DNA from: Promicromonospora citrea
Lineage (GTDB): Bacteria > Actinomycetota > Actinomycetes > Actinomycetales > Cellulomonadaceae
Direction: 5' to 3'
NCBI RefSeq assembly: GCF_013004695.1
Contig: NZ_JABEMG010000016.1
Coordinates: 1-52,235 of the forward strand
DNA length: 52,235 bases
In this document: in pieces, positions 1-52,235 of the stretch
How the letters are laid out: the number at the start of each line of letters is the position of its first letter
Numbering within the stretch: position 1 is the stretch's first letter
Notes under the pieces: model-generated
What the model was told of the DNA's origin: nothing
Databases searched by the model: none
What the model saw: the letters and a program-made list of their open reading frames with translations, nothing else
Made by a program: the position numbers and the translations under genes

Positions 1-1
1 C

Positions 2-247
2 CGCCACGGCGGCCCCGGCCCCGTGACGCTCGCCGTGCGGCACGACGCCGACGCCGTGCACGTCGAGGCGGCCAACCCCGTCGCCGGGCGGCGCGGGCGC
101 CGCGCGTCGGGCGGGCGGGGGCTGGCCGGGATCCGCGAGCGCGCGGCCCTCTTCGGCGGCACCGTGAGCGCAGGACCTGACGACGGCCGCTGGGCGCTGC
201 GGGTGACCCTGCCTGCCGTGCTCCCGAAGGAGGAACCCCGTGCCTGA
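2..247 (+). CDS. Sensor histidine kinase, C-terminal fragment (5' end outside window)
   Basis: The frame is open from the first bases, so only about 81 residues of the ATP-binding (HATPase_c) end are present. The glycine-rich segment [16 protein letters not shown] followed by a short beta-strand and a charged tail is typical of NarX/LiaS/DesK-type kinases that pair with LuxR-type response regulators. The stop codon lies inside the next gene, giving an 8-base overlap and implying translational coupling with the response regulator. The kinase would autophosphorylate on a His outside the window and pass phosphate to that regulator. The signal it senses cannot be judged because the sensor domain is missing. 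Confidence 0.75.
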
Positions 248-881
248 CGCCCCGGTCCGCGTGCTCGTCGCGGACGACGAGCCCCTGGTGCGCAGCGGTC
301 TGCGCCTCGTCCTCGACGCCGAGCCGGACCTGGAGGTGGTCGGCGAGGCCGGCGACGGGGCCGAGGCGGTCGAGCTCGCGCGGGCGCTGCGGCCCGACGT
401 CGTCTGCATGGACGTGCGGATGCCGGGCGTGGACGGGCTGCGGGCGACCGAGCTCGTGCTGCGGCTCCCGGACCCGCCGCGGGTGCTCGTGGTGACGACG
501 TTCGAGCACGACGGCTACGTGCTCGACGCGCTCACGGCGGGCGCCTCCGGGTTCCTGCTCAAGCGGGCGCGCGCCGACGAGATGGTGCAGGCGGTCCGCA
601 CCGTCGCCGTCGGGCAGAGCCTCCTGTACCCGCAGGCGCTGCGGGACCTGGTGCGTACGCGACCGCGGGCCGCCCGAGGGGCGCCGTCGCTCACGCCGCG
701 CGAGCGCGAGGTGCTGGGACTGGTGGCCGACGGGCTGACCAACGCCGAGATCGCCGCGGCGCTCGTGGTGGGCGTGGAGACGGTGCGCACGCACGTGGCG
801 TCGGTGCTCGCGAAGCTGGGCGCCCGCGACCGGACGCAGGCCGTGGTGCTCGGGTACCGGGCGGGCCTGGTCGAGCTGTAG
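240..881 (+). CDS. Two-component response regulator, NarL/LuxR family
   Basis: A 213-residue protein of the usual NarL-family length. Residues 6-120 form a receiver domain with the acidic pair D12-D13, the phospho-acceptor D58 in CMDVRMP, and a conserved Lys in GFLLKRA. Residues about 150-213 form a LuxR-type helix-turn-helix ([21 protein letters not shown], then VETVRTHV). Phosphorylation of D58 is expected to promote dimerisation and DNA binding. The GTG start overlaps the kinase gene and is preceded by AAGGAGGA, so the two are co-translated as a cognate pair. Target genes are unknown; nothing adjacent looks like an obvious dedicated target. Confidence 0.93.
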
Positions 882-888
882 GGGTCGC

Positions 889-1362
889 TCAGCCCCGGGG
901 CAGGACCATCTCGACCTCGTCGGGGAACGGCGGGTACTCGGCCTGCTGCGTGCGGCCCGTGCGGCGCCAGCCGAGGTGCTCGTAGAAGCCGATGGCCTGG
1001 TCGTTGTCCGCCAGGCACCACAGGCGGGGGTCGGTCATCTCCGCGACGGCCGCGTCCATGGCGGCGCGGGCGAGCCCGGTGCCCCAGCGGGAGGGGTGCA
1101 CGGCCAGGTGCCGCAGCAGCCTGCGGTCGTGGGCCACGAAGCACGCGAGGCGGCCCTCGTGGGCCTCGTCGTCGAGCACGAGCACGCGGACGTCGGGCTC
1201 GGTCAGCGCCGACTCCCACTTCGCCAGCACCTCGTCGGACGGGAAGGGGTAGAGACCGGGCGGGAAGATGTGGCCGAGGGCCGCGATCCCGGCGGCACGC
1301 TCGATGTCGAGGAGCGCACGGGCGTCCTCCGCGGTGGCCTGCCGGAACCGGTCGGTCTCCAT
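889..1362 (-). CDS. GNAT-family N-acetyltransferase
   Basis: A 157-residue acetyltransferase beginning METDRFRQATAEDARALLDIERAAG. It shows the GNAT fold: an N-terminal strand-helix, a central acetyl-CoA loop (HPSRWGTGLARAAMDAAV, the R-x-x-G-x-G/A element) and a C-terminal N-x-x-A-x-x-F/Y-Y segment (NDQAIGFYEHLGWRR). I chose the internal ATG over a longer open frame because the extra residues are low-complexity Arg/Pro and because a TACGCT box sits 6 bases upstream of this ATG. Substrate unknown; the family acetylates small amines, antibiotics or protein N-termini. Convergent with the response regulator gene, 7 bases apart. Confidence 0.85.
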   Translation of the reverse strand: METDRFRQATAEDARALLDIERAAGIAALGHIFPPGLYPFPSDEVLAKWESALTEPDVRVLVLDDEAHEGRLACFVAHDRRLLRHLAVHPSRWGTGLARAAMDAAVAEMTDPRLWCLADNDQAIGFYEHLGWRRTGRTQQAEYPPFPDEVEMVLPRG

Positions 1363-1368
1363 GCCCTC

Positions 1369-1374
1369 AGCGTA
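1369..1374 (-). promoter_or_regulatory. -10 box of the GNAT gene (leaderless-type)
   Basis: TACGCT on the minus strand followed by six bases and then the ATG. With initiation about 7 bases downstream of the box, the start codon would be the transcript 5' end. No Shine-Dalgarno sequence is visible. Confidence 0.55.
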
Positions 1375-1424
1375 CGGGCCGGCCGACGCCGGGGCACGGC
1401 CTCGTCGTGGTACGGCCCGACGTG

Positions 1425-1440
1425 TCCGCGGGCCCGCGGA
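1425..1440. repeat. Perfect 16-base palindrome between divergent genes
   Basis: TCCGCGGGCCCGCGGA is a perfect dyad in the 142-base gap between the GNAT gene and the small hypothetical gene. It could be an operator; in such G+C-rich DNA, chance GC palindromes are not rare. Confidence 0.35.
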
Positions 1441-1504
1441 AAAGTCGTCTGCAACATTCTCGCGAAGTGCTGTGACCTCCGGACGGTTCGCGCGTCTGGG
1501 GTGC

Positions 1505-1810
1505 ATGACAAGTACAGCATTCAGCGCGGTGATGTCCCGCCTGTCGGCACTCGACACGCTCTCCCTCCGGGTGGGTCAGGACTGGCTCGCGTTCGGCCTC
1601 GACCGGGTCGACGTGCTGGTCATCGACGTCCTGACCCTCAGCGAGCACACGGCACGGTCGCTGGTGCACCGGCACCGGCTGGTCGAGCAGGATCCCGAGC
1701 CGGGTCGTGAGCTCGGCCTCACCCGGGTGTGGGTCGGCTGGGTGGGCGACGTCGCGGACGTGGCCCCGGTGTCGATCCGGCTCACGCTCGCGCCCATGGA
1801 CGACGGGTGA
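1505..1810 (+). CDS. Small hypothetical protein
   Basis: I do not recognise this 101-residue protein. From the second Met (residue 10, ATG at 1532) its codons have the very G/C-rich third positions of the neighbours and encode a compact pattern of hydrophobic strands (DRVDVLVIDVLTL, LTRVWVGWVGDV, VSIRLTL), as in a small alpha/beta domain. The first nine codons are less G+C-rich, so either Met could be the start; GGGGTGC before the first ATG is a weak ribosome binding site. No signal peptide or membrane segment. Divergent from the GNAT gene and convergent with glutathione peroxidase. Confidence 0.5.
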   Translation: MTSTAFSAVMSRLSALDTLSLRVGQDWLAFGLDRVDVLVIDVLTLSEHTARSLVHRHRLVEQDPEPGRELGLTRVWVGWVGDVADVAPVSIRLTLAPMDDG

Positions 1811-1852
1811 CGGGGCCCGGGTGCCGCCGCCCGGTCGGCGACGGCCAGGACC

Positions 1853-2335
1853 TCAGCGCGGCAGGTGCGCCTCGATCTCGCGGACGATCGCCGGGTCGTC
1901 CGGCAGGGTCTTGGGTGCGTACCGGCGCACGTCGCCGCCGGGCAGCACGAGGAACTTCTCGAAGTTCCAGCGGATCTTGCCCGAGTGGCCCGTGTCGTCG
2001 GCCGTCTTCTTCAGCTCGGCGTACAGCGGGTGGGTGTGCCGCCCGTTCAGCCGCACCCGGTCGAGCACCGGGAAGGTGACGCCGTAGGTCATGGAGCAGA
2101 ACTCGGCGATCTTCTCGTTCGAGCCGTACTCCTGCAGGAACTGGTTGCTGGGGAAGCCGAGCACCGTGAAGCCGCGGTCCTGGTAGCGCTTCTGCAGCTC
2201 CTCGAGCGTCGCGTACTGCGGGGCGAGCCCGCAGCGCGAGGCCACGTTGACCACGAGCACGACGTCGCGCTCGTGCTCGGCCAGCGTCATCTCGGCGCCG
2301 TCCATGGTCGTGAAGGGGATGTCGTAGAGGGTCAC
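1853..2335 (-). CDS. Glutathione peroxidase / thioredoxin-dependent peroxidase
   Basis: A 160-residue GPx-family protein. It has the peroxidatic Cys35 in VNVASRCGL, the FPSNQF box with its Gln (61-66), and the WNFEKFL motif with the catalytic Trp/Asn near residue 125. An additional Cys in EFCSMTYGVTFPV is the usual resolving Cys of bacterial enzymes, which reduce peroxides using thioredoxin rather than glutathione. Cytosolic; no signal peptide. I prefer the GTG encoding MTLYDIPFTT over one five codons upstream: it matches the family N-terminus and has a CAGGAT box 6 bases upstream. Transcribed divergently from the pseudouridine synthase. Confidence 0.92.
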   Translation of the reverse strand: MTLYDIPFTTMDGAEMTLAEHERDVVLVVNVASRCGLAPQYATLEELQKRYQDRGFTVLGFPSNQFLQEYGSNEKIAEFCSMTYGVTFPVLDRVRLNGRHTHPLYAELKKTADDTGHSGKIRWNFEKFLVLPGGDVRRYAPKTLPDDPAIVREIEAHLPR

Positions 2336-2381
2336 CCGCTCATCCTGCACCCGGACACGCGGCCGGGGGAACGCGCCGCGT

Positions 2382-2387
2382 TACCGT
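2382..2387 (+). promoter_or_regulatory. -10 box of the pseudouridine synthase gene
   Basis: TACCGT with exactly six bases between it and the GTG start, predicting a leaderless mRNA. No ribosome binding site precedes the GTG. Confidence 0.55.
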
Positions 2388-2393
2388 GGCGGG

Positions 2394-3401
2394 GTGACCA
2401 CCCGCCGCCGCACCGGCCCCGCGCCGCACCGCCCGCCGCTGCCGGTGCGCGAGGGCCTCAACCCCACCCGGCTGGTGCTCCCGCACGACCCTGCCACCGT
2501 CGCCCGCTTCCCGTTCGCGCTCGACTACCTGCTGCACCGCTTCGCCGCCGACGAGGAGCGCCTGCGCGAGAAGGTCGCGCTCGGTGAGGTCGTCACCGGG
2601 CACGGCGAGCCGGTGGGCCCCACCACGCCGTACGAGCCCCGCGGTTTCCTCTACCTCTACCGCGACCCGCCCGAGCACGAGGAGCACGTCCCCTTCGAGC
2701 CCGAGGTGCTGCACCGCGACGACGACCTGCTCGTGGTCGACAAGCCCCACTTCCTCGCCACCATGCCGCGCGGGCGCTGGGTCCGCGAGACCGTGCTGGT
2801 CCGCCTGCGCACGGCCCTCGACCTGCCCGAGCTGTCGCCCGCCCACCGGCTCGACCGCGGCACGGCGGGCGTCCTCGTGCTCACCGTGCGCCGCGAGGTC
2901 CGCGGCGCCTACCAGGAGGCGTTCGCCCGCCGCGAGGTCCGCAAGGTCTACGAGGCCGTCGCGCCCCTCGCGCCCCGGGGCGGCACGCTGCCCGACGGCG
3001 TCCCGCTCGCCCCGGGCGAGCCGCGCACCGTCCGCAGCCGCATCGTCAAGCGCCGCGGCGTGACCCGCGCCGAGGAGGTGCCCGGCGAGCCGAACGCCGA
3101 GTCCGTCGTCACGCTCGTGGCCGCCGACGACGCCTCCGGCCTCGGTCTCTACCGGCTCGAGCCGCACACCGGCAAGACCCACCAGCTCCGCCTGCACATG
3201 GCCTCGCTCGGCCTGCCGCTGCTGCACGACCCCTTCTGGCCCGAGCTGCGCGCCACCGACCCCGACGACCACGCCAGGCCCCTGCAGCTCCTCGCCCGGT
3301 CGCTCGAGCTCACCGACCCGTTGTCGGGCCGGCCGCGCCGTTTCGAGTCCCGCCGCACACTCTCCGCGTGGCCCGCGCAGGTGCGAGAATCGAACCGATG
3401 A
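2394..3401 (+). CDS. RluA-family pseudouridine synthase
   Basis: A 335-residue enzyme that isomerises uridine to pseudouridine in rRNA or tRNA. The catalytic motif HRLDRGTAGVLVL places the nucleophile at D154; VLHRDDDLLVVDKP (the RluA strand and KP) precedes it and the late motif HTGKTHQLRLHMASLGLPLLHDP follows. There is no S4 RNA-binding domain; instead about 85 N-terminal residues resemble the tRNA U32/23S U746-type (RluA-like) branch. Its stop overlaps the alanine racemase ATG by 4 bases (ATGA), so it heads the alr-tsaE segment. Exact RNA target not determinable here. Confidence 0.9.
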   Translation: MTTRRRTGPAPHRPPLPVREGLNPTRLVLPHDPATVARFPFALDYLLHRFAADEERLREKVALGEVVTGHGEPVGPTTPYEPRGFLYLYRDPPEHEEHVPFEPEVLHRDDDLLVVDKPHFLATMPRGRWVRETVLVRLRTALDLPELSPAHRLDRGTAGVLVLTVRREVRGAYQEAFARREVRKVYEAVAPLAPRGGTLPDGVPLAPGEPRTVRSRIVKRRGVTRAEEVPGEPNAESVVTLVAADDASGLGLYRLEPHTGKTHQLRLHMASLGLPLLHDPFWPELRATDPDDHARPLQLLARSLELTDPLSGRPRRFESRRTLSAWPAQVRESNR

Positions 3402-4639
3402 GCACCACCCCCGTCTACCCCGCCCGCGCGATCGTCGACCTCGACGCGATCCGCGACAACGTGCGCGCCCTGCGGTCCACCGCCGGGTCCGCGCAGGTCA
3501 TGGGTGTGGTCAAGGCCGACGCGTACGGGCACGGGCTCGCCCCCGCCGCCCGCGCCGCGCTCGCGGGCGGGGCGACCTGGCTCGGCGCGGCCCAGACCAG
3601 GGAGGCGCTCGCCGTGCGCGCGGCCGTCGGACCCGGGCCACGCGTGCTCACCTGGCTCTACTCGCCCGGCGCCCCGTTCGCCGACCTCGTGCGCGAGGAC
3701 GTCGACGTGGCCGTCGCCGGCGCCTGGGCCCTCGACGAGCTCGCCGACGCCGCCCGCGCCGTCGGCCGGGCCGCCCGCGTGCACCTCAAGGTCGACACCG
3801 GGCTCGGGCGCAACGGGATCATGCCCGGCGACCTGCCCGCCGTCCTCGACCGCGCCACCGCGCTGCAGTCCGAGGGCGCGCTGACGGTGGTCGGGGTCAT
3901 GTCGCACTACGCGCTCGCCGACGAGCCGGACGACCCGTCGGTCAAGATGCAGACGCATGCGTTCGACGAGGCGGTCCGCGCCGTCGAGGCGGCGGGTCTG
4001 CCGATCGAGGTGCGGCACATCGCCAACTCCGCCGCGACGCTGACGAACCCCGCCGCGCACTACGACCTCGTGCGCCCCGGCATCGCCGTCTACGGGCTCT
4101 CGCCGGTGCCGCAGCTCGCCGTGCCCGGCGACCACGGGCTCCGGCCCGCCATGACCCTCGAGGCCCGGCTCGCGACCGTGAAGCGCGTGCCGGCGGGGCA
4201 CGGCGTCTCGTACGGCCACGCCTACACGACGACGCAGGACACGGTGCTCGGCGTGATCCCCCTCGGCTACGGCGACGGCATCCCGCGCCACGCCTCGGGC
4301 GGCTCGCTCGGCCCGGGCGGCCCCGTCCTCGTCGGCGGCGGCGTGGACGACGTCGCGGCCCCCGACGCCGGGCTCGGCACCGCCCGCGTGCTGCGCATCG
4401 CCGGGCGGGTCTGCATGGACCAGGTCGTCATCGACCTCGGCCCGTACGCCCCCGAGCAGGCGGGCGACGTCGTCACCCTGTTCGGCGCGTCGGACGGCCT
4501 CACCCGTGCCGGGGCGCCCAACGCCGAGGACTGGGCGCAGGCCGCAGGAACCATCAGCTACGAGATCGTGACCCGTCTCGGGGCCCGTGTGCCCCGTGTC
4601 TACGTGGGCACGGCAGGAAGGGAGACCGCCGGTGAGTGA
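3398..4639 (+). CDS. alr: Alanine racemase
   Basis: PLP enzyme interconverting L- and D-alanine for peptidoglycan. 413 residues. The PLP lysine is K39 in GVVKADAYGHG, and the opposite catalytic base is Y272 in GVSYGHAY; IPLGYGDGIPR and AGRVCMDQ are family signatures. The ATG overlapping the previous stop is preferred to an upstream in-frame start because MSTTPVYPARAIVDLDAI matches the family N-terminus. A GAGAAT box 7 bases upstream suggests an additional internal promoter. It overlaps tsaE by 8 bases, the alr-tsaE-tsaB-rimI order typical of Actinobacteria. Confidence 0.97.
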   Translation: MSTTPVYPARAIVDLDAIRDNVRALRSTAGSAQVMGVVKADAYGHGLAPAARAALAGGATWLGAAQTREALAVRAAVGPGPRVLTWLYSPGAPFADLVREDVDVAVAGAWALDELADAARAVGRAARVHLKVDTGLGRNGIMPGDLPAVLDRATALQSEGALTVVGVMSHYALADEPDDPSVKMQTHAFDEAVRAVEAAGLPIEVRHIANSAATLTNPAAHYDLVRPGIAVYGLSPVPQLAVPGDHGLRPAMTLEARLATVKRVPAGHGVSYGHAYTTTQDTVLGVIPLGYGDGIPRHASGGSLGPGGPVLVGGGVDDVAAPDAGLGTARVLRIAGRVCMDQVVIDLGPYAPEQAGDVVTLFGASDGLTRAGAPNAEDWAQAAGTISYEIVTRLGARVPRVYVGTAGRETAGE

Positions 4640-5216
4640 ACCGGGCACCACGACGTCGGAGGCCGTCACGCTCGAGCTGCCCGACGCCGACGCGACCCGC
4701 GCCCTCGGCACAGCGCTCGCCGGGCTGCTGCGTGCCGGGGACCTCGTGATCCTCACGGGCGACCTCGGCGCGGGCAAGACGACCCTGACCCAGGGGCTCG
4801 GGGCAGCGCTGAACGTGCGCGGCCAGGTGGCGTCCCCCACGTTCATCGTGGCGCGCGAGCACCCGCCCCTGCCCCGCGAGGACGGCACGCGCGGTCCGGG
4901 GCTCGTGCACGTCGACGCCTACCGTCTCGGCGGCCTGGGCGAGCTCGACGCGCTGGACCTCGACTCCTCGCTCGAGGACTCCGTGACGGTCGTGGAGTGG
5001 GGGCGCGGCCTCGCCGAGGCGCTCGCCGACGACCGCCTGGAGATCGACCTGGAGCGCCCGCGGGGCGCCGTCCCCGGGTCCGGTGCAGGGTCCGGTGCAG
5101 GGTCCGGCGCGGTGGACGGTCTCGAGGACGACCCCGAGGCAGGGACGCGGACGGCGACGGTACGCGCCGTCGGGCCGCGCTGGGCCGGCGTGGACCTCGG
5201 GGTGCTGCGGGGCTGA
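4632..5216 (+). CDS. tsaE: tRNA N6-threonylcarbamoyladenosine biosynthesis ATPase TsaE
   Basis: P-loop ATPase that works with TsaB and TsaD to make t6A37 in ANN-decoding tRNAs. Walker A is GDLGAGKTT (43-51, K49); SPTFIVARE and VHVDAYRLGG follow, and VVEWG carries the conserved Glu-Trp. At 194 residues it is longer than the usual 150-165 because of a Gly/Ser/Ala linker after residue about 145, encoded by a 12-base tandem repeat. The GTG start overlaps alr; longer upstream starts would read further into alr. Followed by 43 bases and then tsaB. Confidence 0.94.
   Translation: MSEPGTTTSEAVTLELPDADATRALGTALAGLLRAGDLVILTGDLGAGKTTLTQGLGAALNVRGQVASPTFIVAREHPPLPREDGTRGPGLVHVDAYRLGGLGELDALDLDSSLEDSVTVVEWGRGLAEALADDRLEIDLERPRGAVPGSGAGSGAGSGAVDGLEDDPEAGTRTATVRAVGPRWAGVDLGVLRG
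5076..5111 (+). repeat. Tandem 12-base repeat inside tsaE
   Basis: Two exact and one diverged copy of GGGTCCGGTGCA (units at 5076, 5088 and 5100) encode a GSGA-type linker. A unit of 12 bases keeps the frame, so copy number can vary by slippage without breaking the gene. Confidence 0.8.
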
Positions 5217-5247
5217 GCGCCTCCTCGGCGCCGTCGCGCCGCCGTAA

Positions 5248-5253
5248 TACCCT
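5248..5253 (+). promoter_or_regulatory. -10 box of tsaB
   Basis: TACCCT six bases before the tsaB GTG, in the only non-overlapping junction of the alr-tsaE-tsaB-rimI run. Predicts a separate leaderless transcript starting at tsaB. Confidence 0.55.
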
Positions 5254-5259
5254 GGTCGC

Positions 5260-6000
5260 GTGGCCGTTCTCGCTCTCGACACCTCCGCAGCCGTCGCCGT
5301 CTCCCTCGTCGGCGAGGACGGCACGCGCCTCGCGTCCCGCTCCTCCGACGAGCGCCGCAGGCACGCCGAGTCGCTCGCACCCCTGATCACCGAGGTCCTC
5401 GACGAGGCGGGGGTCGCGCGGACCGACCTGACGGCCGTCGTCGCGGGTACCGGCCCGGCCCCGTACACGGGCCTGCGCGTCGGGCTCGTCACGGCGCGCA
5501 CGCTCGCGCTGTCGCTGGGTGTCCCGGTGCTGGGCGTGCCGAGCCTCGACGCCCTCGCGGTGCAGGCGGTCAGCGACCTCGGGCTGCGGCCGGACACCGA
5601 GATCCTCGCGACCTCGGACGCGCGCCGCAAGGAGGTCTACTGGGCGCGCTACCGCGTGGTCGCGCACGAGGGGTCGCACGGGCTGCCGGTCGTCGAGCGC
5701 CTCGACGGCCCCGGCGTCGACCGGGCGGGGTTCGTCGCGCAGGCGCAGCTCACCGGCGAGCCGGACGAGCAGCCCGTCGTGATCGGCGAGGGCGCCATGC
5801 TCTACCCCGAGTTCCTCCCCGTGGTCGACGACGCCCCCGCGGTCCCCGACGCCACCGTGCTCGGCCGGATCGCGCTCGTGCGCCGGGACGCCGGGGAGGA
5901 CCAGCCGTCCGAGCCGCTCTACCTGCGCCGTCCGGACGTGCACGAGCCGAGCCGCACGGCTCCGGCCCTCGGGGGCAGCGTCCAGGGAGGTGCCGCGTGA
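5260..6000 (+). CDS. tsaB: tRNA threonylcarbamoyladenosine biosynthesis protein TsaB
   Basis: ASKHA-fold partner of TsaD in t6A synthesis, 246 residues. Begins MAVLALDTSAAVAVSLV (phosphate-1-like strand), then RRHAESLAPLI and the TGPAPYTGLRVGLVTAR signature (68-85), and TSDARRKEVYWARY. TsaB is the catalytically inactive paralogue that dimerises with TsaD and recruits TsaE. The gene ends in a 4-base GTGA overlap with rimI. TsaD itself is about 8 kb away on the other strand in this genome. Confidence 0.94.
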   Translation: MAVLALDTSAAVAVSLVGEDGTRLASRSSDERRRHAESLAPLITEVLDEAGVARTDLTAVVAGTGPAPYTGLRVGLVTARTLALSLGVPVLGVPSLDALAVQAVSDLGLRPDTEILATSDARRKEVYWARYRVVAHEGSHGLPVVERLDGPGVDRAGFVAQAQLTGEPDEQPVVIGEGAMLYPEFLPVVDDAPAVPDATVLGRIALVRRDAGEDQPSEPLYLRRPDVHEPSRTAPALGGSVQGGAA

Positions 6001-6548
6001 TCACGGAGGTGCGGCTGCGCCCGCTGCGCAGCGCCGACTTCGACCGCGTGCTCGAGCTCGAGCGCCAGCTCTTCGGTCGCGGCGCCTGGACCTACGGCAT
6101 GCTCGCCGACGAGCTCGCCGCGCTCGGCCGGTGGTACGTCGTGGCCGAGCCGGAGCGGCTGGACCGGGCGGGCGACCAGCCCGTCGTCGGTTACGCGGGG
6201 CTGTGGTTCGACGGCGACGTCACCCAGGTCATGACCATCGGCGTCGACCCCGCGGCCCAGCGGCACGGCGTGGGCCGCCAGCTCATGACCGCGCTCATCG
6301 AGCGCTCGCGCAAGCTCAAGGCCGGCGCGGTGCTGCTCGAGGTGCGGGTCGACAACCAGCCCGCCATCGAGATGTACCGCTCCTTCGGGTTCGAGGTGCT
6401 GGGCGTCCGCAAGCGCTACTACCAGCCCGAGGACAAGGACGCGTACACGATGCGCCTCGACCTGTCGGCCGCCCCGGACGCGACGGCGGACGCCCCGGTG
6501 GACGGTCCGACAGGCGGTCCGGACGACCGGACGGGGGACGCCGCGTGA
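5997..6548 (+). CDS. rimI: Ribosomal protein S18-alanine N-acetyltransferase RimI
   Basis: GNAT enzyme acetylating protein N-termini (S18 in E. coli). The 183-residue protein has the acetyl-CoA loop VDPAAQRHGVGRQLMTALI and the C-terminal VRVDNQPAIEMYRSFGFEVLGVRKRYY segment, very close to RimI. The N-terminal LRSADFDRVLELERQLFGRGAWT with the Glu-Gln-Phe patch is also characteristic. About 30 extra C-terminal residues rich in Asp/Gly/Pro look unstructured. It overlaps tsaB by 4 bases and the sulfurtransferase by 4 bases. Confidence 0.92.
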   Translation: MITEVRLRPLRSADFDRVLELERQLFGRGAWTYGMLADELAALGRWYVVAEPERLDRAGDQPVVGYAGLWFDGDVTQVMTIGVDPAAQRHGVGRQLMTALIERSRKLKAGAVLLEVRVDNQPAIEMYRSFGFEVLGVRKRYYQPEDKDAYTMRLDLSAAPDATADAPVDGPTGGPDDRTGDAA

Positions 6549-7423
6549 GGGAACGAGTGCTGGTCGACGTCGCCACGCTGGCGGCCGACCTCCAGGTCGG
6601 TGCGGGCGCCGGCCCGGCCATCGACCCGGCCGAGGGGAGGCCCGTCGTCCTCGACGTGCGCTGGGCCCTCGGCATGACCGACGGGCACGAGCAGTACCGG
6701 GCGGGCCATCTGCCGGGCGCCGTCTACGTGGACCTCGAGACCGAGCTCGCCGCGCACGCCTCACCCGCCCACGGGCGCCACCCGCTGCCGTCCGCGGCCG
6801 CGTTCCAGGAGGCCGCGCGCCGCTGGGGCGTCTCGGCCGGCTCGCGCGTGGTCGTCTACGACTCCGTCGGGGGCACCTCCGCGGCCCGCGCCTGGTGGCT
6901 GCTGCGCTACTTCGGCGTCGCCGACGTGCGCCTGCTCGACGGCGGGATCGCGGCGTGGACCGCGCAGGGGCTCGCCCTCGAGCCGGGCGAGGTCACGCCC
7001 GAGCCGGGCGACGTCGTCGTGCGGGCGGGCGGGATGCCCGTGCTGGACGCCGACGAGGCGGCCGCCCTGGCCGACGGCGCGGGCGTGCTGCTCGACGCGC
7101 GTGCGGGCGAGCGGTACCGCGGCGAGGTCGAGCCCGTCGACCCGCAGGCCGGGCACGTCCCGGGTGCGGTCAGCGCGCCGACCACCGAGAACCTGCGGCC
7201 CGACGGGCGGTTCCTGTCCACGGCCGACCTGCGGCGGCGGTTCGCCGACCTCGGCGTGCCCGCGGGCGGCGACCCCGCCGTCGGCGTGTACTGCGGCTCG
7301 GGGGTGACGGCGTCGCACGAGGTGGCGGCGCTCGCCGTGGCGGGGGTGCCCGCCGCGCTCTACCCGGGGTCGTGGTCGCAGTGGTCCAACGACCCGTCGC
7401 GCGAGGTGGCGACGGGCGCCTGA
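6545..7423 (+). CDS. Sulfurtransferase (thiosulfate / 3-mercaptopyruvate type), tandem rhodanese
   Basis: 292-residue protein with two rhodanese domains. The N-terminal domain (about 5-150) has Asp in VVYDSVGGTSAAR where a catalytic Cys would be, so it is the usual inactive half. The C-terminal domain carries C250 in YCGSGVTASH, a loop of the CGSGVTA type associated with 3-mercaptopyruvate sulfurtransferases; thiosulfate activity is possible. Cytosolic. The GTG overlapping the rimI stop fits operon coupling; a second in-frame GTG four codons later is possible. It ends the tsaB-rimI run and is convergent with the next gene, 2 bases away. Confidence 0.9.
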   Translation: MRERVLVDVATLAADLQVGAGAGPAIDPAEGRPVVLDVRWALGMTDGHEQYRAGHLPGAVYVDLETELAAHASPAHGRHPLPSAAAFQEAARRWGVSAGSRVVVYDSVGGTSAARAWWLLRYFGVADVRLLDGGIAAWTAQGLALEPGEVTPEPGDVVVRAGGMPVLDADEAAALADGAGVLLDARAGERYRGEVEPVDPQAGHVPGAVSAPTTENLRPDGRFLSTADLRRRFADLGVPAGGDPAVGVYCGSGVTASHEVAALAVAGVPAALYPGSWSQWSNDPSREVATGA

Positions 7424-7425
7424 CC

Positions 7426-8148
7426 TCAGGGGTCGACGCGCTCGTCGTTGAGCACGGAGATCTTCTGCCACACCTTGCGGGACATGCCCATGGTGAGCGT
7501 CTCGATGGTGGACACGGTGTTCAGCACGATGTCGTCCTGCGACTCCTCCGCGCACAGGGCCGCCGCCTTGCCGACGATGGACAGCAGCTCGGTGCAGTAC
7601 TCCAGGTAGTACTCGACCTGCTCGGGCGTGAGGTCGACGTCGTGGTCGTCGAGGCTGCCCGCGAACGCGTCGCGGAGGCTCTCCGGCTCCTTGGTGAGCT
7701 GGTGCATGTCGATGATGTGCGCCAGCGAGCGCAGCCGGTGGAGCTTGGTCAGCAGGTCGGACCGCTGGACGCGCTGCGGCAGGGAGTGCAGCACCACGAC
7801 GGCGACGGCGACGAACACGAGGTCGTTGACCGCGCTCTCGATGAGCGGGAGCCAGTCGAGCCCGTTGTCGGGTGCCTCGGTGAAGGCCGAGTCGACGGCG
7901 AACCCGAACGCGACCACCGCCACCAGCACGACGAGGGTGATGAGGCCGTGCGACCCGCCGCGGACCAGGCGGCTGCGCCGGCGGGAGTCCGCGGACGTGT
8001 CGGCCACCTGCTCGGTGAGGGCGGCGAGCTCCTGGGCCACCCGGTGGATGCCGCGGTCGGGGAAGCGCGCACCGATGCGGTCGCGCAGGCGGTGAGCCGT
8101 CTCGATGACGGGGACCGGCTCCAGCTTCTCGAGCGTTCTGTCGGGCAC
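7426..8148 (-). CDS. Hypothetical protein with two transmembrane helices
   Basis: 240 residues from the GTG chosen because a TACGCT box lies 7 bases upstream; a longer reading extends into low-complexity sequence. A soluble N-terminus (1-60) ends in a basic cluster (RRRSR), then helices at about 67-88 (LVVLVAVVAFGFAV) and 104-124 (NDLVFVAVAVVVL). The C-terminal half is cytoplasmic and mostly helical, including LRSLAHIIDMHQLTKEPES and a stretch ending LTMGMSRKVWQKI, which look conserved rather than random. I do not recognise a function. Divergent from the regulator gene. Confidence 0.72.
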   Translation of the reverse strand: MPDRTLEKLEPVPVIETAHRLRDRIGARFPDRGIHRVAQELAALTEQVADTSADSRRRSRLVRGGSHGLITLVVLVAVVAFGFAVDSAFTEAPDNGLDWLPLIESAVNDLVFVAVAVVVLHSLPQRVQRSDLLTKLHRLRSLAHIIDMHQLTKEPESLRDAFAGSLDDHDVDLTPEQVEYYLEYCTELLSIVGKAAALCAEESQDDIVLNTVSTIETLTMGMSRKVWQKISVLNDERVDP

Positions 8149-8155
8149 GGGTGGC

Positions 8156-8161
8156 AGCGTA
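8156..8161 (-). promoter_or_regulatory. -10 box of the two-helix membrane protein gene
   Basis: TACGCT on the minus strand, seven bases before the GTG start; supports that start and a leaderless transcript. Confidence 0.5.
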
Positions 8162-8242
8162 GAGCGCGGAGCGCGCCGGGCGGGGGCCGCGCTCGCGGAC
8201 GGTCGGGTGAAACCGGGTGCGGACGGGTCACCAGGTACATGC

Positions 8243-8255
8243 ACATTGATAATGT
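8243..8255 (+). promoter_or_regulatory. Promoter with overlapping dyad upstream of the TrmB/LuxR-like regulator
   Basis: An A+T-rich island in G+C-rich surroundings contains GATAAT (8248-8253), one mismatch from the consensus -10. It lies inside the perfect inverted repeat ACATT-GAT-AATGT. A factor bound here would block the promoter, so autoregulation by the downstream product is plausible. The predicted leader is about 38 bases with AGGAGCGAG before the ATG. Confidence 0.5.
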
Positions 8256-8297
8256 TGGCGCCCGCCGGCGCACGGGCGCCGCGGACAGGAGCGAGAG

Positions 8298-9317
8298 ATG
8301 GCACGTCGGGCGGACGCTGCGTCGGGGCTCCTCGCCGTCGTCGGGCTGGCACCCGAGCAGGAGCTCGCCTACCGCCACGTCCTCTCGGTGGGGGCGGCCT
8401 CGGCGACCGAGCTCGCGGCCGCGATGGAGGTCGGCGAGCCGGTCGCGGACGCGTGGCTCGACCACCTCGGGCACCTGGGGCTGGTGCTGCCTGTCGACGG
8501 CACGGCGCGGTTCGCGGCGGTGGACCCGCGCAGCGCGCTGCGCGCCCTCACGGACGACCAGGGCACCCGGCTCAACCTGCTGCGCGAGCACATCCCCGAG
8601 CTCGCGTCCGTGTTCGAGGACTCCCGCCGGGACGCGCACGCGCCGACCCTGACGCGGCTCCTCTCGGGGCACGCCGACATCGCGGACTGGTACGGCCGCC
8701 TCGGGCACGAGGTGGAGGAGGAGTTCCTCGGCTTCGACCGGCCGCCCTACGTGGTGACGCCGACGGACTCGCTCGAGGGGCTGGCCATCCGCCGGGGCGT
8801 CGTGTGGCGGTCGGTCTACGGCGCGGCGTCGTTCGACCTGCCGGGCCGGCTGGAGCGGGTGCGCCAGGACGTCGCGATGGGGGAGCGGGCCCGCGTGACC
8901 TCGACCGTGCCGGTGAAGCTCGCGATCATCGACCGGCGCCTGGCCCTGGTGTCGCTCAACCTGTCGGAGGAGACCCCCGAGGCGCTCGTCACGGCGTCGC
9001 CGCCGCTGGTGGAGGCGCTGTGCCTCATGTTCGAGAGCTACTGGGAGCGGGCGCAACCGCTGCGGCAGTGGCGTGCCGACGGTGCGCGGGAGGCCCGGCC
9101 CGCGCCCGGCCGGGCGGGCAGCGGCCGGGCCCCCACGCCCGAGGAGCGGGAGCTGCTGGCCCTGCTGGTGGCCGAGGTCAAGGACGACGTGATCGCCCGC
9201 GAGCTCGGCATCTCGGTGCGGACGCTCGGGCGCAGGCTGCGCGAGCTGATGGACACGCTCGGCGCGACGAGCCGGTTCCGGGCGGGCGCCGAGGCGGCCC
9301 GGCGCGGCTGGATCTGA
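8298..9317 (+). CDS. Transcriptional regulator: TrmB-like N-terminus, LuxR-type C-terminal HTH
   Basis: 339 residues. Residues about 12-70 form a winged-helix-like module (LAPEQELAYRHVLSVGAASATELAAAMEVG) like TrmB N-termini. The middle (about 85-250) resembles the TrmB/phospholipase-D-like sensor region. Residues about 275-335 form a LuxR HTH (TPEERELLALLVAEVKDD, VIARELGISVRTLGRRLRELMDTLG, RFRAGAEAARRGW). Cytosolic, no receiver domain, so it probably responds to a ligand or stress rather than phosphorylation. It precedes the secreted subtilase on the same strand by 176 bases, making that gene the obvious candidate target. Start ATG has AGGAG. Confidence 0.85.
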   Translation: MARRADAASGLLAVVGLAPEQELAYRHVLSVGAASATELAAAMEVGEPVADAWLDHLGHLGLVLPVDGTARFAAVDPRSALRALTDDQGTRLNLLREHIPELASVFEDSRRDAHAPTLTRLLSGHADIADWYGRLGHEVEEEFLGFDRPPYVVTPTDSLEGLAIRRGVVWRSVYGAASFDLPGRLERVRQDVAMGERARVTSTVPVKLAIIDRRLALVSLNLSEETPEALVTASPPLVEALCLMFESYWERAQPLRQWRADGAREARPAPGRAGSGRAPTPEERELLALLVAEVKDDVIARELGISVRTLGRRLRELMDTLGATSRFRAGAEAARRGWI

Positions 9318-9343
9318 CGCGCGGCCGCGGTTACTCCCGCGTG

Positions 9344-9353
9344 ACAGCGCTGT
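9344..9353. promoter_or_regulatory. Candidate operator upstream of the subtilase gene
   Basis: ACAGCGCTGT is a perfect 10-base palindrome in the 176-base gap between regulator and protease. It shares the ACA...TGT ends with the dyad over the regulator's own promoter, though spacing differs. Binding by the regulator is conjecture. Confidence 0.3.
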
Positions 9354-9493
9354 TTCGTGGCTGACCGATCTCTGCCAGCGTCGGGTTCCGGACAGCCGGC
9401 GGCATTGCGTCCCGGATGCGGTGGTCTGTACCAACGGAGGCGAGCGGCACCGAGTGCGGGGCCGCGCCCCCAGCTCTCCGAAGGACGTCCCGC

Positions 9494-12400
9494 GTGCGCG
9501 TACGACCACTGCCGACCCGGTCCGCCGGGCCCGGCGCCTCCCGACCGACCAGCCGCCTGACCGCGGCCCTGCTCCCCGCCGTCCTGGTCCTGTCCTCCGC
9601 CGTGCCCGGCGCCGCGGCACCGTCGGCCGGCCTCGACCCGGCCGACCTGCCTCCCGGTGCCGTCGCCCTCGCCGACGAGAAGGCGCCGGGCGCCGGCCGC
9701 CCCGGCGCCGGGCTCGAGGACGGCCGGTACGTCGTGGTGCTGCGCGACTCCGCCGTCGCCACCTACGACGGCGGGATCGGCGGCCTGCGCGCGACGGCCG
9801 TGCCCGACGGCGCCCGGCTGCGGGCGTCCGGCCCCGACGCCCGCGCCTACCGGAGCTACCTCGCCGGAAGGCAGCAGGACGTCGCGCAGGACGTCGACGT
9901 CGAACCCCTCGCCTCCTACACCGTGACGACCAACGGCTTCGCCGCCGACCTCACGGCCGAGCAGGCCTCGGCGCTGCTCACCGACCCGCGCGTGTCCGCC
10001 GTCGTGCCGAACGAGATCGTGCACGTCGCCGACGAGTCCGGAGCGGCGGGCACGCCCGGCATGGCCACCTCGACCGACTACCTCGGGCTGTCCGGGGACG
10101 ACGGCGTCTGGGCGTCGGTCGGCGGCGTCGAGGAGGCCGGGGCCGGCGTGGTCGTCGGCGTGGTCGACACCGGCATCGCGCCCGAGAACCCGTCGTTCGC
10201 CGGCGAGCCCCTCGGGACCCCGCCCGGCGACGAGCCGTACCTCGACGGCGACACGATCACCTACGAGCGCTCCGACGGCGGCACGTTCCGGGGCCGGTGC
10301 GTCACCGGCGTCCAGTTCGACGCCGGCGACTGCACGACCAAGGTGATCGGCGCCCGCTACTACGTCGACGGGTTCGGCGCGGCGAACATCGGCTCCGAGC
10401 AGGTGGGCGAGTACCTCTCGCCCCGTGACGGCGGCGGCCACGGCTCGCACACCGCGAGCACGGCCGCAGGCAACACCGGGGTCGAGGTCACCTCGCCCGT
10501 GCCCGCCGTCGTCTCCGGCGTCGCCCCGGCCGCCCGCATCGCCGTCTACAAGGCCTGCTGGTCGGGCGCCGACCCGCAGACCGACCTCGACGACGGCTGC
10601 GCGACGGCGGACCTGCTCGCCGCGATCGACGACGCCGTGGCCGACGGTGTCGACGTCATCAACTACTCGATCGGCAGCTCGCCAGGGACCACCTACTCCG
10701 TCGTCGACCAGGCGTTCCTCGCGGCGGCCGCCGCGGGCGTGTTCGTCGCGGCGGCCGGCGGGAACTCCGGGCCGGACGAGTCGACCGTCGACAACCTCTC
10801 CCCGTGGATCACGACCGTCGCCGCGACGACCTACCCCTCGTCCGACGCCACCGTGCGCACGGGAGCGGGCGACGCGTTCGTCGGCGCCTCCGTCACCGTC
10901 CCGGAGGGCGGGCTCACCGGGCCGTTCGTCGACGCCGCCGCCGTCGGCGCCGCGGGGGCCGACGAGCCCGAGCTGTGCGGACCCTCCACCCTCGATCCCG
11001 AGCAGGTGGCCGGGACGATCGTGCTGTGCCGGCGCGGCACCGTCGACCGCGTGGCCAAGTCTGCCGAGGTCGCGCGGGCCGGCGGCATCGGCATGGTGCT
11101 GGTCAACCCCGAGACGAGCTCGCTCGACCTGGACGCGCACAGCGTGCCCACCGTGCACGTCGACAGCACCGCGCTCGCGGCGCTCACCGAGTATGCGGCG
11201 TCGGTCGACGCGACCGTGACGCTCGAGGACGGCAACACCACCGGCGAGGCGACGCGCCCGGTGCCGCAGGTGGCGGGCTTCTCGTCGCGCGGACCGGTCA
11301 CCGTCGACGGTGGCGACCTCATCAAGCCCGACGTCGCCGCCCCCGGCGTCAACGTCCTCGCTGCGGGCGCCAACCCGGCCCCTGCCGCGGGCGTGCACGT
11401 GTTCATGTCCGGCACCTCGATGGCGTCCCCGCACGTCGCCGGCCTCGCGGCGCTCTACCTCGGCGAGCGGCCGTCCGCGTCCGTCGCCGAGGTGAAGTCG
11501 GCGCTGATGACCTCGGCGGCGGACACCGTGGACGGCGACGGCGCACCGGCGCCCGACCCCGCGGCGCAGGGCAACGGGCAGGTCGTCCCTGCGGCGTACC
11601 TGCGCCCCGGCCTGCTCTACCTCGCGGGGCTCGACGACTGGAAGGCCTACGTCGCGGGCGTGGGCGCGGACGACCTCGGCGTGCCGCCGGTGGACCCGTC
11701 CGACCTCAACCTGCCCTCGGTCGGCATCGGCGGTCTCGCGGGTTCCCAGACCGTCACGCGCACCGTCACGGCGGCGCAGGCGGGCACATGGACGGCCGCG
11801 GTGACCGGGATGCCCGGCGTCGACGTGACGGTCGAGCCCGCCACGCTGGTGTTCGGCGCGGCCGGCGAGGAGCAGGACGTCGCGATCACGTTCACCCGGC
11901 GGGACGCCGCCCTGGGCGACGTCACCTCCGGCTACCTCACGTGGTCCGGCGAGGACGTGCCGTCGGTGCGCAGCGCGCTGGCCGTGCGCTCGGTGGCCCT
12001 CGACGTGCCGGCGGCGGTGAGCGGCACCGGCACGACCGGCGACGTCCGGATCGCCGCCGGCGTGGGCGAGACCGCGACCCTGCCCCTGACGGCCGATGGC
12101 CTCGCCCGGGGTGAGGTCACCGGCGGGACGGGGACGGTCGGCGGGCCGACCCACCGCTACGCGGTCGACGTGCCCGAGGGCGCCGTGCACGCGCGGTTCG
12201 CCCTCGACGCGGGCGACGACACCGCCGACCTGGACCTGTTCCTGTTCCGGGAGAGCGAGTTCGGCGGGCTGGAGCGGGTCGACCAGTCGGCCACGGGGTC
12301 GGCCGACGAGCAGGTCGACGTGACCGCCCCGGCGCCGGGCACCTACGTCGTCGAGGTGGACTTCTACGCCGGCGGTACCCGGCAGCCCGAGGCCCTCGAC

Positions 12401-14155
12401 TACACGCTCACGTCGTTCGTGCTCGACCCGGCGGCGGACGAGGGCGGGTTCACGACCGACCCGGCCACGCTCGAGGGGACGCTCGGCGAGCGGCCGGTCG
12501 TCACGGCCTCGTGGCGGGACTTGGCCCCCGGCGCCTACCTCGGCGCGGTCTCCTTCGGCGACACGGGCCTGCGCACGCTGGTCACCGTCGACGCCGGGAC
12601 GGCGGAGCCGCAGGAGCCGGGCGAGCCCCGCCTGACGGTGGGGCCGGAGTGGGCCCGTGCGGGCGGCGACCTCCGCGTGACCGCGACCGGCCTGGCCGGC
12701 GACGTCGTGCACGAGGTCGTGGTGGACGGCTCGGCCACGCCGCTGCGTACCGGGGCCGCCGCGGCGTCCGGCCGCCTGGACTGGTACGTGACGCTGCCCG
12801 GTGACCTCGCCGAAGGTGACCACACGGTCACCCTGCGCGGGCCCGGCACGGAGGTGTCGGAGCGGTTCCGCGTCTCGCCCGTGACCCTGAGCTCGCTGTG
12901 GGGCTACGCGGTCGGGGCCTGGGACGGGCGGCCTCGGGTCGAGCTCGACGCGAGCTACTCCGGCGCGGGCACCGTGCGCGCGACGATCGTCAACGCGCGG
13001 ACGGGGGAGACCTACCTCGACACGGTGGACGAGCTGCCGTCCAACCCGTGGCTCCCGACGCTGTCCTACCAGAGCGCCCGGGTGCCGGCGGCGGCAGAGC
13101 CGCTGGTCGGCACCCTCACGGTGCGGCTCGCGGACGGCTCGGACGGACCGAGCCTCACCACCGAGCTCACCCCCGACCCGATCGAGCCCAGCACGGTCGG
13201 GCTGACCCCGCGTGCCGACGACCCCGACCGCCTCGAGGTGACCGTCGACAACCGCTCCGGCACGGCCCTGTACCCGCTCGTGCGCTACACCCTCTGCGAC
13301 GGCGGCCGGATCGAGGCGACGGGCTACGCGCCCGAGGGGAGCAACGCCGAGACGTACGACCTCACCGGGGTGACGCGCGTCGAGCTGTTCGCGGACGACG
13401 CGCTGGTCGGCACGTACGAGAACACCGACGGCCCGGCCCGGTGCGCCGACGCGGTGCCCGAGGTGACGCAGGATCTCTGGGCGCACCTGTCCGCGCCCGA
13501 GGACCCGGAGGACCCGGAGCGGCCCGTCGCGTACGAGGTGGGCTTCCGCCACGCGGCGTACTCGCCCGGCTTCTGGCTCGAGGTGGGCGAGGGGCCCGAG
13601 CGGTACGCCGAGGACCCGTTCCACAGCGAGGGCGTCCCGACGGAGGTCGTCACCGAGCAGGGCCCCGTGGTCACGCGGTCCTTCACGCTGCCGGAGGCCA
13701 CGCCGGCCTGGGCGGTCGCCACGTACGAGGCGCAGACGCCGATCATCCACTACCAGGGCATGGCCTGGCTGGAGACCGGGGCGGTGACGGTCGACGAGCT
13801 CCGCCCGCAGGAGCCCGGCGGGCCGGACCCGACGCCCGACCCGACGCCGGACCCGACGCCCGAGCCGTCCGACGAGCCGACGCCCGAGCCGTCGACCAGC
13901 CCGTCGGCGGAGCCGACCGATCCCGGCGCCGAGCCGACGGCGGACCCGCAGCCGACCGAGATCCCGGGGCCGGGCAAGCCGGGGACGGGCGGCTCATCCG
14001 ACGACCCGGCCGGCACCGCCGACGGACCCGGTGGTCTCGCGGCGACGGGTGCCGAGGTCGCCCTGCTGATCACCGTGGCGCTAGCGCTGCTGGTCCTGGG
14101 TACGGGGGCGATCCTGCTCGCCCGGTACCGGCGGCGGCGTCCGGCCGTCGACTGA
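9494..14155 (+). CDS. Secreted, cell-wall-anchored subtilisin-like serine protease (S8)
   Basis: 1553 residues. Order: signal peptide (1-46; Arg-rich start, then LTAALLPAVLVLSSAVPGAAA); an inhibitor-I9-like propeptide (about 75-175); S8 catalytic domain with D225 (VVDTGI), H316 (GHGSHTAS), oxyanion N424 (GGNSGP) and S642 (GTSMASPHVAG); a PA-type insert before the Ser motif; a fibronectin-III-like domain; a PPC-like beta domain near 890-980; further beta domains; a Pro/Asp/Thr/Glu wall-spanning linker; and sorting signal LAATG (1515-1519), hydrophobic stretch and RYRRRR tail. LAATG fits class E sortases. The GTG start, rather than an earlier ATG, has GAAGGA and starts directly at the signal peptide. 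Likely an extracellular nutritional or processing protease. Confidence 0.93.
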   Translation: MRVRPLPTRSAGPGASRPTSRLTAALLPAVLVLSSAVPGAAAPSAGLDPADLPPGAVALADEKAPGAGRPGAGLEDGRYVVVLRDSAVATYDGGIGGLRATAVPDGARLRASGPDARAYRSYLAGRQQDVAQDVDVEPLASYTVTTNGFAADLTAEQASALLTDPRVSAVVPNEIVHVADESGAAGTPGMATSTDYLGLSGDDGVWASVGGVEEAGAGVVVGVVDTGIAPENPSFAGEPLGTPPGDEPYLDGDTITYERSDGGTFRGRCVTGVQFDAGDCTTKVIGARYYVDGFGAANIGSEQVGEYLSPRDGGGHGSHTASTAAGNTGVEVTSPVPAVVSGVAPAARIAVYKACWSGADPQTDLDDGCATADLLAAIDDAVADGVDVINYSIGSSPGTTYSVVDQAFLAAAAAGVFVAAAGGNSGPDESTVDNLSPWITTVAATTYPSSDATVRTGAGDAFVGASVTVPEGGLTGPFVDAAAVGAAGADEPELCGPSTLDPEQVAGTIVLCRRGTVDRVAKSAEVARAGGIGMVLVNPETSSLDLDAHSVPTVHVDSTALAALTEYAASVDATVTLEDGNTTGEATRPVPQVAGFSSRGPVTVDGGDLIKPDVAAPGVNVLAAGANPAPAAGVHVFMSGTSMASPHVAGLAALYLGERPSASVAEVKSALMTSAADTVDGDGAPAPDPAAQGNGQVVPAAYLRPGLLYLAGLDDWKAYVAGVGADDLGVPPVDPSDLNLPSVGIGGLAGSQTVTRTVTAAQAGTWTAAVTGMPGVDVTVEPATLVFGAAGEEQDVAITFTRRDAALGDVTSGYLTWSGEDVPSVRSALAVRSVALDVPAAVSGTGTTGDVRIAAGVGETATLPLTADGLARGEVTGGTGTVGGPTHRYAVDVPEGAVHARFALDAGDDTADLDLFLFRESEFGGLERVDQSATGSADEQVDVTAPAPGTYVVEVDFYAGGTRQPEALDYTLTSFVLDPAADEGGFTTDPATLEGTLGERPVVTASWRDLAPGAYLGAVSFGDTGLRTLVTVDAGTAEPQEPGEPRLTVGPEWARAGGDLRVTATGLAGDVVHEVVVDGSATPLRTGAAAASGRLDWYVTLPGDLAEGDHTVTLRGPGTEVSERFRVSPVTLSSLWGYAVGAWDGRPRVELDASYSGAGTVRATIVNARTGETYLDTVDELPSNPWLPTLSYQSARVPAAAEPLVGTLTVRLADGSDGPSLTTELTPDPIEPSTVGLTPRADDPDRLEVTVDNRSGTALYPLVRYTLCDGGRIEATGYAPEGSNAETYDLTGVTRVELFADDALVGTYENTDGPARCADAVPEVTQDLWAHLSAPEDPEDPERPVAYEVGFRHAAYSPGFWLEVGEGPERYAEDPFHSEGVPTEVVTEQGPVVTRSFTLPEATPAWAVATYEAQTPIIHYQGMAWLETGAVTVDELRPQEPGGPDPTPDPTPDPTPEPSDEPTPEPSTSPSAEPTDPGAEPTADPQPTEIPGPGKPGTGGSSDDPAGTADGPGGLAATGAEVALLITVALALLVLGTGAILLARYRRRRPAVD

Positions 14156-14163
14156 CGGCGAGG

Positions 14164-14195
14164 ACCGGGGGCGCGCCGCGCGGCGCGCCCCCGGT
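14164..14195. terminator. Bidirectional terminator between the subtilase gene and tsaD
   Basis: A perfect 32-base palindrome (arm begins ACCGGGGGCGCG) fills the 46-base gap between convergent genes. The extremely stable GC hairpin without a U tract is the usual actinobacterial form. Confidence 0.8.
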
Positions 14196-14201
14196 GGCCG
14201 T

Positions 14202-15245
14202 TCAGACCGTGACGGTCGTCAGGGGCATGGACGAGTCGACGGGGATGTCGAGCGCGCTCGGCGCGACACCGGCGCGCACCACGGCCGAACCGAGGGCCGC
14301 GATCATCGCGCCGTTGTCGGTGCAGTAGCGGATGGGCGGGATGCGCAGGTCGATGCCTGCCTCGGCGCAGCGCTTGGCCGCCATCTCGCGGAGCTGGCTG
14401 TTGGCGGAGAACCCGCCGCCGATGACGAGGGTGTCGACGCCGTTGCGGTGGCAGGCCGCGATCGTCTTGGCGGTGAGCACGTCGGCGACGGCCTCGGCGA
14501 AGGACGCCGCGACGTCGTTGACGGGGATCTCCTCGCCGGCGTCGGTGCGGGCCTCGACCCAGCGGGCCACCGCCGTCTTGAGGCCGGAGAACGAGAAGTC
14601 GTAGGCGTGCTTGGCCTGGTCCTTGGCGGCCGTGAGGCCGCGGGGGAAGCGGATGGCGGTCGGGTCGCCCTCGCGAGCGAGGCGGTCGATGTGGGGGCCA
14701 CCCGGGTAGGGCAGGCCGAGCAGGCGGCCGACCTTGTCGAAGGCCTCGCCCGCCGCGTCGTCGAGGGTCGAGCCGAGCTCGACGACGTCGGTCGCGATGT
14801 CCTGGACCAGCAGCAGCGAGCTGTGGCCGCCGCTCACGACGAGCGCCATCGCGCGCTCGGGCAGCGGGCCGTCGACGAGCTGGTCCACGCACGCGTGCCC
14901 GATCACATGGTTCACGCCGTACAGCGGCTTGTTCAGCCCGATCGACAGGGCCTTGGCGGCCGAGGCGCCGATGGTCAGCGGTCCCACGAGGCCGGGCCCG
15001 GCGGTCACGGCGATCGCGTCCACCTCGGACAGGTCGACGTCGGCCTCGCCGAGCGCCTTCTGGATCGTGGGGATCATGGCCTCGAGGTGGGCCCTGCTGG
15101 CGACCTCGGGGATGATGCCGCCGTAGCGGGCGTGCTCCTCCATCGAGCTGGCGACCGCGTCGACCAGCAGCTCGTCGCCGCGCACCAAGGCGACGCCGGT
15201 CTCGTCGCAGGAGGTCTCGATACCGAGGACCAGGGGATCTGCCAT
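14202..15245 (-). CDS. tsaD: tRNA N6-adenosine threonylcarbamoyltransferase TsaD
   Basis: 347 residues, standard Kae1/TsaD length. ASKHA fold with [12 protein letters not shown] at the N-terminus, [13 protein letters not shown], the metal-binding pair H113 and H117 in [17 protein letters not shown], and [11 protein letters not shown] near the end with the third metal ligand. It transfers the threonylcarbamoyl group to A37 together with TsaB and TsaE. In many Actinobacteria tsaD directly follows rimI in the same direction; here it is about 7.6 kb away on the opposite strand, separated by sulfurtransferase, membrane protein, regulator and protease genes. Confidence 0.96.
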
Positions 15246-15252
15246 GGGCTCC

Positions 15253-15258
15253 AGCCTA
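15253..15258 (-). promoter_or_regulatory. -10 box of tsaD
   Basis: TAGGCT on the minus strand seven bases before the ATG, consistent with a leaderless tsaD mRNA that is independent of tsaEB-rimI. Confidence 0.5.
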
Positions 15259-15311
15259 GTTGGTCGCCCCCGGAGGGGCGGTCTGGTGCCGCTTTGTGGC
15301 GGACGTCATAC

Positions 15312-15323
15312 TTCAAGCGTGAA
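15312..15323. promoter_or_regulatory. Candidate operator upstream of the nitroreductase gene
   Basis: TTCA-AGCG-TGAA is a short perfect dyad in an A+T-rich patch (CTTCAAGCGTGAATTATTTG) 33 bases before the ATG. Such patches before nitroreductases often bind MarR or HxlR repressors; no regulator gene lies next to it. Confidence 0.3.
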
Positions 15324-15355
15324 TTATTTGCGGTGCACCCGGTGTTCTCCCCGGC

Positions 15356-15973
15356 ATGACCGAGACTCTGACCGAGGCCCCCGGCCTCGCCATCGACGAC
15401 GCCACCGCTGACCGCCTGTTCCGCACGGCGCGGACCGTGACGACCTTCGCCGACGCCGAGGTGACGGACGAGCAGCTCGCCGCCGTCTACGACCTCGTCA
15501 AGTGGGGTCCGACCATGATGAACACGAGCCCGCTGCGCCTGCTGGTCGTCCGCGACCCCGAGGCACGGCAGCGCCTCGTGGAGCGCGTGCCGGAGAACAA
15601 CCAGGAGCGCGTCGCCAAGGCGCCGGTGACCGTCGTGCTGGCCTACGACACCGACTTCCACGAGCGGCTCGACGTCCTCGTGCCGCACATGCCCGGCGCG
15701 CGCGACATGTTCGCGGGCGACGCCGCCGCGCGGGCGGAGGCCGCGCGCACGAGCGGCGAGATCCAGGCCGGCTACTTCATCGTCGGCCTGCGCGCCGCCG
15801 GCCTCGCGGCCGGCCCGATGCACGGCAACTACGACGAGATCGACGCCGAGTTCCTCGCCGGCACCGGCTGGAAGAGCTTCCTCGTCATCAACGTCAGCGT
15901 GGCCGAGGGCGCGGACACGACCCGCCCCCGCGCCCCCCGCCTGAGCTTCGAGGACGCGGCCCGGATCGTCTGA
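15356..15973 (+). CDS. Nitroreductase-family protein, malonic semialdehyde reductase (RutE/HadB)-like
   Basis: 205 residues. The opening AIDDATADRLFRTARTVTTFADAEVTDEQLAAVYDLVKWGPTMMN is close to the RutE/YdfN branch (RTxxxF..., then WGPTxxN), and the FMN-binding AGYFIVGLRAAGLAAGPMHG and late GWKSFLVINVSVA segments are present. The branch reduces malonic semialdehyde or 3-hydroxypropionate-type substrates with NAD(P)H and FMN. No other rut genes are nearby, so its role may be general aldehyde or nitro reduction. Divergent from tsaD, convergent with the YbdK-type ligase (6-base gap). Confidence 0.87.
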   Translation: MTETLTEAPGLAIDDATADRLFRTARTVTTFADAEVTDEQLAAVYDLVKWGPTMMNTSPLRLLVVRDPEARQRLVERVPENNQERVAKAPVTVVLAYDTDFHERLDVLVPHMPGARDMFAGDAAARAEAARTSGEIQAGYFIVGLRAAGLAAGPMHGNYDEIDAEFLAGTGWKSFLVINVSVAEGADTTRPRAPRLSFEDAARIV

Positions 15974-15979
15974 CCCTCC

Positions 15980-17158
15980 TCACCCCGGCGGCAGCGGGCA
16001 GCCCTCCCGCATCTCCCGGAGCATGGCGCGCACGACGGCGGTCAGGTCGCCGTCGTGCGCCGCCGCGACCGCCTGCTGCCGCTGGTAGGACGCGCCCGTG
16101 CGCACGATGTCGCGCACGCCCGCCAGCTCGGCCGCGCAGCCGATGCGGTGCGCCACGGGCTCGAGCTCGACGAGCAGCTTGGCGATCGCGTCGGTGACCG
16201 GACCCTGGTTGCCCTCGGCGTCCAGCACGATCGTGGCGTCGAGCCCGTACCGCGCCGAGCGGAACTTGTTCTCCCGGACGAACCAGGGCGGCAGCACGGG
16301 CAGGTCCCTGCCCTGGTCGAGCAGCGTGGACAGGTGCTCCACCAGACAGTGCACCAGCGCGGAGAGCTGCAGCGCCTCCGTGAGGTTGGTCGGGCCGTCG
16401 CACACCCGGACCTCGAGCGTGCCCAGCGCGGGCGACGGGCGCACGTCCCAGTGCACCTCGTTGAACCCCTCGACCGCTCCGACGTGCTGCAGGTCGCCTG
16501 CGTACGCCTCGAGCTCCTGCCACGTCTCGAACGCGACGGGCAGCCCGGAGCTCGGCAGCTGCTGGAACAGCAGCGACCGGTTCGACGCGTACCCGGTGTG
16601 CTCGCCCGCCCAGTAGGGCGACCCGGCCGACAGGGCCTGCAGGTGCGGGAAGTACGTGAGCATCGCCTTCATGAGGGGCAGCGCCTTGTCCCGGCTCTCG
16701 ATGCCGACGTGGACGTGCAGGCCCCAGATGATGAGCTGCGTGCCCCAGATCCCGGTGCGGTCGAGGATCCGCGCGTAGCGCTCCTTGTCGTCGACCTCCT
16801 GGTCCGCGCCGCGCGCGAACGGGTGCGTGCCGCCGCCCATGAGCTCGAGCCCCAGCGGGTCCGTGACCGCCCGCACGCGGTCCATGAGGTGGCGCAGGTC
16901 CGCACCCGCCTGGCCGACCGTCCGGCAGACCCCGCTGACCAGCTCGACCGTGTTCTTCATGAACTCGCCGGTCACCTGCGGGGCGTGGCCGGGGTCCCCC
17001 GCGGGGGCCACGGCGTCGTCCCGGGCGAGCGCCTGCAGCACGCGCGGCGCCGACTGGGCCAGGTCGGCGCTCGCCGGGTCGACGAGGCCGATCTCCCACT
17101 CGATCCCCACGGTCGACCGCGGGGACTCGCCGAACCCGAGCTTGACCGGCGAGCTCAT
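15980..17158 (-). CDS. Carboxylate-amine ligase, YbdK / glutamate-cysteine ligase 2 family
   Basis: 392 residues, GCS2 family. Diagnostic: STVGIEWEIGLVD at the N-terminus (GxExE metal site), TGEFMKNTVELVSGV, GTHPFARG, WGLHVHVGIESRDKAL and the C-terminal RENKFRSARYGLDA. The family joins glutamate to an amine (cysteine in weak gamma-glutamylcysteine activity) with ATP. In Actinobacteria it often feeds mycothiol- or ergothioneine-type thiol chemistry, but no egt or msh genes are adjacent. The ATG overlaps the stop of the upstream methyltransferase gene by 4 bases, so the pair is translationally coupled. Confidence 0.9.
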   Translation of the reverse strand: MSSPVKLGFGESPRSTVGIEWEIGLVDPASADLAQSAPRVLQALARDDAVAPAGDPGHAPQVTGEFMKNTVELVSGVCRTVGQAGADLRHLMDRVRAVTDPLGLELMGGGTHPFARGADQEVDDKERYARILDRTGIWGTQLIIWGLHVHVGIESRDKALPLMKAMLTYFPHLQALSAGSPYWAGEHTGYASNRSLLFQQLPSSGLPVAFETWQELEAYAGDLQHVGAVEGFNEVHWDVRPSPALGTLEVRVCDGPTNLTEALQLSALVHCLVEHLSTLLDQGRDLPVLPPWFVRENKFRSARYGLDATIVLDAEGNQGPVTDAIAKLLVELEPVAHRIGCAAELAGVRDIVRTGASYQRQQAVAAAHDGDLTAVVRAMLREMREGCPLPPG

Positions 17159-18423
17159 GCGGCGCCCAGTGGTTCGACCACCAGCACCTGCTGATTCCCT
17201 GCTACGCGTGTGAGCACGATCGTCGCCTCCTCGGTCCCGGTGAGCACGAGCTGCTTGCGAAGTTGTTCAGGCACCACGGCGGTGCCCCGCTTCTTGATCG
17301 TGACGCGGCCGACGCCGCGCTCCCGCAGGTACGCCTTGAGCCGCTTCAGGCCGAACGGCATGGTGTCGAGCACGCGGTAGCCGGTGGCGATCGGCGCCTG
17401 TGCCCCGGCCGGCTCGGCCGGGCGGGCCGACGGCAGGTCGGCGGGGGAGTCGGTGGTGACGTACGCGATGGTCGGGTCGACCAGCCGCCCGCCGAGCTCC
17501 GCGGCCGCCTGGCCGACGAGGCCCGCCCGGATGACCGCGCCGTCGGGCTCGTAGAGGTACTGCCCGACGGCGCCGACCTCCGGCGCGTCGTCGTCGCCCC
17601 GGACGGTGCGGCTGAGCGTGTGCTCCTTGCCGTCCTCGTCGGTGAAGGTGCGCAGCACGAGCGCCGAGCGGCCGGGGCCCTCGGGCGCGAGCGGGCCGAA
17701 CCACAGCCCCGCCTCGACGACGTCGCCGTCGACCGACACCCACTGGGTCTCCGCGTCGTCCGGGAGGCCCTCGTGCGCGATGCCGGGGCCGACCTTGATG
17801 CCGACGGCGGGCACGGTCTCGCGCAGCGCCCAGACCGCGTCGAGCGGCGGGGCGTAGGCACGCGGGTCGACGATGCGGCGGCTGCGTCCGCCGGCCCCGC
17901 CGCCGGTGCGCCGTGCCGGGTCGGCGTAGAGGCCGTCGATGCGCTCGGCGCGCAGGTCGAGGGCGAGCCCGTCGCCGTGCCGCACCTCCGCCTCGGGGAA
18001 GTGGCGCAGGTTCCAGCTCGCGATGGCGGCGGTGGCCTCGTCGAGGTCGGTCGCGACGACGCGCAGGCCCGTGCCGGCGAAGGCCAGGGAGTCGGCGCCG
18101 ATGCCGCACGTGAGGTCGGCCAGCGCGGTGACGCCGGCGGAGAGGTAGCGTCGGGCGTGCAGGGCGGCCACGAGGAGCCGCGTCGCCTGCTCCAGGCCGT
18201 CGGCGGTGAACAGCATGCCGTCCGCGAAGTCGCCGAACTTCGCCCGCGCGCGGGCGCGCAGGCGCGACTGGGTGACGACCGCGGCCGCGAGGTCCGGTGC
18301 GACGCCGCGGTCCCGCAGCGACGTCACGGTCTTCATCGCCTGGCGCTCGTCGTAGGGCGGGAGCGAACCGAGCAGGGTCCAGCCTTCAGGCGTGAGGAGT
18401 TTGCTCAGAATCGCCGCATCCAT
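17155..18423 (-). CDS. Class I SAM-dependent methyltransferase with THUMP-like C-terminal domain
   Basis: 422 residues. The Rossmann methyltransferase core includes ADLTCGIGADSLAFA (SAM-binding motif I) near 104-118, VVATDLDEATAAIASWN (acidic loop, motif II) and GLYADPARR (a D-P-A-R variant of the catalytic D/N-PP-Y/F). An N-terminal helical region precedes it and a THUMP-like domain with RGVGRVTIKKRGTAV follows. Such proteins are presumed RNA methyltransferases; the substrate is unknown. The start codon lies in a near-perfect 20-base palindrome (18421-18440). First gene of a two-gene operon with the YbdK-type ligase; divergent from groES. Confidence 0.88.
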   Translation of the reverse strand: MDAAILSKLLTPEGWTLLGSLPPYDERQAMKTVTSLRDRGVAPDLAAAVVTQSRLRARARAKFGDFADGMLFTADGLEQATRLLVAALHARRYLSAGVTALADLTCGIGADSLAFAGTGLRVVATDLDEATAAIASWNLRHFPEAEVRHGDGLALDLRAERIDGLYADPARRTGGGAGGRSRRIVDPRAYAPPLDAVWALRETVPAVGIKVGPGIAHEGLPDDAETQWVSVDGDVVEAGLWFGPLAPEGPGRSALVLRTFTDEDGKEHTLSRTVRGDDDAPEVGAVGQYLYEPDGAVIRAGLVGQAAAELGGRLVDPTIAYVTTDSPADLPSARPAEPAGAQAPIATGYRVLDTMPFGLKRLKAYLRERGVGRVTIKKRGTAVVPEQLRKQLVLTGTEEATIVLTRVAGNQQVLVVEPLGAA

Positions 18424-18440
18424 GGGAAGATCTTTCCATG
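18421..18440 (-). promoter_or_regulatory. Near-perfect palindrome overlapping the methyltransferase start codon
   Basis: The first and last ten bases are complementary at 9 of 10 positions around a central AGATCT; in the mRNA the initiation AUG pairs with a CAU at the other end. It could be an operator or a hairpin hiding the start codon. Confidence 0.4.
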
Positions 18441-18571
18441 TTTGTGCTGGTCATGGCGAGTGACCGGAACCAACCTTTTCGTGAAGATGGCGAGATCGCG
18501 AGGTGGCGGCGGCGTCTTCCCAGGCCTCGGGCCGGCGCGCGGGGCGGCCCGGAGTGACCAGGCTCACGCCG

Positions 18572-18598
18572 TTGGCACTCGCCTTGACCGAGTGCTAG
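18572..18598. promoter_or_regulatory. CIRCE element (HrcA operator)
   Basis: TTGGCACTC, nine bases, GAGTGCTAG: the 9-9-9 inverted repeat recognised by HrcA, differing from consensus TTAGCACTC/GAGTGCTAA only at outer positions. It indicates heat-shock control of groES. Confidence 0.93.
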
Positions 18599-18612
18599 CG
18601 CCGACCTAGATT
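18584..18612 (+). promoter_or_regulatory. groES promoter embedded in CIRCE
   Basis: TTGACC (18584-18589) in the CIRCE spacer and TAGATT (18607-18612) are 17 bases apart, an SigA-type promoter that HrcA binding would occlude. Initiation is expected near 18619. Confidence 0.8.
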
Positions 18613-18619
18613 TGGGGTG

Positions 18620-18657
18620 TCCACCGCTGGTGGGCCCCGCTCGGGGGCCGCCGTGGA
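18620..18657 (+). promoter_or_regulatory. Hairpin at the predicted 5' end of the groES mRNA
   Basis: Nested stems TCCAC/GTGGA (18620-18624 with 18653-18657) and GGCCCC/GGGGCC (18633-18638 with 18644-18649) start at the predicted transcript end. The leader is about 158 bases; the remainder up to the ribosome binding site holds nothing else I recognise. Confidence 0.5.
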
Positions 18658-18777
18658 GGACGAAGACGTTCGTGCCCGCCGGCACCCGCGACGACGGCGG
18701 ACCGTCGAACGTTCGAGCCCCTTTAAGTCCATCCCGAAGCAGATCTTTCGATCCGCTCACGAAAGAGGAGGTCCGAC

Positions 18778-19074
18778 GTGTCGGTCCCCATCAAGCCGCT
18801 CGAGGACCGGATCGTCGTCAAGGCTCTCGAGGCCGAGACCACGACCGCTTCCGGCCTGGTCATCCCTGACACCGCGAAGGAGAAGCCCCAGGAGGGCGAG
18901 GTCCTGGCCGTGGGCCAGGGCCGCATCGACGACAACGGCAACCGTGTGCCGCTGGACGTCGCCGTCGGTGACAAGGTGATCTACTCCAAGTACGGCGGCA
19001 CCGAGGTCAAGTACGCGGGCGAGGAGTACCTGGTGCTCTCGGCCCGCGACGTCCTCGCCGTGGTCGTGGGCTGA
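18778..19074 (+). CDS. groES: Co-chaperonin GroES (10 kDa)
   Basis: 98 residues. [20 protein letters not shown], then the mobile loop [21 protein letters not shown], and [18 protein letters not shown] at the C-terminus are classic GroES features. It forms the heptameric lid of the GroEL folding chamber. GTG start with a strong GAGGAGG seven bases upstream. Unusually for Actinobacteria, no groEL follows; the gene ends at a very strong hairpin, so groES is monocistronic and must work with GroEL encoded elsewhere. Expression should be HrcA/CIRCE controlled. Confidence 0.98.
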
Positions 19075-19096
19075 GCTCAGCCCCGCCCTGTGTGAC

Positions 19097-19134
19097 GCAG
19101 AGGGCCCCGCACCGGTCGGTGCGGGGCCCTCTGC
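19097..19134 (+). terminator. Terminator downstream of groES
   Basis: A perfect 17-base-pair stem (arm begins GCAGAGGGCCCCG) closed by the tetraloop GGTC, starting 22 bases after the groES stop. It also lies downstream of whiB on the opposite strand. No U tract. Confidence 0.85.
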
Positions 19135-19255
19135 TCTGCGTCCGGACGGCCATTGGGGATGATTCGTCAGGACACGTTCAGGGCGGAGACCAGCGACGCG
19201 TGTCGGTCCGCGTCAGAGCTGGTGCAGGAAGTTGTCCAGATCCTGTGCGTCGGCG

Positions 19256-19543
19256 TCAGGCCGAGACGGACTTGCCGGCAAGGATCGCCGACCGCTCGTC
19301 CTCGCTGAGCCCGCCCCACACGCCGTACGGCTCACGCACGCGCAGCGACTGCTCGCGGCACTGCATCATCACGGGGCAGGAGCGGCAGATGGCCTTCGCC
19401 GCCTCGGCGCGCCGTCGGCGGGTCGAGCCCCGCTCACCCTCGGGGTGGAAGAACAGGGTGTCGTCCGCGTCGCGGCATGCGCCCTGGTACTGCCATTCCC
19501 ACAGCTCCATCACCGGACCGGGAAGCCTCGAGATCTCCGTCAT
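19256..19543 (-). CDS. whiB: WhiB-family iron-sulfur transcriptional regulator, WhiB3-type
   Basis: 95 residues. The four [4Fe-4S] ligands are the Cys in GACRDAD, the CRSC pair and the Cys in MMQC; the GVWGG turn and the basic C-terminal segment SEDERSAILAGK follow. The stretch WEWQYQGACRDADDTLFFHPEGERG resembles WhiB3 (W-N-W-Q-L-Q-G-L-C, FFHPDGERG), and position next to groES matches whiB3 (Rv3416) in M. tuberculosis. It would bind SigA region 4 and sense redox or nitric oxide through its cluster. ATG start supported by the promoter just upstream; longer starts run through that promoter. Confidence 0.95.
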   Translation of the reverse strand: MTEISRLPGPVMELWEWQYQGACRDADDTLFFHPEGERGSTRRRRAEAAKAICRSCPVMMQCREQSLRVREPYGVWGGLSEDERSAILAGKSVSA

Positions 19544-19550
19544 GGCGAAC

Positions 19551-19579
19551 AACCTACAAGTTGTGCAGAAGTTGTTCAA
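19551..19579 (-). promoter_or_regulatory. whiB promoter with spanning inverted repeat
   Basis: On the minus strand TTGAAC and TAGGTT are 17 bases apart and the box ends seven bases before the ATG, giving a leaderless mRNA. The inverted repeat GAACAAC/GTTGTTC (19547-19553 and 19571-19577) spans it, and two ACAACTT copies lie in the spacer, suggesting an operator for a dimeric regulator. Confidence 0.7.
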
Positions 19580-19736
19580 GGGGCAATTCGATCCAGACGT
19601 GACGCAGACCGGTGCGCGCTCGAACCGCGCCACGGCTGACCGGTTTTGTTCGGATGTGAACCGAATTCGACGGAGATCGGCGGCACGCCGGATTTCGCAG
19701 TGGCGCGGAAGGGGCCGGGTCGGCAGAATCGAGTCC

Positions 19737-20963
19737 ATGACTTCCTCGCGGCCCGCCCAGAACCCGGGCGGGTCTCGTACGTCCAGCCCCGGGTTGGCGG
19801 TCGCGGCTGTCGCCCGGCGCCTCGGGGTCGCTCCGGCGACCCTGCGTACCTGGGACCGCCGGTACGGGCTCGGCCCGTCGGGGCGGACCGCCGGCTCGCA
19901 CCGCCGCTACACGCCGGACGACGTCGCCCGGCTGCTGGTCATGCGCCGTCTCACGCTCGAGGGCGTCGCGCCGGTCGACGCCGCCCGCGCCGCCGTCGAG
20001 GCGGACGACACGGAGCTCGCCTCCGCCGCCCGGACCGCCCCGGCGCTGCCCGCCGTGCACGTGGAGGGCGACGAGCACGCGGACGACGCCGACGGCGACC
20101 ACGACGACGGGTTCACCGAGCAGTTCCTCGGCACGGTCGGGGCCCCGGGCGGGGACGGGGCGGACGACGACCAGGCCCCCGAGCCGGAGCAGGAGCCCCG
20201 CGGACGGGCGCGGCTGCGCGCGCTGCCGGGCGGCGCGACGTCGGCCGGGCCGGCCGCCGGGCCTCCCGCCGCGAGCGGACCGCGGTCCGTCAGCGCACCC
20301 GCCCCGTCGTCGGGCCGGGTGTCCGCGCTGGTCGACGCGGCCCTGGCCTACAGCCGCACCGCGTGCGACAACCTCCTCGTGCTGGGGCCCGACGGGGACC
20401 CGGCCTCGTGGTGGACCGACCTCGTCGAGCCGGCGTGGCTGCGCCTCTCGGAGCGCACGGTCCTCGCGGGCCCCGGCGAGATGCCGGAGGTCGTGCTCGC
20501 GACCGCCGCGCTGCGGGCGCTGCGCCACTACACCGAGGAGTTCGAGCGGGCCGTGGTGGAGGCGGGCGGTCCGCCGGCCAACCACCCGAGCCGCATGCGC
20601 AAGATCGTGCTGGTCTTCGCGGCCCCCGACGAGGTCGTTCCCCTCTCCGCGCACGCGCTCGCGGCGGCGCTGGCCGCACAGGGATCGATGGCCCGCATCG
20701 TCACGGGTCCCGCGAGCACGCACCGCTCGGTCGAGCTCGTCACGATGGTCCGGCCGACGGCGGTCGTGCTCGCCACGACGCAGAACAAGCCCGACCTCGA
20801 CGTCGTGCACGCCGTGAACGAGAGCTATCCCGACCTGCCGATCTTCGTCGGGCTCCGGGCCGACGCGGCGGCGTCGGACCTCCCGTTCGGCCCGACGGTG
20901 CAGCGTGTGCGGTCGTTCACCGGGCTGCTGCACGAGGTGCTCGCCGTCCTCAGGTCGAGGTGA
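19737..20963 (+). CDS. MerR-family-like regulator with degenerate cobalamin-binding-like C-terminal domain
   Basis: 408 residues. Residues about 20-80 form a MerR HTH with wing (AVARRLGVAPATLRTWDRRYGLGPSGRT, then HRRYTPDDVARL). A long acidic, disordered linker (about 95-190) follows. The C-terminal half (about 195-405) has a helical part and an alpha/beta part (MRKIVLVFAAPDEVVPLSAHALAAALAAQGSMARIV, VRPTAVVLATTQ, YPDLPIFVGL) reminiscent of the B12-binding half of CarA/CarH-type MerR proteins, but the D-x-H-x-x-G His and the W-x9-E-H motif are absent. It probably does not bind B12. ATG has a CAGAAT box 7 bases upstream. Confidence 0.82.
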   Translation: MTSSRPAQNPGGSRTSSPGLAVAAVARRLGVAPATLRTWDRRYGLGPSGRTAGSHRRYTPDDVARLLVMRRLTLEGVAPVDAARAAVEADDTELASAARTAPALPAVHVEGDEHADDADGDHDDGFTEQFLGTVGAPGGDGADDDQAPEPEQEPRGRARLRALPGGATSAGPAAGPPAASGPRSVSAPAPSSGRVSALVDAALAYSRTACDNLLVLGPDGDPASWWTDLVEPAWLRLSERTVLAGPGEMPEVVLATAALRALRHYTEEFERAVVEAGGPPANHPSRMRKIVLVFAAPDEVVPLSAHALAAALAAQGSMARIVTGPASTHRSVELVTMVRPTAVVLATTQNKPDLDVVHAVNESYPDLPIFVGLRADAAASDLPFGPTVQRVRSFTGLLHEVLAVLRSR

Positions 20964-20995
20964 CGCACGCCTCGGTGGCGTACCACGGGCCGGCC

Positions 20996-22545
<1,550 letters not shown>

Positions 22546-22553
22546 CCGTTCGA

Positions 22554-22608
22554 CGGCGGCGCCCGCCCGCTCGTCCGCCTCGCGGCGGGGAGCAGGCGGG
22601 CGCCGCCG
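22554..22608. terminator. Hairpin between convergent guaB and the amine oxidase gene
   Basis: A perfect 14-base-pair stem (arms 22554-22567 and 22595-22608, beginning CGGCGGCGCC) with a 27-base loop occupies most of the 78-base gap. Likely terminates both genes. Confidence 0.6.
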
Positions 22609-22623
22609 CGTCCGGGTCGTGGG

Positions 22624-24234
22624 TCAGCTCGCCATGACGCGCTGGTGCAGCGCCTGCACCGCGTACCGCGCCGACCACAGAGCGCCGTGCTGCCAGGCGG
22701 AGACCTCGGACATCCAGTCGCCCGCGAAGTACACGTTGCCCGCGCCCTGCTGCAGCAGCCGGAACCCGGCCGACGACGTGTCCGGGTAGGCCCATGCGCC
22801 CTCGATGTAGGGCACCTTGTGCCAGGCCACCGAGAACGAGCTCTCCAGCTCGGTGCGGTACTTCTCGCCGTGGATCTTCACGCCCTGCGCGACGGCCCGC
22901 GCCTCGCGCTCGCGCGGTGACAGGTCCGCGTAGGTGCGGGCGTTCGTCCCGGTGTTGTAGTAGCCGACGACCAGACCCTTGCGCTCGCCGTAGCCGGAGG
23001 ACGGGTACCAGATGTGCGCGAGGTCCATGTCGGTCTCGGTGATGCCGCCGAAGATGCGGTGGTCGTCCTCCCAGAACCGTGACCGGTACTGGAGCCCGAT
23101 CTTGCCGGCGGGGGAGCCGACGGCGAACTCGCCCAGCGCCGCGTCGACCTGCGGGCCCCACGTGGTGTCCCAGCCCCGCATGAGGCCGGCCGGCGCCGTG
23201 ACGACGGCGAAGTCGGCCGTGAGCTGCCGCTGCTTCCGGTGCTGCGTGTAGGTGACGGTGACGCCGCGGTCCGTGGTCCGCACGCCGGTCACCGGTGAGT
23301 CGAGGTGCACGTTGTGCGCCCCGATGGCCCGCACCATGTACTGGTACGTCGTGTCCATGCCGCCCTTCGGCTGGAACATGAGCATCGACTGCTCCCAGTT
23401 GATCTCGAAGGGGAAGTACTGGCCCACGCGCGAGGCGAGCACCTCGGAGACCGACCCGGGGCCGGGCAGCGGGGTGCCGTGCTCGTTCCACGCCGACGGG
23501 TAGACCGCGTAGCCGCGGTTGCTGCCGCCCGCGTAGGTGCCGTCGGAGCGCAGCGACCCCCAGCTGCGCAGGAACGAGCGCAGGTTCTCCTTGTCGGCCT
23601 CGGTCAGCCGCTGGTCGAGCGCGCCCTGGTCGGTGGCCAGGTGCAGCAGCTCCGAGGTGTAGCCGAACACGTCCGCCTTGGCCGTGCGGTAGCGGACCGG
23701 GTTGCCTGGCGTGGCGCCCGTCCGCTCGTTGTAGAGGTAGGCGTCCGCGTTCGCGTTGGTGAACATCTCGTAGGGCACGCCGAGCTCGCGGAGGTAGTCC
23801 ATGGTGACCATCCACTGCGCGATGCGGCCGGCGCCGGCGTTGAGGTAGACGCCGTCGGCGAAGCGCGCCTTCTGCGTCACGCCGTCGGTGTCCGTCTCGG
23901 TGTCCCCGCCGCGGATCGTCAGCGTGCGCCCGCCGACACGGTGGCGGGCCTCGAGCACGGTGACCCGGTAGCCCGCCTTCTGGAGCTCGTACGCGGTGGT
24001 GAGACCTGCCGGGCCACCGCCCACGACGACGACCTTCTTGGCGGAGCGGCCGGTGAGCGAGAAGTCGCTGCCGCGCGGCGGCACCCAGGACTCGGGGCGG
24101 GGCTGGGCCGCTGCGGTCGGTGCGAGCCCCAGGGCACCCATGGTGGCGAACATGACGCCTGCGCCGGAACCGGCGCCGACGGCCTGCAGGAAGGTACGAC
24201 GAGTGACGGCGGATGTGCTCTGCTCGGTGGCCAC
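22624..24234 (-). CDS. Tat-exported flavin monoamine oxidase family protein
   Basis: 536 residues. N-terminal Tat signal with twin arginine (TRRTFLQAVGAGSGAG, cleavage near APTAAAQ), then the FAD dinucleotide loop VVVVGGGPAGLTTAYEL (68-84), LEARHRVGGRT, and the C-terminal FAD motif YFAGDWMSEVSAWQHGALWSA. Folded in the cytosol with FAD and exported. Homologues oxidise amines or L-amino acids, giving ammonia and hydrogen peroxide; exact substrate unknown. GTG start with GGGAGAAGG upstream. Two 8-base direct repeats lie about 135 bases upstream. Confidence 0.88.
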   Translation of the reverse strand: MATEQSTSAVTRRTFLQAVGAGSGAGVMFATMGALGLAPTAAAQPRPESWVPPRGSDFSLTGRSAKKVVVVGGGPAGLTTAYELQKAGYRVTVLEARHRVGGRTLTIRGGDTETDTDGVTQKARFADGVYLNAGAGRIAQWMVTMDYLRELGVPYEMFTNANADAYLYNERTGATPGNPVRYRTAKADVFGYTSELLHLATDQGALDQRLTEADKENLRSFLRSWGSLRSDGTYAGGSNRGYAVYPSAWNEHGTPLPGPGSVSEVLASRVGQYFPFEINWEQSMLMFQPKGGMDTTYQYMVRAIGAHNVHLDSPVTGVRTTDRGVTVTYTQHRKQRQLTADFAVVTAPAGLMRGWDTTWGPQVDAALGEFAVGSPAGKIGLQYRSRFWEDDHRIFGGITETDMDLAHIWYPSSGYGERKGLVVGYYNTGTNARTYADLSPREREARAVAQGVKIHGEKYRTELESSFSVAWHKVPYIEGAWAYPDTSSAGFRLLQQGAGNVYFAGDWMSEVSAWQHGALWSARYAVQALHQRVMAS

Positions 24235-24366
24235 GGCCTTCTCCCTCTCTGGTCGACAGGGCTGACGCGTCGCGGCTCGGCAGCATGCCGTCGGGCCGCC
24301 GTCAGCACCGTGCCGGACGCTAGAAGGCGCAGGTCACCGTGGAGATTCTGGACCGTTTCGCCCCAG

Positions 24367-24385
24367 TTGCTCCTTGATTGCTCCT
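24367..24385 (-). promoter_or_regulatory. Direct repeats upstream of the amine oxidase gene
   Basis: TTGCTCCT-TGA-TTGCTCCT (AGGAGCAA twice on the coding strand) has an 11-base period, one helical turn, as in sites for OmpR/PhoP-type regulators. The 186-base gap between the amine oxidase and exonuclease genes otherwise shows nothing I can name. Confidence 0.4.
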
Positions 24386-24420
24386 GGTAACCATGCTGTT
24401 TCGCCGCCCGCGGCCGAACC

Positions 24421-25146
24421 TCACCGCGGCCACCCCGCGTGCCGCACCGGCCAGGTGCCCGACGCCTCGGGGCCGGTCAGCCCCTGGTCGCGGCGCCACG
24501 CGTTGACGGACACGGCCCACTGGCGGTGCGCGCCGATCTGCTGCTGGTGCAGGTCGGTGAGCGGCATGCGGGCGAGCTGCGGGAAGCGGCGGGCCATGGC
24601 CTCGAGCAGGTCGAGCGTCGCCAGCACGTCGACCTCTGCGGTGTGCAGGTCGCCCTCGGAGACCACGCCGTACCACTGCGCCAGGTCGCCCAGGCGCCGC
24701 TTGCCCGGTCGGTACCGGTCGAGCCAGCGGTCGATGACCAGCGGGTCGATCACCGGTTCGACGGGCCGCCCCAGGCGCTGGGGCAGGGTCTTCAGGCCGT
24801 GGCGCAGCAGCTCGGCGTCGAGCAGGGAGAGGTCGAAGGCGGCGTTGTAGGCGACGACGGGGACGCCGTCGGCGAGGTGGTACGCGAGCTGCGCGGCGAT
24901 CTCCTCGAGCGCCTCGCGGGGTGCGACGCCGTGGGCGCGCGCGTGCTCGGTCGGGATCCCGTGGATGGCGGAGGCCTCCCGCGGGATCTCGACGCCCGGG
25001 TCCATGAGCCAGGTCCGGACGTCCGTGCCCACGCCGGGCGTGCGCAGCACGAGGGCGGCGGTGACGATGCGGTCGCCCGCGACGTCCACGCCCGTCGTCT
25101 CGGTGTCGAAGCCGAGCAGCGGCCTGTGGATCCAGGTCTCGTTCAT
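24421..25146 (-). CDS. 3'-5' exonuclease, DnaQ-like (DEDDh)
   Basis: 241 residues. Exo I motif LGFDTETTGVD with D14 and E16, HGIP, exo II NAAFDLSLLD, and exo III HTAEVDVLATLDLL with His and Asp five residues apart, so the metal site is complete and of DEDDh type. Resembles the proofreading epsilon subunit or related RNase T/DnaQ repair nucleases; there is no polymerase or UvrC-like domain. The ATG was chosen for GGGAGGA just upstream; the longer open frame adds an Arg/Gly-rich stretch without homology. Cytosolic. Divergent from guaB3. Confidence 0.9.
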   Translation of the reverse strand: MNETWIHRPLLGFDTETTGVDVAGDRIVTAALVLRTPGVGTDVRTWLMDPGVEIPREASAIHGIPTEHARAHGVAPREALEEIAAQLAYHLADGVPVVAYNAAFDLSLLDAELLRHGLKTLPQRLGRPVEPVIDPLVIDRWLDRYRPGKRRLGDLAQWYGVVSEGDLHTAEVDVLATLDLLEAMARRFPQLARMPLTDLHQQQIGAHRQWAVSVNAWRRDQGLTGPEASGTWPVRHAGWPR

Positions 25147-25319
25147 GGTGTCCTCCCTGCTCATCCGGGTTGTGGGCCGCGCGGCCCACGCCGCCGTCCC
25201 CGGACCGTGCGGCCTCCCGGTGCGTCCAGGGAGAACCATGCCACCGGTCACTGACACCCGGTCTCGGACGCCGCCCGCGCACATCACGGACGGCGGCGCG
25301 CCGCCGCAGGTGCGATAGG

Positions 25320-25325
25320 TAGGCT
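25320..25325 (+). promoter_or_regulatory. -10 box of guaB3
   Basis: TAGGCT six bases before the GTG start; no ribosome binding site, so a leaderless transcript is predicted, as for guaB and guaA. Confidence 0.6.
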
Positions 25326-25331
25326 TGGCGG

Positions 25332-26456
25332 GTGAGCAACGAGATCGAGATCGGACGCGGCAAGCGCGGTCGGCGCGCCTATTCCTTCGACGACATCGCG
25401 GTGGTGCCCTCGCGGCGCACGCGTGACCCGAAGGACGTCTCGGTCGGCTGGCAGATCGACGCGTACCACTTCGAGCTGCCGATCGTCGCGGCCCCGATGG
25501 ACTCGGTGATGAGCCCGGACAGCGCCGTCGCGCTGGGCCGGTTCGGCGGCCTCGGCGTGCTCGACCTCGAGGGCCTGTGGACGCGCTACGAGTCGCCCGA
25601 GCCGCTGCTGGCGGAGATCGCCGCGCTGCCCGGGGGCGACGCGACGCGCCGCATGCAGGAGATCTACGCCGAGCCCATCAAGCCGGAGCTCATCACGCAG
25701 CGCCTCAAGGAGATCCGCGCGGCGGGCGTCACGGTCGCGGGCGCCCTCACACCGCAGCGGACCCAGGAGTTCTACCGCACGGTGGTCGACGCGGGGGTCG
25801 ACCTGTTCGTCATCCGCGGCACCACGGTCTCGGCGGAGCACGTCTCGGGCAACGCCGAGCCGCTCAACCTCAAGCGGTTCATCTACGAGCTGGACGTGCC
25901 CGTCGTCGTGGGCGGTGCCTCGACCTACACGGCCGCGCTGCACCTCATGCGCACCGGTGCGGCCGGTGTGCTGGTCGGCTTCGGCGGCGGCGCCGCGCAC
26001 ACCACGCGCGTGAGCCTGGGCATCCACGCGCCGATGGCCACGGCGGTGGCCGACGTCGCGGCCGCGCGGCGCGACTACCTCGACGAGTCCGGCGGCCGGT
26101 ACGTCCACGTCATCGCGGACGGCGGGGTCGGGCACTCCGGCGACATCGTCAAGGCCGTGGCCTGCGGCGCCGACGCCGTCATGCTCGGTGCCGCGCTGGC
26201 CCGCGCCGGCGAGGCGCCCGGCCGGGGGTTCCACTGGGGCCCGGAGGCGCACCACCCGCAGCTCCCGCGCGGTGAGCGCGTCGAGGTGGGCTCGGTCGGC
26301 TCGCTCGAGGAGATCCTCTTCGGCCCGGGCAAGCAGGCCGACGGCACGCTCAACCTGGTCGGCGCCCTGCGTCGGGCCATGGCCACGACCGGCTACTCCG
26401 ACCTCAAGGAGTTCCAGCGGGTCGAGGTCGTCGTGTCCCCGTACCAGCCGCGGTGA
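25332..26456 (+). CDS. guaB3: GuaB3-family IMP dehydrogenase-like protein
   Basis: 374 residues, an IMPDH barrel without CBS domains. RAYSFDDIAVVPSRRTRDPKDVSVGWQID and the late GATGYSDLKEF-type tail (TTGYSDLKEFQRVEV) are typical of the actinobacterial GuaB3 group. In the loop that carries the catalytic Cys of GuaB (GPGSICTTR) this protein reads GGGAAHTTR, with H223 in the Cys position. It therefore may not perform the covalent E-XMP chemistry of classical IMPDH; some actinobacterial GuaB3 proteins are reported without IMPDH activity. Followed by a GNAT gene after 6 bases, likely the same operon. Confidence 0.92.
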   Translation: MSNEIEIGRGKRGRRAYSFDDIAVVPSRRTRDPKDVSVGWQIDAYHFELPIVAAPMDSVMSPDSAVALGRFGGLGVLDLEGLWTRYESPEPLLAEIAALPGGDATRRMQEIYAEPIKPELITQRLKEIRAAGVTVAGALTPQRTQEFYRTVVDAGVDLFVIRGTTVSAEHVSGNAEPLNLKRFIYELDVPVVVGGASTYTAALHLMRTGAAGVLVGFGGGAAHTTRVSLGIHAPMATAVADVAAARRDYLDESGGRYVHVIADGGVGHSGDIVKAVACGADAVMLGAALARAGEAPGRGFHWGPEAHHPQLPRGERVEVGSVGSLEEILFGPGKQADGTLNLVGALRRAMATTGYSDLKEFQRVEVVVSPYQPR

Positions 26457-26462
26457 TCGCCG

Positions 26463-26936
26463 GTGGGTACTGAGGGGGAGCGGCTCGCCCCTGTCCTCGC
26501 GGCGGCGCCCGCTGCCGACGGCGAGTTCGAGGAGATCACGGACGCCGACGTCGAGCAGGTCGTCGCGCTGTGGCGGGAGTGCGGGCTGACGCGGCCGTGG
26601 AACGACCCGTACGCCGACGTCGCGGACGCCCGCGCGGGCGGCACCTCGACCGTGCTCGTCGCGCGGTCGGAGGGGCGTGTCGTGGCGACGGCGATGGCGG
26701 GGCACGACGGGCACAGGGGCTGGCTGTACTACGTCGCGGTGGCGCCGGACCTGCAGGGCACGGGCCTGGGCCGGTCGGCCGTCGTCGCGGCCGAGGCCTG
26801 GCTGGTGGCGCGCGGCGCGCGCAAGGTCCAGCTCATGGTGCGCACGACCAACACGGACGTGCTCGGCTTCTACGCGCGCCTGGGCTACACCGACCAGGAG
26901 TGCACCGTGCTGGGGCGCTGGGTCGACCAGTCCTGA
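26463..26936 (+). CDS. GNAT-family acetyltransferase, YpeA-like
   Basis: 157 residues. EEITDADVEQVVALWRECGLTRPWNDP matches the start of the YpeA group (L-W-x-x-C-G-L-T-R-P-W-N-D-P), followed by YYVAVAPDLQGTGLGRSAVVAAEAWL (acetyl-CoA loop) and VRTTNTDVLGFYARLGY. Substrate unknown. About 20 extra N-terminal residues are low-complexity; the GTG start places the gene 6 bases after guaB3, so it is probably co-transcribed, and the true start could be slightly downstream. Confidence 0.87.
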   Translation: MGTEGERLAPVLAAAPAADGEFEEITDADVEQVVALWRECGLTRPWNDPYADVADARAGGTSTVLVARSEGRVVATAMAGHDGHRGWLYYVAVAPDLQGTGLGRSAVVAAEAWLVARGARKVQLMVRTTNTDVLGFYARLGYTDQECTVLGRWVDQS

Positions 26937-27012
26937 CACCTCGTCCGCGGCCCGTTCGCGCGGTATTTCACCACCTGGAGCACGGGGCCGCGAACCTGCG
27001 GGGCTCCGCGCC

Positions 27013-27031
27013 TGTGAAAGTCAGTTTCACA
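27013..27031. promoter_or_regulatory. Candidate operator upstream of the semialdehyde dehydrogenase gene
   Basis: TGTGAAA-GTCAG-TTTCACA is a perfect 7-5-7 inverted repeat in a low-GC patch about 34 bases upstream of the predicted -10 box, a typical TetR- or GntR-like site. Another TTTCAC lies at 26966-26971. Confidence 0.55.
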
Positions 27032-27064
27032 CACCTATCAATACGTGAAGCAGGCTTTTGCGCG

Positions 27065-27070
27065 TAGGGT
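27065..27070 (+). promoter_or_regulatory. -10 box of the succinic semialdehyde dehydrogenase gene
   Basis: TAGGGT seven bases before the ATG, supporting that start over an upstream in-frame ATG at 27045 and a leaderless mRNA. Confidence 0.5.
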
Positions 27071-27077
27071 GACCGCC

Positions 27078-28712
27078 ATGATCGACGACGCAGCAGCCGA
27101 CGCAGCGGCGAGTGGTGCGGTCGGCGGCGTGCTCGACCCCGAGCACCCGCAGGGGACCTTCGTCCTCGAGCCCGAGGTGATGGCACCTCTCGTGGCTCGG
27201 ATCGCCAGCTCCGAGGGGTCCGGCACGCACCGGTCCATGTGCCCGTTCACGGGGGCGCCGCTCGTGACCTTCCCGGTCTCCTCGGCCGAGGACGTCGCGG
27301 CCGCCGTCGTCCGGGCCCGTGTCGCGCAGCGGACCTGGGCGCGCCGTCCGGTCCGGGAGCGTGCCGGGGTGCTGCAGCGGCTCGGGCAGCTCGTGCTGGA
27401 GCGGCAGTCCGAGGCGCTCGACCTGATCCAGCTGGAGACGGGCAAGGCGCGCCGTGCCGCCTTCGAGGAGGTCGCCGACATCGCGCAGGTCGCGCGGCAC
27501 TACGCCGTGCGCGGCGAGCGGTACCTGTCCTCGCGCCGGCACGCGGGGATGATCCCGCTGCTCACCGGGGTCCGGGTGCACCGGAGGCCGATCGGCGTCG
27601 TCGGCGCCGTCACGCCGTGGAACTACCCGCTCGTGCTGGCGCTCGCCGAGGCGCTGCCCGCGCTGCTCGCGGGGAACGCCGTGGTGCTCAAGCCGGACCC
27701 GCAGACCACGCTCACCGCCCTGTGGGCCGCGGAGGCCCTCGACGACGCGGGGCTGCCCGCCGGGCTGTTCCAGGTGGTCGCGGGCGGGCGCGAGGTCGGC
27801 GAGGAGCTCGTCGAGCACGTGGACCACATCGCCTTCACCGGCTCCACCGCGACGGGCCGGAAGGTCGCGGCGCGGGCGGGGGAGCGGCTCATCGGGGCCA
27901 CGCTCGAGCTCGGCGGCAAGAACGCGCTCTACGTCGCGGACGACGTCGACGTCGACGCCGCGGTGCCCGGCATCGTGCGGGCCTGCTTCGCGAACGCCGG
28001 CCAGCTGTGCGTCTCCGTCGAACGGCTCGTGGTGCACGAGGCGATCGCCGACGAGTTCGTCGCCAAGTTCGTGCGCGCCGTGCGGTCGCTGCGGCTCGGC
28101 CCGGCCCTCGACTACACGGCCGACGTCGGGTCGCTGACCTCACAGGCGCAGCTCGACAAGGTCACGGCCCACGTGGACGACGCGCTGGCGCGCGGCGCAC
28201 GCGTGCTGGCCGGCGGGGTGCACCGCGCCGACGTCGGCCCGTACTTCTACGCGCCCACCGTGCTCGACGACGTGCCCGCACAGGCGGAGGTCGCGCGCGA
28301 GGAGACGTTCGGGCCGGTCGTGACGATCACGCGCGTCGACTGCGACGAGGACGCGGTGACGGTCATGAACGACACCGAGTACGGCCTGCACGCCGCCGTC
28401 TGGTCGCGCGACACCGGCCGGGCGCGCCGGGTGGCCGAGCGCATCGAGTGCGGGTCGGTCGCGATCAACGACGGGTACACGCTGACCTGGGGTTCCGTCG
28501 CGGCACCGCTCGGCGGCTGGAAGGCGTCGGGGCTGGGCGCACGGCACGGCGCGGCGTCGATCGACGGGCTCACGCGCCAGCAGACGGTCGTCACCTCGCG
28601 CGGGTCGCGGTTCGGCGCGACGCTCGACACCCTGTACGGCCTGGGCGGCGAGACCCCGAGCCGCGTGCTGACGACGGCGCTGTCGGCGATGCGCCGGCTG
28701 CGGATGGGGTGA
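27078..28712 (+). CDS. gabD2: Succinic semialdehyde dehydrogenase (NADP-type, GabD2-like)
   Basis: 544 residues. Aldehyde dehydrogenase with substrate-binding VTPWNYPL, KPDPQTTLTAL (NADP site), FTGSTATGRKVA, general base E277 in LELGGKN, catalytic C311 in NAGQLCVSVERL, and EETFGPVV. The extended N-terminus (about 60 residues before the dehydrogenase fold) and the C-terminal SRFGATLDTLYGLGGETPSRVLT extension match GabD2-type enzymes (Rv1731 in M. tuberculosis), which link GABA or 2-oxoglutarate degradation to succinate. No gabT is adjacent. A perfect operator-like dyad lies upstream. Confidence 0.9.
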   Translation: MIDDAAADAAASGAVGGVLDPEHPQGTFVLEPEVMAPLVARIASSEGSGTHRSMCPFTGAPLVTFPVSSAEDVAAAVVRARVAQRTWARRPVRERAGVLQRLGQLVLERQSEALDLIQLETGKARRAAFEEVADIAQVARHYAVRGERYLSSRRHAGMIPLLTGVRVHRRPIGVVGAVTPWNYPLVLALAEALPALLAGNAVVLKPDPQTTLTALWAAEALDDAGLPAGLFQVVAGGREVGEELVEHVDHIAFTGSTATGRKVAARAGERLIGATLELGGKNALYVADDVDVDAAVPGIVRACFANAGQLCVSVERLVVHEAIADEFVAKFVRAVRSLRLGPALDYTADVGSLTSQAQLDKVTAHVDDALARGARVLAGGVHRADVGPYFYAPTVLDDVPAQAEVAREETFGPVVTITRVDCDEDAVTVMNDTEYGLHAAVWSRDTGRARRVAERIECGSVAINDGYTLTWGSVAAPLGGWKASGLGARHGAASIDGLTRQQTVVTSRGSRFGATLDTLYGLGGETPSRVLTTALSAMRRLRMG

Positions 28713-28730
28713 GTGAAGAGCCTTCACCGG

Positions 28731-28736
28731 TACGCT
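28731..28736 (+). promoter_or_regulatory. -10 box of the DUF4442 gene
   Basis: TACGCT seven bases before the ATG. Confidence 0.45.
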
Positions 28737-28743
28737 CGGCCGC

Positions 28744-29226
28744 ATGACGACGCAGCTGTACGCCTTCTGGAAGACCGCGAACTCCCTGCCGGTGGTCGGC
28801 AAGCCGCTCGGGAAGCGGATCTTCACGTGGGCCTTCCGGTTCAAGGCCCCCTACTTCGGCTCGATCGCGCCGCGCGTGGTGGACATGCGACCGAACTACG
28901 GCGAGGTCGTCGTGCCGAACCGCCGGCGCAACCGGAACCACATCGGGACCGTGCACGCGATCGCCGTCTGCAACGGGCTCGAGATGGCGATGGGGTCGCT
29001 CGCCGAGGCATCGGTGCCGGCGGACAAGCGCTGGCTGCCCAAGGGCATGGAGGTGGCCTACCTCGCGAAGTCGACCGGTGATGTCACCTGCATCGCGGAG
29101 ACCGACCAGGCCCAGTGGGACGGCGACGACAAGGACCTGCCCGTGCGCGTGCGCGGCGTGCTGGCCGACGGGAGCGTGGTGGTCGAGGGCACGATCCACC
29201 TCTGGGTCACGCCGAAGAAGAAGTAG
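28744..29226 (+). CDS. DUF4442 domain protein (hotdog-fold thioesterase-like)
   Basis: 160 residues spanning the whole DUF4442 family. The APYFGSIAPRVVDMRPNYGEVVVPNRRRNRNHIGTVHAIAVCNGLE region corresponds to the hotdog-fold helix with N-H-x-G-T-V-H-A as the putative active-site loop, and RWLPKGMEVAYLAKSTGDVT follows. Homologues are annotated as possible acyl-CoA thioesterases; substrate unknown. Lies 31 bases after the dehydrogenase gene and is convergent with the SanA-like gene, 2 bases away. No signal peptide. Confidence 0.86.
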   Translation: MTTQLYAFWKTANSLPVVGKPLGKRIFTWAFRFKAPYFGSIAPRVVDMRPNYGEVVVPNRRRNRNHIGTVHAIAVCNGLEMAMGSLAEASVPADKRWLPKGMEVAYLAKSTGDVTCIAETDQAQWDGDDKDLPVRVRGVLADGSVVVEGTIHLWVTPKKK

Positions 29227-29228
29227 GG

Positions 29229-29852
29229 TCAGCGGGGCCGGGGTCGCGCGAGGGAGCGGACGGCGGCCTTCCAGCTGGCCAGCAGCTCGCGCACCTGCCA
29301 CCACGCGCGGCGTACCGGCCGGACGCTCGTGGAGCTCACGCCGAACCCCACCGCGTCCAGGCCCGCCTCGACGCACGAGAACAGCGTGCGGCGCAGGTGG
29401 TAGTCCTGCGTCACGACGACGGCGGTGCGCACCCCGTACAGGTCGTGGGCGCGGCGGCACGTGGCGGTGGTGTTGAAGCCCTCGCGGTCCAGGACGATGG
29501 CGTCGTCGGGGACGCCGAGGTCGTTGTCCAGGAGCCAGGCGCGCATCGAGCCGGGCTCGTCGTAGCGGGTGCCGTCGGGGCGGTCGTGCGCGTCGCCGCT
29601 CAGGATCATCGTGGGGGCGAGACCCGCGCGGAACAGCTCGGCGCCGCCCTCGACGCGTCGGCGCAGGTACATCGACGGCGTGCCGTCGCTGTTCAGACCG
29701 CAGCCGAGCACGATGACGGCGTCGGCCTTCTCGACCTCCTCCGCGCGGCGGCGGACCCGGGGGTGGCCGGTCGCCTGGACGGCGGCGACAGGGACGACGA
29801 ACGCGGCGGCGAGCACGCCCGCGACGAGTGCGGCGGCCTTGAGCGGGGTCAC
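29229..29852 (-). CDS. SanA/YdcF-like DUF218 membrane-anchored protein
   Basis: 207 residues: one N-terminal membrane anchor (about 4-26), then a DUF218 domain with ADAVIVLGCGLNSDGTPS, RRRVEGGAELFRAGLAPTMILSGD, DEPGSMRAWLLDNDLGVPDDAIVLD, FNTTATCRRAH and VVVTQDYHLRRTLFSC. This is the SanA/ElyC group, in E. coli tied to envelope barrier function and vancomycin resistance at high temperature; biochemical role unclear. GTG start with a TACCGT box 7 bases upstream. Most of the protein would lie outside the membrane. Confidence 0.88.
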   Translation of the reverse strand: MTPLKAAALVAGVLAAAFVVPVAAVQATGHPRVRRRAEEVEKADAVIVLGCGLNSDGTPSMYLRRRVEGGAELFRAGLAPTMILSGDAHDRPDGTRYDEPGSMRAWLLDNDLGVPDDAIVLDREGFNTTATCRRAHDLYGVRTAVVVTQDYHLRRTLFSCVEAGLDAVGFGVSSTSVRPVRRAWWQVRELLASWKAAVRSLARPRPR

Positions 29853-29859
29853 GTGCGGA

Positions 29860-29865
29860 ACGGTA
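29860..29865 (-). promoter_or_regulatory. -10 box of the SanA-like gene
   Basis: TACCGT on the minus strand seven bases before the GTG. Confidence 0.45.
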
Positions 29866-29880
29866 CCGCGTCCTGCCTGG

Positions 29881-30792
29881 TCACGCGGCGAGCGCGGTGA
29901 GCTCGCCGCGGAGGTTCGCCGCGGCGGCGTCCTGCCAGCGGGCCGCGCCCGGCGCGGTGCGGAACAGCGGGCCGCCGTCCAGCAGGCCGCGCAGCACCTC
30001 GGCGCGTCCCGCGCGGAACAGCGGGTCGGGGACGTCGCAGTACTCCGCGCGGACCTGGTGCGTGTACCGGGCGTACACCCTGGGGCTGCCGCCGAGGACG
30101 GCCAGGTCGGCGTCGCTGACCAGGCCGCCGACGACGTCGTCGGGCGCGGGGTCGTGGTCCGTGGTGACGAGGACGAGACGCGCGACCTCGTCGACGTCGG
30201 CCGTGGTCACACCGGTACCGGCCAGCGGGCCCAGGAGCTTCCCGACCAGCTCCGCCGACCGTTCCTCGTCCTGGCCGGCTGTGCCGTCGTGCACCGCGTC
30301 GTGGAACCAGAGGGCGAGGCGGGCACGCCAGAGCTCGCGGTCGGCGAGCGGCTGCGCGGCGGCGAGGTCGTCGAGCGCGGACAGCGCGACGGCCAGGTGC
30401 AGGGGCGAGTGGTAGACGCGGTGCGGCTCGCGCCAGCGGTCGAGCAGGTCCTCGCCCGCGGCGCTCGCGAGGGTCGGGTCCGCCCACAGCGCGTCCCACC
30501 GGGCTCGGAGTGCGGCGCGCTTGGCGCGCTTGCGCTCGGCGCCCGAGACCCGCAGGCCCGAGCCCGCGAGGCGCCGGGCGAGGTCGCCGCCCTCGACCGG
30601 GACAGCGCCCGCAGCGACGAGGTCGTCGTAGCGGGCGGCCGGGACGTCGTAGTGGTCCAGGTCCAGTGCCCTGTCGGGGACCTCGGCCGCCCGGGCGAAG
30701 AGCCGAAGCTCGCGCAGCGACCCGTCCGAGACCAGGTGGGAGAACACGGTCCCGTGGGCCGGCCAGGCGGGCGGGTCGATGTAGACGGTCAC
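29881..30792 (-). CDS. DUF4031 - HD domain fusion protein
   Basis: 303 residues. The N-terminus MTVYIDPPAWPAHGTVFSHLVSDGSLRELRLFARAAEVPDRALDLDHYDVPAARYDDLVAAGA is a complete DUF4031 domain (about 1-80). The remainder is an HD-type phosphohydrolase-like domain: YHSPLHLAVAL, LWFHDAVHDGTAG (the H-D pair), a helix with VTTDHDP, and SDADLAVLG (final Asp). Metal ligands appear intact, so hydrolysis of a nucleotide or phosphoester is likely. I infer that DUF4031 supplies substrate or partner recognition. GTG start has TAGCCT 6 bases upstream. Confidence 0.85.
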   Translation of the reverse strand: MTVYIDPPAWPAHGTVFSHLVSDGSLRELRLFARAAEVPDRALDLDHYDVPAARYDDLVAAGAVPVEGGDLARRLAGSGLRVSGAERKRAKRAALRARWDALWADPTLASAAGEDLLDRWREPHRVYHSPLHLAVALSALDDLAAAQPLADRELWRARLALWFHDAVHDGTAGQDEERSAELVGKLLGPLAGTGVTTADVDEVARLVLVTTDHDPAPDDVVGGLVSDADLAVLGGSPRVYARYTHQVRAEYCDVPDPLFRAGRAEVLRGLLDGGPLFRTAPGAARWQDAAAANLRGELTALAA

Positions 30793-30798
30793 GGGGTG

Positions 30799-30804
30799 AG
30801 GCTA
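30799..30804 (-). promoter_or_regulatory. -10 box of the DUF4031-HD gene
   Basis: TAGCCT on the minus strand six bases before the GTG; leaderless transcript predicted. Confidence 0.55.
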
Positions 30805-31237
30805 GCGCGGAGGGGCAGGGCACAGACCTCTAGTTGTGTCACGGGGGCACGAGACATGCGAGCAAGGACGGTCGAGGTGCGACACCGGGGGCGGTACTGA
30901 TCGGCGACGCGCTTGCTGCGGCCCGTCATGGCGGAGACGGTTGCTGCGTTCGTTCGAGACACGGGGGGACGGAGCCGGCTGCGGCGGTGGCGGAGGCGCG
31001 GCCGGGGGACGGCCGCGCTCGAGCAGTCGGTAGCGAGGTCGGCTGTCGAATCGGCGTAGTGGGCGCCGAGGGTGTCGAGATGGCGTGAGTGGCGCTGTCG
31101 GCCGGGACAAGCCCGCGCCGGTCGCTGGGTGATGTTTGAGATATCACCCGCTGGTTGTATCGATGCGGTCGGGAAGCGACCTCGGCGTCCGCTAGGTTGC
31201 TAGGCGCTTTGCCGCGTTCCCTCCTGATAGGAAAGAA
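30805..31237. other. Gene-poor interval of about 430 bases
   Basis: No convincing coding frame on either strand: candidates are Arg/Pro/Gly-rich or have poor codon usage. Base composition is more mixed than in neighbouring genes, with A+T-richer ends. One dyad (31127-31149) is visible near the downstream gene. The interval might be a decayed gene or an untranslated regulatory region; I see no terminal repeats, integrase or RNA family. Confidence 0.5.
31127..31149. promoter_or_regulatory. Inverted repeat upstream of the 145-residue membrane protein gene
   Basis: GGGTGAT, nine bases, ATCACCC, lying about 90 bases before the ATG in an A+T-richer patch. Candidate operator. Confidence 0.4.
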
Positions 31238-31675
31238 ATGTCTGAAGACCTGGTCGGCCTGCTCTTTATCGTGGCCGGCGTCGCGCTGGCCGGTGCGTTC
31301 TCCCGATGGCTCTTTCGCCGTGCCGCTCGCGGACGCGTAGGGTCCGGTGTCGTCGAGGTCGTCCTCTGGGCGCCGTCCGGGCGGCTGCCCGGTCTGTCGC
31401 GCAAGAAGAAGTGGATCAAGGCGAAGGTGACCACCGACGAGGCCGGTCGCCTGGTGTGGGTCAAGCCCGCGGGAGAGCCTGTGAGCCTGACGCTGCGCAG
31501 CCGTGACCCGCGGCCCCGCAACAAGAGCGACCTCTTCTTCTTGGACCCGGGAACGCCGGTGTGGGAGGCGCTGACCGACGACGACCAGGAGCTGCGCCTG
31601 GTCATCCCGCAGGAGTCCGAGCACCGGTTCGTCGAGCAGTTTCCGGTGCACGGTCAGTTCACGACGCAGATGTGA
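31238..31675 (+). CDS. Small single-pass membrane protein, unknown function
   Basis: 145 residues. An N-terminal membrane helix (about 5-27, LVGLLFIVAGVALAGAFSRWLF) is followed by RRAARGR (inside-positive), a basic RKKKWIKAK patch and a globular C-terminus with strands (RLVWVKPAGEPVSLTLRSRDPRPRNKSDLFFLDPGTPVWEAL; ELRLVIPQES). The C-terminal domain would lie in the cytoplasm. I do not recognise the family. The start has AGGAAAG. It sits alone between two gene-poor stretches, and its codons are slightly less G+C-rich than those of its neighbours, compatible with acquisition by transfer. Confidence 0.7.
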   Translation: MSEDLVGLLFIVAGVALAGAFSRWLFRRAARGRVGSGVVEVVLWAPSGRLPGLSRKKKWIKAKVTTDEAGRLVWVKPAGEPVSLTLRSRDPRPRNKSDLFFLDPGTPVWEALTDDDQELRLVIPQESEHRFVEQFPVHGQFTTQM

Positions 31676-31750
31676 CCAGGCGGCGACGGCAGCCGACGGG
31701 TTGTCGCTCAGTGGGATCTCGGCGGCCGTTTCCTCCGCCAACGGGCCACA

Positions 31751-31762
31751 TGACCTAGGTCA
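31751..31762. promoter_or_regulatory. Perfect 12-base palindrome
   Basis: TGACCTAGGTCA, a candidate binding site for a dimeric regulator; its target is unclear because it lies between a + strand gene end and the end of the minus-strand pta-ackA operon. Confidence 0.35.
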
Positions 31763-31831
31763 AGGCCGCGGCTCGGCCTGCCGTCCGGGGTTGCGTTTGC
31801 AGATCCGCCCGATCTCTTTACTGGTGAGGAG

Positions 31832-31966
31832 ATGGAGGGCGGCGTGCTGGCAGCGACAACGGCCGATGGAACTTCATTCAGTGGGATCATGTCCGGAGGG
31901 TTTACTCCACTGACAAGCGAGCAGATGGTCACGCTCGAACGCTCCGCGCGCGGCGTCTATAGGTAG
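31832..31966 (+). CDS. Possible 44-residue small protein
   Basis: A short frame, ATG to TAG, encoding MEGGVLAATTADGTSFSGI... ...LTSEQMVTLERSARGVYR. GGTGAGGAG precedes the ATG, and GGAGGG precedes an internal GTG (31844) that would give 40 residues. Codons such as ACA, GCA, TTC, AGT are less G/C-biased than usual here, so this may be a recent arrival, a decayed gene end, or chance. No match recognised. Confidence 0.25.
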   Translation: MEGGVLAATTADGTSFSGIMSGGFTPLTSEQMVTLERSARGVYR

Positions 31967-32011
31967 AGGCGCCGATGTTGGTGCTGCCGTTGGGGGGCAT
32001 GGTCCGTGCCT

Positions 32012-33229
32012 TCAGCCCCCCGTCACCTCCACCGCCTGCCGTGCGATAGCCAGCTCCTCGTTGGTCGGCACCACCATCACCAGCGGCGCCTCGACCCCGC
32101 TCCGCACCGACACCACCCGAGCATCGTCGGACCGGGACTCGTTGGCCGCCGGGTCGATCGTCAGCCCGAGGTACTTCAGCCCGCGGACCACCCCGGAGCG
32201 GATCGGGTGCGCGTTCTCGCCCACGCCGGCGGTGAACGTCAGCACGTCGATCCCACCGAGCACCGCCGCGTAGGCGCCCACGTACTTGCGCAGCCGGTGC
32301 AGGTAGACCTCCAGTGCCAGCCGGGCGGCCCCGTCCCCGGAGTCGGCCAGGGCGCGCAGCTCACGCATGTCGCTCTCGCCCGAGAGGCCCAGCAGGCCAG
32401 ACTTCTTGTTGAGCAGCGTGTCGACGTCCTCCCCGGACATCCCGCTGCGCATCAGGTGGAACACGATGCCGGGGTCGATGTCGCCCGAGCGGGTACCCAT
32501 GACCAGGCCCTCGAGCGGCGTCAGCCCCATCGACGTGTCCATCGGCCGGCCACCCAGGATCGCCGACGCCGACGCCCCGTTGCCCAGGTGCAGCACCACC
32601 TGCCGCAGCGAGTCCGGCGTCCGCCCCTCGGCCGCGAGCTTCTCCTGGACCGCGGGGTGCGCCGCCGCCACGGACGAGACGTACTCGTGCGACGTGCCGT
32701 GGAACCCGTACCGCCGCACGCGGTGCTCGGCCGCGATCTTCCGGTCGATCGCGTACGTCGAGGCGACCTCCGGCAGGTCGGCGAAGAACGCCGTGTCGAA
32801 CACGGCTACGTGCGGCACGTCGAGAAACTCGCGGCCCACCTCGATGCCGGTGAGGTTCGCCGGGTTGTGCAGCGGTGCGAGCGGGATCAGGTCGCGGATG
32901 GCGGCCACGACGTCGTCGTCCACGAGGGTGGGCTGCGTGAAGACGTCGCCGCCGTGCACCACCCGGTGGCCGACTGCGGTGATGCCCGCCTCCGCGATCG
33001 GCCGTCCGACCTCCTCGAACAGGCGCCCGAGGATGGCTAGCGCCTCGCGGTAGTCCGGCACGGCGACGTCGCGCTCGATCGTCTCGCCGTCGGCCTTCTG
33101 TGTGACCGACCCCTTGGCCTGGCCGATGCGCTCGACGATGCCGGTGATCTTCACGTCGCCGGACGCGGGGTCGAGGAGCTGGTACTTCAGCGACGACGAG
33201 CCGGAGTTGAGGACCAGGACGGTGCTCAT
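32012..33229 (-). CDS. ackA: Acetate kinase
   Basis: 405 residues. Converts acetyl phosphate plus ADP to acetate plus ATP. Signatures: STVLVLNSGSSSLKYQL at the start, GHRVVHGGDVF, FHGTSHEYV, HLGNGASASAI (adenine/phosphate loop), MGTRSGDIDPG, and FTAGVGENA near the end. ATG overlaps the pta stop by 4 bases, so it is the last gene of the xfp-pta-ackA operon and recovers ATP from acetyl phosphate made by phosphoketolase. Cytosolic, full length. Confidence 0.97.
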   Translation of the reverse strand: MSTVLVLNSGSSSLKYQLLDPASGDVKITGIVERIGQAKGSVTQKADGETIERDVAVPDYREALAILGRLFEEVGRPIAEAGITAVGHRVVHGGDVFTQPTLVDDDVVAAIRDLIPLAPLHNPANLTGIEVGREFLDVPHVAVFDTAFFADLPEVASTYAIDRKIAAEHRVRRYGFHGTSHEYVSSVAAAHPAVQEKLAAEGRTPDSLRQVVLHLGNGASASAILGGRPMDTSMGLTPLEGLVMGTRSGDIDPGIVFHLMRSGMSGEDVDTLLNKKSGLLGLSGESDMRELRALADSGDGAARLALEVYLHRLRKYVGAYAAVLGGIDVLTFTAGVGENAHPIRSGVVRGLKYLGLTIDPAANESRSDDARVVSVRSGVEAPLVMVVPTNEELAIARQAVEVTGG

Positions 33230-35325
33230 GCGGCGGCCTCCTCGCCCTGCGCCTGGATGGCCGTGATCGCCACGGTGTTCACGATGTCCTCCACCAGTGC
33301 CCCGCGGGACAGGTCGTTGACCGGCTTGTTCAGGCCCTGCAGCACCGGGCCGACGGCGACCGCGCCCGCCGAGCGCTGCACCGCCTTGTACGTGTTGTTG
33401 CCCGTGTTGAGGTCCGGGAACACGAACACGGTCGCCCGCCCCGCGACGTCGGACCCGGGAAGCTTGGACGCGGCGACCGAGGCGTCCACGGCGGCGTCGT
33501 ACTGGATGGGGCCCTCGACGTCGAGCTCGGGCGCCCGCTCGCGGACCAGGCCGGTCGCGGTGCGCACCTTGTCGACGTCGGCACCCGAGCCGGACTCGCC
33601 CGTCGAGTAGGAGAGCATCGCGATGCGCGGTTCGACGCCGAACTGCCGAGCGGTCGCCGCCGACGAGACAGCGATGTCGGCGAGCTCGTCCGACGTCGGG
33701 TCGGGGATGACGGCGCAGTCGCCGTACACGAGCACCCGGTCCTCGAGGCACATGAGGAAGACCGACGACACCGACGACGTGCCCGGCTTCGTCTTGATGA
33801 TCTCGAACGACGGACGGATCGTGTGCGCCGTCGAGTGCGCGGCGCCCGAGACCATGCCGTCGGCGAGCCCGAGGTGCACCATCATCGTGCCGAAGTAGGA
33901 GACGTCGGTGACGATCTCCCGCGCGCGCTCGACCGTCATGCCCTTGTGGGCGCGCAGCCGGGCGTACTCGGCGGCGAACTTCTCGACGTGCTCGGGGTCG
34001 TGCGGCGACAGCACCCGCGCGCCCGCGATGTCGAGGCCGAGCTCGGCGGCCCGGGCGCGGACCGGCTCCTCGTCGCCCAGGATCGTGAGGTCCGCGATCT
34101 GCCGGGCCAGCACCGTCGAGGCGGCACGCAGGATGCGGTCGTCCGACCCCTCGGGCAGCACGATGTGCCGTCGGTCGGCGCGGGCCCGCTCGATGAGCTG
34201 GTAGGCGAACATGAGCGGCGTGACCACCTGCGGCCGCGGCAGGTCGAGCCGCGCGGCGAGCGCCCCGCCGTCGACGTGCTGCTCGAACAGGGCGCGCGCG
34301 ACCTCGATCTTGCGCACGGAGTCCTTGTCCACCCGACCTCGCGTGGTCGCGGCGGCCCGCGCGGTGGGGTAGGTGCCGAGCGGGGTCGTGATGATCGGCA
34401 GCCGGGGCCGCATCGCCTCCAGCAGCTCGGCGGGCCGTCCCTGCGGGTAGAACCCGCCGTTGAGGATGATCCCCGACAGCGACGGGAACGACGGCGTGAG
34501 GTGCGTCGCGAGCAGCCCGATGAGCTGGTCGATGCGGTCGCCCGGCGTGATGACGACGGCGCCGTCGCTCAGCCGCTCCAGCAGGTGCTCGAAGCTCATC
34601 GCCCCCACCTGGAGGTCCAGCGCCTCGCGGCCCAGCAGCTCCGGGTCGCCGAGCACGAGCGTGCCCTCGACGGCCTCCAGGAGCTGGCCCACGGTCGGGG
34701 CGTGCAGGAACGGCTCCTCCGGGATCGTCCACACCGGCAGCTCCGGCCGGGCCTGGGTCAGCACGTCCCGGATCGTCGCCGCGTCGGCCGGCTCCGCGCG
34801 GTTGACCACGAGGCCCACCGCCTGCGCGTGGTGCGCGGCCAGCTCCGAGAGACTCACGTCCGCCAGGGTCCGCACGCCCTCCGGTGTGCGCTCGCGGCCC
34901 GAGACGACGAGCAGCACCGGGGCGCCGAGGTTCGCGGCGATGCGCGCGTTGAACGACAGCTCCGTGGGGCCCGCGACGTCGGTGTAGTCGGTGCCGAGCA
35001 CCACCACGGCGTCGCAGCGCGTGGCCAGGTCGTGGAACCGGGACACGATGCGGGCGAGCGCGTCCTCCGGGTCGTCGTGCACGTCCTTGTACGTCACGCC
35101 CACCGCGTCGTCGTAGGCGATGTCGACGCCGTCGTGCTCCAGCAGGAGCTCCAGCACGTGGTCGCGCTCGGCCTCGTGCCCGGCGGCGGCACGCGAGACC
35201 GGGCGGAACACCCCGACCCGCCGGCCCTTGCGGACCAGCAGGTCGAGGACACCGAGCGCGACGGTCGACTTCCCGCTCTCGCCTTCCGGGCTTGCGATGA
35301 CGATGCTGCGGGTCGTGTCGGTCAC
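33226..35325 (-). CDS. pta: Phosphate acetyltransferase (long, DRTGG-containing type)
   Basis: 699 residues, the long Pta form. N-terminal BioD-like P-loop domain (ASPEGESGKSTVALG, residues about 10-24), a middle DRTGG-type domain (about 215-330), and the catalytic phosphate acetyl/butyryltransferase domain from about 370 (PLMFAYQLIERARADRRHIVLPEGSDDRILRAA; FGTMMVHLGLADGMVSGAAHSTAHTIRPSFEIIKT; SVFLMCLEDRVLVYGDCA). It interconverts acetyl phosphate and acetyl-CoA. Lies 42 bases after xfp and overlaps ackA. GTG start. Confidence 0.96.
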   Translation of the reverse strand: MTDTTRSIVIASPEGESGKSTVALGVLDLLVRKGRRVGVFRPVSRAAAGHEAERDHVLELLLEHDGVDIAYDDAVGVTYKDVHDDPEDALARIVSRFHDLATRCDAVVVLGTDYTDVAGPTELSFNARIAANLGAPVLLVVSGRERTPEGVRTLADVSLSELAAHHAQAVGLVVNRAEPADAATIRDVLTQARPELPVWTIPEEPFLHAPTVGQLLEAVEGTLVLGDPELLGREALDLQVGAMSFEHLLERLSDGAVVITPGDRIDQLIGLLATHLTPSFPSLSGIILNGGFYPQGRPAELLEAMRPRLPIITTPLGTYPTARAAATTRGRVDKDSVRKIEVARALFEQHVDGGALAARLDLPRPQVVTPLMFAYQLIERARADRRHIVLPEGSDDRILRAASTVLARQIADLTILGDEEPVRARAAELGLDIAGARVLSPHDPEHVEKFAAEYARLRAHKGMTVERAREIVTDVSYFGTMMVHLGLADGMVSGAAHSTAHTIRPSFEIIKTKPGTSSVSSVFLMCLEDRVLVYGDCAVIPDPTSDELADIAVSSAATARQFGVEPRIAMLSYSTGESGSGADVDKVRTATGLVRERAPELDVEGPIQYDAAVDASVAASKLPGSDVAGRATVFVFPDLNTGNNTYKAVQRSAGAVAVGPVLQGLNKPVNDLSRGALVEDIVNTVAITAIQAQGEEAAA

Positions 35326-35367
35326 ATGCGGCTCCGAGGTCGTTCCGTGCGGTCTTCGGGGGAGGCG

Positions 35368-37857
35368 CTACTCGTTGTCCCCACCCGTGCCGAGCGTAGC
35401 GCCCACCTGGCCGGAGTCGGCCTGGTCCTGGGCGTCGGGCCAGACCCAGTCGCGCACCTCGGGGATGTCGTCGCCGTGCTCGCGCGTCCAGGCGCGGGCA
35501 CGGACCCGCGCGTCCTGCATGCGCTGGCGCAGGCCCGCCTGGGTCGTGCCCAGCGACGGTACGCGGTCGATGACGTCGATCACCAGGTGGTACCGGTCCA
35601 GGTCGTTGAGCATGACCATGTCGAACGGCGTCGTCGTCGTGCCCTCCTCCTTGTAGCCGCGCACGTGCCAGTGGTCGTGGCCGGTGCGGCGGTAGGTGAG
35701 GCGGTGGATGAGCCACGGGTAGCCGTGGTAGGCGAAGATCACGGGCCGGTCGGCCGTGAACAGGCCGTCGAACTCGCGGTCGGGCAGACCGTGCGGGTGC
35801 TCCTTCGCGTCCTGCAGCCGCATGAGGTCGACGACGTTGACCACGCGCACCTTGAGGTCCGGCAGCTCGCGGCGCAGGATGTCGGCCGCGGCGAGCACCT
35901 CCATCGTGGGCACGTCGCCCGCGCACCCGAGCACGACGTCGGGCGTGGTGCCGGGCTCCTCCGTGCCCGCCCACTCCCAGATGCCGAGGCCGCGCGTGCA
36001 GTGCTCGACGGCGCTGGGCATGTCGAGCCAGTTCGGCGACGGCTGCTTGCCGGAGACCACCACGTTGACGTACTGCCGGCTGCGCAGGCAGTGGTCGTAC
36101 GTGGACAGGAGCGTGTTGGCGTCCGGCGGCAGGTAGACGCGGACGATCTCGGCCTTCTTGTTGACGACGTGGTCGATGAACCCGGGGTCCTGGTGGCTGA
36201 ACCCGTTGTGGTCCTGCCGCCACACGTGGCTGGACAGGAGGTAGTTGAGCGACGCGATCGGGCGGCGCCACGGGATGTCGTTGGTGACCTTGAGCCACTT
36301 GGCGTGCTGGTTGAACATCGAGTCGATGATGTGGATGAACGCCTCGTAGCTGGTCAGCAGGCCGTGCCGACCGGTCAGGAGGTAGCCCTCCAGCCAGCCC
36401 TGCACCTGGTGCTCGCTGAGCATCTCCATGACGCGGCCCGCGCGGGCCATGTGCTCGTCGACGTCCGGGCCGAGGTACTCGGCGTTCCACTGCTTGTCGG
36501 TCGTCTCGTACACGGCCTGCAGGCGGTTGGACGCCACCTCGTCCGGGCCGAAGATCCGGAACGTGTGCGGGTTGAGGCGGATGACGTCGGTGAGCCACTG
36601 GCCCAGCACGCGCGGCGCCTCCGCCGTCGACCCGCCCGGCACCGGCACGTCGACGGCGTACTCGCGGAAGTCGGGCAGGCGCAGGTCCTTGAGCAGCAGT
36701 CCGCCGTTGGCGTGCGGGGTCGCGCTCATCCGCAGGTCGCCGTGCGGCGCGAGCGCGGTGATCTCCGGCAGCACGCGGCCCTCGTCGTCGAACAGCTCCT
36801 CGGGGCGGTAGGACCGCAGCCAGGTCTCGAGCACCTGGAGGTGCTCGGGCGTGTCCCGGGCGTTCGCGAGCGGCACCTGGTGGGCGCGCCACGAGCCGGT
36901 CGTCTTCTTGCCGTCGATCTCGGCCGGGCCGCTCCAGCCCTTGGGCGTCCGGAACACGATCATCGGCCAGGTGGGCCGCGTGAGGTCACCGTCGGCGGCG
37001 CGGGCCTTGATGGCCGCGATCTCGTCGAGCGCCTCGTCCAGGAGCGCGGCGAACCGGCGGTGCACCTCCAGCGGCGACTCGTCCTCGTCGAACCCGCCCT
37101 CGAAGAAGTACGGCTTGTAGCCGTAGCCGACCATGAGGTCGTGCAGCTCCTCCTGCGGGATGCGGGCCAGCACCGTCGGGTTGGCGATCTTGTAGCCGTT
37201 GAGGTGGAGGATCGGCAGCACCGCGCCGTCCTGGGCGGGGTTGAGGAACTTGTTCGAGTGCCAGGACGTCGCCAGCGGGCCGGTCTCGGCCTCGCCGTCG
37301 CCCACGACGGCCGCGACCAGGAGGTCAGGGTTGTCGAACGCGGCGCCGTAGGCGTGGCTCAGGGCGTAGCCGAGCTCGCCGCCCTCGTGGATCGAGCCCG
37401 GCGTCTCGGGCGCGACGTGGCTCGGGATGCCGCCCGGGAACGAGAACTGCCGGAACAGACGACGCACGCCCTCGGTGTCCTGCGTGATGTCGCTGTAGAC
37501 CTCCGAGTAGGTGCCGTCCAGGTAGGCGGACGCGACGAGGCCGGGCCCGCCGTGTCCCGGCCCGGTGACGTACACGGTGGGCTGCTGCCGCTGGGCGATG
37601 GCCCGGTTGAGGTGCGCGTACAGGAAGTTCAGGCCCGGCGTCGTGCCCCAGTGGCCCAGCAGGCGGGGCTTGACGTGCTCGGGCGTCAGCTTCTCGCGCA
37701 GGAGCGGGTTGTCCAGGAGGTAGATCTGGCCGACCGACAGGTAGTTGGCCGCCCGCCACCACGCGTCGAGGCGCTCCAGCTCCTCCGGCTCCGGCGGCGC
37801 GACGCCGGTCGCGCGCCACCCGGCGGCCGGGGTCTCGGGAACGGTGCTCGTCGTCAT
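35368..37857 (-). CDS. xfp: Xylulose-5-phosphate / fructose-6-phosphate phosphoketolase
   Basis: 829 residues, full length. Thiamine-diphosphate enzyme cleaving X5P or F6P with phosphate to acetyl phosphate and G3P or E4P. Landmarks: [58 protein letters not shown] (ThDP pyrophosphate/Mg site), and the C-terminal [19 protein letters not shown] and [18 protein letters not shown] preceded by GGAGGAG. First gene of xfp-pta-ackA; the leader contains GGACCC/GGGTCC. The operon gives a bypass of lower glycolysis to C2 units without decarboxylation. Confidence 0.98.
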
Positions 37858-37879
37858 CGCATCTCCTCCGTGTGGACGT

Positions 37880-37897
37880 GGACCCGGACGCGGGTCC
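37880..37897 (-). promoter_or_regulatory. Hairpin in the xfp leader
   Basis: GGACCC, six bases, GGGTCC, lying 23-40 bases before the xfp ATG, just ahead of its ribosome binding site; may affect mRNA stability or translation. The 147-base gap also holds the divergent SURF1 promoter. Confidence 0.35.
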
Positions 37898-37992
37898 CTG
37901 CTCGGCGGGCTGCTGCTCGTTCATTCGAACGCAGAACGCTCTTGCCCGCGAGGTGTGCGCAGGGTGACGTCCTGGACGGCTCCGCGGGCGGT

Positions 37993-37998
37993 TACCGT
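37993..37998 (+). promoter_or_regulatory. -10 box of the SURF1 gene
   Basis: TACCGT six bases before the ATG; leaderless transcript predicted. Confidence 0.55.
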
Positions 37999-38004
37999 TG
38001 AGAC

Positions 38005-38904
38005 ATGCCTGTCAGCGCCCCCAGCGCCCCCACAGCAGCCGGGTCCGACGCTCCTGCGCCCGAGCGTCGCGGCTTCCTCGAGGTGGCCCGGCAACCCCGC
38101 ATGGTCGGGCTGCTCCTCGTCTTCCTCCTGGCCGCGCTCGTCTGCGGCCGCCTGGGTGCCTGGCAGCTCGACCGCGCCTACGAGCGCGCGGAGCTCGCCG
38201 CGCAGCAGGAGGCGGCCGAGGCCGCGGCCGCCGGGCCGTCCTGGCTCGGCGAGGTGCTCGCCCCGCAGGAGGGCTTCCCCGGCGAGCTGGTGGGCCGCGA
38301 GGTGCGGGCGACGGGCCGGTTCGAGCCCGAGGGCTCGCTCCTCGTGCCCGGTCGCGCCCTCGAGGGGCGCACCGGCTACCTCGTGCTCACCCCGTTCCGC
38401 CTGTCCGACGACGGCACGGGCGGCGACACCTGGGCCGACCTGTCGGGCGCGCCGGTGCTCGCCGTCGTCCAGGGCTGGGTGGAGCAGCCAGCGGACGCCG
38501 ACGCCCTGGTCCACCCGACAGACGAGGTGACGCTGACCGGCTGGCTGCAGGTGGGCGAGGCGACGTCCGGCGCGGCGACCGTCGTCGACGGGCAGACCCC
38601 CGAGATCGCACTCAGTGCCCTCGTCAACGAGTGGGGCGGGCCGATCTACACCGGCTACCTCGTGGCCACCGCCGGGCCGGGCTCACCCGCCGACGGCGGC
38701 GGCGCCGCGCTGCCCCGCCCCACCATCGACGGCGGCACGGACGCCAACCTGCAGAACATCTTCTACGCGCTGCAGTGGTGGGTGTTCGGCGGGTTCGCCG
38801 TGCTGCTCTGGGTGCGACTGGTGCGCGACGAGATGGCCGGCGGGCGCCGGGGCGGACGGCCGACCGACGCCGACACCGGCATCGCGGGGCTGCCGGCGGC
38901 GTGA
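38005..38904 (+). CDS. SURF1-family cytochrome oxidase biogenesis protein
   Basis: 299 residues with the SURF1 layout: N-terminal helix (about 34-51, MVGLLLVFLLAALVCGRLGAWQLDRAYER, containing the G-x-W-Q-x-x-R motif), an external beta domain (about 70-250, including VRATGRFEPEGSLLVPGRALEGRTGYLVLTPFRL), and a second helix (about 253-273, NIFYALQWWVFGGFAVLLWVRLVRDE). The protein assists haem insertion into aa3-type cytochrome c oxidase. No cox genes are adjacent. Convergent with the aminotransferase, 7 bases apart. Confidence 0.92.
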   Translation: MPVSAPSAPTAAGSDAPAPERRGFLEVARQPRMVGLLLVFLLAALVCGRLGAWQLDRAYERAELAAQQEAAEAAAAGPSWLGEVLAPQEGFPGELVGREVRATGRFEPEGSLLVPGRALEGRTGYLVLTPFRLSDDGTGGDTWADLSGAPVLAVVQGWVEQPADADALVHPTDEVTLTGWLQVGEATSGAATVVDGQTPEIALSALVNEWGGPIYTGYLVATAGPGSPADGGGAALPRPTIDGGTDANLQNIFYALQWWVFGGFAVLLWVRLVRDEMAGGRRGGRPTDADTGIAGLPAA

Positions 38905-38911
38905 GCGGGGG

Positions 38912-40090
38912 TCAGCGCGGCAGGCTCTCCAGCATCTGGCCGACCGCCTGCTCCAGGAGCGGGCGCGGCATGCCCAGGTTGAAGCGCACGAACCCGCGGC
39001 CCGCGTCGCCGCAGGCCGCACCGTCGACGACCACGACGCCCGCGTGCTCCCGGAAGTACGCGGCGGGGCTCTCGCCCGGCAGGTCGAGATCGCGGCAGTC
39101 GAGCCACGCGAGGTAGGTGCCCTCGGGCGGCCGGTAGCCGATGCCCGAGCCGTCGAGCAGCTCGGCCAGCCGGGTGGCGTTGCCGTGCACGTAGCCGATG
39201 ACGTCGTCCAGCCAGTCGCGGCCCTCCGTGTACGCGGCGGCGGCCGCGACGACGCCGAGGGTCGAGGCGCCGATCTCCGTGCGCTCGCCCACCTCGTCCC
39301 AGAGCTTCACGTCGGCGTCGTTCGAGAGCACGATCTGCGCGCACTTGAGGCCGGGCAGGTTCCACGCCTTCGACGCCGAGGTCGCGGTCACGGTGTGCCC
39401 CGCCGTCGTGGCACTGAGCGACGCGTACGGCACGTGGCGGCGGCCGGGGTGGACCAGCGGGGCGTGGATCTCGTCCGAGAAGACGCGCCCTCCGTGCCGG
39501 TCGACGACCTCGGCGACCGCGAGCATCTCGGCGGGCTCGAGCACCCGGCCGATGGGGTTGTGCGGGTTGCAGACGATCAGGACGTGCCCGCCCGCCGCGA
39601 AGGCGGCGTCGAGCGCGTCGAGGTCGTAGGTGTAGCGGCCGGACGCGTCGCGCACCATCGGCACCTGCAAGACCTCGCGGCCCAGCTCGCCGGGCAGCGT
39701 CTGGAACGGCATGTACGACGGCGTGGGCACGATGACGGGCGACCCGGGCCGCGAGAAGTGCCGGATGGTGTGCTCGAGCACCGTGAGCACGTCGGAGGCG
39801 GGCCGTACGCGCGCCGGGTCGACGGCCCAGCCGTACCGGTCGGCGGCGAACGACGCGTACGCCTCGCTCGTGGTCCGGACCAGCGCGGGCGGGAGGTAGC
39901 CGAGCAGGCCGCGGTCGACGGCGGCGTGCAGCGCGGCGGCGACCGGCGGCGCCACGGGGAAGTCGGCCTCGGCGACCCAGGCGCCGAGCGCGTCCGGGTA
40001 GGCCGTCCACTTGAGGCTGCCCGCCGCGCGGAGGTCGGCGGCGGTGATGGCGTCGAAGGGGTGTGCGTTCACCGGGGCGTCGGAGTTCAC
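38912..40090 (-). CDS. PatB/MalY-type PLP-dependent C-S lyase (cystathionine beta-lyase)
   Basis: 392 residues, class I/II aminotransferase fold. LKWTAYPDALGAWVAEADFPVAPPV is the PatB/MalY N-terminal signature; VIVPTPSYMPF, LIVCNPHNPIGRV, FSDEIHAPLVHPG and the PLP-lysine segment TATSASKAWNLPGLKCAQ follow. Members cleave cystathionine or other cysteine conjugates to pyruvate, ammonia and thiol. The GTG start is one of two close candidates (a second in-frame GTG lies six codons on). Cytosolic; no methionine-pathway genes adjacent. Confidence 0.93.
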   Translation of the reverse strand: MNSDAPVNAHPFDAITAADLRAAGSLKWTAYPDALGAWVAEADFPVAPPVAAALHAAVDRGLLGYLPPALVRTTSEAYASFAADRYGWAVDPARVRPASDVLTVLEHTIRHFSRPGSPVIVPTPSYMPFQTLPGELGREVLQVPMVRDASGRYTYDLDALDAAFAAGGHVLIVCNPHNPIGRVLEPAEMLAVAEVVDRHGGRVFSDEIHAPLVHPGRRHVPYASLSATTAGHTVTATSASKAWNLPGLKCAQIVLSNDADVKLWDEVGERTEIGASTLGVVAAAAAYTEGRDWLDDVIGYVHGNATRLAELLDGSGIGYRPPEGTYLAWLDCRDLDLPGESPAAYFREHAGVVVVDGAACGDAGRGFVRFNLGMPRPLLEQAVGQMLESLPR

Positions 40091-40161
40091 CCTCGCATTG
40101 AAACAGGCCGTCCGACGTGGTTGCGCGCGGCGACCGGTCCGTGGGCCCCCGGCCGCCGGGG

Positions 40162-40569
40162 TCAGGAGAGGTAGCGCGCCTCGAGGGCGGCGAGCTTGGC
40201 CTCGGCCTCGCCGTGGATCTTCTTCTCGAGCACGAACGACATGACGGGGACGACGCCGGCGATCACCATCGTGACCAGGCGGCCGAAGCCCCAGCGCATC
40301 TTCGACCACAGGTCCGCGACCGTGACGAGGTAGACGACGTAGATCCACCCGTGCGCGAACGGCACCCACGCGATGAACGGCAGGATGCCGTCGACGTCCG
40401 TGACGGCACCCAGGCCGTACTTGATGCCGAGCTCGACGCAGAGGACGAGCAGCATGACGCCGGTGACGAGCGCCATGAAGCGGTAGCGGGACATCGCGCC
40501 GCGCGCCTTGCGGATCGCGGTGGCCGCCGCCTCGGCGGAGATCTCGGGTGCGGTCTGCGGGGTGCTCAC
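40162..40569 (-). CDS. DUF3817 membrane protein
   Basis: 135 residues. Three membrane segments (about 29-50 FMALVTGVMLLVLCVELGIKYGLG; 62-84 LPFIAWVPFAHGWIYVVYLVTVADL; 93-115 FGRLVTMVIAGVVPVMSFVLE) carry the DUF3817 pattern with V-P-F-A-H-G-W-I-Y and P-x-x-S-F-V-x-E. Function unknown. GTG start with TATCCT 6 bases upstream. Divergent from the ABC exporter operon. Confidence 0.9.
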   Translation of the reverse strand: MSTPQTAPEISAEAAATAIRKARGAMSRYRFMALVTGVMLLVLCVELGIKYGLGAVTDVDGILPFIAWVPFAHGWIYVVYLVTVADLWSKMRWGFGRLVTMVIAGVVPVMSFVLEKKIHGEAEAKLAALEARYLS

Positions 40570-40575
40570 CCCTCG

Positions 40576-40581
40576 AGGATA
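40576..40581 (-). promoter_or_regulatory. -10 box of the DUF3817 gene
   Basis: TATCCT on the minus strand six bases before the GTG. Confidence 0.55.
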
Positions 40582-40657
40582 GGCCGTCCCCGACGCTCCC
40601 CGGACCGGCCGTCGCCGGCCTGGGGATAAAGCGTGGATCAGTGTCAGTGGTCGTCCG

Positions 40658-40663
40658 TACCGT
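40658..40663 (+). promoter_or_regulatory. -10 box of the ABC exporter operon
   Basis: TACCGT seven bases before the GTG at 40671, favouring that start over upstream in-frame GTGs at 40641 and 40662. GATAAA at 40625-40630 is an alternative. Confidence 0.45.
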
Positions 40664-40670
40664 GGTGGTC

Positions 40671-42491
40671 GTGCGCTCCCTCCCCTTCGCCGATCCCGGC
40701 ACGCCGCCGCTGCGCGGCCCCGTCACGCTCCTGCTGTGGCTGGCCCGCAAGCAGGCCCGCGTGCTGGCCGGCGCCATGTTCTTCGGGGTGCTCGGGTTCA
40801 CGTGCAGCTCGTTCCAGCCCTACCTGGTGGGCCACATCATCGACAGCGCGACGGAGTCCGGTCTGAGCCGGACCACGTGGACCTGGGCGGCCGTCATGGC
40901 GGGCGTCGGGATCGTGTGGATCGCCTCGAACGCGATCGGCCACCGCTGGGACATCACGGCGTGGATGCACGCCGCCTTCCGCACCTCCCAGCTCGTGACC
41001 CGAACCGTCGCGCGGTCGGGACACAACATCACCAAGGAGCTGCCGACCGGCGAGGTCGTCTCGTCCGTCGCCAACGACACGATGCGGATCGGCGAGGTCT
41101 TCGCCGTCCTCGGGCAGACGATCGGCAGCGTCGCGACGTACACGATCGTCGTGGTGCTCATGCTGCGGCAGTCGCTCACGCTCGGCCTCGTCATCGCGCT
41201 CGGCCTGCCTGTCGTCGCCGCGATCCTCGCCCTGCTGGTCAAGCCGCTGCAGAAGCACCAGAAGAAGCAGCGCGACGCGCAGGGCCGGCTGACCACGCTC
41301 GGCGCCGACACCGTCTCCGGCCTGCGCATCCTGCGCGGCATCGGCGGCGAGAAGGTCTTCACGGGCCGCTACCGCGACCAGTCGCAGAGGGTGCGGCAGG
41401 CGGGGGTCGACGTCGCCGGGACGCAGTCGGTGCTCGACGCCCTGCAGGTGCTGCTGCCCGGCCTCTTCATCGCGCTGGTCGTCTACCTCGGCGCGGCCGA
41501 GGCCCTCGCCGGGCGCATCAGCACGGGCCAGCTCGTCGCGTTCTACGGCTATGCGTCGTTCCTGTCCTGGCCGGTGCACCTGCTCGTGCAGTCGGTCAAC
41601 GTCGTGACCAAGGCGCACGTGGCCGCGGGCAAGGTGGTCAAGGTGCTGCAGGTGGTCCCGGCGACGGGGGCGACCGGCTCGTCGGCCGCGATGCCGCCCG
41701 CCCACGTCCCGCTGGTCGACGAGACGACGGGTGTCACCCTCGAGCCCGGCCGCGTCCTGGCGCTCGTCAGTGCCGACCCGGACGAGTCGGCACGCGTCGC
41801 CGTCCGGATGGGCCGGTTCGACGACGAGGCCGAGACGGACACCCCGGTCACGCTCGGCGGCGTCCGGCTGGCCGACCTGGACAAGCAGGAGCTGCGGGAG
41901 CGGGTCGTCGTGGCCGACGCGACGCCTGCCCTGTTCTCCGGCCGGCTCGCCGGCGAGCTCGACGTGCGCGACGCCGCCGACCGCGCGGCCCTGCTGCGCG
42001 CGATGCACGTCGCCGACGCGCACGACGTGCTGGAGTCGCTGCCGGACGGCATCGAGGGCGAGATCCCGGAGAAGGGGCGCTCGCTGTCGGGCGGTCAGCG
42101 GCAGCGCGTCGCGCTCGCGCGGGCGCTCGTCACCGACCCGGAGATCCTCGTGCTCGTGGAGCCGACGTCCGCGGTGGACGCGCACACCGAGGCGCGCATC
42201 GCGCAGCGGCTGACCGAGTGGCGCCGCGGGCGCACGACGCTGATCGTCACGGCCAGCCCGCTCGTGCTCGACCACGTGGACGAGGTGCTCTTCCTCGACG
42301 ACGGCACGGTCGCGGCGCGCGGCACGCACCGCGAGCTGCTCGACCTCCCGCCGGACGCGCCGGGCGGGCAGGAGGCCGCGCGCTACCGGCGCGTGGTCGG
42401 CCGCTCGCTGGCCGAGGACGACGACACCGAGCTGGACCAGGAGCTCGACGCCCTGCTGGGCGCGAACGCACAGGAAGGAGGCACGGCATGA
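40671..42491 (+). CDS. ABC exporter half-transporter 1, degenerate Walker sites
   Basis: 606 residues: six-helix exporter domain (about 20-315) and a nucleotide-binding domain. In that domain the Walker A GxxGxGKS/T is replaced by LALVSADPDESARVA, the Walker B Asp is V496 (LVLVEPT; the catalytic Glu is E497), and the switch His is missing (VTASPLV). Its signature LSGGQRQRV (from 472) is intact. Partner 2 has the converse pattern, so this subunit is probably not a pseudogene but supplies the signature motif for a heterodimer. Substrate unknown (lipids, peptides, drugs). Ends in a 4-base ATGA overlap with subunit 2. Confidence 0.9.
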   Translation: MRSLPFADPGTPPLRGPVTLLLWLARKQARVLAGAMFFGVLGFTCSSFQPYLVGHIIDSATESGLSRTTWTWAAVMAGVGIVWIASNAIGHRWDITAWMHAAFRTSQLVTRTVARSGHNITKELPTGEVVSSVANDTMRIGEVFAVLGQTIGSVATYTIVVVLMLRQSLTLGLVIALGLPVVAAILALLVKPLQKHQKKQRDAQGRLTTLGADTVSGLRILRGIGGEKVFTGRYRDQSQRVRQAGVDVAGTQSVLDALQVLLPGLFIALVVYLGAAEALAGRISTGQLVAFYGYASFLSWPVHLLVQSVNVVTKAHVAAGKVVKVLQVVPATGATGSSAAMPPAHVPLVDETTGVTLEPGRVLALVSADPDESARVAVRMGRFDDEAETDTPVTLGGVRLADLDKQELRERVVVADATPALFSGRLAGELDVRDAADRAALLRAMHVADAHDVLESLPDGIEGEIPEKGRSLSGGQRQRVALARALVTDPEILVLVEPTSAVDAHTEARIAQRLTEWRRGRTTLIVTASPLVLDHVDEVLFLDDGTVAARGTHRELLDLPPDAPGGQEAARYRRVVGRSLAEDDDTELDQELDALLGANAQEGGTA

Positions 42492-44233
42492 GCTCGGGGA
42501 AGATCCTGCCGATCGCCGACGCCGCCGAGACCTGGGCGTACACGCGCCGGCTGCTGGGGCGGCACCGCACGCCGCTGGTCGTCATCACCGTGGCCAACAC
42601 GGTGGCCGCCGTGGCGGGCCTCGTGGGGCCGTTCGTGCTGGGCCGCCTCGTGGACGGGGTGACGCGGGGCACGACGCTCGAGGCCGCGCGCAACCTCGTG
42701 CTGCTCGCGGTCGGCGCCATCGTGCTGCAGTCGCTCATCACGCGCTTCGCGCAGCGCCGGGCCATGGTGTTCGGCGAGACCGTGTTCGCCGACATGCGCG
42801 AGGAGTTCGTCGAGACGGTGACGTCGCTGCCGCTGTCGACGGTGGAGACGGCCGGGACGGGTGACCTCATCGCCCGCACGACGCGCGACGTCAGCCGCAT
42901 CCAGAACGCCGTGCGGTTCGGCGTGCCGCGCCTCGTGATCGCCGTCGTGAGCCTGGTGCTCACCATCGCCGTGAGCTTCGTGGTGGCGCCTCTCGTGGCC
43001 GTCGGGATGCTCGTCGGCGTGCCCGTGCTCGTCGTCACGGCGCGCTGGTACCTCAAGCGCGCGACGCCCGCCTACCAGCGGGAGTCGGCGGCGTACGCGC
43101 GGCTCGACGGCACCGTCACCGAGTCCGTCGAGGGCGCCCGCACGGTGGACGCGCTGAAGATCGGACGCCGGCGCACGGCCCGCGGCGACGAGGATCTTCA
43201 GGAGGCGTTCCAGGCCGAGCGGGGCACGCTGTTCCTGCGCACCGTGCTGTTCCCCGGCGTGGACTTCGCGTTCATGATCGCGCCGATCTCCGTGCTCGTG
43301 TGGGGCTGCTTCCTCGCGTCGGAGGGCATGGTCACGTTCGGCATGGTGGCGAGCATCGTCATGTACACCTACCAGCTCCAGGGGCCGGTCTGGGAGCTGA
43401 TCTTCTGGCTCGACGAGATCCAGGTCGCCGCCACGTCCCTGTCGCGCATCATCGGTGTCCGGCTCGTGCCGACCGACCGCACCGCGAGCGGCGCCGTGCC
43501 GACCGACGAGCAGGTGCGCGGCGAGCAGGTGCGCTACGCCTACCGCGAGGGCACCGACGTGCTGCACGGCATCGACCTCGACCTGCGGGTGGGGGAGCGG
43601 CTGGCGGTCGTCGGCCCGTCGGGATCGGGCAAGTCGACGCTCGGCCGCATGCTCGCGGGCATCCACCCGCCCACGGGCGGCAGCGTGCGGGTCGGAGGCG
43701 TACCGCTCGTCGACCTGCCGCTCGAGGACCTGCGCAGGCACGTCGCGCTCGTGACCCAGGAGCACCACGTGTTCGTGGGCACCCTCGCCGACAACCTGCG
43801 CCTGGCCAAGATCGACGCGGACGACGACGAGCTCATGGACGCCCTGCGCGCCGTCGACGCGCACGGGTGGGTCGAGGCGCTCGACGAGGGGCTCGCCACC
43901 GAGGTGGGCTCCGGCGGGCACAAGCTCACGCCCGCACAGGCCCAGCAGATCGCCCTCGCGCGGCTCGTGCTGCTCGACCCGCACACGCTCGTGCTCGACG
44001 AGGCCACGTCGCTGCTCGACCCGCGCGCCGCCCGGCATCTCGAGCGCTCGCTCAACGCGGTGCTCGAGGGGCGCACGGTCGTGGCGATCGCCCACCGGCT
44101 GCACACGGCCCACGACGCCGACCGCGTCGCGGTGCTCGACGCCGGCCGCATCACGGAGATCGGCCCGCACGAGGAGCTGGTCGCCGCGGGCGGCGAGTAC
44201 GCGCGCCTGTGGCACAGCTGGCAGCACGAGTAG
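42488..44233 (+). CDS. ABC exporter half-transporter 2, intact Walker sites with altered signature
   Basis: 581 residues. Exporter membrane domain (about 20-320), then a nucleotide-binding domain with Walker A GPSGSGKST (K382), Q-loop VTQEHH, Walker B LVLDEAT (E505), D-loop SLLD and switch H536 (IAHRL). The signature is LTPAQAQQ (from 480) instead of LSGGQ. Combined with subunit 1 this gives one consensus ATP site (this Walker A facing subunit 1 LSGGQ) and one doubly defective site. AAGGAGG precedes the ATG. Followed by palindrome copy 1. Confidence 0.92.
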   Translation: MSSGKILPIADAAETWAYTRRLLGRHRTPLVVITVANTVAAVAGLVGPFVLGRLVDGVTRGTTLEAARNLVLLAVGAIVLQSLITRFAQRRAMVFGETVFADMREEFVETVTSLPLSTVETAGTGDLIARTTRDVSRIQNAVRFGVPRLVIAVVSLVLTIAVSFVVAPLVAVGMLVGVPVLVVTARWYLKRATPAYQRESAAYARLDGTVTESVEGARTVDALKIGRRRTARGDEDLQEAFQAERGTLFLRTVLFPGVDFAFMIAPISVLVWGCFLASEGMVTFGMVASIVMYTYQLQGPVWELIFWLDEIQVAATSLSRIIGVRLVPTDRTASGAVPTDEQVRGEQVRYAYREGTDVLHGIDLDLRVGERLAVVGPSGSGKSTLGRMLAGIHPPTGGSVRVGGVPLVDLPLEDLRRHVALVTQEHHVFVGTLADNLRLAKIDADDDELMDALRAVDAHGWVEALDEGLATEVGSGGHKLTPAQAQQIALARLVLLDPHTLVLDEATSLLDPRAARHLERSLNAVLEGRTVVAIAHRLHTAHDADRVAVLDAGRITEIGPHEELVAAGGEYARLWHSWQHE

Positions 44234-44263
44234 AGGCTGCTGCCCGACCCGGGGCGAGCCGCT

Positions 44264-44329
44264 GAGATCTGGTGTCGGCGTCGAGATCTGGTCGCGCACA
44301 GCCAGATCTCGACGCGAACACCAGATCTC
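44264..44329. repeat. 66-base interspersed palindrome, copy 1
   Basis: Arms of 28 bases (44264-44291 and 44302-44329) flank a 10-base loop. Each arm starts and ends with GAGATCTGG spaced 19 bases apart; pairing is 26 of 28. Same length, spacing and core motifs as copy 2. It lies between the ABC operon (+ strand) and iclR (− strand), so could terminate both. Confidence 0.9.
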
Positions 44330-44380
44330 GCCGGTCGGCACCAGCTACCAGCCGAGCCGAGCAGCCGGCCCGCCGGGCGC

Positions 44381-45163
44381 CTACGTGCCCGCCGGCGCGC
44401 CCAGGCCCGCCGACACCCGGCCCGCCGCCTCACGGACCACCGGGACCAGCGCCTCGAGCCGCTCGGGCGGCATGAACGGGCGCGTCGCGGTGATGCTCAC
44501 GGCCGCGACGATGCCGCCCGACGCGTCCCGGACCGGCGCCGCGACGCAGAGGATCCCCGGCTCGTTCTCCTCGAGGTCGAACGCCACCCCACGAGCCGCC
44601 GAGGCCCGCATGACCTCGACGAACGCGTCGGCGGTGAGAACGTCGCGGTCCAGCCCGTCGTCCGCGGCGGCCGGCCGCTCGGCGCGGAACTGATCGCGCC
44701 AGCGGTCCGGGCTGTCCAGCAGCAGGGCCTTGCCGATGCCCGTGCGGGTCAGCGGCATGCGGTGCCCGATCTGCGAGCGCATCACGGCGCCGCGCGTCCC
44801 GGGGATCTTCTCGAGGTAGAGCACCTGCCCCCTGTCCTCGATCGCGAGGTGCACGGTGTCGCGCACGCGCTCGGCGAGCGCCCGCAGGACCGGCGCGGCG
44901 ACCGCCGTCACCGGGTTCTCCTGCAGCGCCTGGTAGCCGAGCTGGATCAGTGCGGGGCCGAGGGCGTACGCGCCGTCGTCGAGCAGGCGGAGGTAGCCGG
45001 TGGCGCGCAGGAGCTGGAGCAGCCGGTGCGTGGTGCTGCGGCCGACGCCCGTCTCCTCCGCGATCTCCCGGAGCCGGGTGCGGCCGCGGGCCACGGCGTC
45101 GACGACGGCGATCCCGCGCGCGAGCGTCTGGGTGCCGGGCGGCGGCGTCGGTGCGGTGGTCAC
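44381..45163 (-). CDS. IclR-family transcriptional regulator (probable galactonate regulator)
   Basis: 260 residues. N-terminal winged helix (about 12-75, ARGIAVVDAVARGRTRLREIAEETGVGRSTTHRLLQLLRATGYL) and a GAF-like IclR effector domain (DTVHLAIEDRGQVLYLEKIPGTRGAVMRSQIGHRMPLTRTGIGKALL; GVAFDLEENEPGILCVAAPVRD; AAVSITATRPFM). Divergent from dgoK with 72 bases between, sharing a dyad, so it most likely controls dgoKAD in response to galactonate or KDPGal. GTG start with TACGGT 6 bases upstream. Confidence 0.92.
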   Translation of the reverse strand: MTTAPTPPPGTQTLARGIAVVDAVARGRTRLREIAEETGVGRSTTHRLLQLLRATGYLRLLDDGAYALGPALIQLGYQALQENPVTAVAAPVLRALAERVRDTVHLAIEDRGQVLYLEKIPGTRGAVMRSQIGHRMPLTRTGIGKALLLDSPDRWRDQFRAERPAAADDGLDRDVLTADAFVEVMRASAARGVAFDLEENEPGILCVAAPVRDASGGIVAAVSITATRPFMPPERLEALVPVVREAAGRVSAGLGAPAGT

Positions 45164-45169
45164 CGTCGC

Positions 45170-45175
45170 ACCGTA
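45170..45175 (-). promoter_or_regulatory. -10 box of the iclR-family gene
   Basis: TACGGT on the minus strand six bases before the GTG start. Confidence 0.55.
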
Positions 45176-45177
45176 CC

Positions 45178-45214
45178 GTCCCGATTATGGGGACGCGGTT
45201 CCCGCGATCGGGAC
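45178..45214. promoter_or_regulatory. Candidate IclR operator between the divergent iclR and dgoK promoters
   Basis: GTCCCGAT (45178-45185) and ATCGGGAC (45207-45214) are perfect inverted arms 21 bases apart, with an inner GGGA/TCCC pair. Arm centres are 29 bases apart, near three helical turns, and the dyad lies over the expected -35 regions of both promoters. Confidence 0.55.
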
Positions 45215-45222
45215 GCCCGGCC

Positions 45223-45228
45223 TACCGT
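45223..45228 (+). promoter_or_regulatory. -10 box of dgoK
   Basis: TACCGT seven bases before the dgoK ATG. Confidence 0.5.
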
Positions 45229-45235
45229 CCCGGAC

Positions 45236-46258
45236 ATGCCCGACGCCGCGCTCGTCGCCCTCGACTGGGGCACCACCACGTTCCGCGCCTGGCTGCTGGA
45301 CGGCACCGGCGCGGTGCTCGACGCGGTCCGGTCCGATGACGGGGTGCTCGCGGTCTCGGCGGGCGCGGCCGCAGCTCGCTCGCCGGACGACGGCGGTGAC
45401 ACCACCGCCGCTCCGAGCGGCACCGCCCCCGCCGCGGCGCGCGCCCGGGCGTTCGAGGCAGTGTTCACGGCGCGGTGCGGACCCTGGCTCGCCGCACACC
45501 CTGGCCTGCCGGTGCTCTGCGCCGGCATGGCCGGGTCGAACCACGGGTGGGCCGAGGCCGGCTATCTCGACGTCCCGGCGACGCTCGACGGGCTCGCCGG
45601 CCGGCTCACGGCCGTGTCCGCCGACGGCGTCACGGTGCACCTCGTACCGGGGCTGCGGGTCACGGGCGCCGACCCCGACGTCCTGCGGGGCGAGGAGGTG
45701 CAGCTCGCCGGGGTGCTCGCGACGTCGGACGACCCGCCGTCGACCGTGGTGCTGCCCGGCACGCACTCGAAGTGGGTGCGGCTGGACGACGGCCGCGTCA
45801 CCGGGTTCACCACCGCCATGACCGGCGAGCTGTACGGACTGCTGCTGCGGGGGAGCATCCTCGCGCGGCTCGCGGAGGGCGACCCGGGGCCGGAGGTCGG
45901 CGCCGCCTTCGTGCGCGGGCTGGACACCGAGCGCGACCACGGCGACGACCGTGGCCTGCCCGCGCTGCTGTTCACCGCGCGCACGCTCGTGCTCGCGGGC
46001 CGGCTCGACCCCGCGGACGTCGCGGACTACGTGTCCGGCCTGCTCGTGGGCGCCGAGGTGCGGCACGGGCTCCGCGGCGTGACCGGCGTCGTCGCGCTGT
46101 GCGGGCCCGGGTCCACCGCCGACCGGTACCGCCACGCGCTCGAGCGGCACGGTGCGAGCGTGCGCGTCGTCGGCCCGGAGGCCGCCGTCGCCGGGCTGTG
46201 GCGCGTCGCCCGTGACGCGGGCCTCGTGCCCGTCCCCGACCCCGAGGAGACCGCATGA
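45236..46258 (+). CDS. dgoK: 2-dehydro-3-deoxygalactonokinase
   Basis: 340 residues. VALDWGTTTFRAWLLD is the DgoK phosphate-1 motif; VLCAGMAGSNHGWAEAGYLDVP, VHLVPGLRVTG, RGEEVQLAGVL and VVLPGTHSKWVRLDDGRVTGFTTAMTGELYGLL are further family signatures. Phosphorylates 2-keto-3-deoxy-galactonate with ATP in the De Ley-Doudoroff pathway. It is about 40 residues longer than typical because of an Ala-rich insert around residues 40-70. Overlaps dgoA by 4 bases. Confidence 0.93.
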   Translation: MPDAALVALDWGTTTFRAWLLDGTGAVLDAVRSDDGVLAVSAGAAAARSPDDGGDTTAAPSGTAPAAARARAFEAVFTARCGPWLAAHPGLPVLCAGMAGSNHGWAEAGYLDVPATLDGLAGRLTAVSADGVTVHLVPGLRVTGADPDVLRGEEVQLAGVLATSDDPPSTVVLPGTHSKWVRLDDGRVTGFTTAMTGELYGLLLRGSILARLAEGDPGPEVGAAFVRGLDTERDHGDDRGLPALLFTARTLVLAGRLDPADVADYVSGLLVGAEVRHGLRGVTGVVALCGPGSTADRYRHALERHGASVRVVGPEAAVAGLWRVARDAGLVPVPDPEETA

Positions 46259-46875
46259 CCTACCCCGACACCGGGCTCGTCGCCATCCTCCGCGGCGTGA
46301 CCCCGGACGAGGCCGTCGAGATCGCCGCGGCGGTGCTCGACGTGGGCTTTGACGCCGTCGAGGTGCCGTACAACTCGCCCGACCCGCTGGAGTCGATCCG
46401 CCGCATCCGCTCCGCGGCCCCCGCTGGCAGCCGGGTCGGGGCCGGCACCGTGCTCACGCCCGACGACGTCCGCCGGGCCGCCGACGCCGGGGCGTCGCTC
46501 ATCGTGTCGCCGAACACGCGGGCCGACGTCGTCGCCGAGACCGTACGTCTCGGCCTCGAGAGCTACCCCGGGGCCGCGACGCCGACCGAGGCGTTCGTCG
46601 CGCTCGACGCCGGGGCGCGCGCGGTCAAGCTGTTCCCGAGCGCGGCGGTCGGCGTCGACGGCATGCGGGCGTGGGCGAGCGTGCTCCCCGCGGGCACGGG
46701 CCTCGTGCCGGTCGGTGGCGTCGACGCCGACAATCTCGCGGACTGGGCCCGCGCGGGCGCGGCCGGCGCCGGGATCGGCACGTCGTTGTACCGCCCGGGC
46801 GACGGGGCGTCGGTGGTCGCCGACCGTGCGGCAGCGCTGGTCACCGCCTGGCACACGGCCCGCGCGTCCCCGTGA
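46255..46875 (+). CDS. dgoA: 2-dehydro-3-deoxy-6-phosphogalactonate aldolase
   Basis: 206 residues, KDPG/KDPGal aldolase barrel. LVAILRGVTPDEAVEIA, FDAVEVPYNSPDPLESI (with the catalytic Glu), VGAGTVLTPDDV, SPNT, and the Schiff-base Lys in GARAVKLFPS. N-S-P at the V-E-V-P-x-N-S-P site marks the galactonate branch rather than the gluconate branch. Cleaves KDPGal to pyruvate and glyceraldehyde 3-phosphate. ATGA overlap with dgoK; a 165-base gap with palindrome copy 2 separates it from dgoD. Confidence 0.94.
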   Translation: MTYPDTGLVAILRGVTPDEAVEIAAAVLDVGFDAVEVPYNSPDPLESIRRIRSAAPAGSRVGAGTVLTPDDVRRAADAGASLIVSPNTRADVVAETVRLGLESYPGAATPTEAFVALDAGARAVKLFPSAAVGVDGMRAWASVLPAGTGLVPVGGVDADNLADWARAGAAGAGIGTSLYRPGDGASVVADRAAALVTAWHTARASP

Positions 46876-46900
46876 GCCGCGTCCACCGCCCACTCCTCGC

Positions 46901-46915
46901 CGCTGAGATCTGGTG
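46901..46915 (+). repeat. Extra half unit of the palindrome
   Basis: CGCTGAGATCTGGTG is perfectly complementary over 15 bases to 46991-47005, the outer right arm of copy 2. It could pair there instead of the normal partner (46936-46948), giving two mutually exclusive folds. Confidence 0.65.
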
Positions 46916-46935
46916 CCCGGCCCCGCACCGCCGCC

Positions 46936-47001
46936 GAGATCTGGTGTTCGCGGCGAGATCTGGCCGTGCACGACCAGATCTCGCCGCCAACACCAGATCT
47001 C
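46936..47001. repeat. 66-base interspersed palindrome, copy 2, inside the dgo operon
   Basis: Same 28-10-28 design as copy 1 (arms 46936-46963 and 46974-47001); arms pair at 27 of 28. At the position where copy 1 has T:A (44281:44312) this copy has G:C (46953:46984), a compensatory change. It lies between dgoA and dgoD. Confidence 0.9.
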
Positions 47002-47040
47002 AGCGAGCGGCGATCCCACCCCCACCCCGGAAGGACCCCC

Positions 47041-48189
47041 GTGAAGATCACCTCCGTGACGACGTTCGCCGTGCCGCCCCGGTGGCTGTTCGTGCGGATC
47101 GAGACCGACACCGGCGTCGTCGGCTGGGGCGAGGCCACGCTCGAGGGCCGGGCGGCCACCGTCGCGGCGCTCGTCGAGGAGCTCAGCGACTACCTCGTCG
47201 GCCGGGACCCGCGCCGCATCGAGGAGCACTGGACCGTGCTCTACCGCTCGGGGTTCTACCGGGGCGGCGGCCTGCACATGAGCGCGCTGGCCGGCATCGA
47301 CCAGGCGCTCTGGGACATCACCGGCAAGGCGCTCGGCGCGCCCGTGCACGAGCTGCTCGGCGGCCGGGTGCGCGACCGGATCACGGTCTACTCGTGGATC
47401 GGCGGCGACCGGCCCGCCGAGACCGCCGCCCAGGCACGGGCCGCCGTCGAGCGCGGGTTCTCCGCGGTCAAGATGAACGGCCCCGAGGAGCTGCAGTACC
47501 TCGACACGCGCGCCAAGGTCGAGAAGGTGGTCGCCAACGTGTCGGCGGTGCGCGAGGCCGTCGGCCCGGACGTCGGCATCGGCGTCGACTTCCACGGCCG
47601 CGTGCACCGCCCCATGGCCCGCGTGCTGCTCGACGCGCTGGCGCCGTTCCACCTCCTGTTCGTCGAGGAGCCCGTGCTCTCGGAGCACGTCGACGGCATC
47701 GCGGACGTGCTGCGCGGCTCGGCGACGCCGGTCGCGCTCGGCGAGCGGCTGTTCTCCCGGTGGGACTTCAAGAGCGTCATCACGTCCGGCGTCGTCGACG
47801 TGGTGCAGCCCGACCTGTCCCACGCGGGCGGCATCACCGAGGTGCGCAAGATCGCCGCGATGGCCGAGGCCTACGACATCGCCGTCGCGCCGCACTGCCC
47901 GCTCGGCCCGATCGCGCTCGCCGCGTGCCTCCAGCTCGACGCCGTCGCCCACAACGCGGTGATCCAGGAGCAGAGCCTCGGCATCCACTACAACACCTCG
48001 AACGACCTGCTCGACTACCTCGTCGACCCGTCGGTCTTCGACTACGTCGACGGGTCGGTCACCATCCCGCGCGGACCCGGCCTCGGCATCGAGGTCGACG
48101 AGGACTACGTGCGCGAGCGCGCCGCCGAGGGGCACAGGTGGCGCAACCCCGTGTGGCGGCACGCCGACGGGTCGTTCGCCGAGTGGTGA
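47041..48189 (+). CDS. dgoD: D-galactonate dehydratase
   Basis: 382 residues, mandelate racemase/enolase superfamily. MKITSVTTFAVPPRWLFVRIETDTGVVGWGEAT is the N-terminal capping domain; the barrel has VDFHGRVHR (Asp ligand and catalytic His), LFVEEPV and ALGERLF (Glu ligands), and APHCPLGPIALAACLQLD with the second catalytic His, all as in E. coli DgoD. Removes water from D-galactonate to give 2-keto-3-deoxy-galactonate. GTG start with GGAAGGA. No galactonate transporter is adjacent. Confidence 0.95.
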   Translation: MKITSVTTFAVPPRWLFVRIETDTGVVGWGEATLEGRAATVAALVEELSDYLVGRDPRRIEEHWTVLYRSGFYRGGGLHMSALAGIDQALWDITGKALGAPVHELLGGRVRDRITVYSWIGGDRPAETAAQARAAVERGFSAVKMNGPEELQYLDTRAKVEKVVANVSAVREAVGPDVGIGVDFHGRVHRPMARVLLDALAPFHLLFVEEPVLSEHVDGIADVLRGSATPVALGERLFSRWDFKSVITSGVVDVVQPDLSHAGGITEVRKIAAMAEAYDIAVAPHCPLGPIALAACLQLDAVAHNAVIQEQSLGIHYNTSNDLLDYLVDPSVFDYVDGSVTIPRGPGLGIEVDEDYVRERAAEGHRWRNPVWRHADGSFAEW

Positions 48190-48248
48190 CCGCGAGCCGG
48201 GTGCCAGACGTAACACCCTCGCGGGGCGCCCGGCCGCCGTCGGGCACA

Positions 48249-48254
48249 TAGACT
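48249..48254 (+). promoter_or_regulatory. -10 box of guaA
   Basis: TAGACT, the same hexamer as at guaB, six bases before the GTG start; leaderless transcript predicted. Confidence 0.6.
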
Positions 48255-48260
48255 GGGGCG

Positions 48261-49868
48261 GTGACGTCTCCCGCCACCGCCGGCCCCGGTCAGCCGGACA
48301 GCCCGCCCACACCCCGCCCGGTCCTCGTCGTCGACTTCGGCGCGCAGTACGCCCAGCTCATCGCCCGCCGCGTGCGTGAGGCGAAGGTGTACTCGGAGAT
48401 CGTGCCCCACACGTTCACGGTCGAGCAGATGCTCGCCAAGGACCCGGCCGCGATCATCCTGTCGGGCGGCCCGTCGTCCGTGTACGCCACGGGTGCGCCG
48501 TTCGTCGACCCCAAGCTGTTCGAGGCCGGTGTGCCGGTCATGGGCATCTGCTACGGCTTCCAGGCGATGGCGCAGGCGCTCGGCGGCGAGGTCGCGCAGA
48601 CCGGCCTGAGCGAGTTCGGCGGCACCGAGGTCGAGGTGTGCGCCGCCGGCGTGCTGCTCGCCGACACCCCCGAGCACCAGACCGCGTGGATGAGCCACGG
48701 CGACGCCGTGCACAAGGCGCCCGTCGGGTTCGAGGTGCTGGCGACGTCGGAGGGTTCGCCCGTCGCCGCGTTCGAGGACACGCGCCGCCGCCTCTACGGC
48801 GTGCAGTGGCACCCCGAGGTGCGGCACTCCGCCCACGGCCAGACCGTGCTCGAGCACTTCCTCTACGAGGGCGCGGGGCTGAAGCCCGACTGGACCGCCG
48901 GCAACGTCATCGCCGACCAGGTCGCCGCCATCAAGGCGCAGATCGGCGACGCGCGCGTCATCTGCGCGCTGTCCGGCGGCGTCGACTCCGCCGTCGCGGC
49001 GGCCCTGGTCCAGCGCGCCGTGGGCGACCAGCTCACCTGCGTGCACGTCGACCACGGCCTCATGCGGGCGGGCGAGGTCGAGCAGATCAAGAACGACTTC
49101 GTCGCCTCCACCGGCGTCAACCTCGTCGTCCGCGACGAGAAGGAGCGGTTCCTCACGGCGCTCGCGGGCGTGCGCGACCCCGAGGCCAAGCGCAAGATCA
49201 TCGGCCGCGAGTTCATCCGCGTCTTCGAGGACGCGCAGCGGGACATCATCGAAGAAGCAGGCGAGGCGGGGGAAGAAGTCAAGTTCCTCGTGCAGGGCAC
49301 GCTGTACCCGGACGTCGTCGAGTCCGGCGGCGGCGAGGGTGCCGCGAACATCAAGAGCCACCACAACGTGGGCGGCCTGCCCGACGACCTGAACTTCGAG
49401 CTCGTCGAGCCGCTGCGGACGCTGTTCAAGGACGAGGTCCGCGCCGTGGGCCGCGAGCTCGGTGTGCCGGAGGAGATCGTCTCCCGCCAGCCGTTCCCGG
49501 GTCCGGGCCTCGGCATCCGCATCGTCGGCGAGATCACGGCCGAGCGCCTCGAGATCCTGCGCCGCGCCGACGCGATCGCCCGCGAGGAGCTGACCAAGGC
49601 CGGCCTCGACCACGACATCTGGCAGTGCCCCGTGGTGCTGCTCGCCGACGTCCGCTCGGTGGGCGTGCAGGGCGACGGCCGCACCTACGGCCACCCGATC
49701 GTGCTGCGCCCCGTCTCGTCCGAGGACGCGATGACGGCCGACTGGACCCGCCTGCCCTACGACGTGCTGTCGACGATCTCGACCCGCATCACCAACGAGG
49801 TCCGCGAGGTCAACCGCGTGGTGCTCGACGTGACGAGCAAGCCGCCGGGGACCATCGAGTGGGAGTGA
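48261..49868 (+). CDS. guaA: GMP synthase (glutamine-hydrolysing)
   Basis: 535 residues. N-terminal class I glutamine amidotransferase ([19 protein letters not shown]; nucleophile Cys in [11 protein letters not shown]; His in VQWHPEV), ATP pyrophosphatase domain with the PP-loop [17 protein letters not shown], and the dimerisation domain ending [27 protein letters not shown]. Converts XMP, ATP and glutamine to GMP, following GuaB. The first 13 residues are a non-conserved Pro/Thr-rich tail. Convergent with the prepilin peptidase gene. Confidence 0.98.
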
Positions 49869-49875
49869 CGTCCTG

Positions 49876-49899
49876 CCGCCCCGTCCCCTCGTGGGGCGG
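49876..49899. terminator. Weak hairpin between guaA and the prepilin peptidase gene
   Basis: CCGCCCC, ten bases, GGGGCGG, starting 7 bases after the guaA stop in the gap between convergent genes. Confidence 0.45.
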
Positions 49900-49917
49900 G
49901 GCCGCGGCCGTCTCCGG

Positions 49918-50544
49918 TCAGAACCCGACCAGCCGCGCCCACGTGAGCCCGACGACGGTACCGAGCAGCATGTACGGGCCGAACGCGATGCCGGTCTTCC
50001 ACCCCGCGCGCCGCCCGAGCAGCAGCGCGATCGCGACGACGCCCGCCAGCAGGTGCGCTGCGAACACGCCGCCCAGCAGCGTGCCCCACGAGTGCCACGC
50101 CAGCACCGCGCCCAGGCTCAGGGTCAGCTTCACGTCGCCGTAGCCGATGCCGCCGCGCGGGGCCACGAGGTAGAGCACCTGGTAGAGCGCGAAGAACGCC
50201 AGCGCACCCAGCGCCGCCCTGCCGAGCGAGCCCCACTGCCCGGTGCCGAGCGCCGCGAGCGCGAGCAGGAGCGCCGTGGCCCACGTCAGCGGGAAGACCA
50301 GCGCGTTGGGCAGCCGGTGCGTACGCCCGTCGATGACGCCGAGCGCGGTGCCGAGCGCCGCGAGCACCACGTAGGCGGGGGTCAGCCACCCCGGTCCGCT
50401 CGCCCAGACGGCCCAGGCGACGACGGGCACCGCGACGACGCCGATGACCAGCGCGAACGGAGCCACCTCGTCCCGGGCACGGCGGTACTGCCGGACGACG
50501 AGGGGGCCGGCGGGCTGCGTCGACGCCGGTTCGCTGGGGCTCAC
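49918..50544 (-). CDS. Prepilin peptidase (A24 family), peptidase-only form
   Basis: 208 residues, mostly membrane helices. Catalytic aspartates of the GxGD aspartyl-protease family are in GVIDGRTHRLPNALV and GGIGYGDVKLTLSLGAVL. The N-terminal methyltransferase domain of PilD is absent, as in Tad/Flp-pilus and other short actinobacterial enzymes. It would cleave type IV or Flp prepilin leaders at the membrane; no pilin genes are visible here. GTG start with TAGCCT 6 bases upstream. A long hairpin lies 100 bases upstream. Confidence 0.9.
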   Translation of the reverse strand: MSPSEPASTQPAGPLVVRQYRRARDEVAPFALVIGVVAVPVVAWAVWASGPGWLTPAYVVLAALGTALGVIDGRTHRLPNALVFPLTWATALLLALAALGTGQWGSLGRAALGALAFFALYQVLYLVAPRGGIGYGDVKLTLSLGAVLAWHSWGTLLGGVFAAHLLAGVVAIALLLGRRAGWKTGIAFGPYMLLGTVVGLTWARLVGF

Positions 50545-50550
50545 CCGGGG

Positions 50551-50556
50551 AGGCTA
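50551..50556 (-). promoter_or_regulatory. -10 box of the prepilin peptidase gene
   Basis: TAGCCT on the minus strand six bases before the GTG. Confidence 0.55.
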
Positions 50557-50643
50557 TCGGCGGCGCGGTGCCGGCGCAGCCGTTCGGCGGGGCCTGTGGA
50601 CGACTGTCGGGCGCGGGGGCTCGGCGGGCGGCGTCCGCGGCCG

Positions 50644-50715
50644 CTCGTCCTCGAACCCGACGTTTCTCGGCTTTGCGGGGCATGAAAGCCGAGCGACGTC
50701 GGGTTCGAAGACGAG
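50644..50715. repeat. 72-base palindrome of a second type
   Basis: Arms of 31 bases (50644-50674 and 50685-50715) pair at 28 of 31 positions around a 10-base loop GCGGGGCATG; one arm includes TCGAACCCGACGT. It lies 21 bases past the glycosyltransferase stop, so it may act as its terminator, but the arms are far longer than needed and the geometry resembles the other palindromes. Confidence 0.85.
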
Positions 50716-50736
50716 GGGCCGCCGGCCTCCGCCGCG

Positions 50737-51894
50737 TCACGCCCTGGCGAGCGCCGCCGCCTCGGCGTAGGTGCGCTCGGTGGTCGCCAGCACCTCGGGC
50801 CACGCCATGGCCGACGCCGGGTCCGTGGCCGCCGCCAGCAGCGCGTCGAGCAGCGCGGGCTCGGTCGCGAGGCGTACCAGGGCCGTGGCCAGCGCGACGT
50901 CGTCGGGCACGACGAGGCCGGTCGCGCCGTCCTGCACGCGCTCGGCGACGCCCGAACCGGCCCGGGTGACCACGGTGAGCCCGGCAGCCTGCGCCTCGAG
51001 GGCGGCCAGCCCGAACGCCTCGGCCACGGCGGGCGCGGCGAAGACGTCGGCGCGCGCATAGAGCCGCTTGAGCTCGGTCGCGGTGAGCCGGCCGGGCAGC
51101 GCCACGACGCGCTCGAGGCCCTGCTCGGCGACGAACCGCAGTGCGGCGGGGCGCTCGGGACCGTCCCCGGCGAGGGTGACGACGAGGGCGTCGGACGGGA
51201 GCTGGGCTGCGGCGTCGGCGACAGCCTTCAGCAGCGGCAGCATCCGCTTGCGCGGGGCGAACCGTGCGGCGGACACGACGTGCACGGCGGGACCTTCCGG
51301 CCGCTCGGCGCGCTCGGTGCGCGGCACGCGCCAGGTGTCGAGGTCGAGGCCGTTGGGCAGGATGGCGACGTCGGCGCCGCGGCGGGCGACGATCCGGCGC
51401 AGGGGAGCCGCGGTGAGCTCGCTGACGGCGGTCCACCGCACCGGCCAACCTGACCAGCCGGTCATTCTGTCGAGCGCGGCGAGCGCCGGGGTGGCCGCGC
51501 CCCACACGCTGTGCACGGTGAGCACGGCCGGCAGGCCCAGCCGGGTGACGGGGCGCAGCGCCGCCTGCACGGTCGGGGCGAGCACGCCCATGTGCAGGTG
51601 CACGACGTCGGGTCGCTCGCCCCGCGCGACGACCTCGCGCAGGCGGCGGGTCACGTGGGCGGTGGAGCGCGGGTGGATCGGCCAGCCGCCGGGGATCCGG
51701 GCGGCGATGCGGTGCACGGTGACGCCGCCCTCGACGGACGTGGTCACGCCGTGCGCCCCGCGGGCGGCGGGCGTGGTGGTGAGGACCTCGACGGCGTGGC
51801 CGGCGGCCGCCTGCTGCTCGGCCAGGCGGCTCACCTGGGCCTCGATGCCGCCGAGCAGGGGGAGGTAGGTGTCCGACACGTGGGTGATCCGCAC
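50737..51894 (-). CDS. Glycosyltransferase family 4
   Basis: 385 residues, GT-B fold. MRITHVSDTYLPLLGGIEAQVSRLAEQQAAAGHAVEVLTTTP is the acceptor-side N-terminus, RMLPLLKAVADAA and ALVVTLAGDGPERPAALRFVAEQGLE follow, and the donor-side E-x7-E element is EAFGLAALEAQAAGLTVV. Retaining transfer of a sugar from a nucleotide sugar to a lipid or cell-surface glycan is expected; acceptor unknown. GTG start with GAGGAT 6 bases upstream. No other glycan genes are nearby. Confidence 0.92.
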   Translation of the reverse strand: MRITHVSDTYLPLLGGIEAQVSRLAEQQAAAGHAVEVLTTTPAARGAHGVTTSVEGGVTVHRIAARIPGGWPIHPRSTAHVTRRLREVVARGERPDVVHLHMGVLAPTVQAALRPVTRLGLPAVLTVHSVWGAATPALAALDRMTGWSGWPVRWTAVSELTAAPLRRIVARRGADVAILPNGLDLDTWRVPRTERAERPEGPAVHVVSAARFAPRKRMLPLLKAVADAAAQLPSDALVVTLAGDGPERPAALRFVAEQGLERVVALPGRLTATELKRLYARADVFAAPAVAEAFGLAALEAQAAGLTVVTRAGSGVAERVQDGATGLVVPDDVALATALVRLATEPALLDALLAAATDPASAMAWPEVLATTERTYAEAAALARA

Positions 51895-51967
51895 GGCGCC
51901 ATCCTCGCACCGGGAGCCCGCCCGGTCAGGGCGGGCGGTGCGGCGGGGCCGGTGGGCCCCGCCGCGG

Positions 51968-52235
51968 CTAGCGCCGGCGGACGCTGGAGATCACCGAGCC
52001 GACGACGAGCAGCACGCCGGCCACACCCAGGACGCCGATGAGCGCGGCGCCCGGGTCGAAGATCACGCCCATCGACACGGCGAGCACGCCCAGCCCGACG
52101 GCGATCACGATCAGCCCCCAGACCGCGGTGCCGACGCGCGTGCCCTTGCGCGGCTCCGGCGCTGTGGCCGGTGCCGTGGTCGGTGCGGGTGCCGTCGCCG
52201 GGCCAGCGCCCGCGGCAGCCGACGAGGCGGCAGGC
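51968..52235 (-). CDS. Membrane protein, C-terminal fragment (5' end outside window)
   Basis: The last 88 residues of a protein transcribed toward the glycosyltransferase. A Pro/Ala/Thr-rich linker is followed by RKGTRVGTAVWGLIVIAVGLGV, a short loop (IFDPGA), a second helix (LIGVLGVAGVLLVVGSVI) and SSVRRR at the end. The G-T-x-V-W-G-L-I-V-I start of the helix pair resembles the end of actinobacterial PspC-domain membrane proteins that partner histidine kinases, but the diagnostic N-terminus is missing, so this is tentative. Confidence 0.65.
   Translation of the reverse strand, partial: PAASSAAAGAGPATAPAPTTAPATAPEPRKGTRVGTAVWGLIVIAVGLGVLAVSMGVIFDPGAALIGVLGVAGVLLVVGSVISSVRRR

What the first reader, a model, noticed from the sequence alone, without database searches (positions are those of the whole stretch)
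44264..47001. A 28-10-28 interspersed palindrome in two copies with a compensatory base change
Copies at 44264-44329 and 46936-47001 have identical geometry: 66 bases, 28-base arms, 10-base loop, and GAGATCTGG at both ends of each arm exactly 19 bases apart. Arms pair at 26/28 and 27/28. Between copies a stem pair differs as T:A (44281:44312) versus G:C (46953:46984), so pairing is kept while sequence changes; the loops differ completely. This pattern suggests selection on a folded or cruciform structure, as in REP/BIME or MITE-like elements. The copies bracket iclR-dgoK-dgoA, and neither lies in a gene. I know no named family with this layout.
Basis: partly seen in the sequence, partly recalled or inferred. 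Interest (0 to 1): 0.72.

Follow-up and report, generated by a model that had tools for sequence, protein, structure and literature searches.

The report
Four-box palindromes after converging genes
The bacterium carries a few dozen copies of a long DNA palindrome, built from a 9-letter word repeated every 19 letters, mostly just past the ends of genes; it is probably a new kind of dispersed end-of-gene hairpin whose word differs between related bacteria.

Summary
A covariance model finds at least 33 places in the 4.96-Mb genome, each on both strands, and matches in 11 of 13 genomes of the genus. Each copy is a near-complete palindrome with four GAGATCTGG boxes on a strict 19-bp grid, also across the centre; the loop is largely conserved, not different. 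Arms covary strongly in two sets of copies. Related bacteria use other box dialects (GAGATCGGT, GAGATCAGGA, GAGATCCGGA) on the same grid. Copies lie mostly soon after stop codons, with an excess between convergent genes. At one orthologous junction, 7 of 13 genomes carry long hairpins from three sequence families. No RAYT-type transposase was found in the genus and there is no U-tract. Sense-strand G·U does not exceed A·C, so complementarity looks kept at DNA level, by arm-to-arm copying or symmetric selection. Most likely function, inferred: a two-way 3'-end hairpin without U-tract. Any box-reading protein is unknown. It resembles REP but fails the REP/RAYT criteria tested. New variant of a known kind.

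The parts
44264..44329 (.). copy 1: 66-bp palindrome, 28-base arms and 10-base centre, between the converging ABC-transporter and iclR-type genes (30 and 51 bp from their 3' ends)
44264..44272 (+). box 1 of copy 1
44283..44291 (+). box 2 of copy 1
44302..44310 (-). box 3 of copy 1
44321..44329 (-). box 4 of copy 1
46905..46913 (+). extra outer box of copy 2, 31 bp (start to start) outside the core
46936..47001 (.). copy 2: 66-bp palindrome core between dgoA and dgoD (60 bp after dgoA, 39 bp before dgoD)
46936..46944 (+). box 1 of the core of copy 2
46955..46963 (+). box 2 of the core of copy 2
46974..46982 (-). box 3 of the core of copy 2
46993..47001 (-). box 4 of the core of copy 2
42488..44233 (+). 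ABC-transporter permease/ATP-binding gene that ends 30 bp before copy 1
   Evidence: all hits below the curated cut-offs of the named subfamilies
44381..45163 (-). IclR-type regulator gene, converging on copy 1
   Evidence: hits below curated cut-offs
46255..46875 (+). 2-dehydro-3-deoxy-6-phosphogalactonate aldolase gene (dgoA)
47041..48189 (+). galactonate dehydratase gene (dgoD), downstream of copy 2

Best explanation
These are members of a dispersed family of intergenic DNA palindromes. SHOWN: each has a strict box grid (9-bp word, 19-bp period, two or more boxes per arm, inverted about a GYGCAC centre), lies mostly soon after stop codons, and is over-represented between converging genes. 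INFERRED: transcription from either side makes a hairpin of about 28-34 bp that ends or protects the transcript and limits read-through into the opposing gene, so it acts as a two-way 3'-end hairpin without a U-tract. INFERRED: the arms stay complementary because replication template switches copy one arm onto the other and/or because both strands need the fold. INFERRED: the boxes stay fixed because something, probably a still unknown DNA-binding protein, reads the word; the word differs by lineage like a dialect.
For: Position: of 76 places in the loci held, 28 convergent, 33 tandem, 5 divergent, 5 inside a called gene, 5 undetermined. Among 209 gaps of 20-600 bp in own-genome and G194 loci, elements lie in 21 of 44 convergent, 16 of 112 tandem and 2 of 53 divergent gaps; Fisher P 3e-7 for convergent against the rest. 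Loci were chosen around elements, so only the contrast between classes counts. Facing stop codon to first box: 53 of 84 within 60 bp. At ABC|iclR, 7 of 13 genomes have an inverted repeat scoring 18 or more against shuffled maxima of 6-9, from three sequence families. Covariation: 59 double-change cells against 28.7±3.8 shuffled in 25 copies, 55 against 26.4±4.2 in 31 further copies. At 12 orthologous-junction pairs boxes are identical at 415/432 positions, loops 84/120, spacers 135/240, flanks 149/460; 29 spacer pairs changed on both sides with pairing kept, 36 changed otherwise.
Against: No U-tract: 0 of 84 3' flanks have four T in a row, and the terminator scan finds 0 in 44000-47300. Sense-strand G·U 46 against A·C 47 in 30 tandem copies: no RNA signature. 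Copy 2 lies between dgoA and dgoD, where a strong terminator would hurt dgoD; of 12 genomes compared only G000 and G189 carry an element there. About half of the copies are not convergent. Two of the nine genomes that keep the ABC|iclR pair, the sister G194 among them, have no long hairpin by the score used. Only 33 own places were found, so most gene ends do without. No expression data.
Confidence: 0.45

Rival explanations
1. Selfish miniature mobile palindrome (MITE-like) moved by an unidentified non-RAYT enzyme; gene 3' ends are simply safe or preferred landing sites.
For: Patchy distribution in the genus, 0 to 75 exact-pattern hits per genome. dgoA|dgoD holds an element only in G000 and G189 of 12 genomes compared, not in the sister G194, whose dgoD is 97% identical (tree), so independent gains are the simpler reading. 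Species-specific architecture: 24 of 31 own copies have 2+2 boxes, 18 of 26 G194 copies at least three on each arm.
Against: Own copies show no subfamily structure: best pair 27/30 variable sites, null mean of the best pair 26.65, P 0.55, so no sign of a recent burst; G194 shows a slight excess (28 against 25.79, P 0.023). No transposase among the 25 commonest Pfam families of 81 neighbours. No target duplication could be seen at the one likely empty site (read by eye).
Confidence: 0.25
2. Docking array for a DNA-binding protein (regulator or chromosome organiser): palindromic AGATCT cores at 19/20/19-bp spacing bind dimers side by side.
For: Box invariance with variable spacers. The grid is kept across the centre in 31 of 31 own copies. 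Dialects on the same grid in other families. No RNA strand bias.
Against: Spacer complementarity is not needed for double-stranded binding. Solitary boxes are rare, 1 in 189,227 bases. Few copies lie in divergent, promoter-rich gaps.
Confidence: 0.2
3. RAYT-mobilised REP/BIME/REPIN.
For: Small dispersed mostly extragenic palindrome with inverted doublets.
Against: PF01797 in 0 of 13 genus genomes, while the control finds it in 5 of 14 known genomes; no GTAG at the foot.
Confidence: 0.04
4. DNA-uptake-type word whose inverted pairs double as terminators, as in Neisseria and Haemophilus.
For: 9-bp word, dialects between species, inverted pairs at gene ends.
Against: Uptake words are mostly solitary and number hundreds or more (recalled); here 1 solitary box in 189,227 bases against 113 in or near elements (the stretches were taken around elements).
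Confidence: 0.02

Closest known systems
REP / BIME / REPIN (RAYT-associated)
   Same: Small extragenic palindromes in many copies; inverted pairs of a short conserved word with a spacer between (passages of PMC3116915, abstract among them; passages of PMC8266576)
   Different: No RAYT-type gene (PF01797) found in the genus, no GTAG foot, a four-box 19-bp grid, boxes repeated along each arm
Inverted pairs of DNA uptake words as possible terminators (Hin-1, Nem-4, Pam-1 families)
   Same: A short word repeated at set short distances gives a conserved stem-loop, possibly a terminator (section 15 of PMC2267715)
   Different: Here the word is almost never solitary in the DNA held
TRIT, terminator-like hairpin model of M. 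tuberculosis (RNIE)
   Same: Lineage-specific hairpin after genes in a high-GC actinobacterium (recalled; the RNIE paper is not held; TRIT is only named in a passage of PMC3526491)
   Different: Not compared by sequence; a box grid and near-perfect palindromy are not part of what I recall of TRIT
ERIC, NEMIS, RUP/BOX and similar interspersed palindromes
   Same: Intergenic, palindromic, lineage-limited (recalled)
   Different: Other sequences and no 19-bp box grid (recalled)

Membership tests
REP/REPIN (RAYT-associated) | A Y1/HUH TnpA-REP (RAYT) gene in the genome | tested here: not met
   PF01797: 0 of 13 genomes; control found in 5 of 14 known genomes
REP/REPIN (RAYT-associated) | Conserved tetranucleotide (most often GTAG) at the foot of the stem | tested here: not met
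   Foot consensus CCGCT / AGCG in the 25-copy alignment
REP/REPIN (RAYT-associated) | Dispersed extragenic palindromes in many copies | tested here: met
   33 places, mostly intergenic; far fewer than the hundreds usual for REPs
Intrinsic terminator (canonical) | GC-rich hairpin followed by a U-tract | tested here: not met
   Hairpin yes; 0 of 84 flanks with four T in a row; scan of 44000-47300 finds 0
Bidirectional 3'-end hairpin without U-tract | Excess at convergent 3' ends and a symmetric fold | tested here: met
   Convergent excess; similar model scores on both strands
Bidirectional 3'-end hairpin without U-tract | RNA 3' ends or termination at the element | not testable with these tools
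   Needs 3'-end sequencing or a reporter assay
MITE | Target-site duplication and a related autonomous element | tested here: inconclusive
   Likely empty site in G194 at dgoA|dgoD, too diverged to call a duplication; no transposase among the 25 commonest families of 81 neighbours
DNA uptake sequence | Abundant solitary copies, many in genes | tested here: not met
   1 solitary box in 189,227 bases of own DNA held
Any Rfam family | Match at the curated gathering score over the element | tested here: not met
   0 matches in the window. In 11 related loci 6 matches at E up to 1, one of which (a 19-base HIV-1_SD match in L192 at 1348-1366, outside the hairpin) passes its gathering score by 0.4 bit; the others are far below theirs; all taken as chance

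The most novel reading that the evidence does not exclude
A fast-evolving superfamily of nested palindromes in several actinobacterial families whose 19-bp unit carries a lineage-specific recognition word. Each genome brings its copies to its own dialect and box number (2+2 in this genome, mostly 3+3 or more in the sister species), even at the same gene junction, without a RAYT. In this genome copies behave like independent draws from one profile, so the family is kept by an unknown word-reading protein together with arm-to-arm copying, and not by ordinary copy-and-paste descent.
Probability: 0.3. Interest if true: 0.8.

Novelty: new variant of a known kind. Interest (0 to 1): 0.55.

Why it matters
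Bacterial interspersed palindromes are usually tied to RAYT transposases or explained as terminators (recalled). This family has no RAYT that I could find, has a ruler-like box grid, changes its word between species, and shares gene junctions with other palindrome families. That makes two open questions testable in one culturable genus: what keeps long palindromes complementary (selection or template switching), and what ends transcription between converging genes in high-GC bacteria where there is no U-tract.

Tried and rejected
RAYT search: 0 of 13. Rfam: none in the window; related loci, chance only. A DUF559-type gene (name recalled, not searched) lies next to elements in three loci of family f19 (L147, L148, L151); tblastn found no other relative in the loci held at that time; rejected as a general partner. 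Uptake word: rejected on the solitary count. RNA-specific selection: G·U against A·C, no bias in tandem copies (46:47); on the + strand 28:24 in convergent and 93:79 in all 68 copies used. Vertical descent of copies at shared junctions: mean spacer identity 0.554 over 14 orthologous pairs; for the 7 G000-G194 pairs 0.55 against 0.597 for other G000-G194 pairs, P(random at least as similar) 0.895, so descent could not be shown. Viral contigs: one match, not followed. Class sample: 4 of 394 genomes match the stricter pattern, all already known. Exact pattern in genome contigs: 39 stretches, 26 of them Promicromonospora; of the 13 others three actinobacterial ones (L034, L040, L046) were searched with the model and had no match, the other ten were not followed and are probably chance. 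My first gene caller chose antisense frames and was replaced. Papers: searches (the word itself; 371 papers hold it, 20 listed; Promicromonospora with palindrom, 9 papers) listed nothing on these repeats; some searches were seen as listings; passages or sections of PMC3116915, PMC8266576, PMC2267715 and PMC3526491 were read; PMC8794818 and PMC8604942 only as the start of the abstract in a listing.

Rows dropped and limits: genome searches with the model scored the best 150 first-look candidates per genome (8,684 in the own genome), so copy numbers are floors. Alignment A1 holds 25 own copies of exact geometry; the other 8 of 33 places were left out (contig ends L079, L097; degenerate or shorter L078, L085:3200, L087, L093:4246; two on contig C143 not fetched). 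A2 holds 31 copies from other genomes, one of the sister dialect (L069:4074), several at junctions orthologous to A1 copies; cut, longer and low-scoring copies and the sister-dialect genomes were left out. (pair counts) and 69 used only copies of length 78. One search dropped one pair (L090/L071, indel) and did not take the second L080 copy or the two sister-dialect pairs. One search took 81 of 111 neighbouring proteins. The tree used three gene segments, one missing for G187; some nodes have low support.
Full report
WHAT IS THERE. Both copies are as described. Copy 1 (44264-44329) lies between an ABC-transporter gene and an iclR-type gene that converge on it. Copy 2 (46936-47001, with an extra box at 46905) lies between dgoA and dgoD. 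Each folds far more stably than shuffles on either strand. The 19-bp grid of GAGATCTGG boxes also runs across the centre, so the element is one near-complete palindrome with four boxes.

HOW MANY. In the own genome the double-box pattern occurs 50 times, the reversed control 0. A covariance model made from 25 copies finds 66 matches, that is 33 places read on both strands; only the best 150 first-look candidates were scored, so this is a floor. In the genus 11 of 13 genomes match. Contig lengths identify G194 as P. thailandica DSM 26652, G189 as Promicromonospora sp. AC04 and G190 as sp. MEB111. In a family sample the exact word pair is found in 6 of 221 genomes: five of the genus, and one with a single odd-spaced hit.

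DIALECTS. Other species of the genus carry the same grid with the word GAGATCGGT or GACTTCGGT. In a sample of 396 genomes of the order, 32 match the loose pattern; many of these are single hits that appear to lie in coding DNA. Clear elements on the grid were read in genomes of two other families: GAGATCGGA or GAGATCGGT in G305, and GAGATCAGGA or GAGATCCGGA in G461, G576, G324 and G256. The inner GAGATC-to-GATCTC distance is 22 bp in two G305 loci (L158, L160), as here, and 31 bp in the others. The reversed control had 1 match in the 396 genomes. At class level a stricter pattern finds only known carriers, 4 of 394.

ARCHITECTURE IS SPECIES-SPECIFIC. Counting boxes with at most one mismatch, 24 of 31 measured own copies have two boxes per arm; spacing within arms is 19 bp in 62 of 66 cases and across the centre in 31 of 31. 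In the sister species G194, 18 of 26 copies have at least three boxes on each arm, the third usually 21 bp further out.

COVARIATION. In 25 own copies 59 cells are changed on both sides with pairing kept, against 28.7±3.8 after shuffling; slid structures reach 18 at most. In 31 further copies from other genomes the numbers are 55 against 26.4±4.2, slid at most 30; several of these lie at junctions shared with the first set, so the sets are separate but not fully independent. At 12 orthologous-junction pairs boxes are 96% identical, loops 70%, spacers 56%, flanks 32% (not aligned, so near chance); 29 spacer pairs changed with pairing kept, 36 changed otherwise.

WHAT KEEPS THE ARMS ALIKE. If RNA pairing on the transcribed strand were selected, G·U should be tolerated more than A·C. 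In 30 tandem copies the counts are 46 and 47, with 77 other mismatches. So the data show no RNA-specific selection. They fit DNA-level symmetry: selection on both strands, or copying of one arm onto the other by template switching during replication, a process reported to create and maintain hairpins (PMC8794818, start of abstract in a listing only). I cannot separate these.

WHERE THEY SIT. Of 76 places in the loci held, 28 are between convergent genes, 33 tandem, 5 divergent, 5 inside a called gene (possibly over-extended starts) and 5 undetermined because the contig or the stretch held ends there. Among 209 gaps in own-genome and G194 loci, elements occupy 21 of 44 convergent, 16 of 112 tandem and 2 of 53 divergent ones (Fisher P 3e-7 for convergent). 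Because loci were fetched around elements, only the contrast between classes is meaningful. 53 of 84 facing stop codons are within 60 bp of the first box, and no 3' flank has four T in a row.

THE JUNCTION TEST. At the ABC|iclR junction the ABC gene is still the neighbour in 9 of 13 genomes (read by eye). Seven of the nine have a long inverted repeat there, from three sequence families: GAGATCTGG (G000), TTCGGCAGTTGGC (G186, G191, G193) and TTGAGTGC (G187, G190, G192). G194 has only an 8-bp stem; G188 has an interrupted repeat seen by eye but not by the score. The other two words are repeat families too: TTCGGCAGTTGGC occurs in 6 of 13 genomes, up to 19 hits, and CGTTGAGTGCTGG in 13 of 13, up to 107 hits. 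The TTCGGCAGTTGGC family has a GAGATCGG box near its centre and may be related. A second convergent junction (the gene right of L080:3586) again shows different hairpins in different species, and none in G188 and G190. This is the best argument that a hairpin at a convergent junction is useful while its sequence is interchangeable.

AGAINST THAT. Copy 2 sits between dgoA and dgoD. Of 12 genomes compared, only G000 and G189 have an element there. On a three-gene tree G000 pairs with G194, which lacks it, and G189 lies elsewhere. Two independent gains are the simplest reading, which speaks for some mobility and not for a needed terminator at this site.

HISTORY OF THE COPIES. Own copies show no excess of close pairs over a column-shuffled null (best pair 27 of 30 variable sites, null mean 26.65, P 0.55). 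G194 shows a slight excess (28 against 25.79, P 0.023), from two pairs, one of them about 190 bp apart. Copies at orthologous junctions are no more alike than other pairs. So either spacers change very fast, or copies are replaced or gained again at the same junctions. This is unusual for a copy-and-paste family and I have no full explanation.

PARTNERS. No Y1-type transposase in the genus. Among 81 neighbouring proteins no Pfam family is in more than five (TetR_N), and no transposase is among the 25 commonest of 132 families.

VERDICT. The finding is real. It is a new family, with relatives in at least two other actinobacterial families, of the known kind 'interspersed intergenic palindromes'. 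It works most likely as a two-way 3'-end hairpin (inferred). It is not a member of REP/REPIN by the tests made. Function, box-reading protein and way of spread remain to be shown.

Noticed in passing
L207, L208, L209, L192, L196, L198: A second palindrome family, CGTTGAGTGCTGG...CCAGCACTCAACG with word starts about 50 bp apart, is in 13 of 13 genus genomes with up to 107 exact word hits; most of the copies read lie between convergent genes.
   Followed up: partly
L201-L206: A third palindrome family, TTCGGCAGTTGGC..GAGATCGG around the centre, in 6 of 13 genomes, some copies with extra outer repeats.
   Followed up: partly
L069:4074-4151 and the gap after L036:5330: P. thailandica carries the sister dialect GAGATCGGT beside the GAGATCTGG dialect.
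   Followed up: no
L183, L178 (dgoA 3' end, bases about 1440-1480): In G191 and G193 the end of the aldolase gene itself holds one GAGATCTGG word without a full palindrome, and in G191 a GAGATCTC follows at once; it may be chance or a remnant.
   Followed up: no
L143:2136 onward: Tandem 34-bp repeats with GATCTC follow an element in G461.
   Followed up: no
L127: Direct tandem 19-bp units close to GAGATCAGGCACGCCGGGC without an inverted arm in G022, another genus of the family.
   Followed up: no
L147, L148, L151: A DUF559-type (name recalled) gene lies beside elements in three loci of family f19; L147 and L148 are the same neighbourhood in two species.
   Followed up: partly
G000 contigs C77, C232, C54: Elements lie at or within about 175 bp of contig ends (C77 ends exactly at a box), so these palindromes may break the draft assembly.
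   Followed up: no
L200:1845-1872: One viral contig (272 kb) holds a single double-box match.
   Followed up: no
L085:2918-3021: One own copy carries four + boxes in a row with three identical 10-bp spacers between them, which looks like recent slippage of the 19-bp unit.
   Followed up: no
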